Positions 1 to 64,000 of a stretch of 64,000 nt of DNA are shown one piece after another (position 1 is the first letter of the stretch; the number at the start of each line of letters is the position of its first letter). Both the position numbers and the translations under genes were made by a program. Source of the DNA: Medicago truncatula (Eukaryota; Streptophyta; Magnoliopsida; Fabales; Fabaceae); contig NC_053045.1 of the NCBI RefSeq assembly GCF_003473485.1, positions 58,198,494 through 58,262,493 on the forward strand, read 5' to 3'. The notes beneath the pieces are model-generated. The model saw only the letters and a program-made list of their open reading frames with translations, did no database searches and was not told where the DNA came from.

Positions 1-289
1 GACTGTAGTTTTCTTTTTTTGGTCCTTTAGCTTTGTAACAAAAAAATGAGTTTTCAAATGTTCACTACTTCACTTCTTCAAAAGAGAAATTTTAAATTGC
101 GGAATGTGATACCTAAAGGAGGCGTTACATAGGGCACTTTGATACTATATAATATAAACTCTTGCAGAGTTTTAAAAGTGTCATTTGTGCCTGTCATATA
201 CACAGAAATACCTGATAGTCGATCTTTTAGTAGATTTTGCAATATCGGTAGACATCCACAAATATAACTAACCGTTCTTTCCATAAAGT

Positions 290-552
290 TGTACGGAAGA
301 TCATAAATTTATAAGTAACTAAATTTAACAACAACAACAAATGTATTTTTTTAGATAATGCTTTCATTTCTATTGATTTAGTGAAAAATCGAGATACATA
401 GACATCAAATCTCACAGTTCCATAGCAAAAGGAGAAATTAACAAGTGAACACTTTATTTCAAACTTAAATTAAGAAAACAACAACAAACTGACAAGCACA
501 CTCATTTTTAATGACGATAGTAGGAAGGCTTGGTAAGTTGGAGGATGGATTT
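290..552 (-). pseudogene. Truncated duplicate of the PR-10 gene 3' end
   Basis: This stretch aligns by eye with the 3' flank of the intact PR-10 gene (about 2690-2998): the same order of AAC-rich runs, the same segment around GCTTGGTAA(G/A)TTGGAGGATGGA, and the same spacing. Similarity stops at the position of the PR-10 stop codon, where the sequence switches to LINE RNase H sequence (GGATTTAAAAAAG). No PR-10 coding sequence is left. It is the remains of a second PR-10 copy, or a copied 3' UTR, broken at the stop codon. Confidence 0.6.
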
Positions 553-770
553 AAAAAAGTAATGTGTTTTTCATATTCCTTGCATGTGGTTCAACTTGTC
601 ATAGAGGGAACATCTCAGTTTCATCATTATGTTAAAGAACTAGAGATTATTAGAGATTTCATGAAAAAAGATTGGACAATAGCTATTAACGTAGATCCTC
701 TTTTCCTTTTCTCATGTAAAAAAAAGCCCAAATAGTATTTTTATTAAAAAGGTCTTACCATAAAACGTAA
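553..770 (+). mobile_element. LINE RNase H fragment, second copy with internal deletion
   Basis: A near-copy of the sequence at 1249-1515, encoding the same stretch (KKVMCFSYSLHVVQLV and on). Relative to the other copy it lacks about 40 bp. The lost segment lies between two AGCT tetramers, which suggests slippage or microhomology repair. It is joined directly to the PR-10 3' fragment. It is noncoding debris. Confidence 0.6.
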
Positions 771-779
771 AACGCGAAG

Positions 780-1510
780 TGAGTTTAGTGATGTTCTATC
801 AATTTGTCACAAGGTTGTTCTAGACAATACTTCAAAGATCCTAGCGACCTTAGTGGATGAAGTTGGTATCTTAGCTCCATTGATAATGTGGAATATTTGA
901 ATCTCTCGCAACAAATTTATTTTTAAGGAAACAACTCCTATGAAGTACTAGATCATAACATCTATCTTTACTCAGCTACAAGTTTCCAAGCAGGCATTGG
1001 GAAGTCCAACCTCCCACTCTCATCGAACAACTCGTGAGATGTGTTGGAATAAAGGGGATGAGGATGCCATGATTCTCAATATAGATGGAAGTGCTCATAC
1101 TAATCCAAGGAATGCAGGGTTTGGTGGCTTGGTGCTTAACCATGATGGAACCTTTCAATTTGGTTTCTATGGGAGTGTAGGTTTGTCCAATATTCTTCAT
1201 GCGGAAATACAAACGCTTTTAGTTGGCATCAGACTGTGTTGGCAACCTGGATTTAAAAAAGTAATGTGTTTCTTATATTCCTTGCATGTGGTTCAACTTG
1301 TCACAAAGGGAACATCTCAGTTTCATCATTATGCTAATGAGCTAGAGATTATTAGAGATTTCATGAAAAAAGATTGGACAATAGCTCTGCATCACGAGAG
1401 AATGCCTACGCATATGTGCTAGCAAAGTTAAAAGCTATTAACCTTGATCCTCTTTTCCTTTTCTCGTGTAAAAAAAAAAAGCCCAAATAGTATTTTTATT
1501 AAAAAGGTCG
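780..1510 (+). mobile_element. Non-LTR retrotransposon (LINE) remnant with RNase H-like domain
   Basis: Frames through this region read as the end of a plant LINE ORF2: a segment ending in an IW.SRNKFIFK-type motif, then an RNase H-like domain (RVT_3 type) at 997-1422. Visible motifs are LNIDGSAHTNP with the first catalytic Asp, GFGGLVLNHDG, and LHAEIQTLL with the catalytic Glu. The third catalytic position, normally SDS before LHVV, reads LYSLHVV, so the Asp codon seems to have become Tyr. A stop follows the HHERMP segment where a RE.N..AD motif is expected. The element is dead. Confidence 0.7.
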
Positions 1511-1656
1511 TAACGCAAAGAAAGAAAATGCATAATTTTTACCCCAAGATAAAAACGTACATCAACATAGGCTCTTCGTAAAACGAAGCATGTAAATATA
1601 GTCAATTATCCATCTAACCATAGAGACGGGAAAATTATTAATTAAAAATACAAAAA

Positions 1657-1663
1657 TTAAACT
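1657..1663 (-). terminator. snRNA 3'-end box (AGTTTAA)
   Basis: Immediately downstream of the U2 3' end, the minus strand reads CCA, five bases, then AGTTTAA. This fits the plant snRNA 3'-processing consensus CA-N(3-10)-AGTNNAA. It supports a transcriptionally competent snRNA locus rather than a retroposed copy. Confidence 0.6.
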
Positions 1664-1668
1664 AGAAT

Positions 1669-1855
1669 TGGTGGGGTGTACCTAACTCATGCAATAGTGC
1701 AACACATGAGAAGCCCAATAGCAAGCTATTGAAGTGGCTTCTCCCCCTCAAAAAAGTAATTTAATATCGTGTGACCCATTGGGCCACATATCAGATATTA
1801 AACTGATAAGAACAGATACTACACTTGATCTTAGCCAAAAGGCCGAGAAAGGTAT
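1669..1855 (-). ncRNA. U2 spliceosomal snRNA gene
   Basis: The minus strand begins ATACCTTTCTCGGCCTTTTG, the U2 5' end. It continues through the branch-point recognition segment (GTGTAGTATCTG), stem-loop II and the Sm-like region, and ends with the 3' stem-loops and TACACCCCACCA. U2 snRNA base-pairs with the intron branch point and is a core part of the spliceosome. The 5' half matches the conserved plant U2 sequence as I know it; the 3' hairpins look complete. Plant upstream elements and a 3' box flank it at the expected distances, so it is probably functional. The 3' end is placed from the conserved terminal CACCCC(A/T)CCA and could be off by a few bases. Confidence 0.93.
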
Positions 1856-1880
1856 GAGTTGAAAGAAGAGCTGGCTTCTG

Positions 1881-1931
1881 CTTTTATATCAACTGTCACT
1901 CAGTTTCTTTCTTCATTACCCGATGTGGGAC
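1881..1931 (-). promoter_or_regulatory. Plant snRNA promoter: USE and TATA box
   Basis: On the minus strand GTCCCACATCG (1921-1931) matches the plant upstream sequence element consensus RTCCCACATCG exactly, about 70 bp before the U2 start. A TATA-like GATATAAAAG lies at 1881-1890, about 30 bp before the start. The gap between the two elements is about 30 bp, the wide spacing known for RNA polymerase II-type plant snRNA genes; Pol III types such as U6 have roughly one helical turn less. Confidence 0.85.
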
Positions 1932-2159
1932 TTATATGCAGGACCACCCTTTTTTTTTTTGTTGATGGAATATGCAGTAGCACCTTCATTACCCGTGCGT
2001 GACTCGCCACTTATTTTCTGCTGCAAACTTTCATTATCAGTTTTAAATGTGATGAGAGATTGTTGAATACAACAATTGAAACAATGCCTCCAGTATCAAA
2101 ATCAAAATCATATCTCAAATTAAAATAGTCTGCAATTATACTAACTATGAGTTTTGAGT

Positions 2160-2645
2160 TTGAAAAGTTTAAGGCTACGTTCATAATCAGGGAATTCACT
2201 TCAGAACTTGTGATTCTTTTATGCTACAAAATTCTCTATTACTTGACATTATCTTCACAATCATCTGAGTTAGAAACAGATTTAACTTAAAAGTTATCAC
2301 ACAGTCACATAAATAAATTTTATGCAAAATTAATGTTGCTAGAAAGAAGCAGCAAGGATGGTGTGTAACCATTTTCCTCATGCTAAGCCACATTCCACCA
2401 CTGCCAATGGAGGAACGGATCTGGTGGCATTTGGTAGTTAAGGCCGAGCCAATTCAATACCTCAGTCCAAACCTTCTTAGACACCTCGCAAAAAAGAAAT
2501 AAGTGCGTGGAAGACTAAAGGGTTCTGTCACCTAACACACAATTCAGAGAGGTATCCGGTGGTAAAGAGTGCCTCCTAGAGAGATTGGTCCTCGAAAGGA
2601 TCCTATCACGGAGTAGCTTCCAAGAGAAAGTCACAACTTTTTTCG
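2160..2645 (-). mobile_element. LINE remnant with degraded reverse-transcriptase zinc-binding domain
   Basis: The minus strand from about 2645 to 2440 reads as a zf-RVT-type domain found at the C-terminus of plant LINE ORF2: FSWKLLRDRILSRTNL, then LNCVLGDRTL, a stop, HLFLFCEVSKKVW and EVLNWLG. One expected Cys of the CVLCG-type ligand pair is missing and there is an in-frame stop. The stretch 2160-2440 continues the element and has an inverted second copy at about 36.15-36.56 kb. Nonfunctional. Confidence 0.65.
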
Positions 2646-2996
2646 GAGCCAGACTTTTTCAAATTTGAGTAAACACAACCGATAAAGGATTTTGCTCTGA
2701 AGATCATATATTTTATAAACCAAGTAAATAAGCTTAACAACAACATCCAATCAAAGAAAAAAAACTTAACAACAGCATAAATATTATTTGGATAGTGATT
2801 TCATTTGTATTAATTTATTCATTGATGAAGTGAGATACAACATAAACATCACAAATCTCCCAGTTGAAAAGTAAGAAAAGAAACTGACAAGAAAAAACTT
2901 TATTACATTGGAAGATTAAGAAGACACAAAAACAACTAGCAAGCACGCTCATGTTTAGTGATGATAGTAGCTAGACTTGGTAAATTGGAGGATGGA

Positions 2997-3591
2997 TTAG
3001 TTGTAATTAGGATTGGCCAAAACATAACCCTCAATGGCCTTGAAAAGAGCATCCCCCTTGGCTTTGCCTTCCTCAACCTCCTTTTCAATTGGCTTAGCAT
3101 CTCCTTTGGTTTGGTATTTAACAGTCGTCTTTCCAATAGACCCTCCATTTGGGCCTTCAACCAATTTCGCTTCAAATGATATCTTTTCGACTGTCTCTGG
3201 CAACCCGACTCCTCCAACTATACTATAGTTATATCCCAAGTTTGCTTCATCAATTGCATCAATTTGGTGCAACACATACAAGGTTTGTCCTCCTGCAGAA
3301 ATATATGTTGGTTAATTAATTGATTTTCATCACTACTACTATTTGTATACAATAACATAAAAAAAAAAAAAAACATACGGTACTTTTGTATAGAAAATGT
3401 GTTTACTAACCCTCAACGAAAGTGAGCTTCTTGATGGTGCCGGCACCACCATTTCCCTCGACGGTTTCAACACTCTTGATGGCATCAACAGCTTTTGGGA
3501 TGATATCATCAGAGTCATGGACAAGAGCTTTGTAAAGCTTAGCAGGAGCAACTGTAGAGGTGGTTTCTTGCTCAAATGTGAATACACCCAT
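2997..3591 (-). CDS. PR-10 / Bet v 1 family pathogenesis-related protein
   Basis: Two exons on the minus strand, 3591-3411 and 3292-2997, separated by a 118-bp GT-AG intron. Together they encode 158 residues, the usual PR-10 length. The intron splits the codon after LTFVE (residue 61), the conserved PR-10 intron position. Seen in the protein: N-terminal MGVFTFEQE, the glycine-rich loop GNGGAGT at about residues 46-52, the Bet v 1 signature region ([20 protein letters not shown]), and the C-terminal helix ending YVLANPNYN, as in legume PR-10/ABR17 proteins. Family knowledge: cytosolic, small hydrophobic ligands (cytokinins, flavonoids) in the internal cavity, often induced by pathogens, ABA or stress; some members are reported as RNases. 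The frame is intact and splice sites are good, so it is probably a working gene. The exact paralogue cannot be named from sequence alone. Confidence 0.93.
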
Positions 3592-3716
3592 GTTTGGTTT
3601 AATTTGATAATTTGGTGATGAAGTTTCAAAGGGGAATTAAGAAACACAAGTAGTATTTGAGAACAAGATATGTATGTTGGTGTGTGGCTTATGAGCATAT
3701 GGATATGGAAGCCTTT

Positions 3717-3788
3717 GTATTTATAGGGCACTGTCTTGGTTGCCACCCTTAATTTATTCCCCGGCCCCCTTGTGGGAACTTGTTGACT
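3717..3788 (-). promoter_or_regulatory. PR-10 core promoter: TATA box and W-box-like site
   Basis: Minus-strand CTATAAATAC at about 3717-3726 lies about 130 bp upstream of the PR-10 ATG, a good TATA box. TTGACT, a W-box core (WRKY site), with TGACTCA overlapping it, lies near 3783-3789. W-boxes are common in defence-gene promoters; regulation here is inferred, not shown. Confidence 0.5.
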
Positions 3789-4716
3789 CAATGTCACAAA
3801 TGAGAAGCTGTTGGCCCATCTTATTCTTATCAAACTTCGTGCCGCTACATAATCTGATTTTATTACTAGTTTAGTTACTCATGGATAAAATGTGGGAATA
3901 TTTTAGAGATAAATATTATAACAACTAATAGCGAGAGATAATGATCATATTCATTATAAAAACTTGTGTTTAGTGTTTATTAGTCAGTTTTTTATTGCGT
4001 TAATTATAATTAATGTTTTTTATAAAATTTTGATTTTTAATTAAATTTATATGTGTAGATGTTTGTGAATTTGAAATAGTAAAAAGCTGTTTTTGTTTAG
4101 GAAACGAATTTTGTTTATCTTTTATCAATGTCAATAGCATAATAATAAATATAATAAAAAATCTGAATCCCTTATTTCAAAAAAAAAAAAATCAATCCAA
4201 AAAATCATGTATTCTTTTTATTTATTTATTGTGGTATGATGTATTCTTTTTATATACTGTTACATATCAAATAAATTCCTCTACTCAATTTTTTCTTCTT
4301 AATCGAAAACTAAACGATAAACCATTTGAAATAGCTGGAGTAATCTTATGTTAAATAGCTTTATGGTTTGAAGGATTGGAATTCAAAGAAGCTGCACAGA
4401 TAAATTCAACAATGGTGTGCTTTGCATCGAGTGCTGTGAATTTAATGATGATTCAAAAAGAAAATAACGCACCGCCAACCATGAGAAACATACGAATGCG
4501 TTTAATTTGATGTGGACTAAAATTATAGACGCCCTTCCAGAAGAACCTCCTTTTTTTTTTTTTTTTTTTTGAATAAAGAAGAACATCCTTTTTGAATTCT
4601 TTTATTGTATTTCAATGTTTTACAAATATTTCTTCAAAAAAAAAAAGTTTTAAAATTTTAAATTTGGTATTAAAATTTTATTGATCGATTTCCTCGATAC
4701 AAGTATTTGTAAAATA

Positions 4717-5062
4717 CTCCCTCCTACCTAAATTGTAAGCTAAACAAATCAAATCACACTTATTAAGAAAACTAAAACATAAGAATTTTGAGTATAATTT
4801 TTTGTGTTTTCTTTTGTATAAATGGGAAAATATAAAACCAATTTTTATTGGCTATTGATTATGGATAAAATGGAAGAGAGTGAAAATTGAATGTAATTTG
4901 CATTTAATTTCATGCGAATAAGCAAAAAAAATTCTTGAAAAATATTGTTTTTTTTACAAAAAAAATTATAATTAAATAGGATAAAAGTTTTTGTCTTTTT
5001 TGCTTACATTTTGGGATAAAGAAAGTGAGTTTTTTTTTTCTTACATTTAGGAACGAATAGAG
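4717..5062. mobile_element. Stowaway-like MITE
   Basis: The ends are inverted: left CTCCCTCCTACCTAAATTGT, right (reversed) CTCTATTCGTTCCTAAATGT. Both are flanked by TA, the target duplication of Tc1/mariner-type Stowaway elements. The interior is AT-rich and noncoding. Confidence 0.65.
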
Positions 5063-5493
5063 TAACTCTTATAAAAGTGTTGTGTTTATCCGCTCATTTT
5101 ACTGTATTAACGCGTGTAAATTATGTACAATATTTTTTTTATGAAATTAGTTAGATTTTGATTAAAATTATATGTATGGACGTTTGTGATTTCAAATTGT
5201 AACATCATGCTTATCTTTTTAAATTACACATACAATACAATATAACAAAAATAAGATAACATTTATCATTTTCATTGACATCAACTATATATCATTATTA
5301 TAGGAAAAAATTGCTTAAGAGCATAATTTGAATAATAAATAATCTAACTAAAAATTTTCTATTTTCTTTATACATTGATATAGATAATATTGTTCATGTT
5401 GTAGTGAGGTTGTTTATATTTTTATGAGATTTAACTGTTTTTTAATTAATAATATAAACAATGAGTTAATATGTGTATAAATAGAGTCTCTTA

Positions 5494-5495
<2 letters not shown>

Positions 5496-5537
<42 letters not shown>
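5496..5537. repeat. AT dinucleotide microsatellite
   Basis: An uninterrupted run of about 20 AT units. Others of the same kind lie at about 7793-7819 (inside the solo LTR) and 62049-62082. Confidence 0.9.
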
Positions 5538-5538
<1 letters not shown>

Positions 5539-5699
5539 CTACATAGTTTCTTATATTCATTATTGATGAATTGATCAATGTATTAATAAATAAGATATTT
5601 TAATATTAAAGACGATAAAGATTTAAATTTTCAAGTAATACTTATTTGGTGTTAACCTATATACTCTACGTATAATTATAGAGACTAATTTTTAAGGTA

Positions 5700-8600
5700 A
5701 ATAAGAAGATATTGGATGATAAAATGGTTCCTCTAAAGAATTAACGCCACTCAATTCTTATTGCTAGGTTTAAAATCACATGTTGACCCTCATGTTGTTG
5801 ATGGGGATCGGAAGACTTTATAGGGTTGGAAAGTGTAACACCCTGTTACCCAAAAGTAAATAAATAACAAATAATCATCAGAGTAATTCACCAGAAACGG
5901 GTATGCTACATTGCAATATCAAAATTCTTAAATAGCATATGAAACTATTTAATTAAACCACTTAATAAAAATGAAAACATAGCAGCGGAATAGTTTTCAA
6001 ATCCAACAACAGCCTACGGCATTAAAGGCCTTAGCTTAATTCAACAACATCATTCAAAAGACAATAAAGGCTCCACATCAACAAGTTCCAAAATTCGATA
6101 CATGGAAAAGAAACAACAATAATATAAATAACAGTTCCCATCCCACGTATCAGAGCCCTAGACACGACATTGAGCCACCACCAACTACTCAGGATCACCT
6201 GCAAGTTACCCAGAGGAAGGGCAACATTTTCAAGCAGAAGAGGTGAGATTCACAACAATATATATAGATATTAAGATCTTCAATTGAATCTAACACCCTA
6301 ATCATCAAACACATCATCTTGTAAACATATATATGTGTATAAGTTACAAGCAACAACAACATCCACAATACACCATGATCGCAATGAATATATATATAAA
6401 TGCATATTCAACACCAACAACATCCATCAGATAATAACTGAAACCAACAACCAAGACTCATGCAAATGACATGACCACTGCTAAGACACCATCTTAGACT
6501 TCTTAATGAAATGCAATATGCATGTGGTACCAAACAGGACCGAAGCCCTCACCGCTTTTGAATGGTTAAAGCATTCATCAGGACCGAAGCCCTCACCGCT
6601 GTTGAGCAACTCGTACTCCAGGACCGAAGCCCTCACCGCTGTTTTATGCATATGCCACGGACCTACTTGTGTATATCTACATACAACTGACCATGCAATG
6701 CAACTCAATATGACTCCACTTTAATAATATGTATGATTCAACAATTGGCATACATTTCAACCATCATCAGTAATCATTAATCCAGTAGTTCAATCAACCG
6801 AAATAATGCATAATTGCATATAACCATGCTCAAAAACAACAACATCAACCACTACTATTCAAGCTAGCAAAACAACATTCAGGAACTGTGCAGCTCGCCT
6901 CGCGAGCACATCTGCTCGCCATGGCGAGTTCACAAAAACACTAGCTCGCCATGGCGAGTTCAAGGCGAACTCGAGGCGAGTGAAAATCAGGTGCTCTCGG
7001 AAAAATGCCATTTTCTCACTCAAATCCAAATTCTAAGTTCCCTATTCATCTTTTTAGCCTAAAAATTCCACCATTCATCATTAGTATCATCTAGGTACCT
7101 TAAACCATCCCCAAAACATCTTATAACAACTTTTCAAAAAATCAAGTTTTAATCTGGGCTACTCGCCATGGCGAGTTGGACTGCTCGCGAGGCGAGCTAT
7201 GAAGTTGCTTACTCACCATGGCGAGCACAGCTACTCGCGATGCGAGCGATGAACTTCTGTACGGGCAGAAAACTGGTTTTTCCCAAAAATCCCAGTTTCC
7301 TTCCAATCACTCCCCAAATCAGTTTACAGATGAGAATTGAATGTTTCTATGCAACCAAAACCAAATTCTAACATCAGAACAGCAGTATCTACCCCAAAAA
7401 CCATAAATTCAATTAAAACCCAATTCTTCAATTTCACTCCAAAAACCTGTTAAACTCAAATCAGACTTTAAAATCTACACTATTGAAGTAAACCTCACCC
7501 TTACCTTAGTTCGGAATGAAAATGCACAGCAAAAATGGATTCCCTTGGTTCTTCTCTCTTGTTCCTGGTTTTCTCTCCCTTGGCTTGGTTTCACGTAAAC
7601 TGCTTCTGACATCTATTTCTCAACTTTCCTCTTACTTAACTCCCTAATATTTCCATTAGCTCCCCATTAATTTTAATAATTATTTAATAACTCTCCAAAC
7701 TCCAAAATAACTAATATTTCATACTTATTCTAATTATTATCAAATAAACTATATAATAGAATAATACACCACATAAAACACTCAAAAATCACATATATAT
7801 ATATATATATATATATATACTCCGCATAAATCACCAAACATCATATATAAAAAAAATATATACTCCACATAATTCAAATTAATTAAATAAACAACTGGGG
7901 CGTTACAGAAAGGATCTCATCGCATCCAGACTTTTCATTTAGTTGGCTCCACATGAGCGCATTCTCACAAATGTTCGTAGGAGCAAGTGGGGAATGGGAA
8001 TATCGCTCACATGTACTAGTTGTGGGAGTCATAATGAGATTACTCTACATGTGTTGCGTGATTGTGTGCATGCAACTCAAGTTTGGCTTCGACTGGTTCC
8101 ATCTAATTTTATTACTAGTTTCTTTTCCTTCTATTGCATGGCATGTATTTTCACCAATCTCAACAAGCACAATATTGGTCCTAACAAAGATGGTTGGCGA
8201 ACAATTTTCATGACGATATGTTAGTTTATATGGACGTGGAGAAATAAAGCTATTTTTTAAAGACAATTTCCAACGGCCTTATGATCCGGTCAACGTGATT
8301 CAGAGCTACTCAAAACACATTGAAGAGTGCACATCTTTACAACTTCATCAAAATCCTCAACATAAGGAGATTATTTACATTGGCTAGAAGAGACCTCCAC
8401 ATGGTTGGATCAAACTCAATAGTAATGGGGCTTGTAAAAGGAATAACGAGGCTTCGGGTCGCGGAGGCTTGTTTTGCAACTCAGATGGGCGTTGGATCAA
8501 AGGCTACATTAAGAAGATTGGTTTGTGTGATGCTCTACATGCGAAGATGCGGGGCTTGTATCTAGGGTTGGCGATGGCTTTGAGAGACCGCATTCCACAA

Positions 8601-8895
8601 CTCATTGTGGAGAGTGATTCAAAGCTCTTGATTGACATGACAACGTATAAATGCAATCTTTGGGGATTGTTCTTATTTCGGTGAGACATATTCGCAATCT
8701 TTTGAGTTTGGATTGGCAGGTCCAAGTTCTTCATACTTTACGCGAGGAAAACCGAAGTGCTGACTGACTTGCTAATTATAGTTTGTCTTTGGATTCTTAT
8801 AATTATTATGTGGTGGAGTCTCCTCCTAATGACCTCCGTAGCTTACTTTTTGATGATATTTCCGGAGCTTGCATGTCTAGGAGTGTTCAACTAGC
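5700..8895 (+). mobile_element. LINE fragment (zf-RVT and RNase H) split by a solo LTR
   Basis: LINE ORF2 sequence lies on both sides of the solo LTR (5834-7907). With the LTR and one 5-bp duplication ignored, the reading frame runs from GW at the left border into K-G-S-H-R-I-Q-T-F at the right. Right of the LTR come the zf-RVT pattern HERILTNVRRSKWG, CTSCG, HVLRDC and TQVWLRLVP (7943-8110), then RNase H-like pieces: a degraded DG motif near 8405-8510, LHAKMRGLYLGLAMAL and VESDSKLLID (8530-8640), and REENRSAD (8744-8767). Stops and frame changes occur throughout. A poly-T tract at about 8902-8924 follows the last stop. Dead element. Confidence 0.8.
5834..7907. mobile_element. Solo LTR, 2.07 kb, with GAAAG target-site duplication
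   Basis: It begins TGTAACACCCTGTTACCC and ends GGGGCGTTACA, so it has the TG...CA termini of an LTR. The 5-bp GAAAG lies immediately before (5829-5833) and after (7908-7912). There is no gag, pol or internal region and no second LTR, so it is a solo LTR left by unequal recombination. Ends beginning TGTAACRCCC are known from Ty3/Gypsy chromovirus (Tekay-like) LTRs; the family is inference. Because both ends read TGTAAC on their own strand, orientation is not certain. Inside are three copies of AGGACCGAAGCCCTCACCGC (6537-6640), repeats of the palindrome CTCGCCATGGCGAG (6915, 6955, 7172) and an AT microsatellite. Confidence 0.9.
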
Positions 8896-8959
8896 TTAGT
8901 TTTTTTTTTTTTTTTTTTTTTTTTCGGGCTTAGGCCCTCTTTTGTAAAAAAATAAAATA

Positions 8960-9543
8960 AAATCCCAACTTACATTGATAATAACAAATTATTAACATTT
9001 TTCTTTAAAAAAAAAATTTATTAACATTTTGTAAAATAAAAACTTAATTATTCTTTGCAGACACAACTTAAATTGGATGTAGAAAAATGACCAAAGGAGA
9101 CATGAAATGAAATGATCCCCTAGGGTTCCTTTTTTGGGTTGTTCAGGGCTTCAATTAATGAAAAGAATAAAGGGTTAATGGTGCTTTACCCCTCCTGTAA
9201 TATAGGTCATTTTTTATTTTCCCCCTGCAAAATAATTTTTTTGATTTAATACCCCTCTAATAGGTCATAAAAAAAAAAAAAAAATTCTGCAAACCATTAA
9301 CCCAAGAATAAAATAAGGGCCCAATTTCATACACATATTAGTTAATTAAACATTTTGATTAAGAACTCTAACATCAAAATAGAATCATCACCGTCATCTT
9401 CATTTTTAAGTGTAACAACAAAAATATAAAATCAATGTTGAAAAAACCTCAACGGATGCTAAATTAAACCCTTCTTCACACTTCACCTTCTCAAAACGTC
9501 GTCGTTTCACAAAATCCCAAATTATCGAAAGCATTTTTCTTCA
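8960..9543. repeat. Intergenic with a dispersed repeat (9173-9290)
   Basis: The piece around 9173-9290 (TTTACCCCTCCTGTAATATA, then CCCCCTGCAAAAT) recurs at about 63219-63320 in the same orientation. It lies about 250 bp upstream of the DUF789 start codon. The rest is AT-rich, with a poly-A run at 9269-9283. No gene seen. Confidence 0.55.
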
Positions 9544-12500
9544 ATGTCAGCCACCGGTGGCGCTGCCATCGCCGGCGGAAGCCGCAATCGTAATAGACAT
9601 CTCGGCGAGAATCGTTTCTATAGTCCACCACCGCTTCGTAAACACAGAGAAAAACAAGAACAACAAAGGTCTTCGCTTTCTAGAACCTCATCGGAAAATA
9701 GACCCGGTTCTTCTTCCGATTGCTCGATTTCTTCACGTGCTACATCTGATATTTCAAATTTGGATCGGTTTTTGGAGTATATTACGCCCCATGTTCCTGC
9801 ACAATATCTTCCTAAGGTTTCAATTTTCATCACCTTCAATTCAATTGCACTTTTTTATTTTCTTTTTAAGAGTTCAATTAGCATAATCATGGACCCTGTT
9901 GGCGAATTAGTGAATAAATGGGATTTTAAATAATGGGTCAATGTTTGATTCATAAAGGAATGAAATTTTAGATGTCTCTTAAATTGGGCTGTTACAAAAA
10001 ACAACATAGTATAACGTGTTAGTTTTTTAAGGTTAATGTCGGTTATTTGTTTTGTACTTTGTTTTCAATTCAAAGTACATTTTGGCTTATCTGGGTGGAA
10101 TATGTTGTTGTTGTTGTTGTGTTGTGTGGGAATGAATTGAACAGACAAGTTCAAGGAGATGGAAAACCAAGGAAGCTGAATTAGTACCGTACTATGTACT
10201 TGGAGATTTGTGGGAATCTTTTAAGGAATGGAGTGCATATGGGGCGGGTGTTCCTTTGGTGATGAATGGCAATGAATCTGTGACACAGTATTATAATGTT
10301 TCTTTGTCTGCCATTCAGCTTTATATTGATCCCACGAAACCTTCCACGCGGTTAAGGTTAGTATGTTGCCATGAAATGAAACATAGCATTTTTAAATGTT
10401 GTTCTTGAATGATTGGCATTCTACTATAATTTTGTTTTGTTTTTTAATTCTGTTTTACTATTTTCTTTTGTTATGACTTATGACCACTTGCATTAGTGTA
10501 TCTAATAACATGCATCATATTCTGCATGCTTCGTAAATGTGGCTCAAATTGCCAACTGACACCAGTGTTATTATCAAATAGAGGCGTTATAGTGCTACTG
10601 TGTAGTCGATTTTCAAGAATCTGGTATGAAAATCAATAAGCTAGCCCATTTTGGCTACGAGGGCGTTAGCGGCCATAGCAGTTGTAGCGACAATAGAGGA
10701 AAAAAAAGAATTTCGTTTTTTTGGGAAATGTTAACGAGTGCTCCCGGGGCACTCTTTAAGAACTATAAGTGGTAAGCATTTATGAAAATATGTGTATTCA
10801 ATGCATTGAAAATCAAAATATTTGATTTTTTTAAAGAATAATTGTTTATTTTGGAATGTTTAAAGAGTTTCCCGGGGCACTCGTTAACAAGACCTTTTTT
10901 TTTCCTATAAAAAAATAAAACTGTAGTGGCATTACACGAGCTGTATTTTAAAGGGTCTTGTTAACCGGTGCCCTGGCACAGGTTAAGGAATCCAAAAGTA
11001 GAAAAATTGTCTTGGAAATATAAACTGTTACTTTTAACTAACTAATTATTACACCATTTTTTAATAAAATCTTGCCTCTTTTAGCTGCTTAACCAATGCC
11101 CCGGGGGCACTGGTTAACATTCTCCTATTTTAAATAAGAAAACTGAAGAACCAGAGTGTTATTACTCATATAATCTCGCTAAGACATAAACCTCTCTATA
11201 CATAAGCTGTGCGCTGCCTCCTTGCTTTTCAACAAGCCATCTTCCATAGTTAGCGAGACTTTGGTGTTCTTCTGTCAAACATCTGAAATTTATTGGTTTC
11301 AGTAATAACTAGTCAGTATTTTTTATTTTTTTTGAAAATTGAGCTTGAGTTAATATCATGTCGCTTTCAAAAAAAAACTTTATGCAGTTTCTTAGTTGTT
11401 TGCAGCATACCTTTTTTTATATATAATTGACTTATTTTAACAGCTACGTGTCTTCTGCTATTTGCCCGCATCATTGTCTGCTATGTGGATTTTTGTCATC
11501 CCTCTATTTTCCATGACCTACTATTGATAACGATGCTGAGAATGAGAGGGTTTTACTTATTGTTCTCTGGTGCTAGAGAAAAGATTTAAAGAAGGTTCAC
11601 ATATGTTATTATTAAATTAATTAATCATCACATATTCACAAGAGTATTTTATCTGGTAGCTTTAAGCATAGCCTCTGTTGATTTAGACTTGCTAGAAACT
11701 GAATGTGATAGATAATTAATGTCACTCTAAAGTCTAAAAAGTCGTGTTGATTTGAACAGGAATGATTTTATCTGATGTCTGTATCCAAGCCTTCCAAAAT
11801 ATCCACATATTTAAGAATTTTGATTCTCTAACGTGAAAAAATGAACAGAGCTTAAATAAAACTTCACTTTTCTCTACAAATGGGAAAAGAATCGACTGAT
11901 AATCTCCCTTGACAACCGTGGTTGCTCATTCTTATTTTAGTGTTTTATTTGTTCTTGAAAAATGAGTAGATGGTACTGGCTTGTTTGAGGATGGCTATAC
12001 TAAATAAAAGTATATACAAATGACGATAGGCTCCGATACCAGCGTAGGTTCTGGTTTGAGTTTAATTCATCCTTACAAAATCAACCTGTATGGTGGGACT
12101 TACGTTTTCTCCAATAGCTTCTCATCGTTGTGCTATGGAGACGCCTTTGGCATATTATAGATAACATTCTCTTAATAATTGCACGTTGAAGGAGAACCTA
12201 TATGTAGGAGGAGAGGGGAAGGGAGAGCTTCCATCTTTTTTAATAGAGAGTTTGTAGAGAATGACAATTGAAGGCTTTATAATTATTATATTTTTAATTT
12301 TAAGAGTAATATCACAACATAGACTGGGTTTGAAGAATTTACCAAAACCTTCTAAAATTCTTTACCGTAATATGGGGGAACTTAAAAATTTATTGGAAGG
12401 GGATTTTGGAGGGCTTGGAAAAATTCTTTAAACCCTTTTCATCCCTTTATAGTAATCTCAAAATCAAAAATATATTAATCATAAACATTCTCTTCTCGTT

Positions 12501-14225
12501 CTCTACAAAATTACCCTCTCAAATAAGGTGGGAGATTTCTCTATTTCTTTCTCCTCCTCCCCCGACAGCAATTCCCTTCCCTCCTCTCCAAACTCCCAAA
12601 CAGAGCAAGAAGCTTAAGAATTCACATGACTTACTGTCTTGTATTTTCAATCTTTCATGATTTATTTCCTCGATCACCACGTGTATATCAGGTTGTCTAC
12701 AGTGGGTAAGTTGGTTGCATATTTACATGTGAGGGATGTGAGATCTAAAGAACCTGGCATGGGAACAATAAGAAAGTGACTACCGAAACTCGCCTCTTTT
12801 GTATGTACGTATAAATCAGTTCAATCTAACTGTTTTAGTACTACAGATAAACTGAGTTTACTTCTGACACTGCAACTGTATTTTAGACAATTGGGTTGAA
12901 GTCAGCACATTTGCTCCACCATTCACAAGTCACAATACTCCGTAGCTCCATTAAATAATTGTCACATTTTCACTTGTTGCCACTGAGAGAGTATTCGGTC
13001 GTGCTGCTCATAGCCTTCTTGTTTCTTACTTCAATGAATCACATCCTACAAGTTCTAAGCAACATTTAATATGATGCATTTTATCTTGGTTTTATTTTAA
13101 CAAACACAATCATTTTGATGCCACAAGATCACTTTTACAAGACTGTCTTTTCACTTTACCTTTCTAATGTAACAAGTTTTGATCTTATTTTGAAACAAAT
13201 GTACCAGTTTACCATTTTAGCTGAATCAAAGACTGTTGAACATAGTATCATTCACATTTCCACCATATTCCAGGAAATCTAGTCAAGAAAGTGACTCCGA
13301 GTCAACCAGAGAGACAAGCAGCGATAGCAGCAGTGGCTATTGTAATGAAAGAGGACCAAAAACTAATCACGGCAGTGGGAATCATCTTAATGCATTGGAT
13401 GCATGCAATCATGCTGTGGAAAGGGTCTCATTAAGTAAACCTTCAACGGGTTCACCGAGTGAAGAGACTGAGAGCTCCAACCCTCCTGGTCAGCTGATAT
13501 TTCAATACTTTGAGCATGAGACACCTTATAATCGTGAACCATTAGCAGATAAGGCAAGATGCTATCCTTTGGCTGGTTTGAATGCTGGGGCTATATTGCT
13601 TTTTAACCTAACATGTATTTGTATTTCTTGACTCAGATTTCTAGTCTTGCAAGTCAATTTCCAGAGTTGAAGACTTACTGGAGTTGTGATCTTTCACCTG
13701 CAAGTTGGGTTTCGCTGGCTTGGTATGTTGTTTTCAACCTTTTGTCCATGATATTATTGTGGTTTTATAATGTACATGATAATTACTGATTCTAAATTAT
13801 TTGTTGCTCTGAAGGTATCCAATATATAGAATACCTACCGGTCCAACACTGCAGAGTTTGAGTGCCTGCTTCCTGACTTTCCATTCCCTGTCAACAGCTT
13901 TACAAAGTATGTCTCGGTGTCTTTGTTTAGTTTCTGTGTCCGCAAAATGATGGCAACTAACATTTTGATCTTTGAATCAGGTTCAAATACTGACCCACTT
14001 AATATTCATTATTCAAGAGGTAGGGACATATCATCCAAGCTATCGTTACCAATCTTTGGGCTTGCCCATCACAAGTTCAAAATTTCTATCTGGGATCCAG
14101 ATGGAGTTTCTGAATCTCAGAAAGCCAATTCTCTAGCACGAGCTGCTGAAAATTGGCTTAGGCTATTGCAAGTAAATCATCCTGATTACAATTTCTTTAC
14201 GACCCATCCTATATATTCGAGATAG
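9544..14225 (+). CDS. DUF789 family protein
   Basis: Six exons in frame: 9544-9816, 10145-10356, 13274-13553, 13637-13722, 13815-13906 and 13981-14225, giving 395 residues. All introns are GT-AG except intron 3, which has a GC donor (AAG|GCAAGA). DUF789 hallmarks: [20 protein letters not shown] (about 72-91), [20 protein letters not shown] then [13 protein letters not shown] (about 104-150), [20 protein letters not shown] just before intron 3, [32 protein letters not shown], and a C-terminal half with [12 protein letters not shown]. The N-terminus is basic and Ser-rich, and exon 3 is Ser/Glu-rich and probably disordered. Function is unknown for this plant family. The second intron is about 2.9 kb and holds two MITEs. 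The frame is intact throughout. Confidence 0.9.
10723..10894. mobile_element. MITE of the GTTAACGAGTGC family, in DUF789 intron 2
   Basis: Inverted ends: left GGGAAATGTTAACGAGTGCT, right (reversed) GGTCTTGTTAACGAGTGCCC. The middle is AT-rich. It is flanked by T runs on both sides, so the target duplication cannot be read clearly. Related copies: 10953, 19577, 25590, 39364 and 55759. Confidence 0.75.
10953..11125. mobile_element. MITE of the same family, with 9-bp target duplication
   Basis: Inverted ends GGGTCTTGTTAACCGGTGCC and (reversed) GGAGAATGTTAACCAGTGCC. It is flanked by TATTTTAAA on both sides (10944-10952 and 11126-11134). A 9-bp duplication with these ends points to a Mutator-like MITE. 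It is 173 bp long and sits 58 bp from its sister copy in the same intron. Confidence 0.85.
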
Positions 14226-15633
14226 CAGAGCTTTCCCTCAACAGAAGCAGCCCAATTCTCAAACTGCGGCATGTATTCCTTCCCGGTATCACTTCTGTTG
14301 TTCATTAAGTGAACTGTTATTTTTCCATGTCTTCAATTATAAACACCACGATCGCTTGTGTCTTCGTAATATAAGCAAGCGGGGTTGCTTAACTAGGGGA
14401 TTCCGGGGAGAAGGAAAGTTATTGAAAATTACAAACATTTAATATTTATATTGACCCGCTTCTGATATCACAGAATGCAAAAGCCCTTGACCAAGATTTT
14501 CTGCTTCTTTTATGTCACTTACCCGAGGATGATGTCGAAAATATCCAACTGATACATATTTCACCTGATACTGCTTGTCTAGTACAGTAGCTACTTTATA
14601 CCTGATACACACCCTTTTGGTGAGATGAGATGTAATTGTCTTAAAAGATTTACTACCCACTTACTTAACTGATTTGGAAATGTTTGCCATTATTATAACA
14701 TAAGCCAACATTTTTTTTTATGGAATCTTGACTTTGTGATTTGCAGTATGTATTTCTATAATATTTTTGGGAGGGACTATGTGGGATTGGAAATTAAATG
14801 AGATGAGGACCATACTTAACAAAGCTGATTATCCGTGCCAAAAGAACTAATGATGGGTTACCAGCAGTAATTTATATAATTATCATTTCCTCTTTAATAG
14901 AACTGCAACAGTTAATTAAACTCAGACAACTAGACAACATAAAAACCTTAATGGGAAATTACAGATGTGAAGTGTGGTAAGCAAATTGAGAACTTCTGGT
15001 TTCTTAAATTTTAAACATGATTCCAACATAAGTGATGGAATGGTGTGAGTGAAACAGCGTCAAAAGCTCAACGATAAGGATATGCAAATTCAGGATTTCA
15101 ATTAGTATCACCATGACTTTGTCAATGACTACCAAATATTAATCAATCGTAAAATTTGCCAAATAGAATCAAACATAAGAAGCAAAGTTATGTGCATGAA
15201 ACATTGAAAACAAACAAATTGGAGAGTAAGTCACACAACGATTAAAAGAGGATTGTTATAGCAAAAGATTTTACAGTCAGATTTTAGTTATCTTTGAGCC
15301 AAACTTTAAATTACCAATATTTTTTTCTCTTAGGAATTTTAGAGTTGATAGTAAAAAACAAATGACTTATTTGCAGTGTAAGGTTTTTTTTATTTTTTAG
15401 GGGAGCAGTGAAAGAATTTATTTCTGTCGTAATTAATTTTTTGATAATTATATCCTCCCGCACATAATCATAAACCTGATTTTAATAAATGAAAATTATC
15501 ATCCAAACAACCTAATTACACTTGATTTTAGTAATCAAAATAGAGAAATTAATTACAGACATATATCTATGTAACTTGATTTCGATTGGACTAAATTATT
15601 TATATATTTATAATACAGTAGTGTAAGTAACAT
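14226..15633. other. DUF789 3' flank and intergenic DNA
   Basis: The first few hundred bases are the likely 3' UTR of the DUF789 gene. I see no further gene, and short open frames here carry no recognisable motif. Confidence 0.5.
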
Positions 15634-15707
15634 GCTCTCGTAGCTCAGTTGGTTAGAGCACCTGTTTAGTAAGCGGGAGGTCTTGAGTTCAACTCTCAAC
15701 GAGAGCA
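15634..15707 (+). tRNA. tRNA-Thr (anticodon AGT)
   Basis: 74 nt folding as a complete cloverleaf: acceptor stem GCTCTCG with CGAGAGC plus discriminator A, D arm GCTCAGTTGGTTAGAGC, anticodon arm CCTGT-TTAGTAA-GCGGG with AGT, variable AGGTC, and T arm TTGAG-TTCAACT-CTCAA. The A box (TAGCTCAGTTGG) and B box (AGTTCAACTC) are present. A run of five T follows within 10 bp as a Pol III terminator. There is no intron. It decodes ACU (and ACC through inosine). Confidence 0.95.
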
Positions 15708-18700
15708 AATTTTTAATATTCCTCATTATTTTGTATATCTGTAGCGGACTTGACTGTTATTATATTATATTCTTGAGGCAAGTACGAGTAAATAAAACCC
15801 CAGTTCTGGAGGTAATTGTGCTGTCTTTAATAAAAGCCAAATGAAATTGATTTGTGTAAAAAGAAAGTGTAGTTCATAATTCATAACCTCGTAGTGTGTA
15901 TTGTTTTTATTTTGTTTGCTCAATTGGATGAGAGGTAGTTGGAGATGAGGAAATCTTGTACTTGTCCTCTAAACATATCATATTTTCAACTTCCACATAA
16001 GGTAAATACTCCTACGAAAAATGTAGAGCATACTAAGAACTGACTTTGAACTTAAAGTTCGGATAACTCCAAAGTCGAGAAATAAGTCACAATTGTTTTC
16101 TAATGACGACTAGAGTATAATACTATGTCAAAATTGCTTTAGTACATAAACTCTTCTCTAAAACATCCAATGGTGACTGGAGCTGAAAGCTCGGATAACT
16201 CCAACGTCGAGAAATAAACCACAATTGTTTTCTAATGACGACTAGAGTATAATACTATGTCAAAATTGCTTTAGTACAGAAACTCTTCTCTAAAACATCC
16301 AATGGTCCCTAGCACACGCGTGTGTCCACGCACGCACGCACGCACACTCTAAAAACAAATATCATAGTTCAACTCGCAACACTTTTGAGACGATATTATA
16401 AGAGAAGAAAATGTATGATACAAGTTGAAATATTTTTGAATGGTGCATCTTGTAACAAAAAAACTAAAGTTCATATATACAACTTTGATCCCCCTCTTCC
16501 TTTACAATATCAAGCTATGTTCCACCTTTTCAATATGTATTATTTTAACCAATACCAACCAAATTTTTTATTGTTAATAGATCGTGGAAGACACTTAAAA
16601 CAAGATCTATTACTTCTATCACTAAGTGTATATTTGGTAACATGATGGTATGTCAGAATCACAATGATGCACCATAATTTTTGTAGAAACTATGAAACAT
16701 AGTTTTTTGAGAATTACGTTGATTCATTATGTTCTGATATACCCACCGTAGTACAAAACATTGGCTAAAAAGTTTGTCTAATGTTCTTGATAAACACATT
16801 TTTACTGGCCATCAAAATAAATTTGCCACCAGAACATAAATCATAAACAATTTATAGCGGGATAGCTTCAAGATTGTATTTACAAGAAAATCTAGTTAGA
16901 AACAAGAGCATCAACATATTTTTATCAACCTATAATGTTGTCGGTGGACTAGTTCCTTGGTCAAGTAAGTTATGTTTAAATGGGTTATTGAGGTCGAGGA
17001 AGCTTTGTATTCCTGAAAATACATAATACAACAATATTTATTCTTTATCATTTATTAATTATGAGAGAAAGGGATGGATGTTCATATCAACTAAAAAAGG
17101 AACATAAGATGCTTACCCTACACAAGAATGGACGAGGTCGAAGGGCCAGGTGATGTTGAGAACACCAAATCATATGTAAGATTTGTACAAGTGAAAAGTT
17201 AGTGTCACTCTTACAAAAGGAATAAGAAATAATTACCCTATCATGTCAATAAAACCTTTTTCTCTTTTATGGCTGCTTCAACATTTTTAGCAGTTAGCTA
17301 ACACTATGAGTTATATGTACCTATGTGTAAAATTGACAACAATGAGTGAAAAATATGATGAACTTCACAAGATTTTACTTATTTCAATTTTATTTGTATC
17401 TTGCATAGATTTTGTAGGCCTTTCAAAAGTCGATATCATTTGTCAGCATATTTTAAAATGGGTTTGGCTAACATATTATTTCTTTCACTATAACACTATT
17501 ATTTTTTGCTGTATTGGTCGCTCATCACAGATTCAACCGAAGGGGTTACACATAAAATCTCACCTTTAGTCAGTGTGTTTTACCTCTAAGTTATTTTAAG
17601 ACAATAATTTTCTTTTTTGAATTCTAACATACGATGACAGAAATTCCACTCATCACATATTCTTTTTTTGGGAGAAGCACATATTAACAAATTGATATAT
17701 TAGTCTCTTCTTTTAACACAATTCTCACATGTCATAAAGTTAGTTACAATTTTATACTCTACATAAGATTAAAATTTTAAAGAGTAATCAATCATTAATT
17801 GAAATTTATTGTAAGATAAATCAAATTTGAGAAAACTCATAACAAATACAAATTAATTACATTTCATCAAATTATTTTATACATAATGATGAAAAAATAT
17901 TGCACCACTGTCCGTAAAGTTTAATTCAACTCACAACAACGTCAATATTGATAAATTTGACACTTTAATTTCACTCAAAATCAAATTCAAAACCTTGTAA
18001 TTTTGTGTATAAGTTTAAGGTATTGCTTGTCAGATTGTCTACGGATAAAAAAAGTATTGCACTACTATCTGGTACTATTAGTTTTATAAAGATGATGTTA
18101 AATAGTGTAAGGTATTTCTATTTTAATTGAGTTTTGAGGTTTTTATTTGGGTCTTAAGTTTGCATGTGAAAATTGTATTATTTCCTCCTTTCCAGTTTAT
18201 AAGACTATCTTACAAAAATCACAGGTATTATGTCTCATTCCAATCCCTTTATTTTATTTTAGATAAACAGATTGATCGTAGCAAGAGAAGACATACATGA
18301 AGTTAAATATTTTACCATCTTATACACGTATTGTACCAGTTTTAGATAATTCCTTATGTATTTTTTCAACTAGCTTATGCACTTAGAGCAAATCAAAATA
18401 GTTTAAGAAATTTTTCTCAGTCAAGTTCTGAATAAAATAGATGAGGCTTATAACTTATAACAAGCATATGCTCTATGAACATGTTTTAGCGTAAGAAAAA
18501 GAGATGAACATGTTTTAAAGTAATAAATTTTTTTGAGGCGAAAGAGATGAACGAATTGGCAGAGAGGAGATGAAGAAGAAAAAATAGAGAGATGAAGAAG
18601 ATAGAATCTTTAGTTTTTAACATTTCAAATTTTGATGTTTACGTCTTTCACTTTCGTCCCTCTGCAACTTTACGTTTTTGGTTTTGGTCTCTCAAATCAT

Positions 18701-19300
18701 ATCATTTATCATTTGTCATGCGACATAAATGTTTTTGCCATGTCAGCGATTGTCACGTATGACTCCGTTTACCAGCTCAGCGTTTCTGTAACAAAAATTA
18801 ACATTAGAGACTAAAACAAAAAAGTTAACAACTTACATAGATTATATTAAAACGAAAAAGATACAGGGACAAAAACTAAAAACACGCGAACCTTTTTTAC
18901 ATATTTAAGCATATGTATGTTTAATACACCAATCCTTGTTACTCTATATTCTTTGTCTTATCCATATTTGGAATTGAAATATTCATAGGAGGCTACCTCT
19001 TATGTCGGTTTCCTAGCCAATTTAATTTCATCATGGTTCCTTGTCTTGGATGTTTACGCAATCTTTTTGTTCTACTTCGATTTAATGTAATATGGTACAA
19101 TATTTCTAGATTAATTCTATAGTCTTTATGTAACTTTGTTTGTAATGTAAGAACAAAAAATTAATACTAAGTTAATAAAGAAGATAAGCCAAAAGTTTGT
19201 GTTGGGTGTCTGACTCTGGCTAGCACTTGTAATGTTTGTGATTGTGAGGTAGGCATTGCCTTGCTGGAAAAGGACATGTATGAGATGCGCACGTACGTTA
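15708..19300. other. Gene-free stretch with a tandem duplication
   Basis: AT-rich with no convincing gene. It contains the 132-bp tandem duplication at about 16043-16306 and an ACGC tetranucleotide run at 16326-16345. The open frames here (for example 16322-16645 and 17306-17569) have no domain and no splice support. Confidence 0.5.
16043..16306. repeat. Two-copy tandem duplication, about 132-bp unit
   Basis: Both units contain GGATAACTCCAA, TCGAGAAATAA, ACAATTGTTTTCTAATGACG and AAACATCCAATGG in the same order. They differ by only a few bases, so the duplication is fairly recent. No coding content. Confidence 0.85.
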
Positions 19301-19303
19301 TAA

Positions 19304-19520
19304 GTGGGACCCTTTTTATGACAAATGAATTTGCGTGGGTCCCACGTCTTACGCGTTGGCCCACTTACTACTATGCAACCTGTTGCTTAATTAATCTCTA
19401 TTGGGATGGGACCCACACCTGCATTGCTTCTAATTTACCACGTGGCACGTTGGGCTTTCGGTTCAATGTCTTTTGCCACCTCACTTTCGCTGATGATGTG
19501 GACCGCTTTTACGTGGGCCC
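19304..19520. promoter_or_regulatory. Cluster of TCP-like and G-box motifs
   Basis: Within about 220 bp I read GTGGGACCC (19304), the palindrome GTGGGTCCCAC (19335), GGCCCAC (19358), GGGACCCAC (19408), the G-box CCACGTGG (19438) and GTGGGCCC (19513). GTGGGNCC/GGNCCCAC are TCP-factor consensus sites and CACGTG is bound by bZIP/bHLH factors. No gene start is evident beside the cluster. It may be an enhancer, the promoter of an unrecognised transcript, or repeat-derived. Confidence 0.35.
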
Positions 19521-19576
19521 TCTATCTTTTATCTACTTGCATTACCTTATCATTATCACACTATATTTTTCTCTTT

Positions 19577-19752
19577 CGAGAATGTTAATGGTACTCCGAG
19601 ACATTGGTTAAGCAGTTAAAAAAGATAAAATTTTATTAAAAAATATCGTAATAATTAGTTAGTTAAAAGTAATAGTTTGTATTTTCAAAACAATTTTTTT
19701 ACTTTTAAATTCCTTAATCAATATTCTGGAACATTGATTAACAGAACTCTTT
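19577..19752. mobile_element. Diverged MITE of the GTTAAC family
   Basis: Its reverse complement aligns along its whole length with the element at 10953-11125, including the shared interior ACTTTTAACTAACTAATTAT and CTGCTTAACCAATG. The terminal repeats have decayed, so it is an older insertion. Confidence 0.65.
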
Positions 19753-21720
19753 TCTTTTTACCGAAAGAAAGTTATCACACTATCATTTTCTTAAGTGTAG
19801 AAATTCACCACTTCTAGTTTCTTAAAAGAAAAAAAATATCTATTTCCTAGTTCTATCGACATGTATATGGTTAACTTGTTTGAATTTACATCTCTTACTT
19901 TTAAATAATTCATTTGTATCTCATGAATTTAATTGATATGGATGGTTAAAGTAAACAAAATATTGTGTATGCATGCAGTAAACGATGTCAATAGAATTCA
20001 TTAAATATATTTATTATTTGTATTATTTTTTTTGACCTTTTCAAAAAGCATAGTCTATTAGTTTAAAAAAAAGGACAATCTATTATTTTTATTTATCTTA
20101 TTATTCTACTATAGATGAACATATTAAATACCCTTCAAGAAAAGAAAATATATTGCATTAAAAAGAATTATTTAATTGATAAAATTCAATTCATTTATTT
20201 ATTAATATGAATTGTCAGTGGCCTATCCACATTTTTCTTCTTCTAATTCCAATAGATCGTAAACTCAACGAATTTGTGACATATGGGTGGGTACCTGTAT
20301 TGGACTTTGCTACCACGTTGGATTTTCAGCACAGGCCCACAGACAGCTTGAAGTGTTAATAAAGTTGAGTTTAGTGATTAAAACTTGGTGTCCTAATCCA
20401 ATAGTTCTCACAATTTTGACTCCCTTTAGTTTAGTGGTTAACTCAGCCTGGTGTGTTGCTCTCTCATAGCCCCTAATCCAATAGAAAATTATCTTTTGGT
20501 AGGTTTTATGAAATCTAACTTTGAGGGTTGACGTTTTGAAAAGGAGAAAAGACTAACATAACAATTTAACATTTTACATTTAAGGAAAAAAAACTTTCGG
20601 TAGATGTTTTTATTGTATTTTGAGCAATTTAGAGGGCTCATAGAGAAACTACCATACATGTATAGGAACAAGGGTGAATTGATTTTTTAAGAGGTTGTCT
20701 AGTTCAACTAGTTTAAGCTAAAGGTTGATGAATTGAATAGGTCCATCATTCAAGTTGAGACTAAGAGAAAAAACTAACATAACAATTAACATATTAGATT
20801 TATCACTGAAAAAAAATTGAATTGGTTTGACTGCCTTGACATCACATGATTTTGCAATCCTATGCTTGTATGTAGTATCTTGGCGGCAATTTGGACCTCC
20901 CGTGCTTTTGAAGAGTGATAAATCAAAATTGCTACACACATCATAACAAAGAAAAGGAAATAACTTACACTATGTTTACTCCATGAAAACGTTTTTATTT
21001 TATTTTGTCAAGTAATTTAATAGTTAGAATTCATCTTTTAAGGTTAATAAGTAGGATATTTGAATCCTTACATATAACAATGCATAGTTCCTGTCAACTG
21101 AGATATGCTGATGAAGACTTTTCTAATTTTATTATTTCTAATATTTCATCTTCTCTCCCTTATGGTCGGTCATTTTAAGAGTTTCACTTTTCTTATTAGC
21201 ATTTTATTGTTTTGAAAGATCTTGTTACTAACAAATTAAAATGAACACCCCTTTAGAAATTTAAAAAAATATTACAAAGTAAAGACGTCTTAAGAGAAAC
21301 TAACATATGTGAAAGGTAATTCCTACATCATCTGAACCCAAGGCAAGGCTGACCTCATGAAAGTAGAGAGGATGTAATTTTATAGGAACGAAAATCTTTT
21401 TAACCTTAATTTTTTAATGTGAAAATAATGGAGAAACAGAGTTCTTATTTTCATTGTGTGTTTGAAAATAATATAAAAATATTTTTCGGTGTCGTAAAAT
21501 GATTAGTGCCAACCTCTTATGGCTCCAGAGGTATAAAATGTTAACCGTCAATAGCATGTAGAGGACTAATTTTCTTCTGCATGTGAAATTTCTCAAACCA
21601 TCTCGTGTGTAGGGAAACTTGAGACACAGAGATAAATGTTGAACTCCATATTGATAATAGAGATCTAAAGCTATAGAGTTGATGTAATTGAAGACTTTTC
21701 TATCACATATTTATGTAATG
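19753..21720. other. Gene-free AT-rich stretch
   Basis: I see no gene, RNA or clear repeat here. The short open frames have no recognisable features. Confidence 0.5.
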
Positions 21721-21721
21721 A

Positions 21722-22413
21722 CTAGAGCTGTCAAAACAGGCCGGCCCGTTTAGCCCGAATAAATATAGGGTTTGGGCCTAAAATATTGAGTCCGAATTTT
21801 AAAAGGGCTTTTTAGCCCGGCCCTTAAAAGTCTGGTACCCGTTAGGGCTAGCCCGAATGGGCCGCGGGTAGCCCGTTAGCCCGCATAACAAAAAAAAAAT
21901 TCTATAAATTATATATATTTTTCAAATAATTATTTACTTAGTTGATTATCAAAGTAAAAAACAAAAGTGAAAATTCAATGAATTAACACAAATATAAATG
22001 TAATATAAAATTATATTTATTCATTTCGTTAATTATAGTTTTAAAGATCGAATATATAAATATCTATAACCATAACATATCTAATTTATTTAAAATCATT
22101 TTTCTCGTCGTTTTAGTTTACGACGTTTGTACGAAAATGTTTACAATTTACTTTTGTGCTAGACATTATTTAAACATATTAAAAATATTATTTATAAAAA
22201 AATTATAGTAGTGTTTTATAGTATTTTTTTAAAATAAAAAAAAATATATAATTTTTAATACGGGCCGGCCCGTTTAGCCCGCGGCCCGTGTAGGGCCGGG
22301 CTCGGGTAGTATATTTCAATCCCGTTTTGTCAACCGGGCTTTTTGGCCCGGCCCGCTAAAGCCTGCTAGGGCCGGCCCGTTTAGGACCGGGCCGCCCGTT
22401 TTGACAGCTCTAG
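21722..22413. mobile_element. Foldback-type element with GC-rich terminal repeats
   Basis: The ends are inverted: CTAGAGCTGTCAAAACAGGC on the left and its near complement ending GTTTTGACAGCTCTAG on the right. Beyond them, repeated GGCCGGCCCGTTTAGCCCG blocks fill about 150 bp at each end, with an AT-rich core between. GAGCTGTCAAAAC-type ends are seen on plant hAT-like MITEs. The GC-rich arms are striking in this AT-rich surrounding. No coding capacity. Confidence 0.7.
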
Positions 22414-22520
22414 TAATGGCATCAATTCTGATGTGGAGTGTGATTTTGAATTTACACCGATTAGATCTAAAGCTTATTAAAAGCATATTATCATAACCAA
22501 CATGCGCCTCATCTCATATA

Positions 22521-22802
22521 CTCCCTCCGTCTCAAATTGTACGTCGCTTTAGAAAAAAAAAATTGTTCCAAATTATATGTCGCTTTACAATACCAATGAA
22601 ATATTTATGTTACTTTTCCTATTATATCCTTAACTATTAATTACTCTCTCTTCTTTCAATTATTTCATTTATCTTTTCCATACCATTTATTAGGGATAAT
22701 TTTGTAAAACAACTCATAATTTCTCTTCCCTATGCAATATTAATAACATTTCTTAATACGTGTGAAATGACCAAAACGTCTTACAATTTGGAACGGAGGG
22801 AG
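22521..22802. mobile_element. Stowaway-like MITE
   Basis: Left end CTCCCTCCGTCTCAAATTGT, right end reversed CTCCCTCCGTTCCAAATTGT, flanked by TA on each side. About 282 bp, noncoding. A truncated relative lies at about 36835-37140. Confidence 0.8.
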
Positions 22803-22804
22803 TA

Positions 22805-25150
22805 TATCAGACTTGTTCACCTTAATTAAATGGTTAGAAATTCAAACTTTGACCTAGGGTTTATAGGGGGAGAAAAACGTGGTTAAAAGATAACCAATCT
22901 TGTATGTCTATTCAACAAAGATTTAGTCACTACTACTAAATGGTATTGCATACTTAGTATTTTTTTTTTTTTTTTTTAGAAGGAGGATTTGTTAACTATG
23001 CTACATTACAATTTCAATTATAAATAACAAAGAAAAAAGTGTCGAAAACGACAAAGATATCTATAGGCATGGTACTCATGATTTTAACATATACAAATTT
23101 TATTCGAGTAGTTTTAAGTTTGATGATTTTATCTCTGTCTCTTTTTCCTCTCATCAAAATAGTTTATTTATCAACTAAATACGCTAAAATCAAACTCTAA
23201 GGTGACCAATGTATTTTCCCATAAGCACAAGTGAAGTGAGAAGAGAATGCATGCATTTCTATCATGAAAAGGAAAGAAAGAATGACAAGGAAAAGTTGCT
23301 TAGACTTCTATCCAGTTTTCATGAGTTGCCACATGGCTTACTTAATTCAGCTGGAACCCACATTTAAACTCATATAAACAGAAATTAAAAGCAACAAATA
23401 TTTCTAAATTCCGCACAAGAATTGTCCTCTCTCAACTTCAACCAAGCAGTGACATGGAGTATTCCATTTTCCTTAAAAGCATATAATTCGTTCTCACTAT
23501 TCTCTAACCCATAAAAAGCTGAAATTCAGTAAACAATAATAAACAAAACGAAACAAACAAAGAATGATTATTCATAAAATATTGAATCATGAGCTTTAAA
23601 GATTCAAATCTGTTGGGAGAAACCAAAGTGAAAACAAAGAGCTAAGAGAAGAGACGAGGTAGTGAGTGGCTAATGTCATAGTTTCAAGGTAACATATATA
23701 TTATTATTAGATATATGAGTATAGTTTTGTTTATTAAAATGCTTTTGTGTTATTTTGTTGCTTATTATACAAACCAAAGCATTTCCCACCTTTTCACAAT
23801 GAAAAGTGTTTCATGTGTGCTCTTCTTTATTTTTATATTCATCGTAAGAAAGAAAAGGTTCCCAAACGAATATACGTTTTGCAGATTGCTGCTTTTTGGT
23901 TATGCTTCACTGCTTTTCTTGCACTATAAAAAAATTAAATAACAATAAAGCTATTTTTCCAAATACAATTATAATTATAATATTCAAGAGTGCTTGACTT
24001 GCTTAAACATGAATTTTGATACTCATTCCTAAGTACTAGGATAATTAGTCCTATATACTTCCGTTAGTAGTTTTATTTTATTTTCATATATATTATTTTG
24101 TAAGATAATCGTTTCAAACAGGGGCGGAGCCGCTCCCAGCTAGCCTAGGTACTAGCTTAGTTCAACTCCAACTTTCTTTGTAGTAAGTTCAACCATTACT
24201 AGAGCTTTTAGCTTTTTCTGCGGATTTTTGTGTAAATTCCGTAGGAAATTCATTTTCTGCAAATTTTGCTAAGGATTTAGGTTCCCAGGTGAAGTAATAC
24301 CTTAGGATTTTAGGATCCGCATATATATATTTGCAGGAAATGTGAAATTATCCGCAGGAAATGTGAAATTATTCGTAGGAAGGAAGTAACGTTTTGCGAT
24401 AAATTTTTTACCCAAACTCTAAATTCCTGACAACCTAATTTCAAACAAATGATTTCGTTCAACTTGATGGTCAAGTTTAGTAGTTTGCACAATTTGACAT
24501 ATCACCAAGCAATTATGAAGTTATAATACTATATTTATTTTGATCGAGCAAATCTTTTACCGACACAACTTCAGATGAATATTATTTAGACACATTCATG
24601 TAAAATGAAAAAAAAATCACATCAGTTAACATCATTTGATTTTATTCTCTTATAAATATTTTAAGTTTTATGTATATGCTTAAATATTTTTTATTTGACT
24701 TGTGCTCAAGTAAATATTACTTATGTTGATCTTAGTTATTTAAAAATTAATTACTGTAATATAATGGAAAAAACATTAACAATATGAAAAATAAAATTGT
24801 TGATAAGGGGACAAAAAATATTTATATGTTCCTTCAAAAAAAATTATATGTTAAAACGTTTACTTAAAATAAATTAGGCAAAATTACATTTGTGTCCTTT
24901 AACTTAATTTCAAATAACAATTTTGTCTTTTATCTTTTTCCACGTCATTTTTGTTCTTTTGATATGTTTGTATGTGAATTTTCTAGTATCAAATCTAAAA
25001 TTCATATGAAAAATGATTGGAAGACCATAAATTTGAACATTAAGAGCTCATATCGAAATAAAACAATATATTTAAATATTAAAAATCTATATGCAAATTG
25101 ATCAAAAGAATGAAATGACATAAAAAAAAAAAAACAAAGAATGAAAACAT
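22805..25150. other. Gene-free stretch
   Basis: No gene recognised. GGGGCGGAGCC at about 24121 resembles the end of a common plant repeat, and a near-perfect 20-bp direct repeat (GCAGGAAATGTGAAATTATC) lies at about 24333-24372. Otherwise AT-rich. Confidence 0.45.
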
Positions 25151-25154
25151 TATA

Positions 25155-25598
25155 TGAAATTAAATTAAGGGGCGAGGATAATAATTTTGCCAATAAATTA
25201 AAAAGAAACATGTGGTTTGTAACAAAAAAAAAAAAACATGTGGGACATACAACTTTTTGTATAAATCACCACAAAGAGTTTATAGAAACAAGTTGAATGT
25301 CTACCGAATAAACAATTCATGTGTCAACTTTTTTTTTGGTGTTAACCTTTATGTGTGTTCGAGGAAAAGAAATTTAGATAATATGAACTTCGAATCAATA
25401 GGTAAGTAAAACTTTTCTAAGCTTTGTATACTTCAAAAATCAAATTTAAATTTTTCTGAACAATTCGTCTTCGATAGAGCTCATTCAACTTGTTTCTATA
25501 AACTCTTTATGGTAATTTATATAAATAGTTGTATGCTCCACATGTTCCTTTTAATTTATTGGCAAAATTACAATGGTCATCCCTTAATTTAATGAGTT
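25155..25598. repeat. Long inverted repeat
   Basis: The left arm (about 25155-25310) and right arm (about 25469-25598) are reverse complements with scattered mismatches. Shared stretches include AATTTTGCCAATAAATTAAA, ACATGTGG, and AGAGTTTATAGAAACAAGTT with GAATG after it. The AT-rich spacer is about 160 bp. It looks like a foldback or MITE-type element; its termini and target duplication are not clear. Confidence 0.65.
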
Positions 25599-25770
25599 TT
25601 GTTAACCAGTACCCTCATAAGTAACGTTAAAAAATCTATAAATAAAAAATTTGTCTTAAAAATATAAGTTTTGATTTTTGATTAAATATTAATTATATCA
25701 TTTTTTTATAAAAAATTATTTGTTTTGATTGTTTAATCAATATCGAAGCACTTTTAAACATTCTTCGTGT
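25590..25770. mobile_element. Probable decayed MITE of the GTTAAC family
   Basis: The left end TTTTGTTAACCAGTACCCTC and an interior with AAAATATAAGTTTTGATTTT resemble the family layout. The right end is badly decayed. It directly follows the inverted repeat. Confidence 0.4.
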
Positions 25771-26129
25771 TGGGTTATCTTGAACAATTTCACAAATTAG
25801 TCACAAGTATTCCACCAATTAGTTATCTAACACCATTTTTAATGTTCAGTTGAATTTTGGAAAGTAAAATAACTAGTTGGCTCGTAGTGAGTTGAAAATG
25901 AAAGAACAACATGAGCCAAGGAGATCTTATCCGATGGAAATGGCAGTGTGAGACACATGTCAGCTTGGGGAATAGGGTTTGATGAATAATTTAATTTTTG
26001 TTTTAAAATAAAAAGAAGGCAAAGAGTGAGTCAGAGTGCACACTGAAAAAAGCAACACAAGAGACAGACAGAGATAACAAGTTAACAACAGTGGGAAACT
26101 GTGGAAAGATTCAATTTTAAGTTAGTTGG

Positions 26130-26342
26130 ATGGATTTAGCTGAAGTCGCTTCAAAAGTTGAGCTTCAGCATTTGTACAACATTCAGAACCAAAAAGTTCT
26201 TGAACGGAATACCCACTTTGCACTCCGTTTCTTAAGTTACAATTTTCCTTTCCTTTTCATTTTACCTTTTGGTATACCATTAATATTTCAAACAAAGTTT
26301 AAAAAACTATTATACGATGACTTAGTAATTGAGTTCAAGTGA
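26130..26342 (+). other. Possible orphan first exon
   Basis: The frame starts MDLAEVASKVELQHLYNIQN and continues QKVLERN. This segment has balanced composition unlike the surrounding AT-rich noise, and a purine-rich leader precedes it. After about residue 30 it becomes hydrophobic and low-complexity, suggesting run-on into noncoding DNA. I recognise no family and see no downstream exons. It could be a truncated gene start or chance. Confidence 0.2.
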
Positions 26343-26929
26343 TTAATAAGTTTTAACAAAAAATGAACCGTTCAAAAGAATTCGAATTTGATTTATAAGT
26401 AGAACAATTTTTGACATACTTTACTTATTTTTCATCTCAACTATGAATAATAGAGTCTCATTCCTTTAGAAACTAAATGGTTCACACAGAAAAAATACTA
26501 TAATGAGGATTAGTTAAAAATGAACTGTCAAAACAATTTTTTTGAATTGAAATTATCTTCTCTTAAGAATTTGAGATTTAAGACAAAAATTGGATTAAAT
26601 TCATCAGTTGAACCGCTCATATTGGTTTAGTCATATTTGAACCCTAATCAGGTTGGATTAGATTGAGTTGAGGTTTGTTGTAGTTAATTGAACTTGTTTT
26701 TTCTTTTTGATTGATGTTTGCACCACCGTAAATTTTGTCGTCTGTCTTACATATTGTGTGCTGGATTCTGGTCAACCGATTACTTTTGCTTCGAGATTGG
26801 AAGTTGGCGTCTAGTTGCATTCTTGTTTGGCTGACTGCGATATCGTTTTAAAATCATAAAATTTTATAATTTGAGTTAGGCCTAATTAAATCTGGTAAAA
26901 AAAATTGACAAAAATGAAACCCGTTAATT

Positions 26930-27290
26930 TAATAATGTTGGTTCGCACCTATCTTCAAACGATATGGTTAATTACTATTTGGATAATTTGTAATGAGCGT
27001 AATCTTCAGTTTTTTTACAATAAAGAGTCATCTTTCGTCCATATGATTAATAAAGTGAAACTTCATTCTTGACGATGACTTAAGGTGTTCAAGCCTACTT
27101 AATTCTTTTATATTTGATAGACAAATCCGTCGGTTTGTTTAGGATATTTCACCTTGTAATGATGTTATCAAGCGGTTTTTCTTTTTCTTTGTTGCTTGTT
27201 ATTTTGAGAAACTTTGTATTGATTCCTTAGTAAACACATTTGTGCTTAACTTGGAATCATCTTCATTTATATCAATCTTTTGGCTTGTTA
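26930..27290 (+). mobile_element. LINE remnant
   Basis: The frame reads as the C-terminal end of plant LINE ORF2: IWIICNERNLQFFYNKESS, HMINKVKLHS, then NPSVCLG. Several stops interrupt it. It resembles the region after the zf-RVT domain in other LINE fragments of the window. Confidence 0.5.
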
Positions 27291-28189
27291 AAAAAATGTT
27301 GGTTCGTAGTGTCTAAACGGAAACCTCTAGCACAATGAATCTGGTGGCTGGTTGCCATAAACCAACATTGCTTAGGAATGGAATAATAACACTATCTTAT
27401 TATACTGGCAACGTGAGTTTGGGCACATCAATACTATTTCCAAGCACGTTTTCTAATTAGTTACGTTTCCATAGTGTGCATGTCAATGTGCATCCCATTC
27501 GGTTAAGTATTTCTGGGTCAATTCAATGAATTGCCATCCATTACAGGGTGATCCAAATTTTGATGTAGTATTTATTTTCAACTTGGCTACTGAATTTTGC
27601 AAAAATAAAAAAATGACTTGGTTAATGAATATAAGCATATTCATGGAGATGATCAAGCTCATCTAAACTGACTAGTTAGTAAGGTGAAATAAATAATAGT
27701 TACTATGTAACCATCTATAATTTGTTAGGTAGATTATGTAATATCAATTATTAATTTATTTATTAAGATTGATGTTAGAATATCCGCAACAGATCTTATA
27801 TAATATAAATGTTTGTGTTATGCAATTGCACATAATTGAATCGTAGCTTCTACGATGGTGAAGGAGGTTGAATAGTTCAACTGATTTGAGTTAAGGAATA
27901 GGGAAGGGAGTTAGAAGTTCCAAGTTCAAACTCAAACGAAGGAGAAAAAATAATACGACAATTGTTATTAAAAAAACATATACGATGGTGAGTGTTTCAT
28001 CTATTTAGAATCAAACTAAATTCATTGTGATGTGAAATTGAGTGCTTTACAGAGAAAGGTGACTAAAAAAGTACTCTCTCTATTCTTTTTCATGGACTTG
28101 ACTTAATAACGGTGAATACAGAAAAATCATCGAAACTGGATTGAACTAATAGGTAAAAAAGATTGTAGGAACCACCTAAATCTGAATTA

Positions 28190-28302
28190 AACCACCCATT
28201 TGCATAGTGGAAAGGTTGATGTTTACAAGATGGAGGTCGAACCCTCGATTTTCCACACTTTAATGTCAATTTACTTTTCTGTTAAGCTCTTTATAAAAAA
28301 AA
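28190..28302 (+). mobile_element. Possible tRNA-derived SINE
   Basis: It has an A-box-like TAGTGGAAAGG (28205) and a B-box-like GGTCGAACCC (28235) about 30 bp apart, followed by a body ending in a poly-A run (28292-28300). This is the layout of a short plant SINE. The boxes are imperfect and I could not fix the target duplications. Confidence 0.35.
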
Positions 28303-29160
28303 AGTTGAATGAATCGATCTATAAATCTCCGCTCCTATCTTTTGTCAACATTCGTCTTTCTGACGATACTTAAGAGAGACTGTTACACTAACTTTACTCG
28401 TTTGTTTTACGGTTACATTATTTGAATATCAAAATACAAACATGGCTATTATTATTTATTTTTTAAGTCAAAACCAATATATAAAGAAAAAAACAATTAC
28501 AAAGGAGATGTCCAAAGAAAACACAAGAGATACCCACACCCAAACACAAACTTGGTTCGTTAGTTTTATGGTTATGTTATTTGAAATTAAAATATAAAAA
28601 TATTGTATTTACCATCAAAATTTTAATGTTTCAAAATAGTATTTTTTTTTTTTTTTTTACGGTATGTTAAAAGATAATTTATCTTAGTTTTATATTTTAA
28701 TTTTTTATTTTTCAATTTTAGAAAAAAGTGAAAAGTGAGCGGGTAAACCCGTTATATTTGGGTATACAGGCGCTGTAAAAATCTGAAAATGTTAGCAGTT
28801 GAGATGTGTCGGGATGTAGATTTATGATGGAGATAGATAGATAGATAGAAGAGGCCAGAGGGTCCCTTCCTCCAATGAATGAGCTGGATCCACTCTTTCA
28901 GGAGCCCCCAACTTTCTATTTTTTATTATTTTTAAATAATACTAACAATAACGTCTAAATTAAACTAATAATGAAAACAACAAGCATACATGAAATCAAT
29001 AATCAAATTTCAACAAGTACACACATGACTCAACAATCATTATTAGAATTTCATTAATAACTATTATTCTTACATTAAAAGGTTAAGAAGAAAACAGAGA
29101 TTTATTCAAAAAGGAAGAAAGAATGAAGAAAACAGTGATTTTTCCATTGAAATAAATAAT
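28303..29160. other. Gene-free stretch with GATA microsatellite
   Basis: No gene recognised. An AGAT/GATA run lies at 28831-28849. The rest is AT-rich, with a poly-T tract near 28640. Confidence 0.5.
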
Positions 29161-29960
29161 ACATTAATTTTGTCAAAGTATGCATTAATATACTTTATTT
29201 TCTTTAAAATAACTAAACTCGAGATTGAATTCAATTTACGATCATTTTGCGTTTGGTTTGACGTTTTTGTTACCAAACATGGGTTTAATATCGTTTTCAT
29301 CGTAATAATTAAACTTTTGCGTCAACGTGATTTTTTGCCTAAATTTGAGGAACAAATTGCCGATGTAAACATATATTTATTTTTATACCGAATTTTAGAT
29401 TATCAAATCTTCTTGCTTGGAAAACTCGGTGACTAAAAAATAGAAAATACTTTTTTTTTGTTGGATAAAATAGAAAATACTTAATTGTAAAGGAATATAG
29501 AAAATACTTAATAATTCAGTCAAAAATGTTTTTAGAAAAGATATTATCAATACAAAATAAAACCATCAATACAAAATAATATTAATTTTGTCAAAGTATG
29601 CATTAATATATTTTATTTTCTTTATCTCTAAAAAAAATACTTTATTTTCTTTAAAATATCTAATCTCGAGATTGCAACGAACATTGTGTTTGGTTTGACG
29701 TTTCCGTTGTCAAACATGTGTTTAATATCACTTTCATCGTAATAATTAAACTTTTGCGTCAACGTGGTTTTTCACCTGAATTCGCGGAACACATCGCCGA
29801 AATAAACATATATTTATTTTTAGACCGAGTTTTCAGGTTACAGAATCTTCTTGGTCGGAAAACTCGATGACCAAAAATGGAAAATACTTTTTTTTGTTTG
29901 GATAAAATTGAAAATACTTAATTGTAAGAAAATACTTAATAATTCAGTCAAAAAAAATGT
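29161..29960 (+). repeat. Tandem duplication upstream of the response-regulator gene
   Basis: Two diverged direct copies, about 29161-29529 and 29580-29960. They share ATTAATTTTGTCAAAGTATG, GTTTGGTTTGACGTTT, TCATCGTAATAATTAAACTT and AAACATATATTTATTTTTA in order. The second copy also has a 25-bp internal duplication near its start. They end about 350 bp before the ATG at 30315. Confidence 0.8.
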
Positions 29961-30314
29961 TTTTAGGAAAGAAATTATGAATTCAAAATAATATTATATA
30001 GAAAAAAAATCTTGGTGAATCCTACTGGTTAGTAAAACTTTAATTATAATTAATTATTTAATTCAATACCCAAGAAATTAATTCAGCATGTAAGTAACAG
30101 TGACAAAGCTAAGAGAGGACATAACATAAGCTTGATATCGAAGAACAATATTATTATTATTACTATTATTATTGTTATTATTTCTCTTTCTTTCTTCTCC
30201 GATTCTTGCGTTCTCTTTGAACTTCAAACTTGAACAATGAAACTAAATATGTGAACACTAACGTTTGTGTTGTGTTTCATGTGTTGTTTATTGTTTTGGA
30301 TCTTTCTCTAAGCT

Positions 30315-33300
30315 ATGATGAATCTAAGCAACAACGGAAAAGGATCAATTTCTACTGTTACTTCAACTGCTACTACTATGAAATCCGGTGAAGGTTCCGA
30401 TCAGTTTCCGGCGGGTTTACGAGTTCTTGTTGTGGATGATGATCCTACGTGTCTTATGATTCTTGAGAAGATGTTGCGCACATGTCTTTATGAAGGTAAA
30501 ATTTGTTTTTTTCTAACTGAATTTTCACTATCTTTAAGCTTCAATTTCGCTCTGTTCAATTTCAACGCTTAATTACTTGATTAGTTGGAAGAAAAAAAAC
30601 TAACTTTATCTTCAATTTCAAAAACCCATATGCAAATTATTCAATCAAATCATTTTTTTTTTTTTGTATAACTAATTTGTTGATCATTTTTTGCGCATAC
30701 ACAATCTGATTTATGAAACAGTAGAATAAATCAAGAAGTAAAGACCTTTTTTTTCTTCTTTGGCTGGTTCAATTTCAGATTTCAAATTATTTTCTCATAT
30801 ATCATGAGGTTCATCAATATCTTGTAGCTGGAAAAGCCAGATTTTGATTTTGATTTTGATTCTTTTAGTTTAAAATACCTTTGAAACATGGTTTTGAGCT
30901 CTACTGGTTTTCAGATTTGTTTTTGATTTGATTCATCACTTAATTGTTATTATTCAATTGATTTAATTGATTATGAATTTTGAGTGATAATTTTGTTGAG
31001 TTCATTTCAGTAACGAAATGCAATCGAGCTGAGACGGCACTTTCACTACTCAGAGAGAACAAGAATGGATTTGATATTGTTATCAGTGATGTGCATATGC
31101 CAGACATGGATGGATTTAAACTCTTAGAACATATTGGATTGGAAATGGACCTTCCAGTTATTAGTAAGTACTTTGGTTTTTGTTTTGGTTTTTTAACTTA
31201 GATCTGTTAGTAGAGTGTATTGTTATTGAGATTTGATACTGAAATGTTTTGTATGATGATTATAGTGATGTCTGCCGATGATGGTAAAAGTGTTGTTATG
31301 AAGGGTGTAACACACGGTGCTTGTGATTACTTGATTAAACCTGTTCGTATTGAGGCTTTGAAGAACATATGGCAGCATGTGGTTCGGAAGAAAAAGAACG
31401 AGTGGAAAGATACAGAGCAATCAGGTAGTGCTGATGAGGGAGATCGACATCCGAAGGCATCTGATGATGCTGATTATTCGTCTTCTGCTAATGAAGGAAA
31501 TTGGAGAAACTCGAGAAAGAGAAGGGATGATGAAGAGGAAGGTGACGATAGAGATGACTCGTCAACACTAAAGAAGCCTCGGGTTGTTTGGTCTGTCGAG
31601 CTCCATCAACAGTTTGTGGCTGCTGTGGATCAACTAGGAATTGACAGTATGTATCCTCACCAGCACTCTTCAAATGTTTTTTTTTCTCTTTCATCTTTTC
31701 TTTTCCGTGCAGATCTATCTAAAAGACTATCTGGTTGAATCATTGCATCTAGATTTTGTAGACTATCAACTTGTGTGAATCAATTTTCAAACTATACTAG
31801 TCTATAGTTTTATGAATAATTAAGATTCAGTTGTGGTTTTACAATTTCAGCAATCAAGTTTTATCCTATTGGTTGGTATCAGAAACCAAATTTTCTTTAA
31901 AACCATTTAGCGTATTGTCTTTCTCAATGTTCTTTTCCTACAGTTTCTTAGTTCTCTATCTACCCTATACGTTCTACTATTGATTCATTTCTTATTGGAT
32001 CCTCTATTAGTTCTATAATAGATTGAACTGCTTCAAGGTAGTTTTTTAAATTACAGTTTTATCCTGAATGCATTCATTTTTCGTCATACATTTTGCTTGT
32101 ATGTTCCATCACAAACCTTAGCAATCTCATCTTGGTTCACTATCCAGTGTTTTTAAAAGAATTATATTTCTGAATTAGTATATTGTCCCCAATATTTGTT
32201 TGAGTACCTTAGCTATGAAGTATTGTGGTTATATTTAGTCTTGTCTGATTCAAGTTTGATATTTCTGCGTAGAGGCTGTTCCCAAAAAAATTCTGGAATT
32301 GATGAATGTTCCTGGGCTCACTAGAGAAAATGTTGCCAGCCACTTGCAGGTATCATACTGTTATTCGCCTACTTCAGAAGGGACCCAAGTTAAATTTTAT
32401 ATCCCTATGTTTTCTTGTGGTCATCTAACGGAGGTAACATTTTAATTTTTTTTTTTTTTTGTTACAGAAATATCGATTGTATCTTCGAAGGCTGAGTGGA
32501 GTTTCTCAGCACCAGAATAATTCATTTCTCAGCCCACAAGAGGCATCATTTGGCACGATTTCGTCAATGAACGGACTTGACCTTCAAACTCTTGCAGCAG
32601 CTGGCCAGCTCCCAGCGCAAAGTCTAGCCACTCTTCAGGCAGCAGGACTTGGTAGGTCAACTGTGAAATCAGGCTTACCAATGCCTCTCATGGATCAAAG
32701 GAACCTTTTCAGTTTTGAAAACCCAAGGTTGAGATTTGGAGAAGGGCAACAACAACTTTTGAATGGTAGTAATAATAAACCAACAAATCTTCTTCACGGA
32801 GTTCCTACTAACATGGAGCCAAAGCAACTCGCCAATTTGCACCAGTCTGCAGCACAGTCCCTCGGCAACATGAATATGCGAGTCCCCGCTTCTGCTACAC
32901 AGGGAAATCCCTTATTGATGCAGATGGCACAATCCCAACCTAGAGGACCAATGCTAAGTGAAAATACTGGTTCTCATGTTCCAAGATTACCGAACCTCTT
33001 GGGGCAGTCTACTGTGTCAAATGGAATTTCTGACGGTCTTATGGGGAGAAACAACATGGCTAGTAGCAGTAGAGCGCCTTCGTTTAATCCTGTTCCACAG
33101 AGCTCTTCGTTTTTGAATTTTCCCATGAATCAAAGCACTGAAATGTCTGTTAGTAATTTCCCTCTTGGAAGCACTCCAGGTATATCTAGTATCACAACCA
33201 AAGGCTCATTTCAAGCCGAAGTTAATTCGGGAATTAAAGGATCAGCTGGATTTCCAAGTTATGATATTTTTAACGAACTGAACCATCAGAAATCCCGGGA

Positions 33301-33825
33301 TTGGGGGATGACAAACCAAGGTCTAATGTATGATTCCTCATCGCATGCAAATCCTTTACATGGCAACATCGATGTCTCTCCGTCGGTTTTAGTCCATCAG
33401 GGCTTTTCTTCTGCTCAACAAACCGGACATAGCAGAGATGCTTCTTTGCTTGGAAAATCTCCTTTCTCTCTTGGAGAAGGCTTGGAACAAGGTAATCTCC
33501 AAAATGGTGGCGGTCAACATTTCAATCCTCTTTATGTTGAAAATTTAACAAGGGTTAAGGCTGAAAGAGTTCCTGACGCGAGCTCCCATACTGACCTCTT
33601 CCCTGATCATTTCGGGCAGGATGATCTCATGAGTGCACTTCTGAAACAGGTTTGTCGACATCCTTCATTCTTTCTATGGATTCAAAACATTCATATGCTT
33701 GCATATACTTTTTCCATTACAAATAAATCATTTTTTTTTTGCGTTTCTTTCAGCAGGAAGGCATTGGACAAGGCGAGAATGAGTTTGACTTTGACGGGTA
33801 TTCTCTGGACAACATTCCTGTCTAG
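30315..33825 (+). CDS. Type-B response regulator (ARR1/ARR2-like)
   Basis: Six exons in frame: 30315-30495, 31011-31163, 31266-31646, 32273-32349, 32468-33649 and 33754-33825, giving 681 residues. The receiver domain (about 35-150) has the acidic pocket VVDDDPTC, the phospho-acceptor Asp in [12 protein letters not shown], the switch motif MSADD and Lys in LIKPVR. After an acidic linker comes the GARP (Myb-like) DNA-binding domain, from [20 protein letters not shown] to [17 protein letters not shown], interrupted by two introns. The long C-terminal part is Gln/Asn/Ser-rich and ends [12 protein letters not shown], typical of the ARR1/ARR2 group. Family role: a nuclear transcription factor that receives phosphate from histidine phosphotransfer proteins in cytokinin signalling and switches on target genes. 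The last acceptor is a NAGNAG (CAGCAG), so forms with or without one Gln are possible. A second in-frame ATG follows the first. Confidence 0.96.
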
Positions 33826-35107
33826 AAGAGACTCTTGCCAGTTCTTTCTGATTGCAGTTACCAGTGTAAATAGTTGCTGTCACATATGCACGATATCATT
33901 CTGCAATTAGCTATTTTCAATCCGAGTCTAAATTATTCGACAACAGAATTTCATTGATGTCAAATATTCAAACTTCTGGGAGTAGTGTACTAAAATGGTT
34001 TAGTCTGGACACTCACAGTTGATCAAGCTGAATCAACTACAGAACTTGACCGCATAAAATGCACAAGGCATGTGCAATTTTTGACTGCTGCTATTGTAGC
34101 CACATTTCTAGCAATGTTCTAATTTTAGGGTGTTCTTGAAGAGGTATGTTTGGGTTAGGGCAGTATTGCAGAAGCAAGGTTTTGATAAATCTGCAAACTC
34201 GCGTAGGAGTATTTCTAACTTAAATACAAATAATGAAAAATATTTCTCCGTTTCCTCTTTTAATTTTATGTTCTTCAAAGTAAATGACTGTCGTGTGTAA
34301 ATATTTTTATTTGGTTGCTCAAGACATTTGTTCTGACTATTCTTTTCCGGATGTTTATGTTCGTCAATTGGTAGTTTCATGTTTTTATGTTGAAGTTATG
34401 GATTCTTTGTACATGAACATGATTTGGTACTTAGTTCCGGATTATTTGTGATTTTATGTTATGGTTATTGGCTACATGTGCTTATGAAGATAGTGATCAT
34501 GAGCATGCTTTAGGGATATATCAGTACTTAACCTCTTTGTAGGAATCTAGACTAATAGAAGGATTTTTACAACTCAGTGGTGAAAAGGAATCAAATAGTG
34601 CGGAGTGAAATAGCGTCACTTACAGAAAACAAAAATAGAATGAAATAGTGGTCACTTAGTTAGCTTTTTGTGGCAGTTTGTTTACATATATAAATAGGTT
34701 GTAGGTGCATACTTTTGGATATTACTAAACAAAATGTGCATTTCATTATATTCTCATGATGAAATCATTCGTTAGATAAAATAAAAGTATTAGTATTGGG
34801 AGTTGTTTTTTATTGTAAACAAAGCTTCATTTATTTTTGACGAAAAAATCATTTTGTATTATAGCTATTATTGTATCCGAATTCCACAATCAATGAAAAC
34901 ATAGTTCATAATTCTTCCACTGAAGCATTCTAATAGTAGTTTAAGTTGTTTCTTGAAGAGAAGGAAGTGTACTCTTCACTTGAAGTCCCTCAACTGAAGG
35001 CCTATCCTGACAAGGTATTCTGATGAAAAAATGTGTAAACTACGCTGTATATATCAAAACAAAGGGTGAATCTTGATGTCTATACTAGCTCATGTAGTGA
35101 CAAATCT
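33826..35107. repeat. Response-regulator 3' flank and a dispersed repeat
   Basis: The first part is probably the 3' UTR of the response-regulator gene. About 34861-35015 (TATTATTGTATCCGAATTCC, ACTGAAGCATTCTAATA, GTATTCTGATGAAAAAATGT) recurs in rearranged form at about 35498-35622. No gene seen. Confidence 0.5.
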
Positions 35108-35170
35108 CTACATTTCTTCTGGATCTGGACCGCTCTCCCTCCTTTCAACTTCAACGACTAGAGTGATTCC
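35108..35170 (-). pseudogene. Orphan terminal exon
   Basis: The minus strand has a good acceptor (TTGATTTTACAG) followed by an open segment GITLVVEVERRESGPDPEEM and a stop. The composition is strikingly coding-like. I see no partner exon upstream on this strand and do not recognise the protein. It is either the last exon of a deleted gene or a captured fragment. Confidence 0.35.
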
Positions 35171-35623
35171 TGTAAAATCAAACAAATGGTAAATCACTAT
35201 GTAAGCATTTATAAAAAAATGCCACAAGGCAGTTATGTAAACATGAGCAACCAAAAAAAAAAAAAGCAAGAAAGATGACAAAGGTGTGTTTGAGTGTTGG
35301 CAGCTATGGAGGACAGTGATAGATGATGATACACAAAATCTGACAATTCGTATGTATAACATGTGACTAAGAATTTATTCGTATTATCCGCTAATTCCGA
35401 CGGTCCAACAAATCAGTTATAGTTCCATATTAGTATTATACACAATAAGCATTCAAACAAAACCACTCATATTACTCAATATTTTCTAGTTCACATAGAG
35501 CTATTATTGCATCAGAATCCACAATCAATGAAACTAGAGTTCATATTTATTTCATTTTGTTTCTCTAATTGCCTCAATAATTCTTCTACTGAAGCATTCT
35601 AATATTCTGATGAAAAAATATTT

Positions 35624-35870
35624 GATCTATAATCATTATACTTTGACTATCAAACTAATCAAATTAAATTTAGTAAGACTTAGCTTACAAACCAAGCTAC
35701 CTATGGTTTTGGTCAAAGTGTGACTCTTCGTCTTTCAGGATGAAAACTCGATATAAACATTCATTATTTTAGTCAATTTACTTGTTCATTTGATCTATAA
35801 TCATCATACTTTAACTATCAGACTAATCAAATTAAATTTAGTAAGATTTAGCTTACAAACCAAGCCAAAA
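35624..35870 (+). repeat. Dispersed repeat, first and partial second copy
   Basis: A unit containing AGCTTACAAACCAAGCTACC, TGGTCAAAGTGTGACTCTTC and ATGAAAACTCGATATAAACA occurs here, followed at about 35789 by a partial direct copy. A further copy lies at about 37142-37305. Noncoding; family not recognised. Confidence 0.7.
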
Positions 35871-35928
35871 ATATCAGCACCATATTAGAAAATTAAACAT
35901 GCCAAACTATTAAGTAGAAATTTCAAAG

Positions 35929-36130
35929 TCACTCCCTCCCGAAGTAACACAACAACAGAGTATGCTAGTAGGGCACCCATGCGTGAAGTTATCGTTCCTG
36001 GTCCGGAAATGCTTCTTCCTTCGGTAGTTGTGCCAGAAGAGCCTTCTGCTGCAGTCATCGAGCCTAGTCAGGAAATGCCCACGAGGAGTCATATTCTAAG
36101 TGAGTTAATTCACTTTTTTTATTTTTGTTT
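35929..36130 (+). other. Coding-like fragment of unknown origin
   Basis: One frame reads TPSRSNTTTEYASRAPMREV, then IVPGPEMLLPSVVVPEEPSA and AVIEPSQEMPTRSHILSEL. It is rich in Pro, Glu and Ser and free of stops for about 65 codons, unlike the AT-rich flanks. No start or splice partner is visible. It adjoins the inverted LINE copy and could be part of a transposable element or a captured exon. Confidence 0.25.
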
Positions 36131-36144
36131 TGATATGTAGTTAA

Positions 36145-36565
36145 CACCAGATCTGTTCCTCCATTGGAAGTGGTGGAATGTGGCTTAGCATGAGGAAAAT
36201 CGGTTACACACCATCCTTGCTGCTTCTTTCTAGCAACATTAATTTTGCATAAAACCTATTTCTGCGACTGTGTGATAATTTTGAAGTTAAATCTGTTCCT
36301 AAATACACATTAGTATAGCAGCATCAGTATACCAAGTTTTAAAGTAAGCAACAGATACAAGATGGATAAATTCCACCACACAAAAAGGAAAAATGATAGA
36401 AAGCGCAATGTTTATAGCTTAAAGTAATAAGTATTGTTTGAATTAATAACAAGGGAAATTAACTCAGATGATTGTGATGATAATGTCAAGTAACAGAGAA
36501 TTTTGTAGCATAAAAGAATCACAAGTTATGAAGTGAATTCCCAAATTGTGAACGTAGCCTTAAAC
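36145..36565 (+). mobile_element. Inverted copy of the LINE-derived segment at 2160-2440
   Basis: Its sequence matches the reverse complement of 2160-2440: GGTGGAATGTGGCTTAGCAT, ACACACCATCCTTGCTGCTT, AATTTTGTAGCATAAAAGAA and GAACGTAGCCTTAAAC. A block of about 160 bp (36302-36462) is present here and absent in the other copy. Confidence 0.75.
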
Positions 36566-36834
36566 TCTTCATATGACAAAAAGATAGCAATTGGCTGCAT
36601 GAGGAATTAACGTACTGTTTCTTATAGATAAGATCGGAGGGAGTATTTATTTAGGCAAAACGTCTTAATTGAAAAGCTTCTTTTTTAGGAAAAGAAAAAT
36701 ATCATTAATAAATTCTTCTTCAAACATAGGAATGACAAAAGGATAGCAATTGGCTGGCACGAGGAATTAACATACTCTCATTTACTATATTATTTGGCCC
36801 TTCATGTATCTTGGAATTTGGTTTCATTCATTTC

Positions 36835-37140
36835 CTCCATTGTAGATTATAAGTCGGTTTGAAGAAAAACTTGTCTTAAATTATAAGATTTTTTTTCTTT
36901 CTGGTGTTTGGGGTTCGAACCCCAAACCTTATATATATTATCGTCTTTTCCAACTGAGTTATGCTCACGGAGGTAATTATAAGTTGTTTTATATATTAAT
37001 GAAAAATTAACATTATTTTTTTTATTATACCTTTACCTATTTAATATTTTCTCTTCTTTCGATTATTTAATTTATCTCTCTCGTACCATTTATTAAGGAC
37101 AATTTTACAAAATAACACTTAATATCTCTTTCCTATACAA
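36835..37140. mobile_element. Truncated Stowaway-like MITE interrupted by a SINE
   Basis: The stretch 36990-37140 resembles the interior of the MITE at 22521-22802 (TCTTCTTTCGATTATTTAAT, CGTACCATTTATTAAGGACA). Its terminal repeats are mostly lost. A SINE splits it at 36888-36974. Confidence 0.55.
36888..36974 (-). mobile_element. tRNA-derived SINE with target duplication
   Basis: On the minus strand the element begins ACCTCCGTGAGC and has an A box TAACTCAGTTGG and a B box GGTTCGAACCC about 33 bp apart, inside GGTTTGGGGTTCGAACCCCA. It ends in an A-rich tail. AATTATAAG flanks both sides (36879-36887 and 36975-36983). It has the promoter, size and tail of a short plant SINE. Confidence 0.8.
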
Positions 37141-37141
37141 A

Positions 37142-37305
37142 ATCAAATATAGACTTAGCTTATAAACCAAGCTACCTATGGTTTTGGTCAAAGTGTGACT
37201 CTTCGTCTTCCAGGATGAAAACTCGATATAAACATTCATTATTTTAGTCAATTTACTTGTTCATTTAATCTATAATCATCATACTTTGACGATCAGACTA
37301 ATCAA
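37142..37305 (+). repeat. Third copy of the 35.6-kb dispersed repeat
   Basis: It carries the same ordered blocks as 35624-35870 with a few substitutions. No gene lies between 37306 and 38080. Confidence 0.7.
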
Positions 37306-38080
37306 TGAAAGAAAAAATTCAAGCAAAAATAGTGTATTCTCTTTATATATTGTTATAGATTTGGCTCAAGTTTTGTTTCTATTGTTGTCCGGAGTTTAGC
37401 TTAATTTTGGAGTTGACTTCGGTTTGATGGTTAGATTGTATTGGTTTTAGTGTTAGCCATCGGTTGGATGGTGTATGTATTGGTGTATTTGATGTCTGAG
37501 GTGTACGTGTTTTCATTTGAGTGTTCGCTTATATACGACGTCTTTTACTTGTTTCTAACTTGTCAGTCTCAGTTCCTCTTGTGCAATGACTTGATTATTA
37601 ATAAATTAAAATTATTCTTACGTCCATATATCAGTGGATTGGCGTAATTTTTCTACCGCATTTATATTCTCAAAAGGATTTCAAAACAGAACTAGCAGTA
37701 GCTTTATATAATCCTAGAGTCTTTACTTGATATAGGATATATGCCATTTTGAAATGATCTATTAATCTGCAATATAACACTATTTGAAATTATCTCAAAA
37801 AAAAAAAAAAAAAATAACTATTTGAATTGAGGGAGTGCTATACATTTCCAAATTGGGAGAGATATGATATCAGGGGGAAAGAGAAGGCGGGGAAGGGGAT
37901 TGTGTGAGGAAAGATACATTTGTTCACTTTTTCTTTCTAATTCATCCAGACCTTTATCGCACTTATGTGGTGGATTTTGATGTTCAACATGTAAGTAGTG
38001 AATGATTATATTTGTTCCATCGTCTGTTACTGGAAGATTGTTTTGTTCAGATATAACTGTTTGGGTTGTTGTGTTTGCAG

Positions 38081-38849
38081 GGTGTTGTTGTTCTTCCATC
38101 AATGTTTGGTCTCGACTTCGGGGACTAAATCGACCGATATGCGAAGCTGGTGGATCCAAAGCACAACGATTTTGAAGTGTTGGTCGAGAGAAGCAATGGA
38201 TTGATCTTACTGACCAAAGGATGGCATGCAATGCGTATTTTTATGGTTTGCGCCTTGGTGCATGGGTTGGGATGGTGTTTCTGGGGAATGGAAAGTTTGC
38301 AATCACTCTTAAGGATAGGTTTGATAAGCATATTCCGTATCCCAAGTTCACCCCTCATGTGAAATTTGAGCTTGAAAAACATGTTATGCCTTTTCATTTA
38401 CCCAATTACGTGCCAACTTCTTTCACCCATGACCAAGAGAATTTTCAGTTTCCTTATTCAAAGAAGCTATCTGCTCATGAGCTTGAAACCAGATGGCTGG
38501 TAAGTAAAGCCATTTTGTATTAGTTATTGTTTCTTTACTATATTATGTTGACCAAAGTAATTGATCTACATGGCATGTTTTTCCCATTTTGTGCAGATGC
38601 TTGCTGACATTGAGTTCTGCCAGACTGCCTTGGATATGCGCACCAAGTATGTCAGAATGGTTGACGACTGCGGCAATCTTTGGTTTTGTACTGTGCTGTT
38701 TGAGACGCGTCCATATTATCATTTTAAGATCGGTGGTGGTTGTAAGAGAATGGCTGTTGTGCATAGGTTCTATCAAGGTTTACGTGTCGTTGTTGGTGTT
38801 CTGGAAGCTGGGCGACATTACTCTCTACTTCAAGGTGGTTCATGCTTAG
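38081..38849 (+). pseudogene. B3-like (DNA-binding pseudobarrel) gene, disrupted
   Basis: A probable upstream intron ends at GTGTTTGCAG (38080). Exon 38081-38499 reads GVVVLPSMFGLDFGD, then an in-frame TAA (38126), then YAKLVDPKHNDFEVLVERSN and LILLTKGWHAMR. A frame change near 38237, consistent with one lost base, leads into FYGLRLGAWVGMVFLGNGKF and VPTSFTHDQENF, ending ETRWL before a GTAAGT donor. Exon 38597-38849 reads ADIEFCQTALDM, YVRMVDDCGNLWFCTVLFET and YYHFKIGGGCKRM, with another frame change near 38812 before FKVVHA and a stop. The layout fits a legume-expanded family annotated as B3-like DNA-binding proteins. With one stop and two frameshifts it should not make a full protein. The family call is from memory of such proteins. 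Confidence 0.6.
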
Positions 38850-39363
38850 TGTTGGTTGCCGTGGGTGTGGTTGGGATTGATGCAGCAAATTTATAATGTT
38901 ATGGAGTTGAAAGCTATATGTGTGCAAGCGTCGTTTGTTTTTCTTTTTTCTTTTTTCAATCAAAGGAAAGTTTATGTAATCGTCGATGACAATACTATCT
39001 ATTTCGGCAGTTAATGAAAAAAAAAAGTCTTTGCTTATCGTATTATTTAGTTGTTATTCGCACTCTTCATCTGCAAATTTAATATATAATCATAGTTACG
39101 TATACAAAGATAACAATTTGCTTTAAGGATTTTATTTACATAATCGACTGTAACATAATTGTTTACATTATAAAACAGCAACCTATTTGTATATGTCAAA
39201 TGGTGTATGAAAATGATGTTAATCTCTAGAGTGCCAAACCCATTGTCAAACCCTATTTATAACGTATTAAGGTTGCCATAATAATAATTGGAATAAACAA
39301 CCTGCTTATTATGATATGTGGATCGTATGTAATGTTTTGATATATAGGGATGATGTTTTTTTA

Positions 39364-39420
39364 AAGGGTCTTGTTAACGAGTGCCTCCGGGGCACTCTTT
39401 CAAAAGAAGAAATTATTTTA
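39364..39420. mobile_element. Partial MITE of the GTTAAC family
   Basis: GGGTCTTGTTAACGAGTGCC followed by TCCGGGGCACTCTTT matches the left end of the family. No right end is found, so it is truncated. Confidence 0.55.
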
Positions 39421-41616
39421 TAAAAAAGTCAAAGATTTCGATTTCCTATGCATTGATTACACATATTATGATAAGTTACCATTTAAAGGCCTATAGTTTT
39501 GGTGTTTATGTCCACTTTCACAAGAGAAAGTGGTGTAATCAATTACATTTGCAACAAAACGAATCATGCAACTTTCTCTCTAATTTTTTCTGGGTGACGG
39601 CTAGGATGAGTCAGCTGATATGTACTTCACCGTGAGGGAGTAAAAAATACCATTGAATTAGATATGTGGTCTAGATTAAACATAAGGAACACTAACATCT
39701 CTCCACACACAATCACTAACATACCATAAGTTTGATCCAATCTCACCCGTTAGATCAATCTCAGACACACCATAACATTGAATCCATCCTTTTGTCATCT
39801 CACAACCCAACCCAGATGCTAAAACATGTCTCCACCGTAAAACATGTCTCCACCATTTCAAAAACACACACAAAATGTCTCCACCCCCGTTCAACCCTTT
39901 TTGTCTCCATTTTCATTCTTGGCTTGCCCTAGTCTTGTTACTCCACAACCACAAAATGTACATGTACCTCCTACTTTAGAATCACACACCCTTCACTTAA
40001 CACCCATCAATTTACAAGAAGCTTATACTGTTTGAAGCTTATAAAATTAATGATATCTTAGTTTTCATATGCATCTTGCAAGAAGCACATACTCCATAAA
40101 AAATCAAGTTTTTATGAAATTGCTGTGTGAAAAATCATGTTGCAAGAAGCTTATGTAATTACTGTGTGAAATTGCTGCTATCTTAGTTTTACGATTTGCA
40201 AGAACCATAACAAAATTAATTGTGATTGAGTAGGGGATTTGCCAAATAAGTATATGCTTTGTCCTTGTCTTTCAAATCCGATCAAAACTAGGAAAAAATC
40301 GTTGCATTTCATTGTATATCGAGGGAGATCCGATCGGATTCGGATCACGGGTCGAAACAATCCGTATGCAACTCGCGGGCGAAGAAGATGACTGTTAAAA
40401 AAATGGCAAAAAAAAATAAAATTTGACTAAACCAGGGATCGAACCAGAGTCCCATAACTTGAAAAGCAATGAATATAACCATCGAAACCAACCATGTTCA
40501 CATGACATAGATGGATTTTGATTTTATTTAATGGATGTTAAACAGTTTTGAAAAGTGATCAAGTAATCAATAAATTAATTCACAAGCCTAAATAAAAATA
40601 ATATTGACACGCATTCATACATGAATGATAAAATTTAAAAGATAAATAATATTAAGTGTTGTGATTAAATTATTTCTCTTTTAAATTTTATCATTTTTGT
40701 GTGTCCAAATTTATTGATTTGGAGTTGTGTCCAACTAAGAATTTATCTTCTATATAATTAATTAATTCGACCGTTGAATAAGATCTAAGTGGACTAAGGA
40801 TGAAGTACAAACTCGAATTTTGGCGATCGAAAGCTTCCTTGTAAGTCAATTCGACAAACAATCCCTTCGTCAATATAATCTTGAAAATTTTCATTGATAT
40901 AATCTTGAAAATTTGGCTTTTAGAAAAATTCATATTTAATTTATTACATGTTAAAAAATAAAAGATTTTATAAAAGAGTGTCTTATGATGTTATGAACAT
41001 GTCTGTAAAAAATCTTTAAATTTTTTGAAGTTTAAGCATAATCAAACAAGTTTTAATTTAACAACGACTAAAACTACGTGCTAAATTATTTTATAGGGGC
41101 CAAAAACTGTCAAATTTTTTAATGAGGATTAAAAACGATTTGGTTCATGAGGATTAAAAAAATTAATTGTACTAATATTGAAAAGGTCATTTTGAACGGT
41201 CGGATTGAACGTGCTTGCTGTCGTTCAGATGATAGGCACGTTTAGTCTATGAGGTGATAGTTCGTCCGGATGACGTAATATTAAAAGAAATATAATTTTG
41301 TCTTATAACTTAATATTAATTTTTATTTTAAATTGTATTAACAGTAGATGTGTGTTTAAATAAATTTTATTTAAATTTTTGCCTATGTTATTCAGAAGTC
41401 TTATACTATATATAAATCTATCCTACCGTGAATTAATTGATGCATTCGTAAAAAAAAAAATGAATTAAATGATGCATTAAATGATTCCTTAAAAAAGAAT
41501 GAATTATTTTAATTGTCATTCAATACAGTTAATGAAAATTTAAAATATTTCCAATTCGTAAGTGATAGTGTTGAAATCGTGTTGCAACTGGCAACTTTTG
41601 ATTTTAGTCTTTTTAA
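39421..41616. other. Gene-free stretch
   Basis: It contains an adjacent duplication of AAACATGTCTCCACC (39823-39855) and a possible SINE (listed separately). No gene recognised. Confidence 0.45.
40395..40497 (-). mobile_element. Possible tRNA-derived SINE or tRNA relic
   Basis: On the minus strand an A-box-like TGGTTTCGATGG (40479-40490) is followed by a B box GGTTCGATCCC (40435-40445), with TTGCTTTTCAAGTTATGGGA between them resembling an anticodon arm and variable loop. A T-rich tail follows. The acceptor stem does not pair, so this is not a working tRNA. Confidence 0.45.
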
Positions 41617-42293
41617 ATGGGAAGAAGAGATGTGAGTGTACTGATAGAGAGGAAAGAGAACCTAAAACTAATGGAAAATCAAATACAGAGGGTGTATGTT
41701 ATGTTTGGGTTGAGTGTAGAGAGGTGCATGTGCTCTCTTGATGAGGTGGAGCAGATCCAATCAATTGGGTCAATCTCACCATTAAAAAAAACTCCCTCAA
41801 TGAGGGACCTAAACACTACCTCAACATTAAATTCTGTATTCTCATGGATACATTGAGTTGATATATGAACATTAAGTGGTTTTATGTTACACCTTTCTGT
41901 CTTAAAGTGCATTTGCCTTGCTATTTAATGTTTGGTTGCAGTTTTCCCATGCAATTAATGAGTATTTGGTTGCAGTCACATTTAATGCTTTTGGTCATCC
42001 CCTAGATGAGCAGCACGTCTGTTGAGTACATTCCTCCCTGACATCTTTTCCGTTCTTTAATTTAATGGAATCAGTCATGCAAATCTCTGTGGTATTTCAT
42101 GTGGCTATTTGCAGATAAAATTGACTGGATTGCTCGAGTGGGTGATGAAAGCCAAAGCCTGGATTTAATTCATCTCAGATGGCGTACGTTCAACCCTAAA
42201 GAGGTATGTTATCCGTCGATCCAGAAAACTGATTTTGTTTGTTGGTTTCAATACCGAAACCCGCTACTAATATTATGTTATGTGGGGTTATGA
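41617..42293 (+). other. Possible gene fragments of unknown identity
   Basis: An open frame at 41617-41856 starts MGRRDVSVLIERKENLKLME. An exon-like piece at about 42115-42203 has an acceptor (ATTTGCAG), reads IDWIARVGDESQSLDLIHLR then WRTFNPKE, and is followed by a GTATGT donor. I recognise no family and cannot join them confidently. They may be parts of a degraded or captured gene. Confidence 0.25.
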
Positions 42294-42599
42294 GTTTTTG
42301 AAAATGTTATCTGCAAATGACTTCTCCATGTTAATGTTAAGTTAATGTATCCGTAAGTTGTAGCCAATTTTATACCGTAACATTATAACTGTTTGTACCA
42401 GTCTAATGTAGAAATTAGAAGATAGTTTAAATCCTGATGTATTATCAGCTGCATGCCATATTTCGAATGGATCCTTTTTGTCAAATAATCTAGTTTAAAA
42501 TTGTTGTCCTTTATAAATGTGAAAATGAAAGCTGCGTAAACTAAAATTTTGCAACATAGAGCCTAAAACACTATATAAAAAATAACATAACAACTATTA

Positions 42600-43627
42600 T
42601 AATATCTTATTCCTTAAATTTAACCCGAACGCAAAATTTTGCCCAAGATTTAACCTAACTTCTTTACTTAATTTTACTGTATTAACCCTTTTTAATTTAA
42701 TGAAAATGTTAACGTTAATTGTTAGGGAAATCAAAATAAACAAATCGCTTCTAATTTTTCTCCTTAATTTTACTAAACAAATGATATTAACCCTATATTT
42801 AATTTATGCAAAATATCATCTCTTATTTATAAACGTTAACCCGTGACGCAATATTAACCCTAGTTTTAACCTAATTTTTTCGTGTGACTTTACTATATTA
42901 ACCCTAGATTTAATTTATGCAAAATGTCATCTCTTATTTCTAAATGTTTACCTGTGATGCAATATTAACCCTAGATTTAACCTAGTTTTTCGCGTGACTT
43001 TACTATATTAACCCTAGATTTAATTTATGCAAAATGTCATCTCTAATTTTAACCTAATTTTTTCCTCCACACTTTTGCATTTAATGTTTATCTAAAGTAA
43101 AATAAAAGTATGTTCCTAATTATATGCTGTTTTTTTGGAAAGAAATAACCGTTAACCCGTCTAGCTATACTTAACTTAATCTCTTACTTATAAATGTTAA
43201 CCCGTCTTGCTATACTTAACCTATTTTATTTTATTTCTTAAAGTTAACCCGGACGCCAAATTTTGCCCTAGAATTAACATAACTTCTTTGCTTAATTTTA
43301 CCGTATCAACCCTATTTAATTAACCATGTGTAATTTAATCAAAATGTTAACGTTAATTGTTAGGGAAATCAAAATAAACAAATCGCTCCTAATTTTTCTC
43401 TTTAATTTTACTAAACAAATTATATTAACCCTAGATTTAATTTATGCAAAATGTCATCTCTTATTTCTAAATATTAACCCGTGACGCAATATTAACCCTA
43501 GATTTAACCTAATTTTTTCGTGCGACTTTACTATATTAACCCTAAATTTAATTTATGCAAAATGTCATCTCTTATTTCTAAATGTTAACCGGTGATGCAA
43601 TATTAGCCCTAGATTTAACCTATTTGT
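42600..43627 (+). repeat. Degenerate tandem array, possible higher-order structure
   Basis: A unit of about 115-120 bp built from ATTAACCCTAGATTTAATTT, ATGCAAAATGTCATCTCTTA, CGTGA(C/T)GCAATATTAACC and TGTGACTTTACTATATTAAC recurs several times. A larger block beginning TTAACCCGRACGC...AAATTTTGCCC (about 42617) recurs near 43244, a period of roughly 630 bp that carries the small units inside it. Noncoding. Confidence 0.75.
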
Positions 43628-44690
43628 TCTAAAAGTACTTTTTTTAGTAAGTACTTAATTGATATTGTGTTTGACCTAACTTCTCCTTAAAAATGTAGAG
43701 AAGTTTGAAAAATGTTGGGTCAAACGATACATTAATCTTCCACAACGGCAATGTAGAAGCAACTGAATTTGGGAGAAAAAATTGAAAAAGTTAAAAATAT
43801 AAAAATTGGAAAATAATTAAAGTTACTAAAAATATAAAAATTAGAAAATAATTAAAAAAAATTGGTTAGGGGCAAAAATGGAAATTCATAGGCCATTGTT
43901 AAAAAAAATATATAATATTAAAAAATAAAGAAAAGGTTCTCGGCGTAAGTTGAAAAGAGGTGTTTGTGAAATAAATTGTCGAGAAGTAGTTTTTTAAAGT
44001 AACATTCAACATCTTCTGGTCAAAACTCATTCCATTCAATTTTATGCGTTCAAAAAAAGTACTTTTTTTAGTAAGTACTTAATTGATATTGTGTTTGACC
44101 TAACTTCTCTTTAAAAATGTAGAGAAGTTTGAAAAATGTCGGGTCAAACGATACCTTAATCTCCCACAACGGCAATGTACAAACAACTGAATTTGGGATA
44201 AAAAAATTGAAAAAGTTAAAAATATAAAAATTAGAAAATAATTAAAAAAAATTGGTTAGGGGCAAAAATGGAAATTCATAGGCCATTGTTAAAAAAAATA
44301 TATAATATTAAAAAATAAAGAAAAGGTTCTCGGCGTAAGTTGAAAAGAGGTGTTTGTGAAATAAATTGTCGAGAAGTAGTTTTTTAAAGTAACATTCAAC
44401 ATCTTCTGGTCAAAACTCATTCCATTCAATTTTATGCGTTCAAAAAAAGTACTTTTTTTAGTAAGTACTTAATTGATATTGTGTTTGACCTAACTTCTCT
44501 TTAAAAATGTAGAGAAGTTTGAAAAATGTCGGGTCAAACGATACCTTAATCTCCCACAACGGCAATGTAGAAACAACTGAATTTGAGATAAAAAATTGAA
44601 AAAGTTAAAAATATAAAAATTAGAAAATAATTAAAAAAAATTGGTTAGGGGCAAAAATGGAAATTCATAGGCCATTGTTAAAAAAAAACT
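43628..44690 (+). repeat. Tandem repeat, about 390-422-bp unit, 2.6 copies
   Basis: Copies start at about 43630, 44052 and 44442, each with AAAGTACTTTTTTTAGTAAG. They share GGGTCAAACGATAC, CCACAACGGCAATGTA, GGTTAGGGGCAAAAATGG and CATCTTCTGGTCAAAACTCA. The first copy carries about 32 extra bases from a local duplication. The third stops after CATAGGCCATTGTTAA. Copies 2 and 3 are nearly identical, so amplification is recent. Confidence 0.85.
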
Positions 44691-44699
44691 CAACCAATA

Positions 44700-44776
44700 A
44701 GTAGATTACCAAATTGCCCCTTATAGGGGCAAAATGGTAAATTCAAGGGACATTCCTTTTCTTATTAGTATATAGA
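44700..44776 (-). mobile_element. Possible Helitron 5' terminus
   Basis: On the minus strand the sequence begins TCTATATACTAATAAG, preceded by A, then continues through CCATTTTGCCCCTATAAGGG. A 5' TC following a host A fits a Helitron start. If so, the element extends leftward into the tandem arrays. I found no matching 3' end (hairpin and CTRR) there. Confidence 0.3.
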
Positions 44777-44901
44777 TTGTGCACTATAACATTAATATCC
44801 CTTCATATTTCGCGTCATTTATTTAGATACGTCTGATAGATGATAGTATCATGATTGAATTATGATTTGGCAGCCTACACTTATGTTACCAACACTCACT
44901 G

Positions 44902-45546
44902 ATGGTTGAGACACTCGGTGCTGACTTTAGACGTTTCGCGCTCTTGAATGATCCTGCTCACAATGTGATTGAGGTTGTTATCGAGAAGAAAAATGGGAAA
45001 TTTTGCTTTACGCATGGTTGGGGCGAACTAGGAAGCTTATATGATATCCAGTATGGCGCGGAAGTGACTCTGATAAATGTCTGCCCCTCTAGATACGTCA
45101 TTCAGGTCAAGGACCGTTACGGTGAAGAAATAAGTTATCCCAAACAAGTGCTGTCGTTTAGCCTCAAACTCAATCGCGAATTGTTCCCTGAGGGAACGGG
45201 GTCAGAGGCCGTCATTGACACACCACCCATTCCCTATAGGCATGAAATAGGTTGCTTCAAGTGGGGATTTGCCAAGTTCTTAACTAAAGATGATGTATTT
45301 AGCGGTGTCCTGGTACGATTTTCTACCATTTTATTGCACTTATGAATTTGTTGTCTATTTTATATGCCCTCATTTGTTTCTTGCCAAACATTCCATACAT
45401 TTTCCTATGACACATTCTCGGAGTCTATCTTATCAAAAAACACCAAGACGATCTACCTAACGGACGATACTGAGATCATATGTAGCAGTCTCCAGGGTGA
45501 CTTCAAGGAAAGGTTTGAAGATTTTGATCACGGACGAAAATGGTGA
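44902..45546 (+). pseudogene. B3-like (DNA-binding pseudobarrel) gene copy, probably broken
   Basis: One exon is open from 44902 to 45312: MVETLGADFRRFALLNDPAH, VIEVVIEKKNGKFCFTHGWG, then IPYRHEIGCFKWGFAKFL and a donor after FSGVL (GGTACG). It has the plan of the exon at 38081-38499 (LVDP.HN.(F/I)EV, G...T.GW, donor after W/V-L), so the two belong to one family. A possible acceptor (GATTTGGCAG, near 44873) precedes it, but the frame then hits TGA just before the ATG frame, implying a frame change. Downstream, about 45415-45546 shows only a remnant (ILSKNTKTIYLTDDTEIICS). It may be a start-shifted gene or a pseudogene; I favour pseudogene. Confidence 0.5.
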
Positions 45547-45699
45547 TTGCATAAACAATACCAATAATGTTGTCTACAAAGAAGTTTTCCACAATTTCTT
45601 ATTATTGAAGTTCCAAGTATTTTTATATTACCATTTCTGTTGTATCCGACCAAATCTAACGTTCCTACATCTTAATTACAATATTCAACTATTTTTATT

Positions 45700-45742
45700 G
45701 AGTTAATGTTTATGACCCTTGCCGCACGGGTAAAATATCTAG
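45700..45742 (+). mobile_element. Possible Helitron 3' terminus
   Basis: ACCCTTGCCGCACGGGT (about 45715-45731) forms a hairpin with one mismatch in a 7-bp stem. It is followed after 7 bases by CTAG and then T (45739-45743). A short GC hairpin before CTRR and a host T is the plant Helitron 3' signature. The 5' end on this strand was not found. If real, the B3-like fragment just upstream may lie inside a Helitron. Confidence 0.4.
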
Positions 45743-46169
45743 TGTTTCCAATCTCAATAACACATTAATTTAGCTATTTTCTTCCATTTCTAAACATCAT
45801 GATCACCGAGCATAGTACTTATCAATTCCTTAAAAGTACTAGAAATGTACTTGACGTACATTTTTAGCGTAACTTTTCACCATTTGATATCAGTTTAGTT
45901 ATTAGGATTATTTTCGAAGTACTAATTAAAGGGACAAATTACAATATGATCAATTTTGCAGGGGTTGAAACAAAAGAAAAAGGACCCAAAGCCAAATAAA
46001 AATAGTTGCAAGGACGAAAATCAAACTAAAAGATTAACTGCAGTAACTTAAACCAAAAGATGGTAGTATAAAATTTACATGAACAGTTACATATTTGAAC
46101 TTATTTTAAACAATCTTAAACCGTACATACATGAGTATCAATTGTAAAAACAATGAGTTCTAGATATTA

Positions 46170-46316
46170 CTCCCTTCGGTCTTATTTATAAGAAAAATTT
46201 GACTTTTTAGATTTATTGAATGATTGATGTATCTTGTCTAGTATATAGACCAAATATATCATTTATGCAATGAATTAAAAAAGTCAAATGTTTCTTATAA
46301 ATAGGACTAGAGGGAG
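46170..46316. mobile_element. Stowaway-type MITE
   Basis: 147 bp with ends CTCCCTTCGGTCTTATTTAT and (reversed) CTCCCTCTAGTCCTATTTAT. The two halves pair along most of their length and TA flanks both sides. This is the clearest Stowaway of the window. Confidence 0.85.
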
Positions 46317-47982
46317 TATTTTTTTAAGCGACCTGTTATTGTTAAGTTCCCTGCGCGCTGGAGATGCTCTTATGAGCTTGCTTGGTAAAGCTAAAGGTTG
46401 AGCTCCATTGGTGATGAAGTCAAGATCATGATGAGATCCTCAAATTTAATAGTGAAGAATCATAGGATCATAGGGATAAAGATCATAGACATCAGCAAGA
46501 TAGAGAATATATGTAAAAGCTCAAATGAAGACATTGAATTAGTATAAATTGATAAAAATATGATAAAGTGGGTACGTACTAGTCCTATCTATAAGACTAA
46601 CCAACTTTCTAACTTTACTAATTATATTGATTAACTAACTAATAACTAATCCTAATTAACCAACTAATTCTAACAAGTTTAACACTAGTAGCTCACATTT
46701 TTTCTAGTGCATATTTGCATGAATGTTGTCTTCAAGGAGGGGGAGCATATTTTTTATACTTCTTGTCTGCATGAATTAGATTCAAAAGTATGTTTCCAAT
46801 AAGAATAACACTATTTTTTTACCCGCCTTCGATCTCATATATAAACAATACAAAAAAAAAAAAAAAAACAATATTAGACCTAAGAGAATTAGTTTCTCTC
46901 TAAAAAATAAGAGAATTAGTTGAAATCATTTAATAAAGTAGTAATTGAATTTTCTAAATTTCCCTTTATGAAAACTTGTTCAATGAGAAGAAAAAAATAA
47001 GAGTTATTGAAAAAAATATGACCTACATCAACTGAAGGATAATTTATAAAATCATTCTTGATTAGATTATATTTATCTCACAGCCGAACTTCAGATTACC
47101 CGTTTTCTTTTTTTTCCTTAGAAATTGGAGGGTTAACACAGAAAATAAAAAAATGGTACAACGTTTGCTTCTATTTTATATCAGTAAAAGTTACTTTTTT
47201 GTTGCTATCTTTGTGGTCTTAAATGGGTCCCACATTGACACATCACTTTCCCTACATTTCTTAAATGAGATCCTCTAACAAAAGGTCTAATTGAGTCCCA
47301 CCAATATTATTTATTATACACTATCTAATTGAGATCATCTAACAAAAGGTCTAATGTAGGTCCATTTAAGAATGAAGTCTTAATTTAAACCCTGCATCTT
47401 TTAAGACCCTCAATTTTTTTTCCCACAATAGGGGTACCTAATAGGTACGAGATCTTAAATGTTTAAGACTCTTCCATTGTGGATGCTCTTAGGCTAGTCA
47501 AAACTAGTTTTAGTTTTATGACCATCTTTTTTAATCTCCGGGTGAATGTTGACTCGAGTGCAATCGACAAAAGCAAGTTTACCTTACTTATATTAATAAT
47601 ATAATTCGTTCTACCGTCAAATGTAGGGGAAAGTGTTTGATCCTTTCAATCAGGTGATAGAGGTAGAGGCTTTACTTCTTTAGCCTACGCTAGGACGGAG
47701 CTGCTGTCGAGTGACAATTGGCCGAGGGGAGTTCAATCATGAAGCTGGGTACAAATAAGCCAGTAAAAGATAAGTAGAAGCCAGTGAAAGAGGAGTAGTT
47801 TAATTTAGCTATTTTATTCCAATTTCAAAGATCATGATTACTAGGCTTAGTACTAATCAATTGCTTAATCTTTGTTAAAAAATCCTGAAATTTAAGAAAA
47901 ATCTTGGGAGTTTTAATAATTTTTATTTTCTTTCTTTTAATCCCTTAAGCCTTATTTTAAGGGTACTGATTAACATTTGTCG

Positions 47983-48201
47983 CTAACCATTAATGCCACC
48001 AATAAAATTAAGATCATTTTTGAATTTGTCTAAACTTTTTTTACTTTCAACTGGTAGCTTACTCCATTTCCATTGCTGCTTCTTGGAGTTGAAGGTAGCA
48101 ATGACAACATTGTCTTGAAATTCACATTTCCTTGAAAGCGTGGCGTTGGCGTCTGGATCGCTAATGATCTTCGTTCCAAATGCATAATTTTTCTTCAACA
48201 T
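47983..48201 (-). other. Hypothetical short open frame (72 aa)
   Basis: Open for 72 codons from an ATG, with the segment NATLSRKCEFQDNVVIATFN and KKQQWKWSKLP. Composition is more protein-like than its neighbours. I do not recognise it and see no promoter or splice partner. It may be an exon of a lost gene. Confidence 0.2.
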
Positions 48202-48665
48202 TTATATCTTAACGTAGCTTCATTCAAAGCCATAAAAAAACCATAATGAAACATATAACATTAAAAGTTCGAATCAGCGCGAATTCTATGTTTTGATATT
48301 CATGCTCCCAAAGGGACTACAGAAACGAAATTGCATAACATCTTTCATGATTATAGGAATGTTTTGTCAGTTAAAAAGTTTGATACCCTACTAGACGTAT
48401 AAATATCAGCATATCTGCGATAATTAATTTAAACAGTTCAATATCAAAAGTGAGAAATGATAAAAACAAGATCGTGAACATAAAAAGGAAAGCACCTACT
48501 ACTTCTCATTTTGTCTCATCAAGTGACTTTTATCCCACAGTCCAGCGCGAGATAGAAATCCCCACCTAATGCAGACAATTGAGCCAAGTAATTATTTCAC
48601 TCTTCCCTTTCATTTCTTTCTTCCTCTATCCAACGCTCAATTCCCTTCCTTTCATCATACCCTTC

Positions 48666-49440
48666 GGTGGGAGACCTTAATAGGTCTCCTACGGTAGGAG
48701 ACATTTTTTTTTTTTTTTTTGGGTAAAATGAATATGAACCATTAAATAAGGGTTGATCAACCTTTGGATTATAAAAGTTTATGAGTCTTACTATATGCTA
48801 TCAACACTCAATAATTTCTTTTATTTCATCATCTCTCTCTAAAATCTGCACCAAACAATGTGGGATGAAGAAAAATGCTCTCTTTAATTGTTGAAAGATT
48901 TGCTTTTTGGTAGTAATTTTTATGGGGTGTGTTCTTGATTGCAGATGTAATATTTTCTCTTAAGTGTATATAAAAGTGTGAATCCTGTTATTGCTTTGTT
49001 CTTTATTGGATATCAAAGATTTGTTCTTTTATCTTTAATTTATTTATGAAAGTCTAAATCCTTCTTTAAGTTCATGCCATATCTTGGCACTAATTTTTCA
49101 GACACATGGACAATTAGTTTAATATAATGTTAGATTGAACTAGAACAGTGAAGGCTAATATTGGATTTTACATGACTGATAAATCTGCAGTGAATATTAT
49201 TGATATTGTGGAGGAAAAAAACAAAGTTGGAGAATGAGATTGGAAGGGGTGAATGAACAATAATCTGAGAGGGATTGGAATGGAAGTACCGATGTTGTGT
49301 CAGTCTCATATAACTCAACTACTGGGAGACAAATAAAAATAATCTAGTGTATTTTGCTTATAGTATAATCTAGTGTGCTTGATGAATCTAGTGGTTTTAA
49401 AAGGTCATGCACCAGTAGGAGATCTATTAAGGTCTCTCAC
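48666..49440. mobile_element. Inverted-repeat element, about 775 bp
   Basis: Left end GGTGGGAGACCTTAATAGGT followed by CTCCTACGGTAGGAGAC. Right end, reversed, GGTGAGAGACCTTAATAGAT followed by CTCCTACTGGTGC. The terminal repeats are about 35 bp. No transposase and no clear target duplication, so it is probably a nonautonomous DNA transposon. Confidence 0.6.
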
Positions 49441-49678
49441 CCTAGACAGAGCCCATAAAAACCAGTTTCGTTTCTTTTCATTTGTTAGATACGAGAATGT
49501 CTTCATTCCAAGTTACTTGTACTTTTTATAATTTTGACCCTACTCACTGCAATCGCCATAAGTGCTTTTTTACAGTCATAAAACAAACTGAAACAATAAC
49601 GGTTCAACTCTATTGACATAGGAAATGGAGTTACCATCTTAGTTCTCATTCCCTCATGTAGCACAGTGCCTGCCTACA

Positions 49679-51409
49679 ATCCAAATGAAACTCATGTTAT
49701 TGTTAACTTATGCATGTATGCTTTCATATTCTATCAAAGACAACGTCAAAAAATGCAAAGAAACTCTTCAGTTACAAACAAATTCATTTTTTATGAAGTC
49801 AAATTATCATTTGATAACAAAACATTTTTTAACCATATATACATTGGTGCAAACAATCTTGCACTTCTCATGTAAATAATTTGAGTGTCTGATAAATATT
49901 AAATAACGCCCAGACAGAAGTACTCAAAGACAACGAACAAGAAAGAAACAAAGTAAAATTATAATACTAAAGAACTTTCAACAGAAAAGTAACATATTTC
50001 TATCACTTCAAATCTACAATCTTTTGTACCATAACATGGTTGAAAGAATCATATCAGTTGAATAAGTATTAAAACAAAATCTAATCTAGACATAAAGCAT
50101 GGATGTTACCACACCGCGACTCGGTCCACCGATATTTCTCATTCTTGTTTCTGTGACGAGGTCAATATATGAATCAAATTCTATCCAGGACAGCAACAAG
50201 CCAGAACCACGAAAACAAACTGAACATAGCCACAACTACAACAAGAAGACATGGCAATAATGGCAGAAGCATCAAAGTAGCAAAGGAAAATCTCTTCCTG
50301 GAAGCACCGCTGGTTGGAAATACAGAAGGAAGAGAACATTCCTCCTCCTTGAAGAAGACTTTCGTGGGAAAGGCCTCACCACAAACGACACTGATTCCAG
50401 GAGTAGTTTTCTTTTCGTCAGTAGTGATGTTTGATTTGGACTTAGGATCTCTTGGGCAACACACATTAGTCCCATTCTTACCTAACAGTAACAACCATAA
50501 AAAAAATAAAAAAAGGTTAATTACACAAATACAAATTCCTAAACTAAACCAAATTAAGTTCCTGTTTCAATAAACAATATAATTAAAAGCTTAAAGCATA
50601 AGTTCTTATCATATAGGTGCATTATTTCCATAATAAAAGATCAAAATAAAGTCAAAAACCATTTTCGGTATAAGCTATAAGCTGTTTGCATAGGCGGGGT
50701 TTGTATGTTCTCTAAAACAGTCTCACAAATGCTTATGTCAGCAGTACATAAGTCCTCTAAAACCTTCTCACAAGTGCTTAGGTAAGTAGATAAACTCGAA
50801 TAAATCGATCCAAGCAAACCATTATTCAACAAATTGCAATACCCTTAATCAAATCTTAGATCAAACAAATTGCAATCCAAATTTCAACCAAATAAATAAT
50901 TTCAAAAAATAAAAAATCTCAATAAAGGAATAGTCGTTACCTTGACCAGTGGCTTTAGGACAGATGAATCCCATCATTAGCAAGCTTGATCGACGACAGC
51001 AATGGAACATCCGACAGCGCAACACAAAAAACAGTCCCAACAAGGCTGGTCTGAGCCTGCATCTGCTTCAAATCACCAGCTGTTTCAACAGCAGTCTTCA
51101 GATCCGTCTGGAAAACCAGCGAAAACTGTGCTGTTTCCAACGGCGGCAGGGAGGGTAGTACCGTCCTCAAGAACAGCATTGGAAGCAGAAACCAAAAGCT
51201 CATTGTGCTGAAATCCGACGGCGACTTTCTATGACTTGAGTTCATCGAGACCGTTGTTGAGCACGCTCAACATTGATTCGAATCAATAGGGTTGCTTCTT
51301 TGGGTCGGTGACGTTCGGTGGCAGTTGAACTCTGGCGGTGGAGGAGTATGAGATGAGTATCCCGTTGCACGATTGTGCATTGGTAAAGGACATCGTTGCA
51401 AGTATGATA
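49679..51409 (-). pseudogene. Decayed tandem copy of the COBRA-like gene
   Basis: It matches the intact COBRA-like gene at 53967-58768, including about 490 bp of 3' flank (49679-50170 versus 53413-53966). Exon 1 (about 51409-50941) lacks the first part of the signal peptide and carries frameshifts; one extra G near 50970 turns GFICxKxTGQG out of frame. The intron is about 460 bp with donor and acceptor kept (50940 and 50484). Exon 2 runs [13 protein letters not shown]...TTDEK straight into KTTPGISVV: about 390 residues, including the whole CCVS region, are missing by an in-frame deletion. The GPI-signal end remains but runs on a few residues. It cannot make a COBRA-like protein. Confidence 0.88.
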
Positions 51410-51764
51410 AAGTTATCTACTTGTATATTAGCAAAACATCAACTACTCAATGTTATTGATATTTATAACTCAAATCAACTATGGTTAATCAACTTGTCTA
51501 CTTTTATATTCAATAATCAAGAAATTTTAATCTTACAAATTGATTGTCCTGCTGCAATGATAGACACTCCAAAAATTAGGAGACAGCTGCAAAGTTTATT
51601 AATAAAGGAACCAAGTAACAGATGTCACAAGCATACAATGTCACCAATGTCATGAAAGCTATTCAGTGGAACACCAAGCAAAAGAAAAATTGGCATACCA
51701 GTTACCAATAAACATACAGAATAAATAAAAAACTCCCCAAAGAATATTCATCTAATAAATCCTA

Positions 51765-53213
51765 TCATGCTATTCGTACCAGCACCTTATTCTTTTTTCC
51801 CGCAGATAAAAGGAGAACTTTACCATCCACTATATCAGCTGCCTCAATCCTCTTATTTTCACTATCTACTCTGCTATTATTCAAGTAAACACCTCCTTGC
51901 TTTAACAACCGGCGGGCAGCAGATTTGCTGTCGAACAAACCAGAAGAAACAGAAAGATCAACCAATGACTGATTCAAAACTTCATCATAAGCTAAAGAAC
52001 AAGACGGGACATCCTCAGCAATCCCCTCAATAGTTTTCCAGTCCAACTTTGTCTCAGATCCCGGCCTCAACGCTTCAGTCGCCCTAAGAGCTTCGCTCAA
52101 ACCATCTTCTCCATGAACAAATCGAGTAACTTCTTCAGCAAGCCTACGCTGAGCAGTATTCGGCATATATCCAGGTCGTTTCATCTCTTCTTCCAATTTA
52201 ACTATCTCATAAATATCCAAAAAAGTAAGAATTTTCAAAAACCTAACAACATCAGCATCCGGAACTGAGAAAAAATACTGATAAAACTTGTATGGAGATA
52301 ACATGGACGGAGCCAACCAAATTGCACCATCCTCTGATTTACCGAATTTTGTACCATCACTTTTCAACAAAAGAGGAAATGTCAAACCATAGGTACCACC
52401 TTCTACCTGCAATATCTTCCTAATCAACTCAGTTCCAGCAGTTATATTACCCCATTGATCACTACCCCCAATTTGAACATTAACACCCTCATTCTGAAAC
52501 AAATACAAAAAATCATAACCCTGCAATAACTGATAAGTAAACTCTGTATAACTCATTCCATGTTCAGATTCTAATCTCTTCCTAACACTCTCTTTAGCCA
52601 TCATTGAACCTACTCTAGCATATTTACCAACCCTTTTCAGAAAATCCAATAAACTAAACTCTTTCCACCAATCATAATTGTTCAAAACAACAACAGAATC
52701 ATTACCATTACCAGAGTTTGGGTGATTTTGAACACGACCCAAGATTGTTCTGATGGTATTTTCAATCCCAGCAGTGTTCCTCTCCAAAGTTTGAACATCA
52801 AGCTGAGGTCTTTCAAGGCTTTTCCCTGATGGGTCACCGACACGCGCGGTGGCACCACCGATCAACGCGACGACGTTATGGCCGGAGCGGCGGAACCATG
52901 AGAGAACAATGAGAGCCAATAAATTGCCCAAATGCAAGCTTTGGGCAGTTGGGTCGAATCCACAGTAAACTTTTAAGGGTGCGTTGATGGTGTTTGATGA
53001 AATGGTTCTGAGAGACTCATTTGTTATTGAGTCGAGTAAACCTCTTTGTTCGAGGATTCCGATGACATTCGGAGGTTGTTGGTGTTGGAGAGTGCAGGTT
53101 GTTCGAGAAAAGGGGAGGCGTGAAGAAGAAGAAAGAGGGGGTTTGAATGGAAAGATGAAGAGCTTGGCGGAATGAGAGAAGAAAATCGACCTTGAAGCAA
53201 AATTTGTGGCCAT
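51765..53213 (-). CDS. Tyrosyl-tRNA synthetase, organellar (chloroplast/mitochondrial)
   Basis: An intronless frame of 482 residues from the ATG at 53213. The frame continues upstream to 53267 but only through a TTG, so the ATG is taken as start. The first about 45 residues (MATNFASRSIFFSHSAKLFI, rich in Ser, Phe and Arg) look like an organelle transit peptide. Class I synthetase motifs: the HIGH equivalent in SLHLGNLLAL, tyrosine-site residues in YCGFDPTA and GGSDQWGNITAG, QLLQGYDFLYL, and KFGKS as the KMSKS loop. A C-terminal S4-like RNA-binding domain follows (SAARRLLKQGGVYLNNSRV). The bacterial-type architecture marks it as the organellar enzyme that charges tRNA-Tyr, unlike the cytosolic eukaryotic one. 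It lies between the COBRA-like pseudogene and the intact gene. A TTTTTATATTAAAA tract about 70 bp upstream may serve as TATA box. The intronless structure is known for organellar TyrRS genes in plants, as far as I recall. Confidence 0.96.
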   Translation of the reverse strand: MATNFASRSIFFSHSAKLFIFPFKPPLSSSSRLPFSRTTCTLQHQQPPNVIGILEQRGLLDSITNESLRTISSNTINAPLKVYCGFDPTAQSLHLGNLLALIVLSWFRRSGHNVVALIGGATARVGDPSGKSLERPQLDVQTLERNTAGIENTIRTILGRVQNHPNSGNGNDSVVVLNNYDWWKEFSLLDFLKRVGKYARVGSMMAKESVRKRLESEHGMSYTEFTYQLLQGYDFLYLFQNEGVNVQIGGSDQWGNITAGTELIRKILQVEGGTYGLTFPLLLKSDGTKFGKSEDGAIWLAPSMLSPYKFYQYFFSVPDADVVRFLKILTFLDIYEIVKLEEEMKRPGYMPNTAQRRLAEEVTRFVHGEDGLSEALRATEALRPGSETKLDWKTIEGIAEDVPSCSLAYDEVLNQSLVDLSVSSGLFDSKSAARRLLKQGGVYLNNSRVDSENKRIEAADIVDGKVLLLSAGKKNKVLVRIA

Positions 53214-53412
53214 TGTTGTGTTGATGCGATGATGTTGGGGTTTGGGGGTGGGTGACTGCTGAAGCAAAAAAATGCTAGTGGAGTTTTTAATATAAAAAGA
53301 GTAAAATTACATTTTATAATGTTGCACGGTACGTCAGTGCCTATAATCACGTCAATTTCTTAATAGTAACAACTAATAATATCATTTACTTCCAAAATGA
53401 AAAAACAAAATC

Positions 53413-53966
53413 TCCAAATGAAACTCATGTTATTGTTGAACTTCCATGCATCCTTTCATCTTCTATCAAGACAACGTCAGTTTTTTTTTATTAAAAAAAA
53501 CAAAAACAAAGAAACTCTTTAGTTACAAACAGTTTCATTTTTTATGAAGTCAAATTATCATTGATAACAAAACATTTTTAACGATTGATGCATTGGTTTG
53601 GTGACCACAATCTTGCACTTCTCATGTAACAATTTGAGTGTCTGTGATAATAAACGCACAAAAAGAATTATAATAAAAACAGTAAAATTATAATACTAAA
53701 GAACTTTCAATAGAAAAGTAACATTTCTATCACTACAAATCTACAATCTTCTGTACCATAATAACAAGGTTGAAAGAATCATATCAGTTGAATAAGTATT
53801 ACAACAAAATCTAATCTAGACATAAAGCATGGATGTTACCACACCGCGACTCAGTCCTCGATATTTCTCATTCTTGTTTCTGTGACGAGGTCAATATATA
53901 TGAATCAAATCCTATCCAGGAAAACAGCAAGCCAGAATAGCAAAATCGAACGGAACATAACCACTA
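53413..53966 (-). repeat. 3' flank of COBRA-like gene, shared with the pseudogene copy
   Basis: The segment parallels 49679-50170 (CCAAATGAAACTCATGTTAT, CTAATCTAGACATAAAGCAT, GGATGTTACCACACCGCGAC). It defines one edge of the tandem duplication and includes the 3' UTR. Confidence 0.8.
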
Positions 53967-56900
53967 CTATAACAAGAAGACGACTAGCAACAATGGTAGA
54001 AGCATCAAAGTAGCAAAGGAAAATTCCTTCCTGGAAGCACCACTGGTTGGAAGTACAGAAGGAAGAGAACATTCCTCCCCATTGAAGAAGACTTTCTTGG
54101 GAAACCCGTCACCACCACGAACAACACTGATTCCAGGAGTAGTTTTCTTTGTGAATGAGATTACTGACTGTTGTTTCCCAGGCACCCTAGGATCTGTGCG
54201 AGGGTTAGCTCCATTTGTTTCTCCAACAAGGTAGTTCAATCCCTCCAAACCTTGCATTATTATCGTATTATTAACACCGCCTATTTCTATGGCGCTTGCA
54301 TTGAACGAGTACATTTTCTCAAAACCTGCAGCTGCTTTGTCCATTTGCACAGCAGTAAACCAGTCTGCAAAATTAGTCTCACCCCAATTGAAAAGTGTGA
54401 CCCTTGCACTCCAGCCTTTATTATAATCTGACAGTAAATGCCAGTTGATGCTCACACCGCAGTTATCACCACAAGGTGGTGGGTTTGGCGTTGGTAGATG
54501 TTTTATCCCTGCCCACGCATAAGCCTTGGCAGTTCGGTTCTCAAAAGGAACAAGGACAGCATCTGAGGGAAGCCACATGGCAGGTGCAGTAGTACTACAT
54601 GTTCTTGCTGTATTCTTGGGGCATCCACATGCACACGTTTTGCAAGGAATAACTGATTCATTGTAATAAGCTGAAAATGAGACACAGCATTTACTTGATG
54701 TTCCCTTGGCTGTTGTAATGTTACACACAACCTGCCAACTTGCCATTACAGTTTTGTTTAACGGCAACCCTGTTGGATCTGGATTCTCGGTAGGACTAAC
54801 ACGAACCAGAGGACCGCATTTGTAGTCAGGGTTAAGTGAACCACTAATCTTCCAGTTCTGTGGTGGTGAAAGCTCGGATCGGTTAAGCACCGGCGGCATT
54901 TTGTACACCTGCATTTGGAATCTCGAAATAGACTTACTAGGATCCATAGATTTTGGCAATATAGTACCGTTACGGCAACAAGAAGGAATTTTCCCAACAT
55001 CAGTATCATTGAATTTTGTAGGAGGAAGATCAATAATGGTAGGCCTCCTCTGACAATTCAATACATTAGCAAAATCCAGATCCTTGTAGTATGTACCTTG
55101 CTTACCAAAAATACAACCAGAAGCATCCAGAACAGATGGATAAGCTCCTTTCATTGTAAATATAAACTCGTCATTCATCCAGTCCCAGCTCAACCTCCAA
55201 TTATCAAGCCTTCCGAGAGGATTTTGGTTACCGATCGTAACCTCTGCCCAGTAATTTGAATCATAGGATCTAATCACATCATACATGATCGTAAGATCGC
55301 CATTTTGACGCGGCAGAAACTTTTCATCTGTAGTGATGTTTGCTTTGAACTTAGGATCTCTTGTGCAACAAACATTAGTCCCATTCTTACCTAACAGTAA
55401 CAACCATTAAAAAAAGGTTAAATTAAGTTCCTGTTTCAATAAACAACTTAATTAAAAGCTTAAGGCATAAGTGATTATCATATAGCTGCTTATGTATTAA
55501 CTATTTCTATAAGAGAAGATAAAATAGTTGTTTTCGTAGGCAATTATCAAAAGTTCTCTTAAGACAGTCTCTCAAAACATCTCACAAGTATTTATGTAAG
55601 CAGATAAAGTCTCTCAGGGTCTGTTTGGCAAGCCACATGTTTGAGCTTATAGTTATAGCTTATGTCTTATAAGCTCATTTGACTAAAAAAGAACCGTTTG
55701 GTAAGCTTATTTTTACTGGCTTATAGTGTTTTTTGATAAGCTAATACAAATAACTTATGGGTCTTGTTAACGAGTGCCCTGAGGGCATTCTTTAAGGTTT
55801 CCCAATTAAGAAATTATTCTTTGAAAAAGTTTTTAACACTTCAAGAATGCCCTTAAAGAATGCCCTAAGGGCATTCGTTAACATTTCCCATAGAGTGAAT
55901 ACCCAAATTTGTCCCTGAATTTGCACGAATCGGACAAAAACGTCCCCCAATTTATCGAAATGCACGCTTCGTCCCTGAATTTGACAAACGTCCATCAAAA
56001 TAGTCATTCCGTCCAAATGCTCCAGTAGTGCTGCTGAGCTATCGTCCTACATGTCATGTTGTCTTGTACACGTGTCTACAAGGAAGTCACGTGTACAAGG
56101 ACTAATTTGATGAAAACGGTAAAAATTTCAGTTTTGTTTTTTAAATTCAATTTTTTCTACTTTTCCAAATTTACCCCTTTATTCACCCATCCTCACATTT
56201 CAGTCAAAACATCAAACACGTCCCTGACCTTTCTCCTTCCCGCTAAAACCTTCATCATCAATATCTACAGCGAGGAACATTGCAAAAGATTCCGTTTTGA
56301 CTGAAGATTTCGTCGTTTCTTAAGTTAACGCCTCATGTTCGTTTTCTCCCTTTTTTGTGTTCGTTTTTGTGATTTTCGTTTTCAGTTTTTAGGCATTCGT
56401 TTTCAACTTTAAACTTCATTTCATGCTTGCTTTGATGTTCGTTTTTGCTTACTTTGATTGTGTTTTTTAGATTACTGATATTAGGGTTTTGTGTTAAAGT
56501 CTTAAAATACAGAAAATGTTGGAGATGGAAACGCTAAAAATTTCAGTTTTGTTTTTTAAATTCAATTTTTTCTATTTTTCCAAATTTACCCCTTTATTCC
56601 CCATCCTCACATTTCGGTCAGAACATCAAACACGTCCCTGACCTTTCTCCTTCCCGCTAAAACCTTCATCATCAATATCTACGGCGAGGAACATTGCAAA
56701 AGATTTCGTTTTGACTGAAGATTTCATCGTTTCTTAAGTTAACGCCTCATGTTCGTTTTCTATTCAATCATGTTCGTTTTCTCCCTTTTTTGTGTTCGTT
56801 TTTGTGATTTTCGTTTTCAGCTTTTAGGCATTCGTTTTCAACTTTAAACTTCATTTCATGATTGCTTTCATGTTCGTTTTTGCTTGATTGTGTTTTTTAG

Positions 56901-58768
56901 ATTACTGATATTAGGGTTGTGTTGAAGTCTTAAAATACAGAAAATGTTGGAGATGTTGCAGAAAATGCTGGAAATGTATCAGGAAATGCAGAAAATTTGC
57001 TAGTAAGTGTAATAATTTAGGGACTGATTTGATTGAATGTTTTATGAATTAGGGACTGAGATGATTGAAAATGTTGTTGCAGGGTGTTCCTGCAAGAAGG
57101 TATGGCATCAGAGAGCCAATTATTTCAAATGAGAGACCTAAGCAAACATCAATGAGGGATCCTGCACCAGCACATCCAACTGCTCCTGACGTTATTAGAG
57201 TACCATATCCAAATTATGGTCCATCCGGTTCAACTCAACCTAAGTTCATGGAGTTTATCCTAACCCCTGGCTTTCCAAAGAAGTGATACTTGATGCATGT
57301 TTAAATTATGCTTTTGGATTTGTAATATTTCGACTTGTTTATGCCCCCTAGTTGGGTTTCTTTTTGGCTATGTGATATTTAAGATCATGCTTCTATGACT
57401 TATGACTTGTTAATGCCCCATAGTTTGGTTGCTTTTTCCTATGTAATATTTCAAACTTGAAGACTTAAGAATTATGACTTATTTAATGGTATTTTCAAGG
57501 ATGAAGTTGTGTCTTCTGTCTTTTTCACTATGTTTTGCAAATATATGCTTCAAGGATCAAATTGGATATATGTTTATAAAATTCAAAGACTTATTTGACG
57601 GGTTTTTAATATAATTTAAGGATCAATTTGGAAGTAAAAAAAGTAACATGGGCAAAATTGCACAACATTTTTTGCAATCAATCAATTTCGTCCTTGAAAT
57701 TTTTTGTCACTATCAACCAATTTAGTCCCTGCTTATGTGGCATCTGACTTAGCAACCCATGTGAGAGGTTAACGGTCACGTCATCACCGTTAACGCCCCA
57801 AATGGACGAAGGGACTAATTTGATTGAGATATATTCAGGGACAAAGCGTGCATTTCGATAAATTGGGGGACGTTTTTGTCTAATTCGTGCAAATTCAAGG
57901 ACAATTTGGGTATTCACTCATTTCCCATAACTTATAACTTATAATTTTTTTATCTCAATTTTACCCTTACAACCTTAATTGGAAAATAATAATAATAATA
58001 ATATATATATATTTTTGATGTCATTTGATATTTATAAGCTAGTTCAACATCTAATTTTACCAAACAATACATATAAATCCAATGATCTAGCTTATGCGCT
58101 GTCAACTATAAGCTAACTTATAAGCTAGCTATTCACAATTTTTGACCAAACAGAGCCTCAATAAGTCGATCCAATTTGAAACAAATCTAAGATCAAACAA
58201 ATTTCAACCTAGACAAAAATTCAAAAAAGGAAAAGAAGGTACCTTGACCGGTGGTTTTTTGACAGATGAATCCATCATTAGCAAGCTTGATCGACTTCGG
58301 CAACGGAACATCCGGCGGCGCCACACCAAAAACAGTCCCAACAAGACTGACCTGAGCCTGCATCTGAGTCAAATCACCAGCTGTTTCAACAGCAGTCTTC
58401 AGATCCGTCTGCGGAAAACCAGCAAAAACGGTGCCGTTTCCAACTTCGGCAGGGAGGGTAGTACCGTCAGCGAGAACAGCATTTGAAGCAGAAACAAGAT
58501 ACTCGTCGTGCTGAAACTCGACGGCGACTTTCCATGACTTGAGTTCATCGAGACCGTTGTTTAGCACGCTTAAGGTTGATTCGAATCGGTAGGGTTGCTT
58601 CTTTGGGTCGGTGACGTTAGGCGGCAGTTGTACTCCGGTGGAGGAGGAGTATGAGACGAGTATACCGTTGCACGATTGTGCATCAGTAAACGACGTCGTT
58701 GTGAGTATGATTGTTGCTAAGAGGATGGTGAAGAAGCTACAGAGGTTTCGTAGCGAAATCATCATCAC
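53967..58768 (-). CDS. COBRA-like protein (COBL7/COBL10-11 subgroup)
   Basis: Two exons, 58768-58243 and 55390-53967, give 649 residues. The GT-AG intron is 2852 bp and full of transposons. Protein: a signal peptide (about 1-30, [20 protein letters not shown] then TDAQSC); an extra N-terminal domain typical of the longer COBRA subgroup ([20 protein letters not shown]); then the COBRA domain with [20 protein letters not shown], the Cys-rich [20 protein letters not shown], and [20 protein letters not shown]; a likely GPI attachment site near TSGAS and a hydrophobic tail [18 protein letters not shown]. There are many N-glycosylation sites. Family role: a GPI-anchored extracellular protein that affects cellulose microfibril orientation and wall assembly; members of this subgroup act in tip growth and pollen tubes in Arabidopsis. 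The frame is intact. The exact orthologue is not determined. Confidence 0.94.
55759..55889. mobile_element. Middle nested element: MITE of the GTTAAC family
   Basis: It begins GGGTCTTGTTAACGAGTGCC and ends GCATTCGTTAACATTTCCC. ATAACTTAT precedes it (55750-55758). The matching ATAACTTAT lies at 57927-57935, beyond the inner MULE, next to a second copy of TTTCCC. This shows that the MITE inserted first and the MULE then landed in its last bases. Confidence 0.85.
55893..57920. mobile_element. Inner nested element: Mutator-like element with about 90-bp TIRs
   Basis: The terminal repeats begin GAGTGAATACCCAAATTTGT (left) and, reversed, TGAGTGAATACCCAAATTGT (right), and match for about 90 bp. TTTCCCATA flanks both sides (55884-55892, 57921-57929), a 9-bp duplication as in Mutator-like elements. 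Inside is a 415-bp tandem duplication (from about 56113 and 56528) and, at about 57083-57286, a coding-like exon after TTGTTGCAG reading [20 protein letters not shown] to [12 protein letters not shown] and a stop. That C-terminus recalls plant MuDR-type transposases ending MQFMPTPG; this is inference. No transposase core remains, so it is a nonautonomous deletion product. Confidence 0.88.
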
Positions 58769-58833
58769 CGTTGTGTCTGTTTGGGATTTTTTTGCTTCAA
58801 ATTCGAAATTTGAAGCCGTGTGAGAGAAACCAA

Positions 58834-58842
58834 ATATATATA
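58834..58842 (-). promoter_or_regulatory. TATA box of the COBRA-like gene
   Basis: Minus-strand TATATATAT lies about 65-75 bp upstream of the ATG, a suitable distance for a TATA box with a short leader. Confidence 0.45.
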
Positions 58843-58844
58843 CT

Positions 58845-61800
58845 GTTTGTTTGTTTATTTATTTTTTGAAAGTAAAAGTTCTAAAAAAGATACCATGGTA
58901 TTTTTGGTAAGAAATAAATTTGGTATTTATTTATTTTATAATTAAAGATACTGGTTAATTTTGTAAAAGGAAAATGAATAACGGTTAAACGCGTTCAAGA
59001 AATGGAAAGGGTCATCCAGCTTAGAAGAAGCTGTAATTTGACTTAGTGTGATGAATGATCTTTTAATTTAATATAAGATTATACTCTTTTTTTTTTTAGA
59101 TTAAGTTTATAGTAGTTTATATCTCCTTTTATTTATTTATCTATGCCGTGTGTGAACTATGTGAATTGATTAATTCAGAGGACAGGGCATATTTGCTGGG
59201 GTTACAATTGCGTGCCGTTCCATTTTCAAATTATTTAATTTCGTTTGTGTAAAAAGACTAGAAAAAAGGTTTTGTGTTTTTCTTTTACTATGTTCATTTC
59301 AACTTTTTCTATCTATTGAAACGGTCCTCAACAGCTCTAAAAATATCGTGCTTCAAATTTGAATTACTGGATGCCGGAGACTGGGGGGAGCTTTTTGGTA
59401 TTCGTTGCCTTTATGTGCTCTGATTGGTTACTTTTTGGGTACATGCCCCCGAGGCCCAATGAACGAAGGATGCAAATTTTAAATAATTTATTTTACTCTG
59501 TTCGAATTATATAATTTAAAACATATTTATGCTATTTGGAATTATATAATCTAACCTTGTAAAAAAATTAGAAACACTAACCAGATGATATGAATGTCTC
59601 CGTTAACCAATAACCACTGTACTATCTCACAAAAACTGCACATCACATCAGTTTTGAGGATGATATGAATAATCAATAATGACCACGACATCATAGTCCC
59701 CCCTCAAGAAAAGTACTTTTGTCGGTCTCAAATATAAGCAAAAATTGAATCAACCAAAGTTTATGTATTTAGTCCAAAAGTTGAAATAAATACATTCATT
59801 TTTGTTGACTCGACTTTTGTTTATATTCGAGACTAATGGTCTGTTTGTTTGAAGAGAGATGGAGGAGAGAGAGAAATAGACACGAGAAAGAGGGAAGAGA
59901 GAATGCATATATGCAGTTTGGAACAGCAGAGAAAAATGGGAGAGAGACCAAATATACGTGGGCCCCATAACTATTCTTCTTCTCCCCTATTGAGCGAAGA
60001 AATGCAAAAGAAACATCCACTCTTTTGCTTTTCCACTTTTACCCTTCTTTCTTTGTAAGCTGTGCACACTAGCACCCTTATGTTGAATTGATATTGATGG
60101 GTAGTGTTTTTTTTTTCTTTCTTCCTTTTACGGGTGATTATAATTTTAACTTTTAAGTAATATTATATCATCAAATTAATTGTATTAATAATAATGGAGC
60201 AAAATGTGGGTGTTAGTTTATTAGATAGATAGGTAGACCAGCAATGGAAATAGTTTTTTTATTTTTATTCTAAACAAGCAATGGAAATAGATGTATGGAT
60301 CCGCATGTGTTAGTTAACTAAATTATTATTCTTTTTACCATATATAAATTATTTAAACCGTGTCAAAAAATTAAAATTAATTAATCTAATCAAATTAAAA
60401 AATTGTGTTAATTTGTTAGTTTAATAAATTAATTAAATAAATTAACATACATAGATAAATTATATGTTGGTTCAAGGATTTTTAAGTTGGGGCATTTTAG
60501 TACTTTCAAAGGTAATCAACACTTCTTTCTTCTCTATTTCTTCTATCTTTCTTTTCTACCAAACAATCCATCAAATCTACTCTATTTCTCACCTATTTCT
60601 CACGTATTTCTATCTTCTTTTACTCTCTCCCTTACTTCTCTCTTCACAACTTCTCTTTACTACCAAACAAACAAAGTGTACAGGAAGTAAGAAAGAAAAT
60701 GGAAATAAGAAAAGATGATAATTGCAACAAAAATACAAAACTTTTTATAGTCAAATGACAGTCTAGACTATAACTACAGTGAAGTCTAAACAAAACTTTT
60801 TATGGTCAAATTTTTTGTTTTGAATTATTGGGCCATTGGCCAATAGCATAATCCTGATTGTATATAAAGCACTATTTTATTTTATTTTGACAAAAGCACC
60901 ATTCTTTTGTTTTTTCCTCAAATATTCTCAAGTTCATTGTTGGTATTGTTAGATGGACGAAGATTTTCTCTATTTAATTGGCATTTTTATTTAGAGAGAT
61001 AAACTAATAACACTATTTTTTTGGTTACATACACTAATAACACTATGAATACAATGTTATTTATTTAATGTAATGTAAACTTAAAAACCTATTGTTAATA
61101 TATGGAGGTGGGAGTATCAACCAAAACCTATTTTTATAGCTTCTTAAACACTATTTTATGGCTTAAATACTTCTACTTGGATCCTTCTATAATTGTATGA
61201 CAATTGCTCTTCTCCCATTAATTTTTGCTCATTCCCGTCAAATAGCCGAGCGTAAGTTATCATGCGCAGGTGTATTTTCAGTTTGAGTTAACTCACATAG
61301 GTGTATTTTTCAGTGTGAGTTAACTCACGTAGGACAAAATAGATGGGAGAAGAGCAATTCTCTAATTATATTGAATCCAAAAAAAAACGAAACGGCTTGC
61401 TTCACCAAAAAAAAAAATCATGAGTTTTTCTTTTACCACCCTCAATTTCTTGGAAGCCCGTCAAAATCCACATATTTTTATTTTTAAGGATAAAATCCAC
61501 ATAATTAAAAACAACAATTTCTTTAGGAAAAAAAATCACAATTTCAACAACATAAATCCAACTGTGACGCAACAACAACAACAACTTTTTTTGAGCATGA
61601 ATTCAACTCGATTCAAACTCACAACTAACTTAATTTGACTCGGTTCAACTCAATAGCTCGAATCAAATGAACCAAAAAATAAAAAAAATAAACTACAAGA
61701 ACCACTTGTGATTCTTCAACTTTAAATTTAAATAAAATATAACTAATTTACTAAGGTCATATGATTTGAACTCGGCCAGACATCCAGTGATCATCATTTT

Positions 61801-62045
61801 TCTTAGATCACTTAAAATACGGGTAACAACACAATTATTCAATGCTATTGCTAATAGCACTACAATTGGATTCCCATAGTTCCTGACTGAACGAGTGATC
61901 TTTTTATAGATAATAACTCTCCATATCATTGGCAAGCCTTCCATGTGGGACTTTTTTTAAGTTATGTTAAAACTTTGTCATTTTTAGATGTTCTACTTGC
62001 TCCATGCCATTTTTTACTCAAGCTTAAACATGTTTTTATTAACTT

Positions 62046-62085
<40 letters not shown>

Positions 62086-63218
62086 ACTATCTCATAAACT
62101 AAATAAGTCGAACAATACATAACTTGAGTTCAATTTGTTTATTTAACGAGTTTAATTTTCACCTCAAGTTCGACTCATCTGGTTCATAAACCAAAATCAA
62201 CGAATTAATTACTAAATTGAATTCTGAATTATTTTTGAATTGATTCAGTTCATTGTCAATCCTATTTACGTGTATGAGTTTCTAATGCTTACTCTCGGTT
62301 CATCTATAAAATAAAAATTACCCGCACAAACAAAAATAAAACATTTTTCTCGTGGAAGTCAAAAAACAAGTTAAGAAGAGTATAGGGAATACTGAAGTAG
62401 CTATGATTTAAAGTTTAAAAAAAAAAAAAAAAAAAATTAAAGTGGCGTTTGATTTTCTTGTTGGGTTGTTGAGTGTGGGTGTTCCCCATAGGGCGACGGC
62501 TAAAATGGACCCATGAATGTAATTGACCAGCATGGTCCGATGTGCAGATAACCATTGATTAGCATCTATTGTACACATTTTAAAATTAGAACTGTGAGAG
62601 AAGCATTTGCTTGTTTAATCTAGATTCAGAAAACCTTTTTGGCAAAAACATGTAGGTTCGTGTTTTTTTTCGTTGTGAAATTGGAAACGTGAATTATAAG
62701 TCTAAACAAAAAATATTAATTAAATCTGTATAAGTTGAAACATTGATTTTTTAAAATTATTTTCTTCATTTTAGAATAATTATAATCTTTGAGATCATTA
62801 TTTTTTATATTGACATATATTATTGATACTAAAACTAATGAAGGAAAATATTACGGATCGAGACTAAAGTTGAAGAAATGTTTCATACATAATATAAAAT
62901 GAAATTTTAAAAAAAAAAATAGAGACTAAAAAAATAACGAAACTATTTTTACATTCTTTTATGGTTTTTTTTTTGTTAACCTTATGTCCTTAGAGAAATG
63001 AGATCCTGATGTAAGTATAGTCCGACAAAATTATTTTATCCAAAAATTAAAAGTGGATTCTCCTAAATGACTCGTCATTTGACGGATTTTATTAATCACG
63101 TAAACTCAATTGTTTAGTTTGATTTATTTATATTACCTTCGTCCCTAAATATAAGACTTTTGACAAAATCATGGGAATTAAGAAAGTTGGTGGTAATATT
63201 AAATTTGTATATAATTAC
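58845..63218. other. Gene-poor stretch
   Basis: No gene recognised. It holds a decayed MITE (59721-59836), a TA microsatellite (62049-62082), a short duplication at 61272-61333 (GTGTATTTT(T)CAGT.TGAGTT with AACTCAC), and purine/pyrimidine-rich tracts (59845-59945 GA-rich, 60520-60660 CT-rich) bounded by GGTCTGTTTGTTTG and CAAACAAACAAA, which may be the ends of another decayed element. Confidence 0.45.
59721..59836. mobile_element. Decayed MITE-like inverted repeat
   Basis: Left GTCGGTCTCAAATATAAGCA with AAAATTGA, right (reversed) TAGTCTCGAATATAAACAAA with AGTCGAGTCAAC. The ends pair imperfectly. About 116 bp, noncoding. Confidence 0.5.
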
Positions 63219-63320
63219 GGGTTAATAGGTCTTTACCCCCTGTAATATAGGTCATTTTCGGTTTTTCCCCCTGTAAAATACTTTTGTAATTTTTGTTTTG
63301 TTTTGATTTACCCTAATAGG
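63219..63320 (+). repeat. Second copy of the 9.17-kb dispersed repeat
   Basis: TTTACCCCCTGTAATATAGG and TCATTTTCGGTTTTTCCCCC match the piece at 9173-9290 with small differences. Noncoding, present twice in the window. Confidence 0.7.
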
Positions 63321-63793
63321 CCAAACAAAAACGATTTTTTTTTTCAAGAATTTTTCGTTTTCGTTTTGATTGTTGTGCTAATAATAACAATCTTATTATT
63401 TATATGTTTTAACGTATCATTTGATCATTTGAAAATAGTTTTTAAGGTACGTTAAGGTACATGAATGGATGATACTACTATCATGCAAATGCAACATCCA
63501 GTTTGTATAACCCAAAAATTTCTATCATCTTACCATTGTAATCGTATGTCATCCATTGATTGAATTTAACCTATTTACGATAAAAAATGTCATGAACTGA
63601 ATGTTTATTTGTAATAATGTTTCATCAAGGAATATTAAATGTGGTTGTAACTCTGCTGCAAAAAAGTCTTTCAAAACGGTCATCTATCTGTATGAGGTAA
63701 CTGATGTTGTCATTAATTATTTTTAAATGTTAATGGTTTATTTTCATTTTTCACATTTTGTTGTGTTTAATGTATTTTCATCCTTCATTGTAG

Positions 63794-64000
63794 ACAAGGA
63801 TATCGGTGTGCCCTATTTTTTTTTTGAACCGCCTCCAAAAGATTAAAAATTCAGATACTGCATTTCTGTTTTCGTCACCTAACAATCTCGTGCATGTTAG
63901 GGTTCTGCCCGTGTGTAATGATGGGGATAACTACTTGATTTGTGGTAAGGACGTGGCGGAATATTTTCGCATCCAAGTGCCAACTGCAGTCAAGATTGAA
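63794..64000 (+). CDS. Possible exon cut by the window edge
   Basis: After a TTCATTGTAG acceptor one frame stays open to the edge (69 codons): TRISVCPIFFLNRLQKIKNS, LVHVRVLPVCNDGDNYLICG, KDVAEYFRIQVPTAVKIE. Composition is coding-like. I do not recognise the family; it could be related to the B3-like genes but I cannot show that. The start, other exons and integrity are unknown. Confidence 0.4.

Follow-up and report, generated by a model that had tools for sequence, protein, structure and literature searches.

Evidence for a four-level stack of DNA transposons in the intron of a COBRA-like gene of Medicago truncatula

The COBRA-like intron and its transposon stack

The intron of a COBRA-like gene in the window (the whole stretch of 64,000 nucleotides that was analysed) is very probably a stack of cut-and-paste DNA transposons four levels deep, built up by stepwise insertions (Table 1). 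A sequence-only reading had described three nested elements, each with a flanking duplication; all three were present at the places claimed, but the depth was four, as the intron sequence that received them looks like an older repeat, by appearance another Tourist-like MITE. This level-1 repeat was common to the COBRA-like gene and its tandem paralogue, and the nest is therefore counted as four deep. Family copies, sought in the same 430-Mb genome (Medicago truncatula), confirmed the ends of the three elements and supported the element types, their nesting and the relative order Tourist, MITE, MULE.

The joined exons translated and the GT-AG ends were intact, in agreement with the claim that the gene had kept its frame and splice sites, and the measured length upheld the claimed intron size of 2.85 kb. 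By contrast, the claimed ancestral size of about 0.45 kb did not hold: without the outer Tourist element and one TCA the intron measured 308 bp, the length computed for it before the Tourist element arrived, and 457 bp was the length of the paralogue's intron. No COBRA domain was detected by Pfam in exon 1. The intact frame and splice sites suggest that the whole stack would leave with the intron at splicing, and no host function was indicated for it.

Table 1. Features of the COBRA-like gene, its intron and the nested elements (window positions)
Feature	Position	Strand	Remarks
COBRA-like gene, stretch with exon 1	58243..58858	-	Protein from MMISL; joined exons 648 aa
COBRA-like gene, exon 2	53967..55390	-	Pfam COBRA 1.9e-63, COB_C 2e-98
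COBRA-like intron, 2,852 bp	55391..58242	-	GT-AG ends; donor GTACCTTC, acceptor ...TGTTAG
Level 1 (oldest), Tourist-like MITE remnant by appearance	55426..58174		Two pieces, 55426-55613 and about 58161-58174
Possible left duplication of level 1, TTA	55423-55425		Right end eroded in gene copy
Paralogue's level-1 MITE copy	50557..50821		Flanking TTA at 50554-50556 and 50822-50824; levels 2-4 absent
Level 2, Tourist-like MITE	55617..58157		364 bp without inserts and one ATAACTTAT
Level-2 duplication, TCA	55614..55616 (left), 58158-58160 (right)		Read directly
Level 3, Mutator-type MITE, 131 bp	55759..55889		Last 7 bases recur at 57920-57926
Level-3 duplication, left, ATAACTTAT	55750..55758		9/9 identical to right copy
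Level-3 duplication, right, ATAACTTAT	57927..57935		9/9 identical to left copy
Level 4 (youngest), MULE, 2,027 bp	55893..57919		TIRs about 120 bp; no recognisable transposase domain
Level-4 duplication, left, ATTTCCCATA	55883..55892		7 bases of MITE end, 3 bases of MITE's own duplication
Level-4 duplication, right, ATTTCCCATA	57920..57929		10/10 identical to left copy
Tandem duplication inside MULE, ~430 bp	56109..56955		Copies 56109-56527 and 56524-56955
67-codon remnant in MULE	57083..57286	+	Like C-terminal end of ORF remnant in relative L015

The three inner elements and their families

The outer of the three elements (level 2) had terminal inverted repeats GGGTCTGTTTGG / GGCTCTGTTTGG matching at 11 of 12 positions, with the motif G(N)5GTT in the TIR and a 3-bp duplication, as tested for Tourist-like PIF/Harbinger elements. 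The claimed TCA duplication was found on both sides and was backed by the TIR match and by family copies whose ends fall on the same bases. Taken alone it would be weak, because two random places in the window shared three abutting bases in 46,050 of 2,000,000 draws; nine bases were shared in 8 and ten in 1 of as many draws. The family comprised 42 matching pieces in its own genome, the window included. When 13 copies were fetched and right-end candidates inside the element were dropped before counting, an identical 3-bp duplication was found in 8 (L041, whose ends match poorly, among them) and the expected duplication was absent in 5. The usual PIF/Harbinger target duplication is TTA/TAA. The duplicated triplets were TTA (three copies), TAA (two), ATA, GTA and CTA, with TCA in none of these eight other copies, showing that the family tolerates triplets other than TTA/TAA. 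The similarity between the Tourist arms was modest, a score reached by 1 of 1,000 shuffles and by none of 1,000 window stretches. In the 200 kb surrounding the window, BLAST with the arms returned no further copy; short matches were confined to a single low-complexity stretch of the right arm. The target duplication of hAT elements is 8 bp; the outer element was ruled out as a hAT, as its flanks share TCA alone.

The level-3 MITE was a near-perfect hairpin with unlike ends, GGGTCTTGTTAACG and (reverse) GGGAAATGTTAACG, and it had the properties looked for in a Mutator-type MITE: a duplication of about 9 bp, short length, non-coding sequence, inverted ends and many copies. Its claimed duplication ATAACTTAT was found at both edges. 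Within the family, 9-bp duplications with at most one mismatch flanked 8 of 11 copies (6 exactly) and were not found in 3; each of the 11 copies with both ends had one end of either type. The element is 131 bp long here, and the 11 further copies in the count measure 155-177 bp. Before counting, pairs were removed that joined the ends of two different copies or were false ends (window 10723-11125, further pairings within that stretch, and L055 59-207), as were L034 6137-6660, whose ends differ, and the reading of the middle element in the window against the MULE. The query across the Tourist-MITE junction matched, in its MITE part, 39 other places among the matches listed (40 of 612 candidates scored).

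The innermost element had TIRs with 85% identity over 123 columns (91% without gaps), above the 75% expected of a non-autonomous MULE, and a duplication within the expected 8-11 bp. This duplication had been read as the 9-bp TTTCCCATA; those letters do lie at 55884-55892 and 57921-57929, but the true length is 10 bp, ATTTCCCATA. A 9-bp duplication was ruled out, since the TIR ends at 57919 and the duplication was 10 bp, with at most one mismatch, in 7 of the 10 relatives with both ends (it was not found in the other 3). The first 128 bp of the MULE had at least 40 matches (40 of 289 candidates were scored), a count that takes in the window and, for some copies, both ends. The internal tandem copies were 90.7% identical with gaps and 97% without; the repeat appears single in relatives, because both copies match overlapping stretches there. 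Pfam returned no match for the 67-codon remnant and no transposase among 7 ORF translations of the MULE and 5 ORFs of relatives, and the inner element was therefore not classed as a coding (autonomous) MULE. Relatives L015 and L016 carried the zinc-knuckle motif CGRCGLIGHNLRGC, and L015 also carried the C-terminal motif of this MULE; both motifs are putative pieces of a MULE transposase.

The older repeat, the order of insertion and rival accounts

The level-1 sequence had 40 matches reported in its own genome, itself and the paralogue included. Exact 3-bp duplications (TTA, TAT, TTA, TAA) were found in 4 of 10 fetched and aligned copies, a count that keeps three copies (L060, L062, L064) whose right ends were poorly located. 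At this locus the duplication TTA/TTA could be seen in the paralogue alone, provided that its left end was shifted by one base. The paralogue, at about 50.2-51.4 kb, is broken: it lacks ~1.17 kb of exon 2, and in BLAST the gene pieces 53901-54150 and 55320 onward adjoin in it. It had been said to preserve the empty site of the outer element; it does lack all three elements, but that site is part of a repeat and not of unique intron sequence. Small indels set the joined gene site apart from the paralogue, a point against the stepwise reading. Both a seemingly 'unique' flanking intron and a paralogue's 'empty site' can thus themselves be older transposon.

Alternatively, the insertions could be older than the tandem duplication, levels 2-4 having been removed from the paralogue by excision or gene conversion; several bases do differ between its site and the joined gene site. 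We regard this as very improbable. The paralogue has CTCGAATAA where the insertion lies in the gene, few changes from the level-1 family and as expected for a site that was never occupied; level-1 copies covering the point (n=9) have CTCA in five and TTCA in one, and clean removal of a 2.5-kb nest is a less simple account. Still harder to believe is that ATAACTTAT is a repeat native to the Tourist element, in which ATAACTT recurs, and that the MITE inserted without a target duplication. A third ATAACTTAT does occur at 57934-57942, and Tourist family copies carry tandem AGCTTAT-like units at this point. However, none of nine aligned Tourist copies held a Mutator-type MITE at the corresponding site, where the empty site was seen, and removal of the MITE with one 9-bp copy gave a junction that was gap-free against 6 of the nine; the duplications flanking MITE copies elsewhere also argue against it.

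The statement that each duplication is split by the next insertion was only partly right: TCA is unsplit, the MITE splits the Tourist body, and the MULE touches the MITE's right-hand duplication only. The first three bases of that duplication, ATA, lie inside the left duplication of the MULE, so the MULE came after the MITE already sat in this copy of the Tourist element; coincidence has a chance of 2.8%, the share of ATA among window triplets. The order of events had been called fixed, which holds for the nesting order Tourist, MITE, MULE but not for arrival in the intron. The Tourist element may have entered already carrying the MITE, and perhaps the MULE, in a single gain; nesting tells only in what order the elements entered each other, and the match between the outer TIRs is still good (11/12). 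This seems unlikely, although less so than the two accounts above. The Tourist-MITE junction lies between bases 59 and 60 of the query, and of 41 matches listed (40 of 612 candidates scored) two were the window and none of the other 39 began before base 39. The two that reach furthest (L050 and L051, from 39 and 42) were fetched and had no Tourist arm; further matches started at 44-52. No second composite copy was found among the matches listed.

The best-scoring relatives were 77% identical over ~175 bases for level 1, 79% over 142 bases for the Tourist left arm, 92% over 75 bases for the MITE and 95% over 128 bases for the MULE (best among the matches listed). Similarity rising inward is in line with younger inner elements, but the gradient is rough: partial Tourist matches reached 89-90% over 88-91 bases, and level-1 matches up to 85%. 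Under stepwise insertion, the level-1 MITE would have entered the intron before the tandem gene duplication; afterwards, a second Tourist-like MITE would have inserted into it in one gene copy, duplicating TCA. The Mutator-type MITE would then have entered this second element, duplicating 9 bp, and finally a MULE without working transposase would have inserted across the end of the MITE, duplicating 10 bp. Transposases encoded elsewhere presumably mobilised each of the four in trans.

Relation to known families

The element ends had no match in viral_contigs or genome_contigs, which is what one would expect of a plant sequence. Literature searches returned nothing related by end sequences (papers matching GGGTCTGTTTGG were unrelated by title), nothing on MITE/Mutator/intron or on nested MITEs, and, on transposons within COBRA-like introns, nothing that by title bears on this locus. 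Other searches gave general works on MITEs or nested insertions. PMC2213677 describes M. truncatula PIF/Harbinger and Tourist-like MITEs (MtPH families) with the terminal motif G(N)5GTT and 3-bp duplications; it, too, records insertions nested in one another and empty sites in paralogues. The outer element resembles these families in motif, duplication length and a TIR near those of MtPH-D (GGCTWTGTTTGG) and MtPH-E (GGGCCTGTTTGR), a comparison that covered the termini; it differs in having no transposase and TCA in place of TTA/TAA. MuTAnT elements, as described in PMC4486113, are Mutator-like MITEs of M. truncatula that target TA microsatellites. The middle MITE is similarly short, non-autonomous and MITE-like with 9-nt duplications, but its ends are unlike the MuTAnT mask GGGGTTTGCTAGAACA. 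For maize and rice, PMC3903597 gives MULEs with nested insertions, defined by TIRs >75% identical and 8-11 bp duplications. The inner MULE agrees in both respects, but unlike the case there it is itself the inserted, innermost element and has no recognisable transposase domain.

The nest illustrates a well-known process cleanly and is ordinary plant transposon biology, not new, and it leaves knowledge of these element types unchanged. Four insertion layers in one intron make a compact, readable case, useful for teaching or as a benchmark in transposon annotation and relative dating. The MULE insertion point falls exactly across the MITE terminus. There is a slight chance that the palindromic end of one Mutator-type element serves as landing site for another and that such ends are preferred targets in this genome; if so, nests would build up stepwise inside introns.

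The host intron and its tandem copy

The genome searched comprised 430 Mb in 42 contigs, with the window as bases 58198494-58262493 of contig C4. The joined exons of the host gene gave a 648-residue protein in an uninterrupted frame. When levels 2-4 (outer, middle and inner elements) were taken out, 308 bp of intron remained, not the approximately 0.45 kb that the sequence-only reading had given for the pre-insertion intron; when levels 1-4 were all taken out, the length was approximately 103 bp, a rough value as the right end of level 1 is eroded. The tandem COBRA-like paralogue was 86% identical to the gene in the best-aligned stretches. Its exon 2 was short of approximately 1.17 kb and its exon-1 stretch was disturbed, the gene's protein being recognisable in the listed open frame only from a 13-residue stretch onward. 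The paralogue is most likely a pseudogene, and is still usable as an unoccupied site for level 2.

Features of the nest, its host gene and related copies in the window
Feature	Level	Position	Length	Characters
COBRA-like host gene				minus strand; exon 2 against Pfam: COBRA 1.9e-63, COB_C 2e-98
Intron		55391-58242	2,852 bp	GTACC at start, TTAG at end
Older, probably Tourist-like repeat, stretch with nearly all flank matches	1	55419-55526		paralogue counterpart 50551-50648
Level-1 copy in the paralogue	1	50557-50821		flanked by TTA
Tourist-like MITE	2	55617-58157		ends GGGTCTGTTTGG / GGCTCTGTTTGG, 11/12 matching
Mutator-type MITE	3	55759-55889	131 bp	hairpin
MULE	4	55893-57919	2,027 bp	inverted ends GAGTGAATACCCAAA...
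MULE left duplication		55883-55892		ATTTCCCATA
Tandem duplication within the MULE		56109-56955	~430 bp	
Tandem COBRA-like paralogue		50170-51408		
Pair of copies of the middle MITE family		10723-10895; 10953-11125		opposite orientation, 57 bp between
Apparently truncated copy of the middle MITE family		39366-39429		left end alone

Target duplications of the inner and middle elements

The inverted ends of the MULE were 85% identical across 123 columns (91% without gaps), and both were abutted by ATTTCCCATA, identical at 10 of 10 bases. A 9-bp duplication had been proposed here, and 9 nt is called typical of MULEs in the available text of PMC4486113. The length was decided on 10 two-ended copies from other genomic sites (L003, L008 and L009-L016, the last eight picked for two facing ends in the genome search listing). 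A 10-bp duplication with no or one mismatch was found in seven (L003, L008, L012-L016), showing that this family favours 10-bp target duplications over the usual 9 bp. Copy L010 had a 9-bp duplication with one mismatch, and the flanks of L009 and L011 showed no clear duplication. Both tandem copies inside the nested MULE matched overlapping stretches of those fetched relatives that matched there, indicating that the stretch is single in those relatives. Relatives L015 and L016 contained ORF fragments that carry a CCHC zinc knuckle, and the 16-residue C-terminal tail of L015 matched a 16-residue remnant in the nested copy; we take these to be pieces of MULE transposase. No transposase match was obtained in a Pfam search of ORFs from the nested MULE and its relatives.

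The middle MITE folded at -62.2 kcal/mol, against a mean of -25.3 for 200 shuffles. Its two ends, GGGTCTTGTTAACG and GGGAAATGTTAACG, are unlike each other, and one end of each type occurred, with up to three mismatches allowed, in all 11 other two-ended copies (L005, L050-L057 and the two of the window pair); L050-L057 were selected by a first-end match, so that only their second end is independent. From this pairing, the right end of the nested MITE was set at CATTTCCC. Its duplication, ATAACTTAT, was identical at 9 of 9 bases. Among the 11 copies, a 9-bp duplication was exact in six, had one mismatch in two more and was absent in L053, in L055 and in that member of the window pair which starts at 10723; L050 and L051 have common flanks and are not independent in these counts. 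The other member of the window pair carried a perfect 9-bp duplication, TATTTTAAA.

The outer element and an older repeat

After removal of the inner elements, the ends of the outer Tourist-like MITE were the intron's sole pair of 12-base ends to combine a spacing of 200 bases or more with at least 11 matches and equal flanking triplets; the same scan of 12 shuffles of the intron gave no pair. The score of its inverted-arm alignment was equalled or exceeded by 1 of 1,000 shuffles and by none of 1,000 random window stretches. The left arm had at least 42 matching pieces in the genome, including the window (best 40 of 240 candidates). Identical 3-bp duplications flanked 8 of the 13 copies fetched (L037-L049): TTA in L037, L041 and L047, TAA in L044 and L049, ATA in L045, GTA in L046 and CTA in L048, with TCA in none of these eight. 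The ends of L041, counted among them, match poorly. Duplications nearly matched in L042 and L043, and the right end was not clearly found in L038-L040. A Tourist-type end scan over approximately 300 kb, including neighbouring stretches, reported one further pair, L036 4341-7070 (2,730 bp), with ends GGGTCCGTTTGG and TAA duplications; these ends are those given for MtPH-A6 subfamilies in the available text of PMC2213677.

The left intron flank was itself repetitive genome-wide, with at least 40 matches including the gene and paralogue (best 40 of 448 candidates). When 10 fetched matches were aligned with the paralogue and with the gene freed of its insert, this repeat did not stop where the Tourist element inserted but continued past that point, in a stretch similar to GATAAGCTCAAATAAGTCAATCCAAACAG. 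Its ends are similar to Tourist-like TIRs, and exact 3-bp duplications flanked 4 of the 10 copies. The flank repeat is a fourth, older layer common to both tandem gene copies, and most simply entered before the gene duplication. As an observation, the sequence-only reading of three nested transposons was sound, with small errors of detail and one layer missed; the empty site it saw in the paralogue is real, but sits within this shared repeat. At the insertion point, TCA, the target triplet of the nested Tourist element, was found in six of the nine fetched copies covering it (L058, L059, L061, L062, L063, L065) and not in L064, L066 or L067; L060 does not cover the point. The paralogue reads TCG.

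Order of insertion

The MITE was absent at the nested site from all nine aligned Tourist copies (L037, L042-L049). With the MITE and one ATAACTTAT removed, the junction aligned gap-free with six of them (L037, L042, L043, L044, L047, L049); the middle element's site is unoccupied in these copies. The left duplication of the MULE consists of the final seven MITE bases plus ATA, the triplet with which the right-hand MITE duplication begins. ATA makes up 2.8% of window triplets, and its presence there would be a coincidence if MITE and MULE had come jointly; the MULE was therefore later, inserted after the MITE was in this Tourist copy, and the order is one of insertion into one another. It is improbable that the Tourist element was already loaded with one or both inner elements on entering the intron: a search with the Tourist-MITE junction gave no second composite copy among the 41 matches listed (best 40 of 612 candidates).

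No paper on this COBRA-like intron locus was found among the titles returned by a literature search. The available text of PMC2213677 describes 3-bp TTA/TAA duplications and a G(N)5GTT motif for PIF/Harbinger elements of M. truncatula, together with nested insertions and paralogous empty sites; in that of PMC4486113, insertions of its family within transcribed regions sit in UTRs or introns. Nested and intronic plant DNA transposons are therefore ordinary, and the nest is biologically ordinary.
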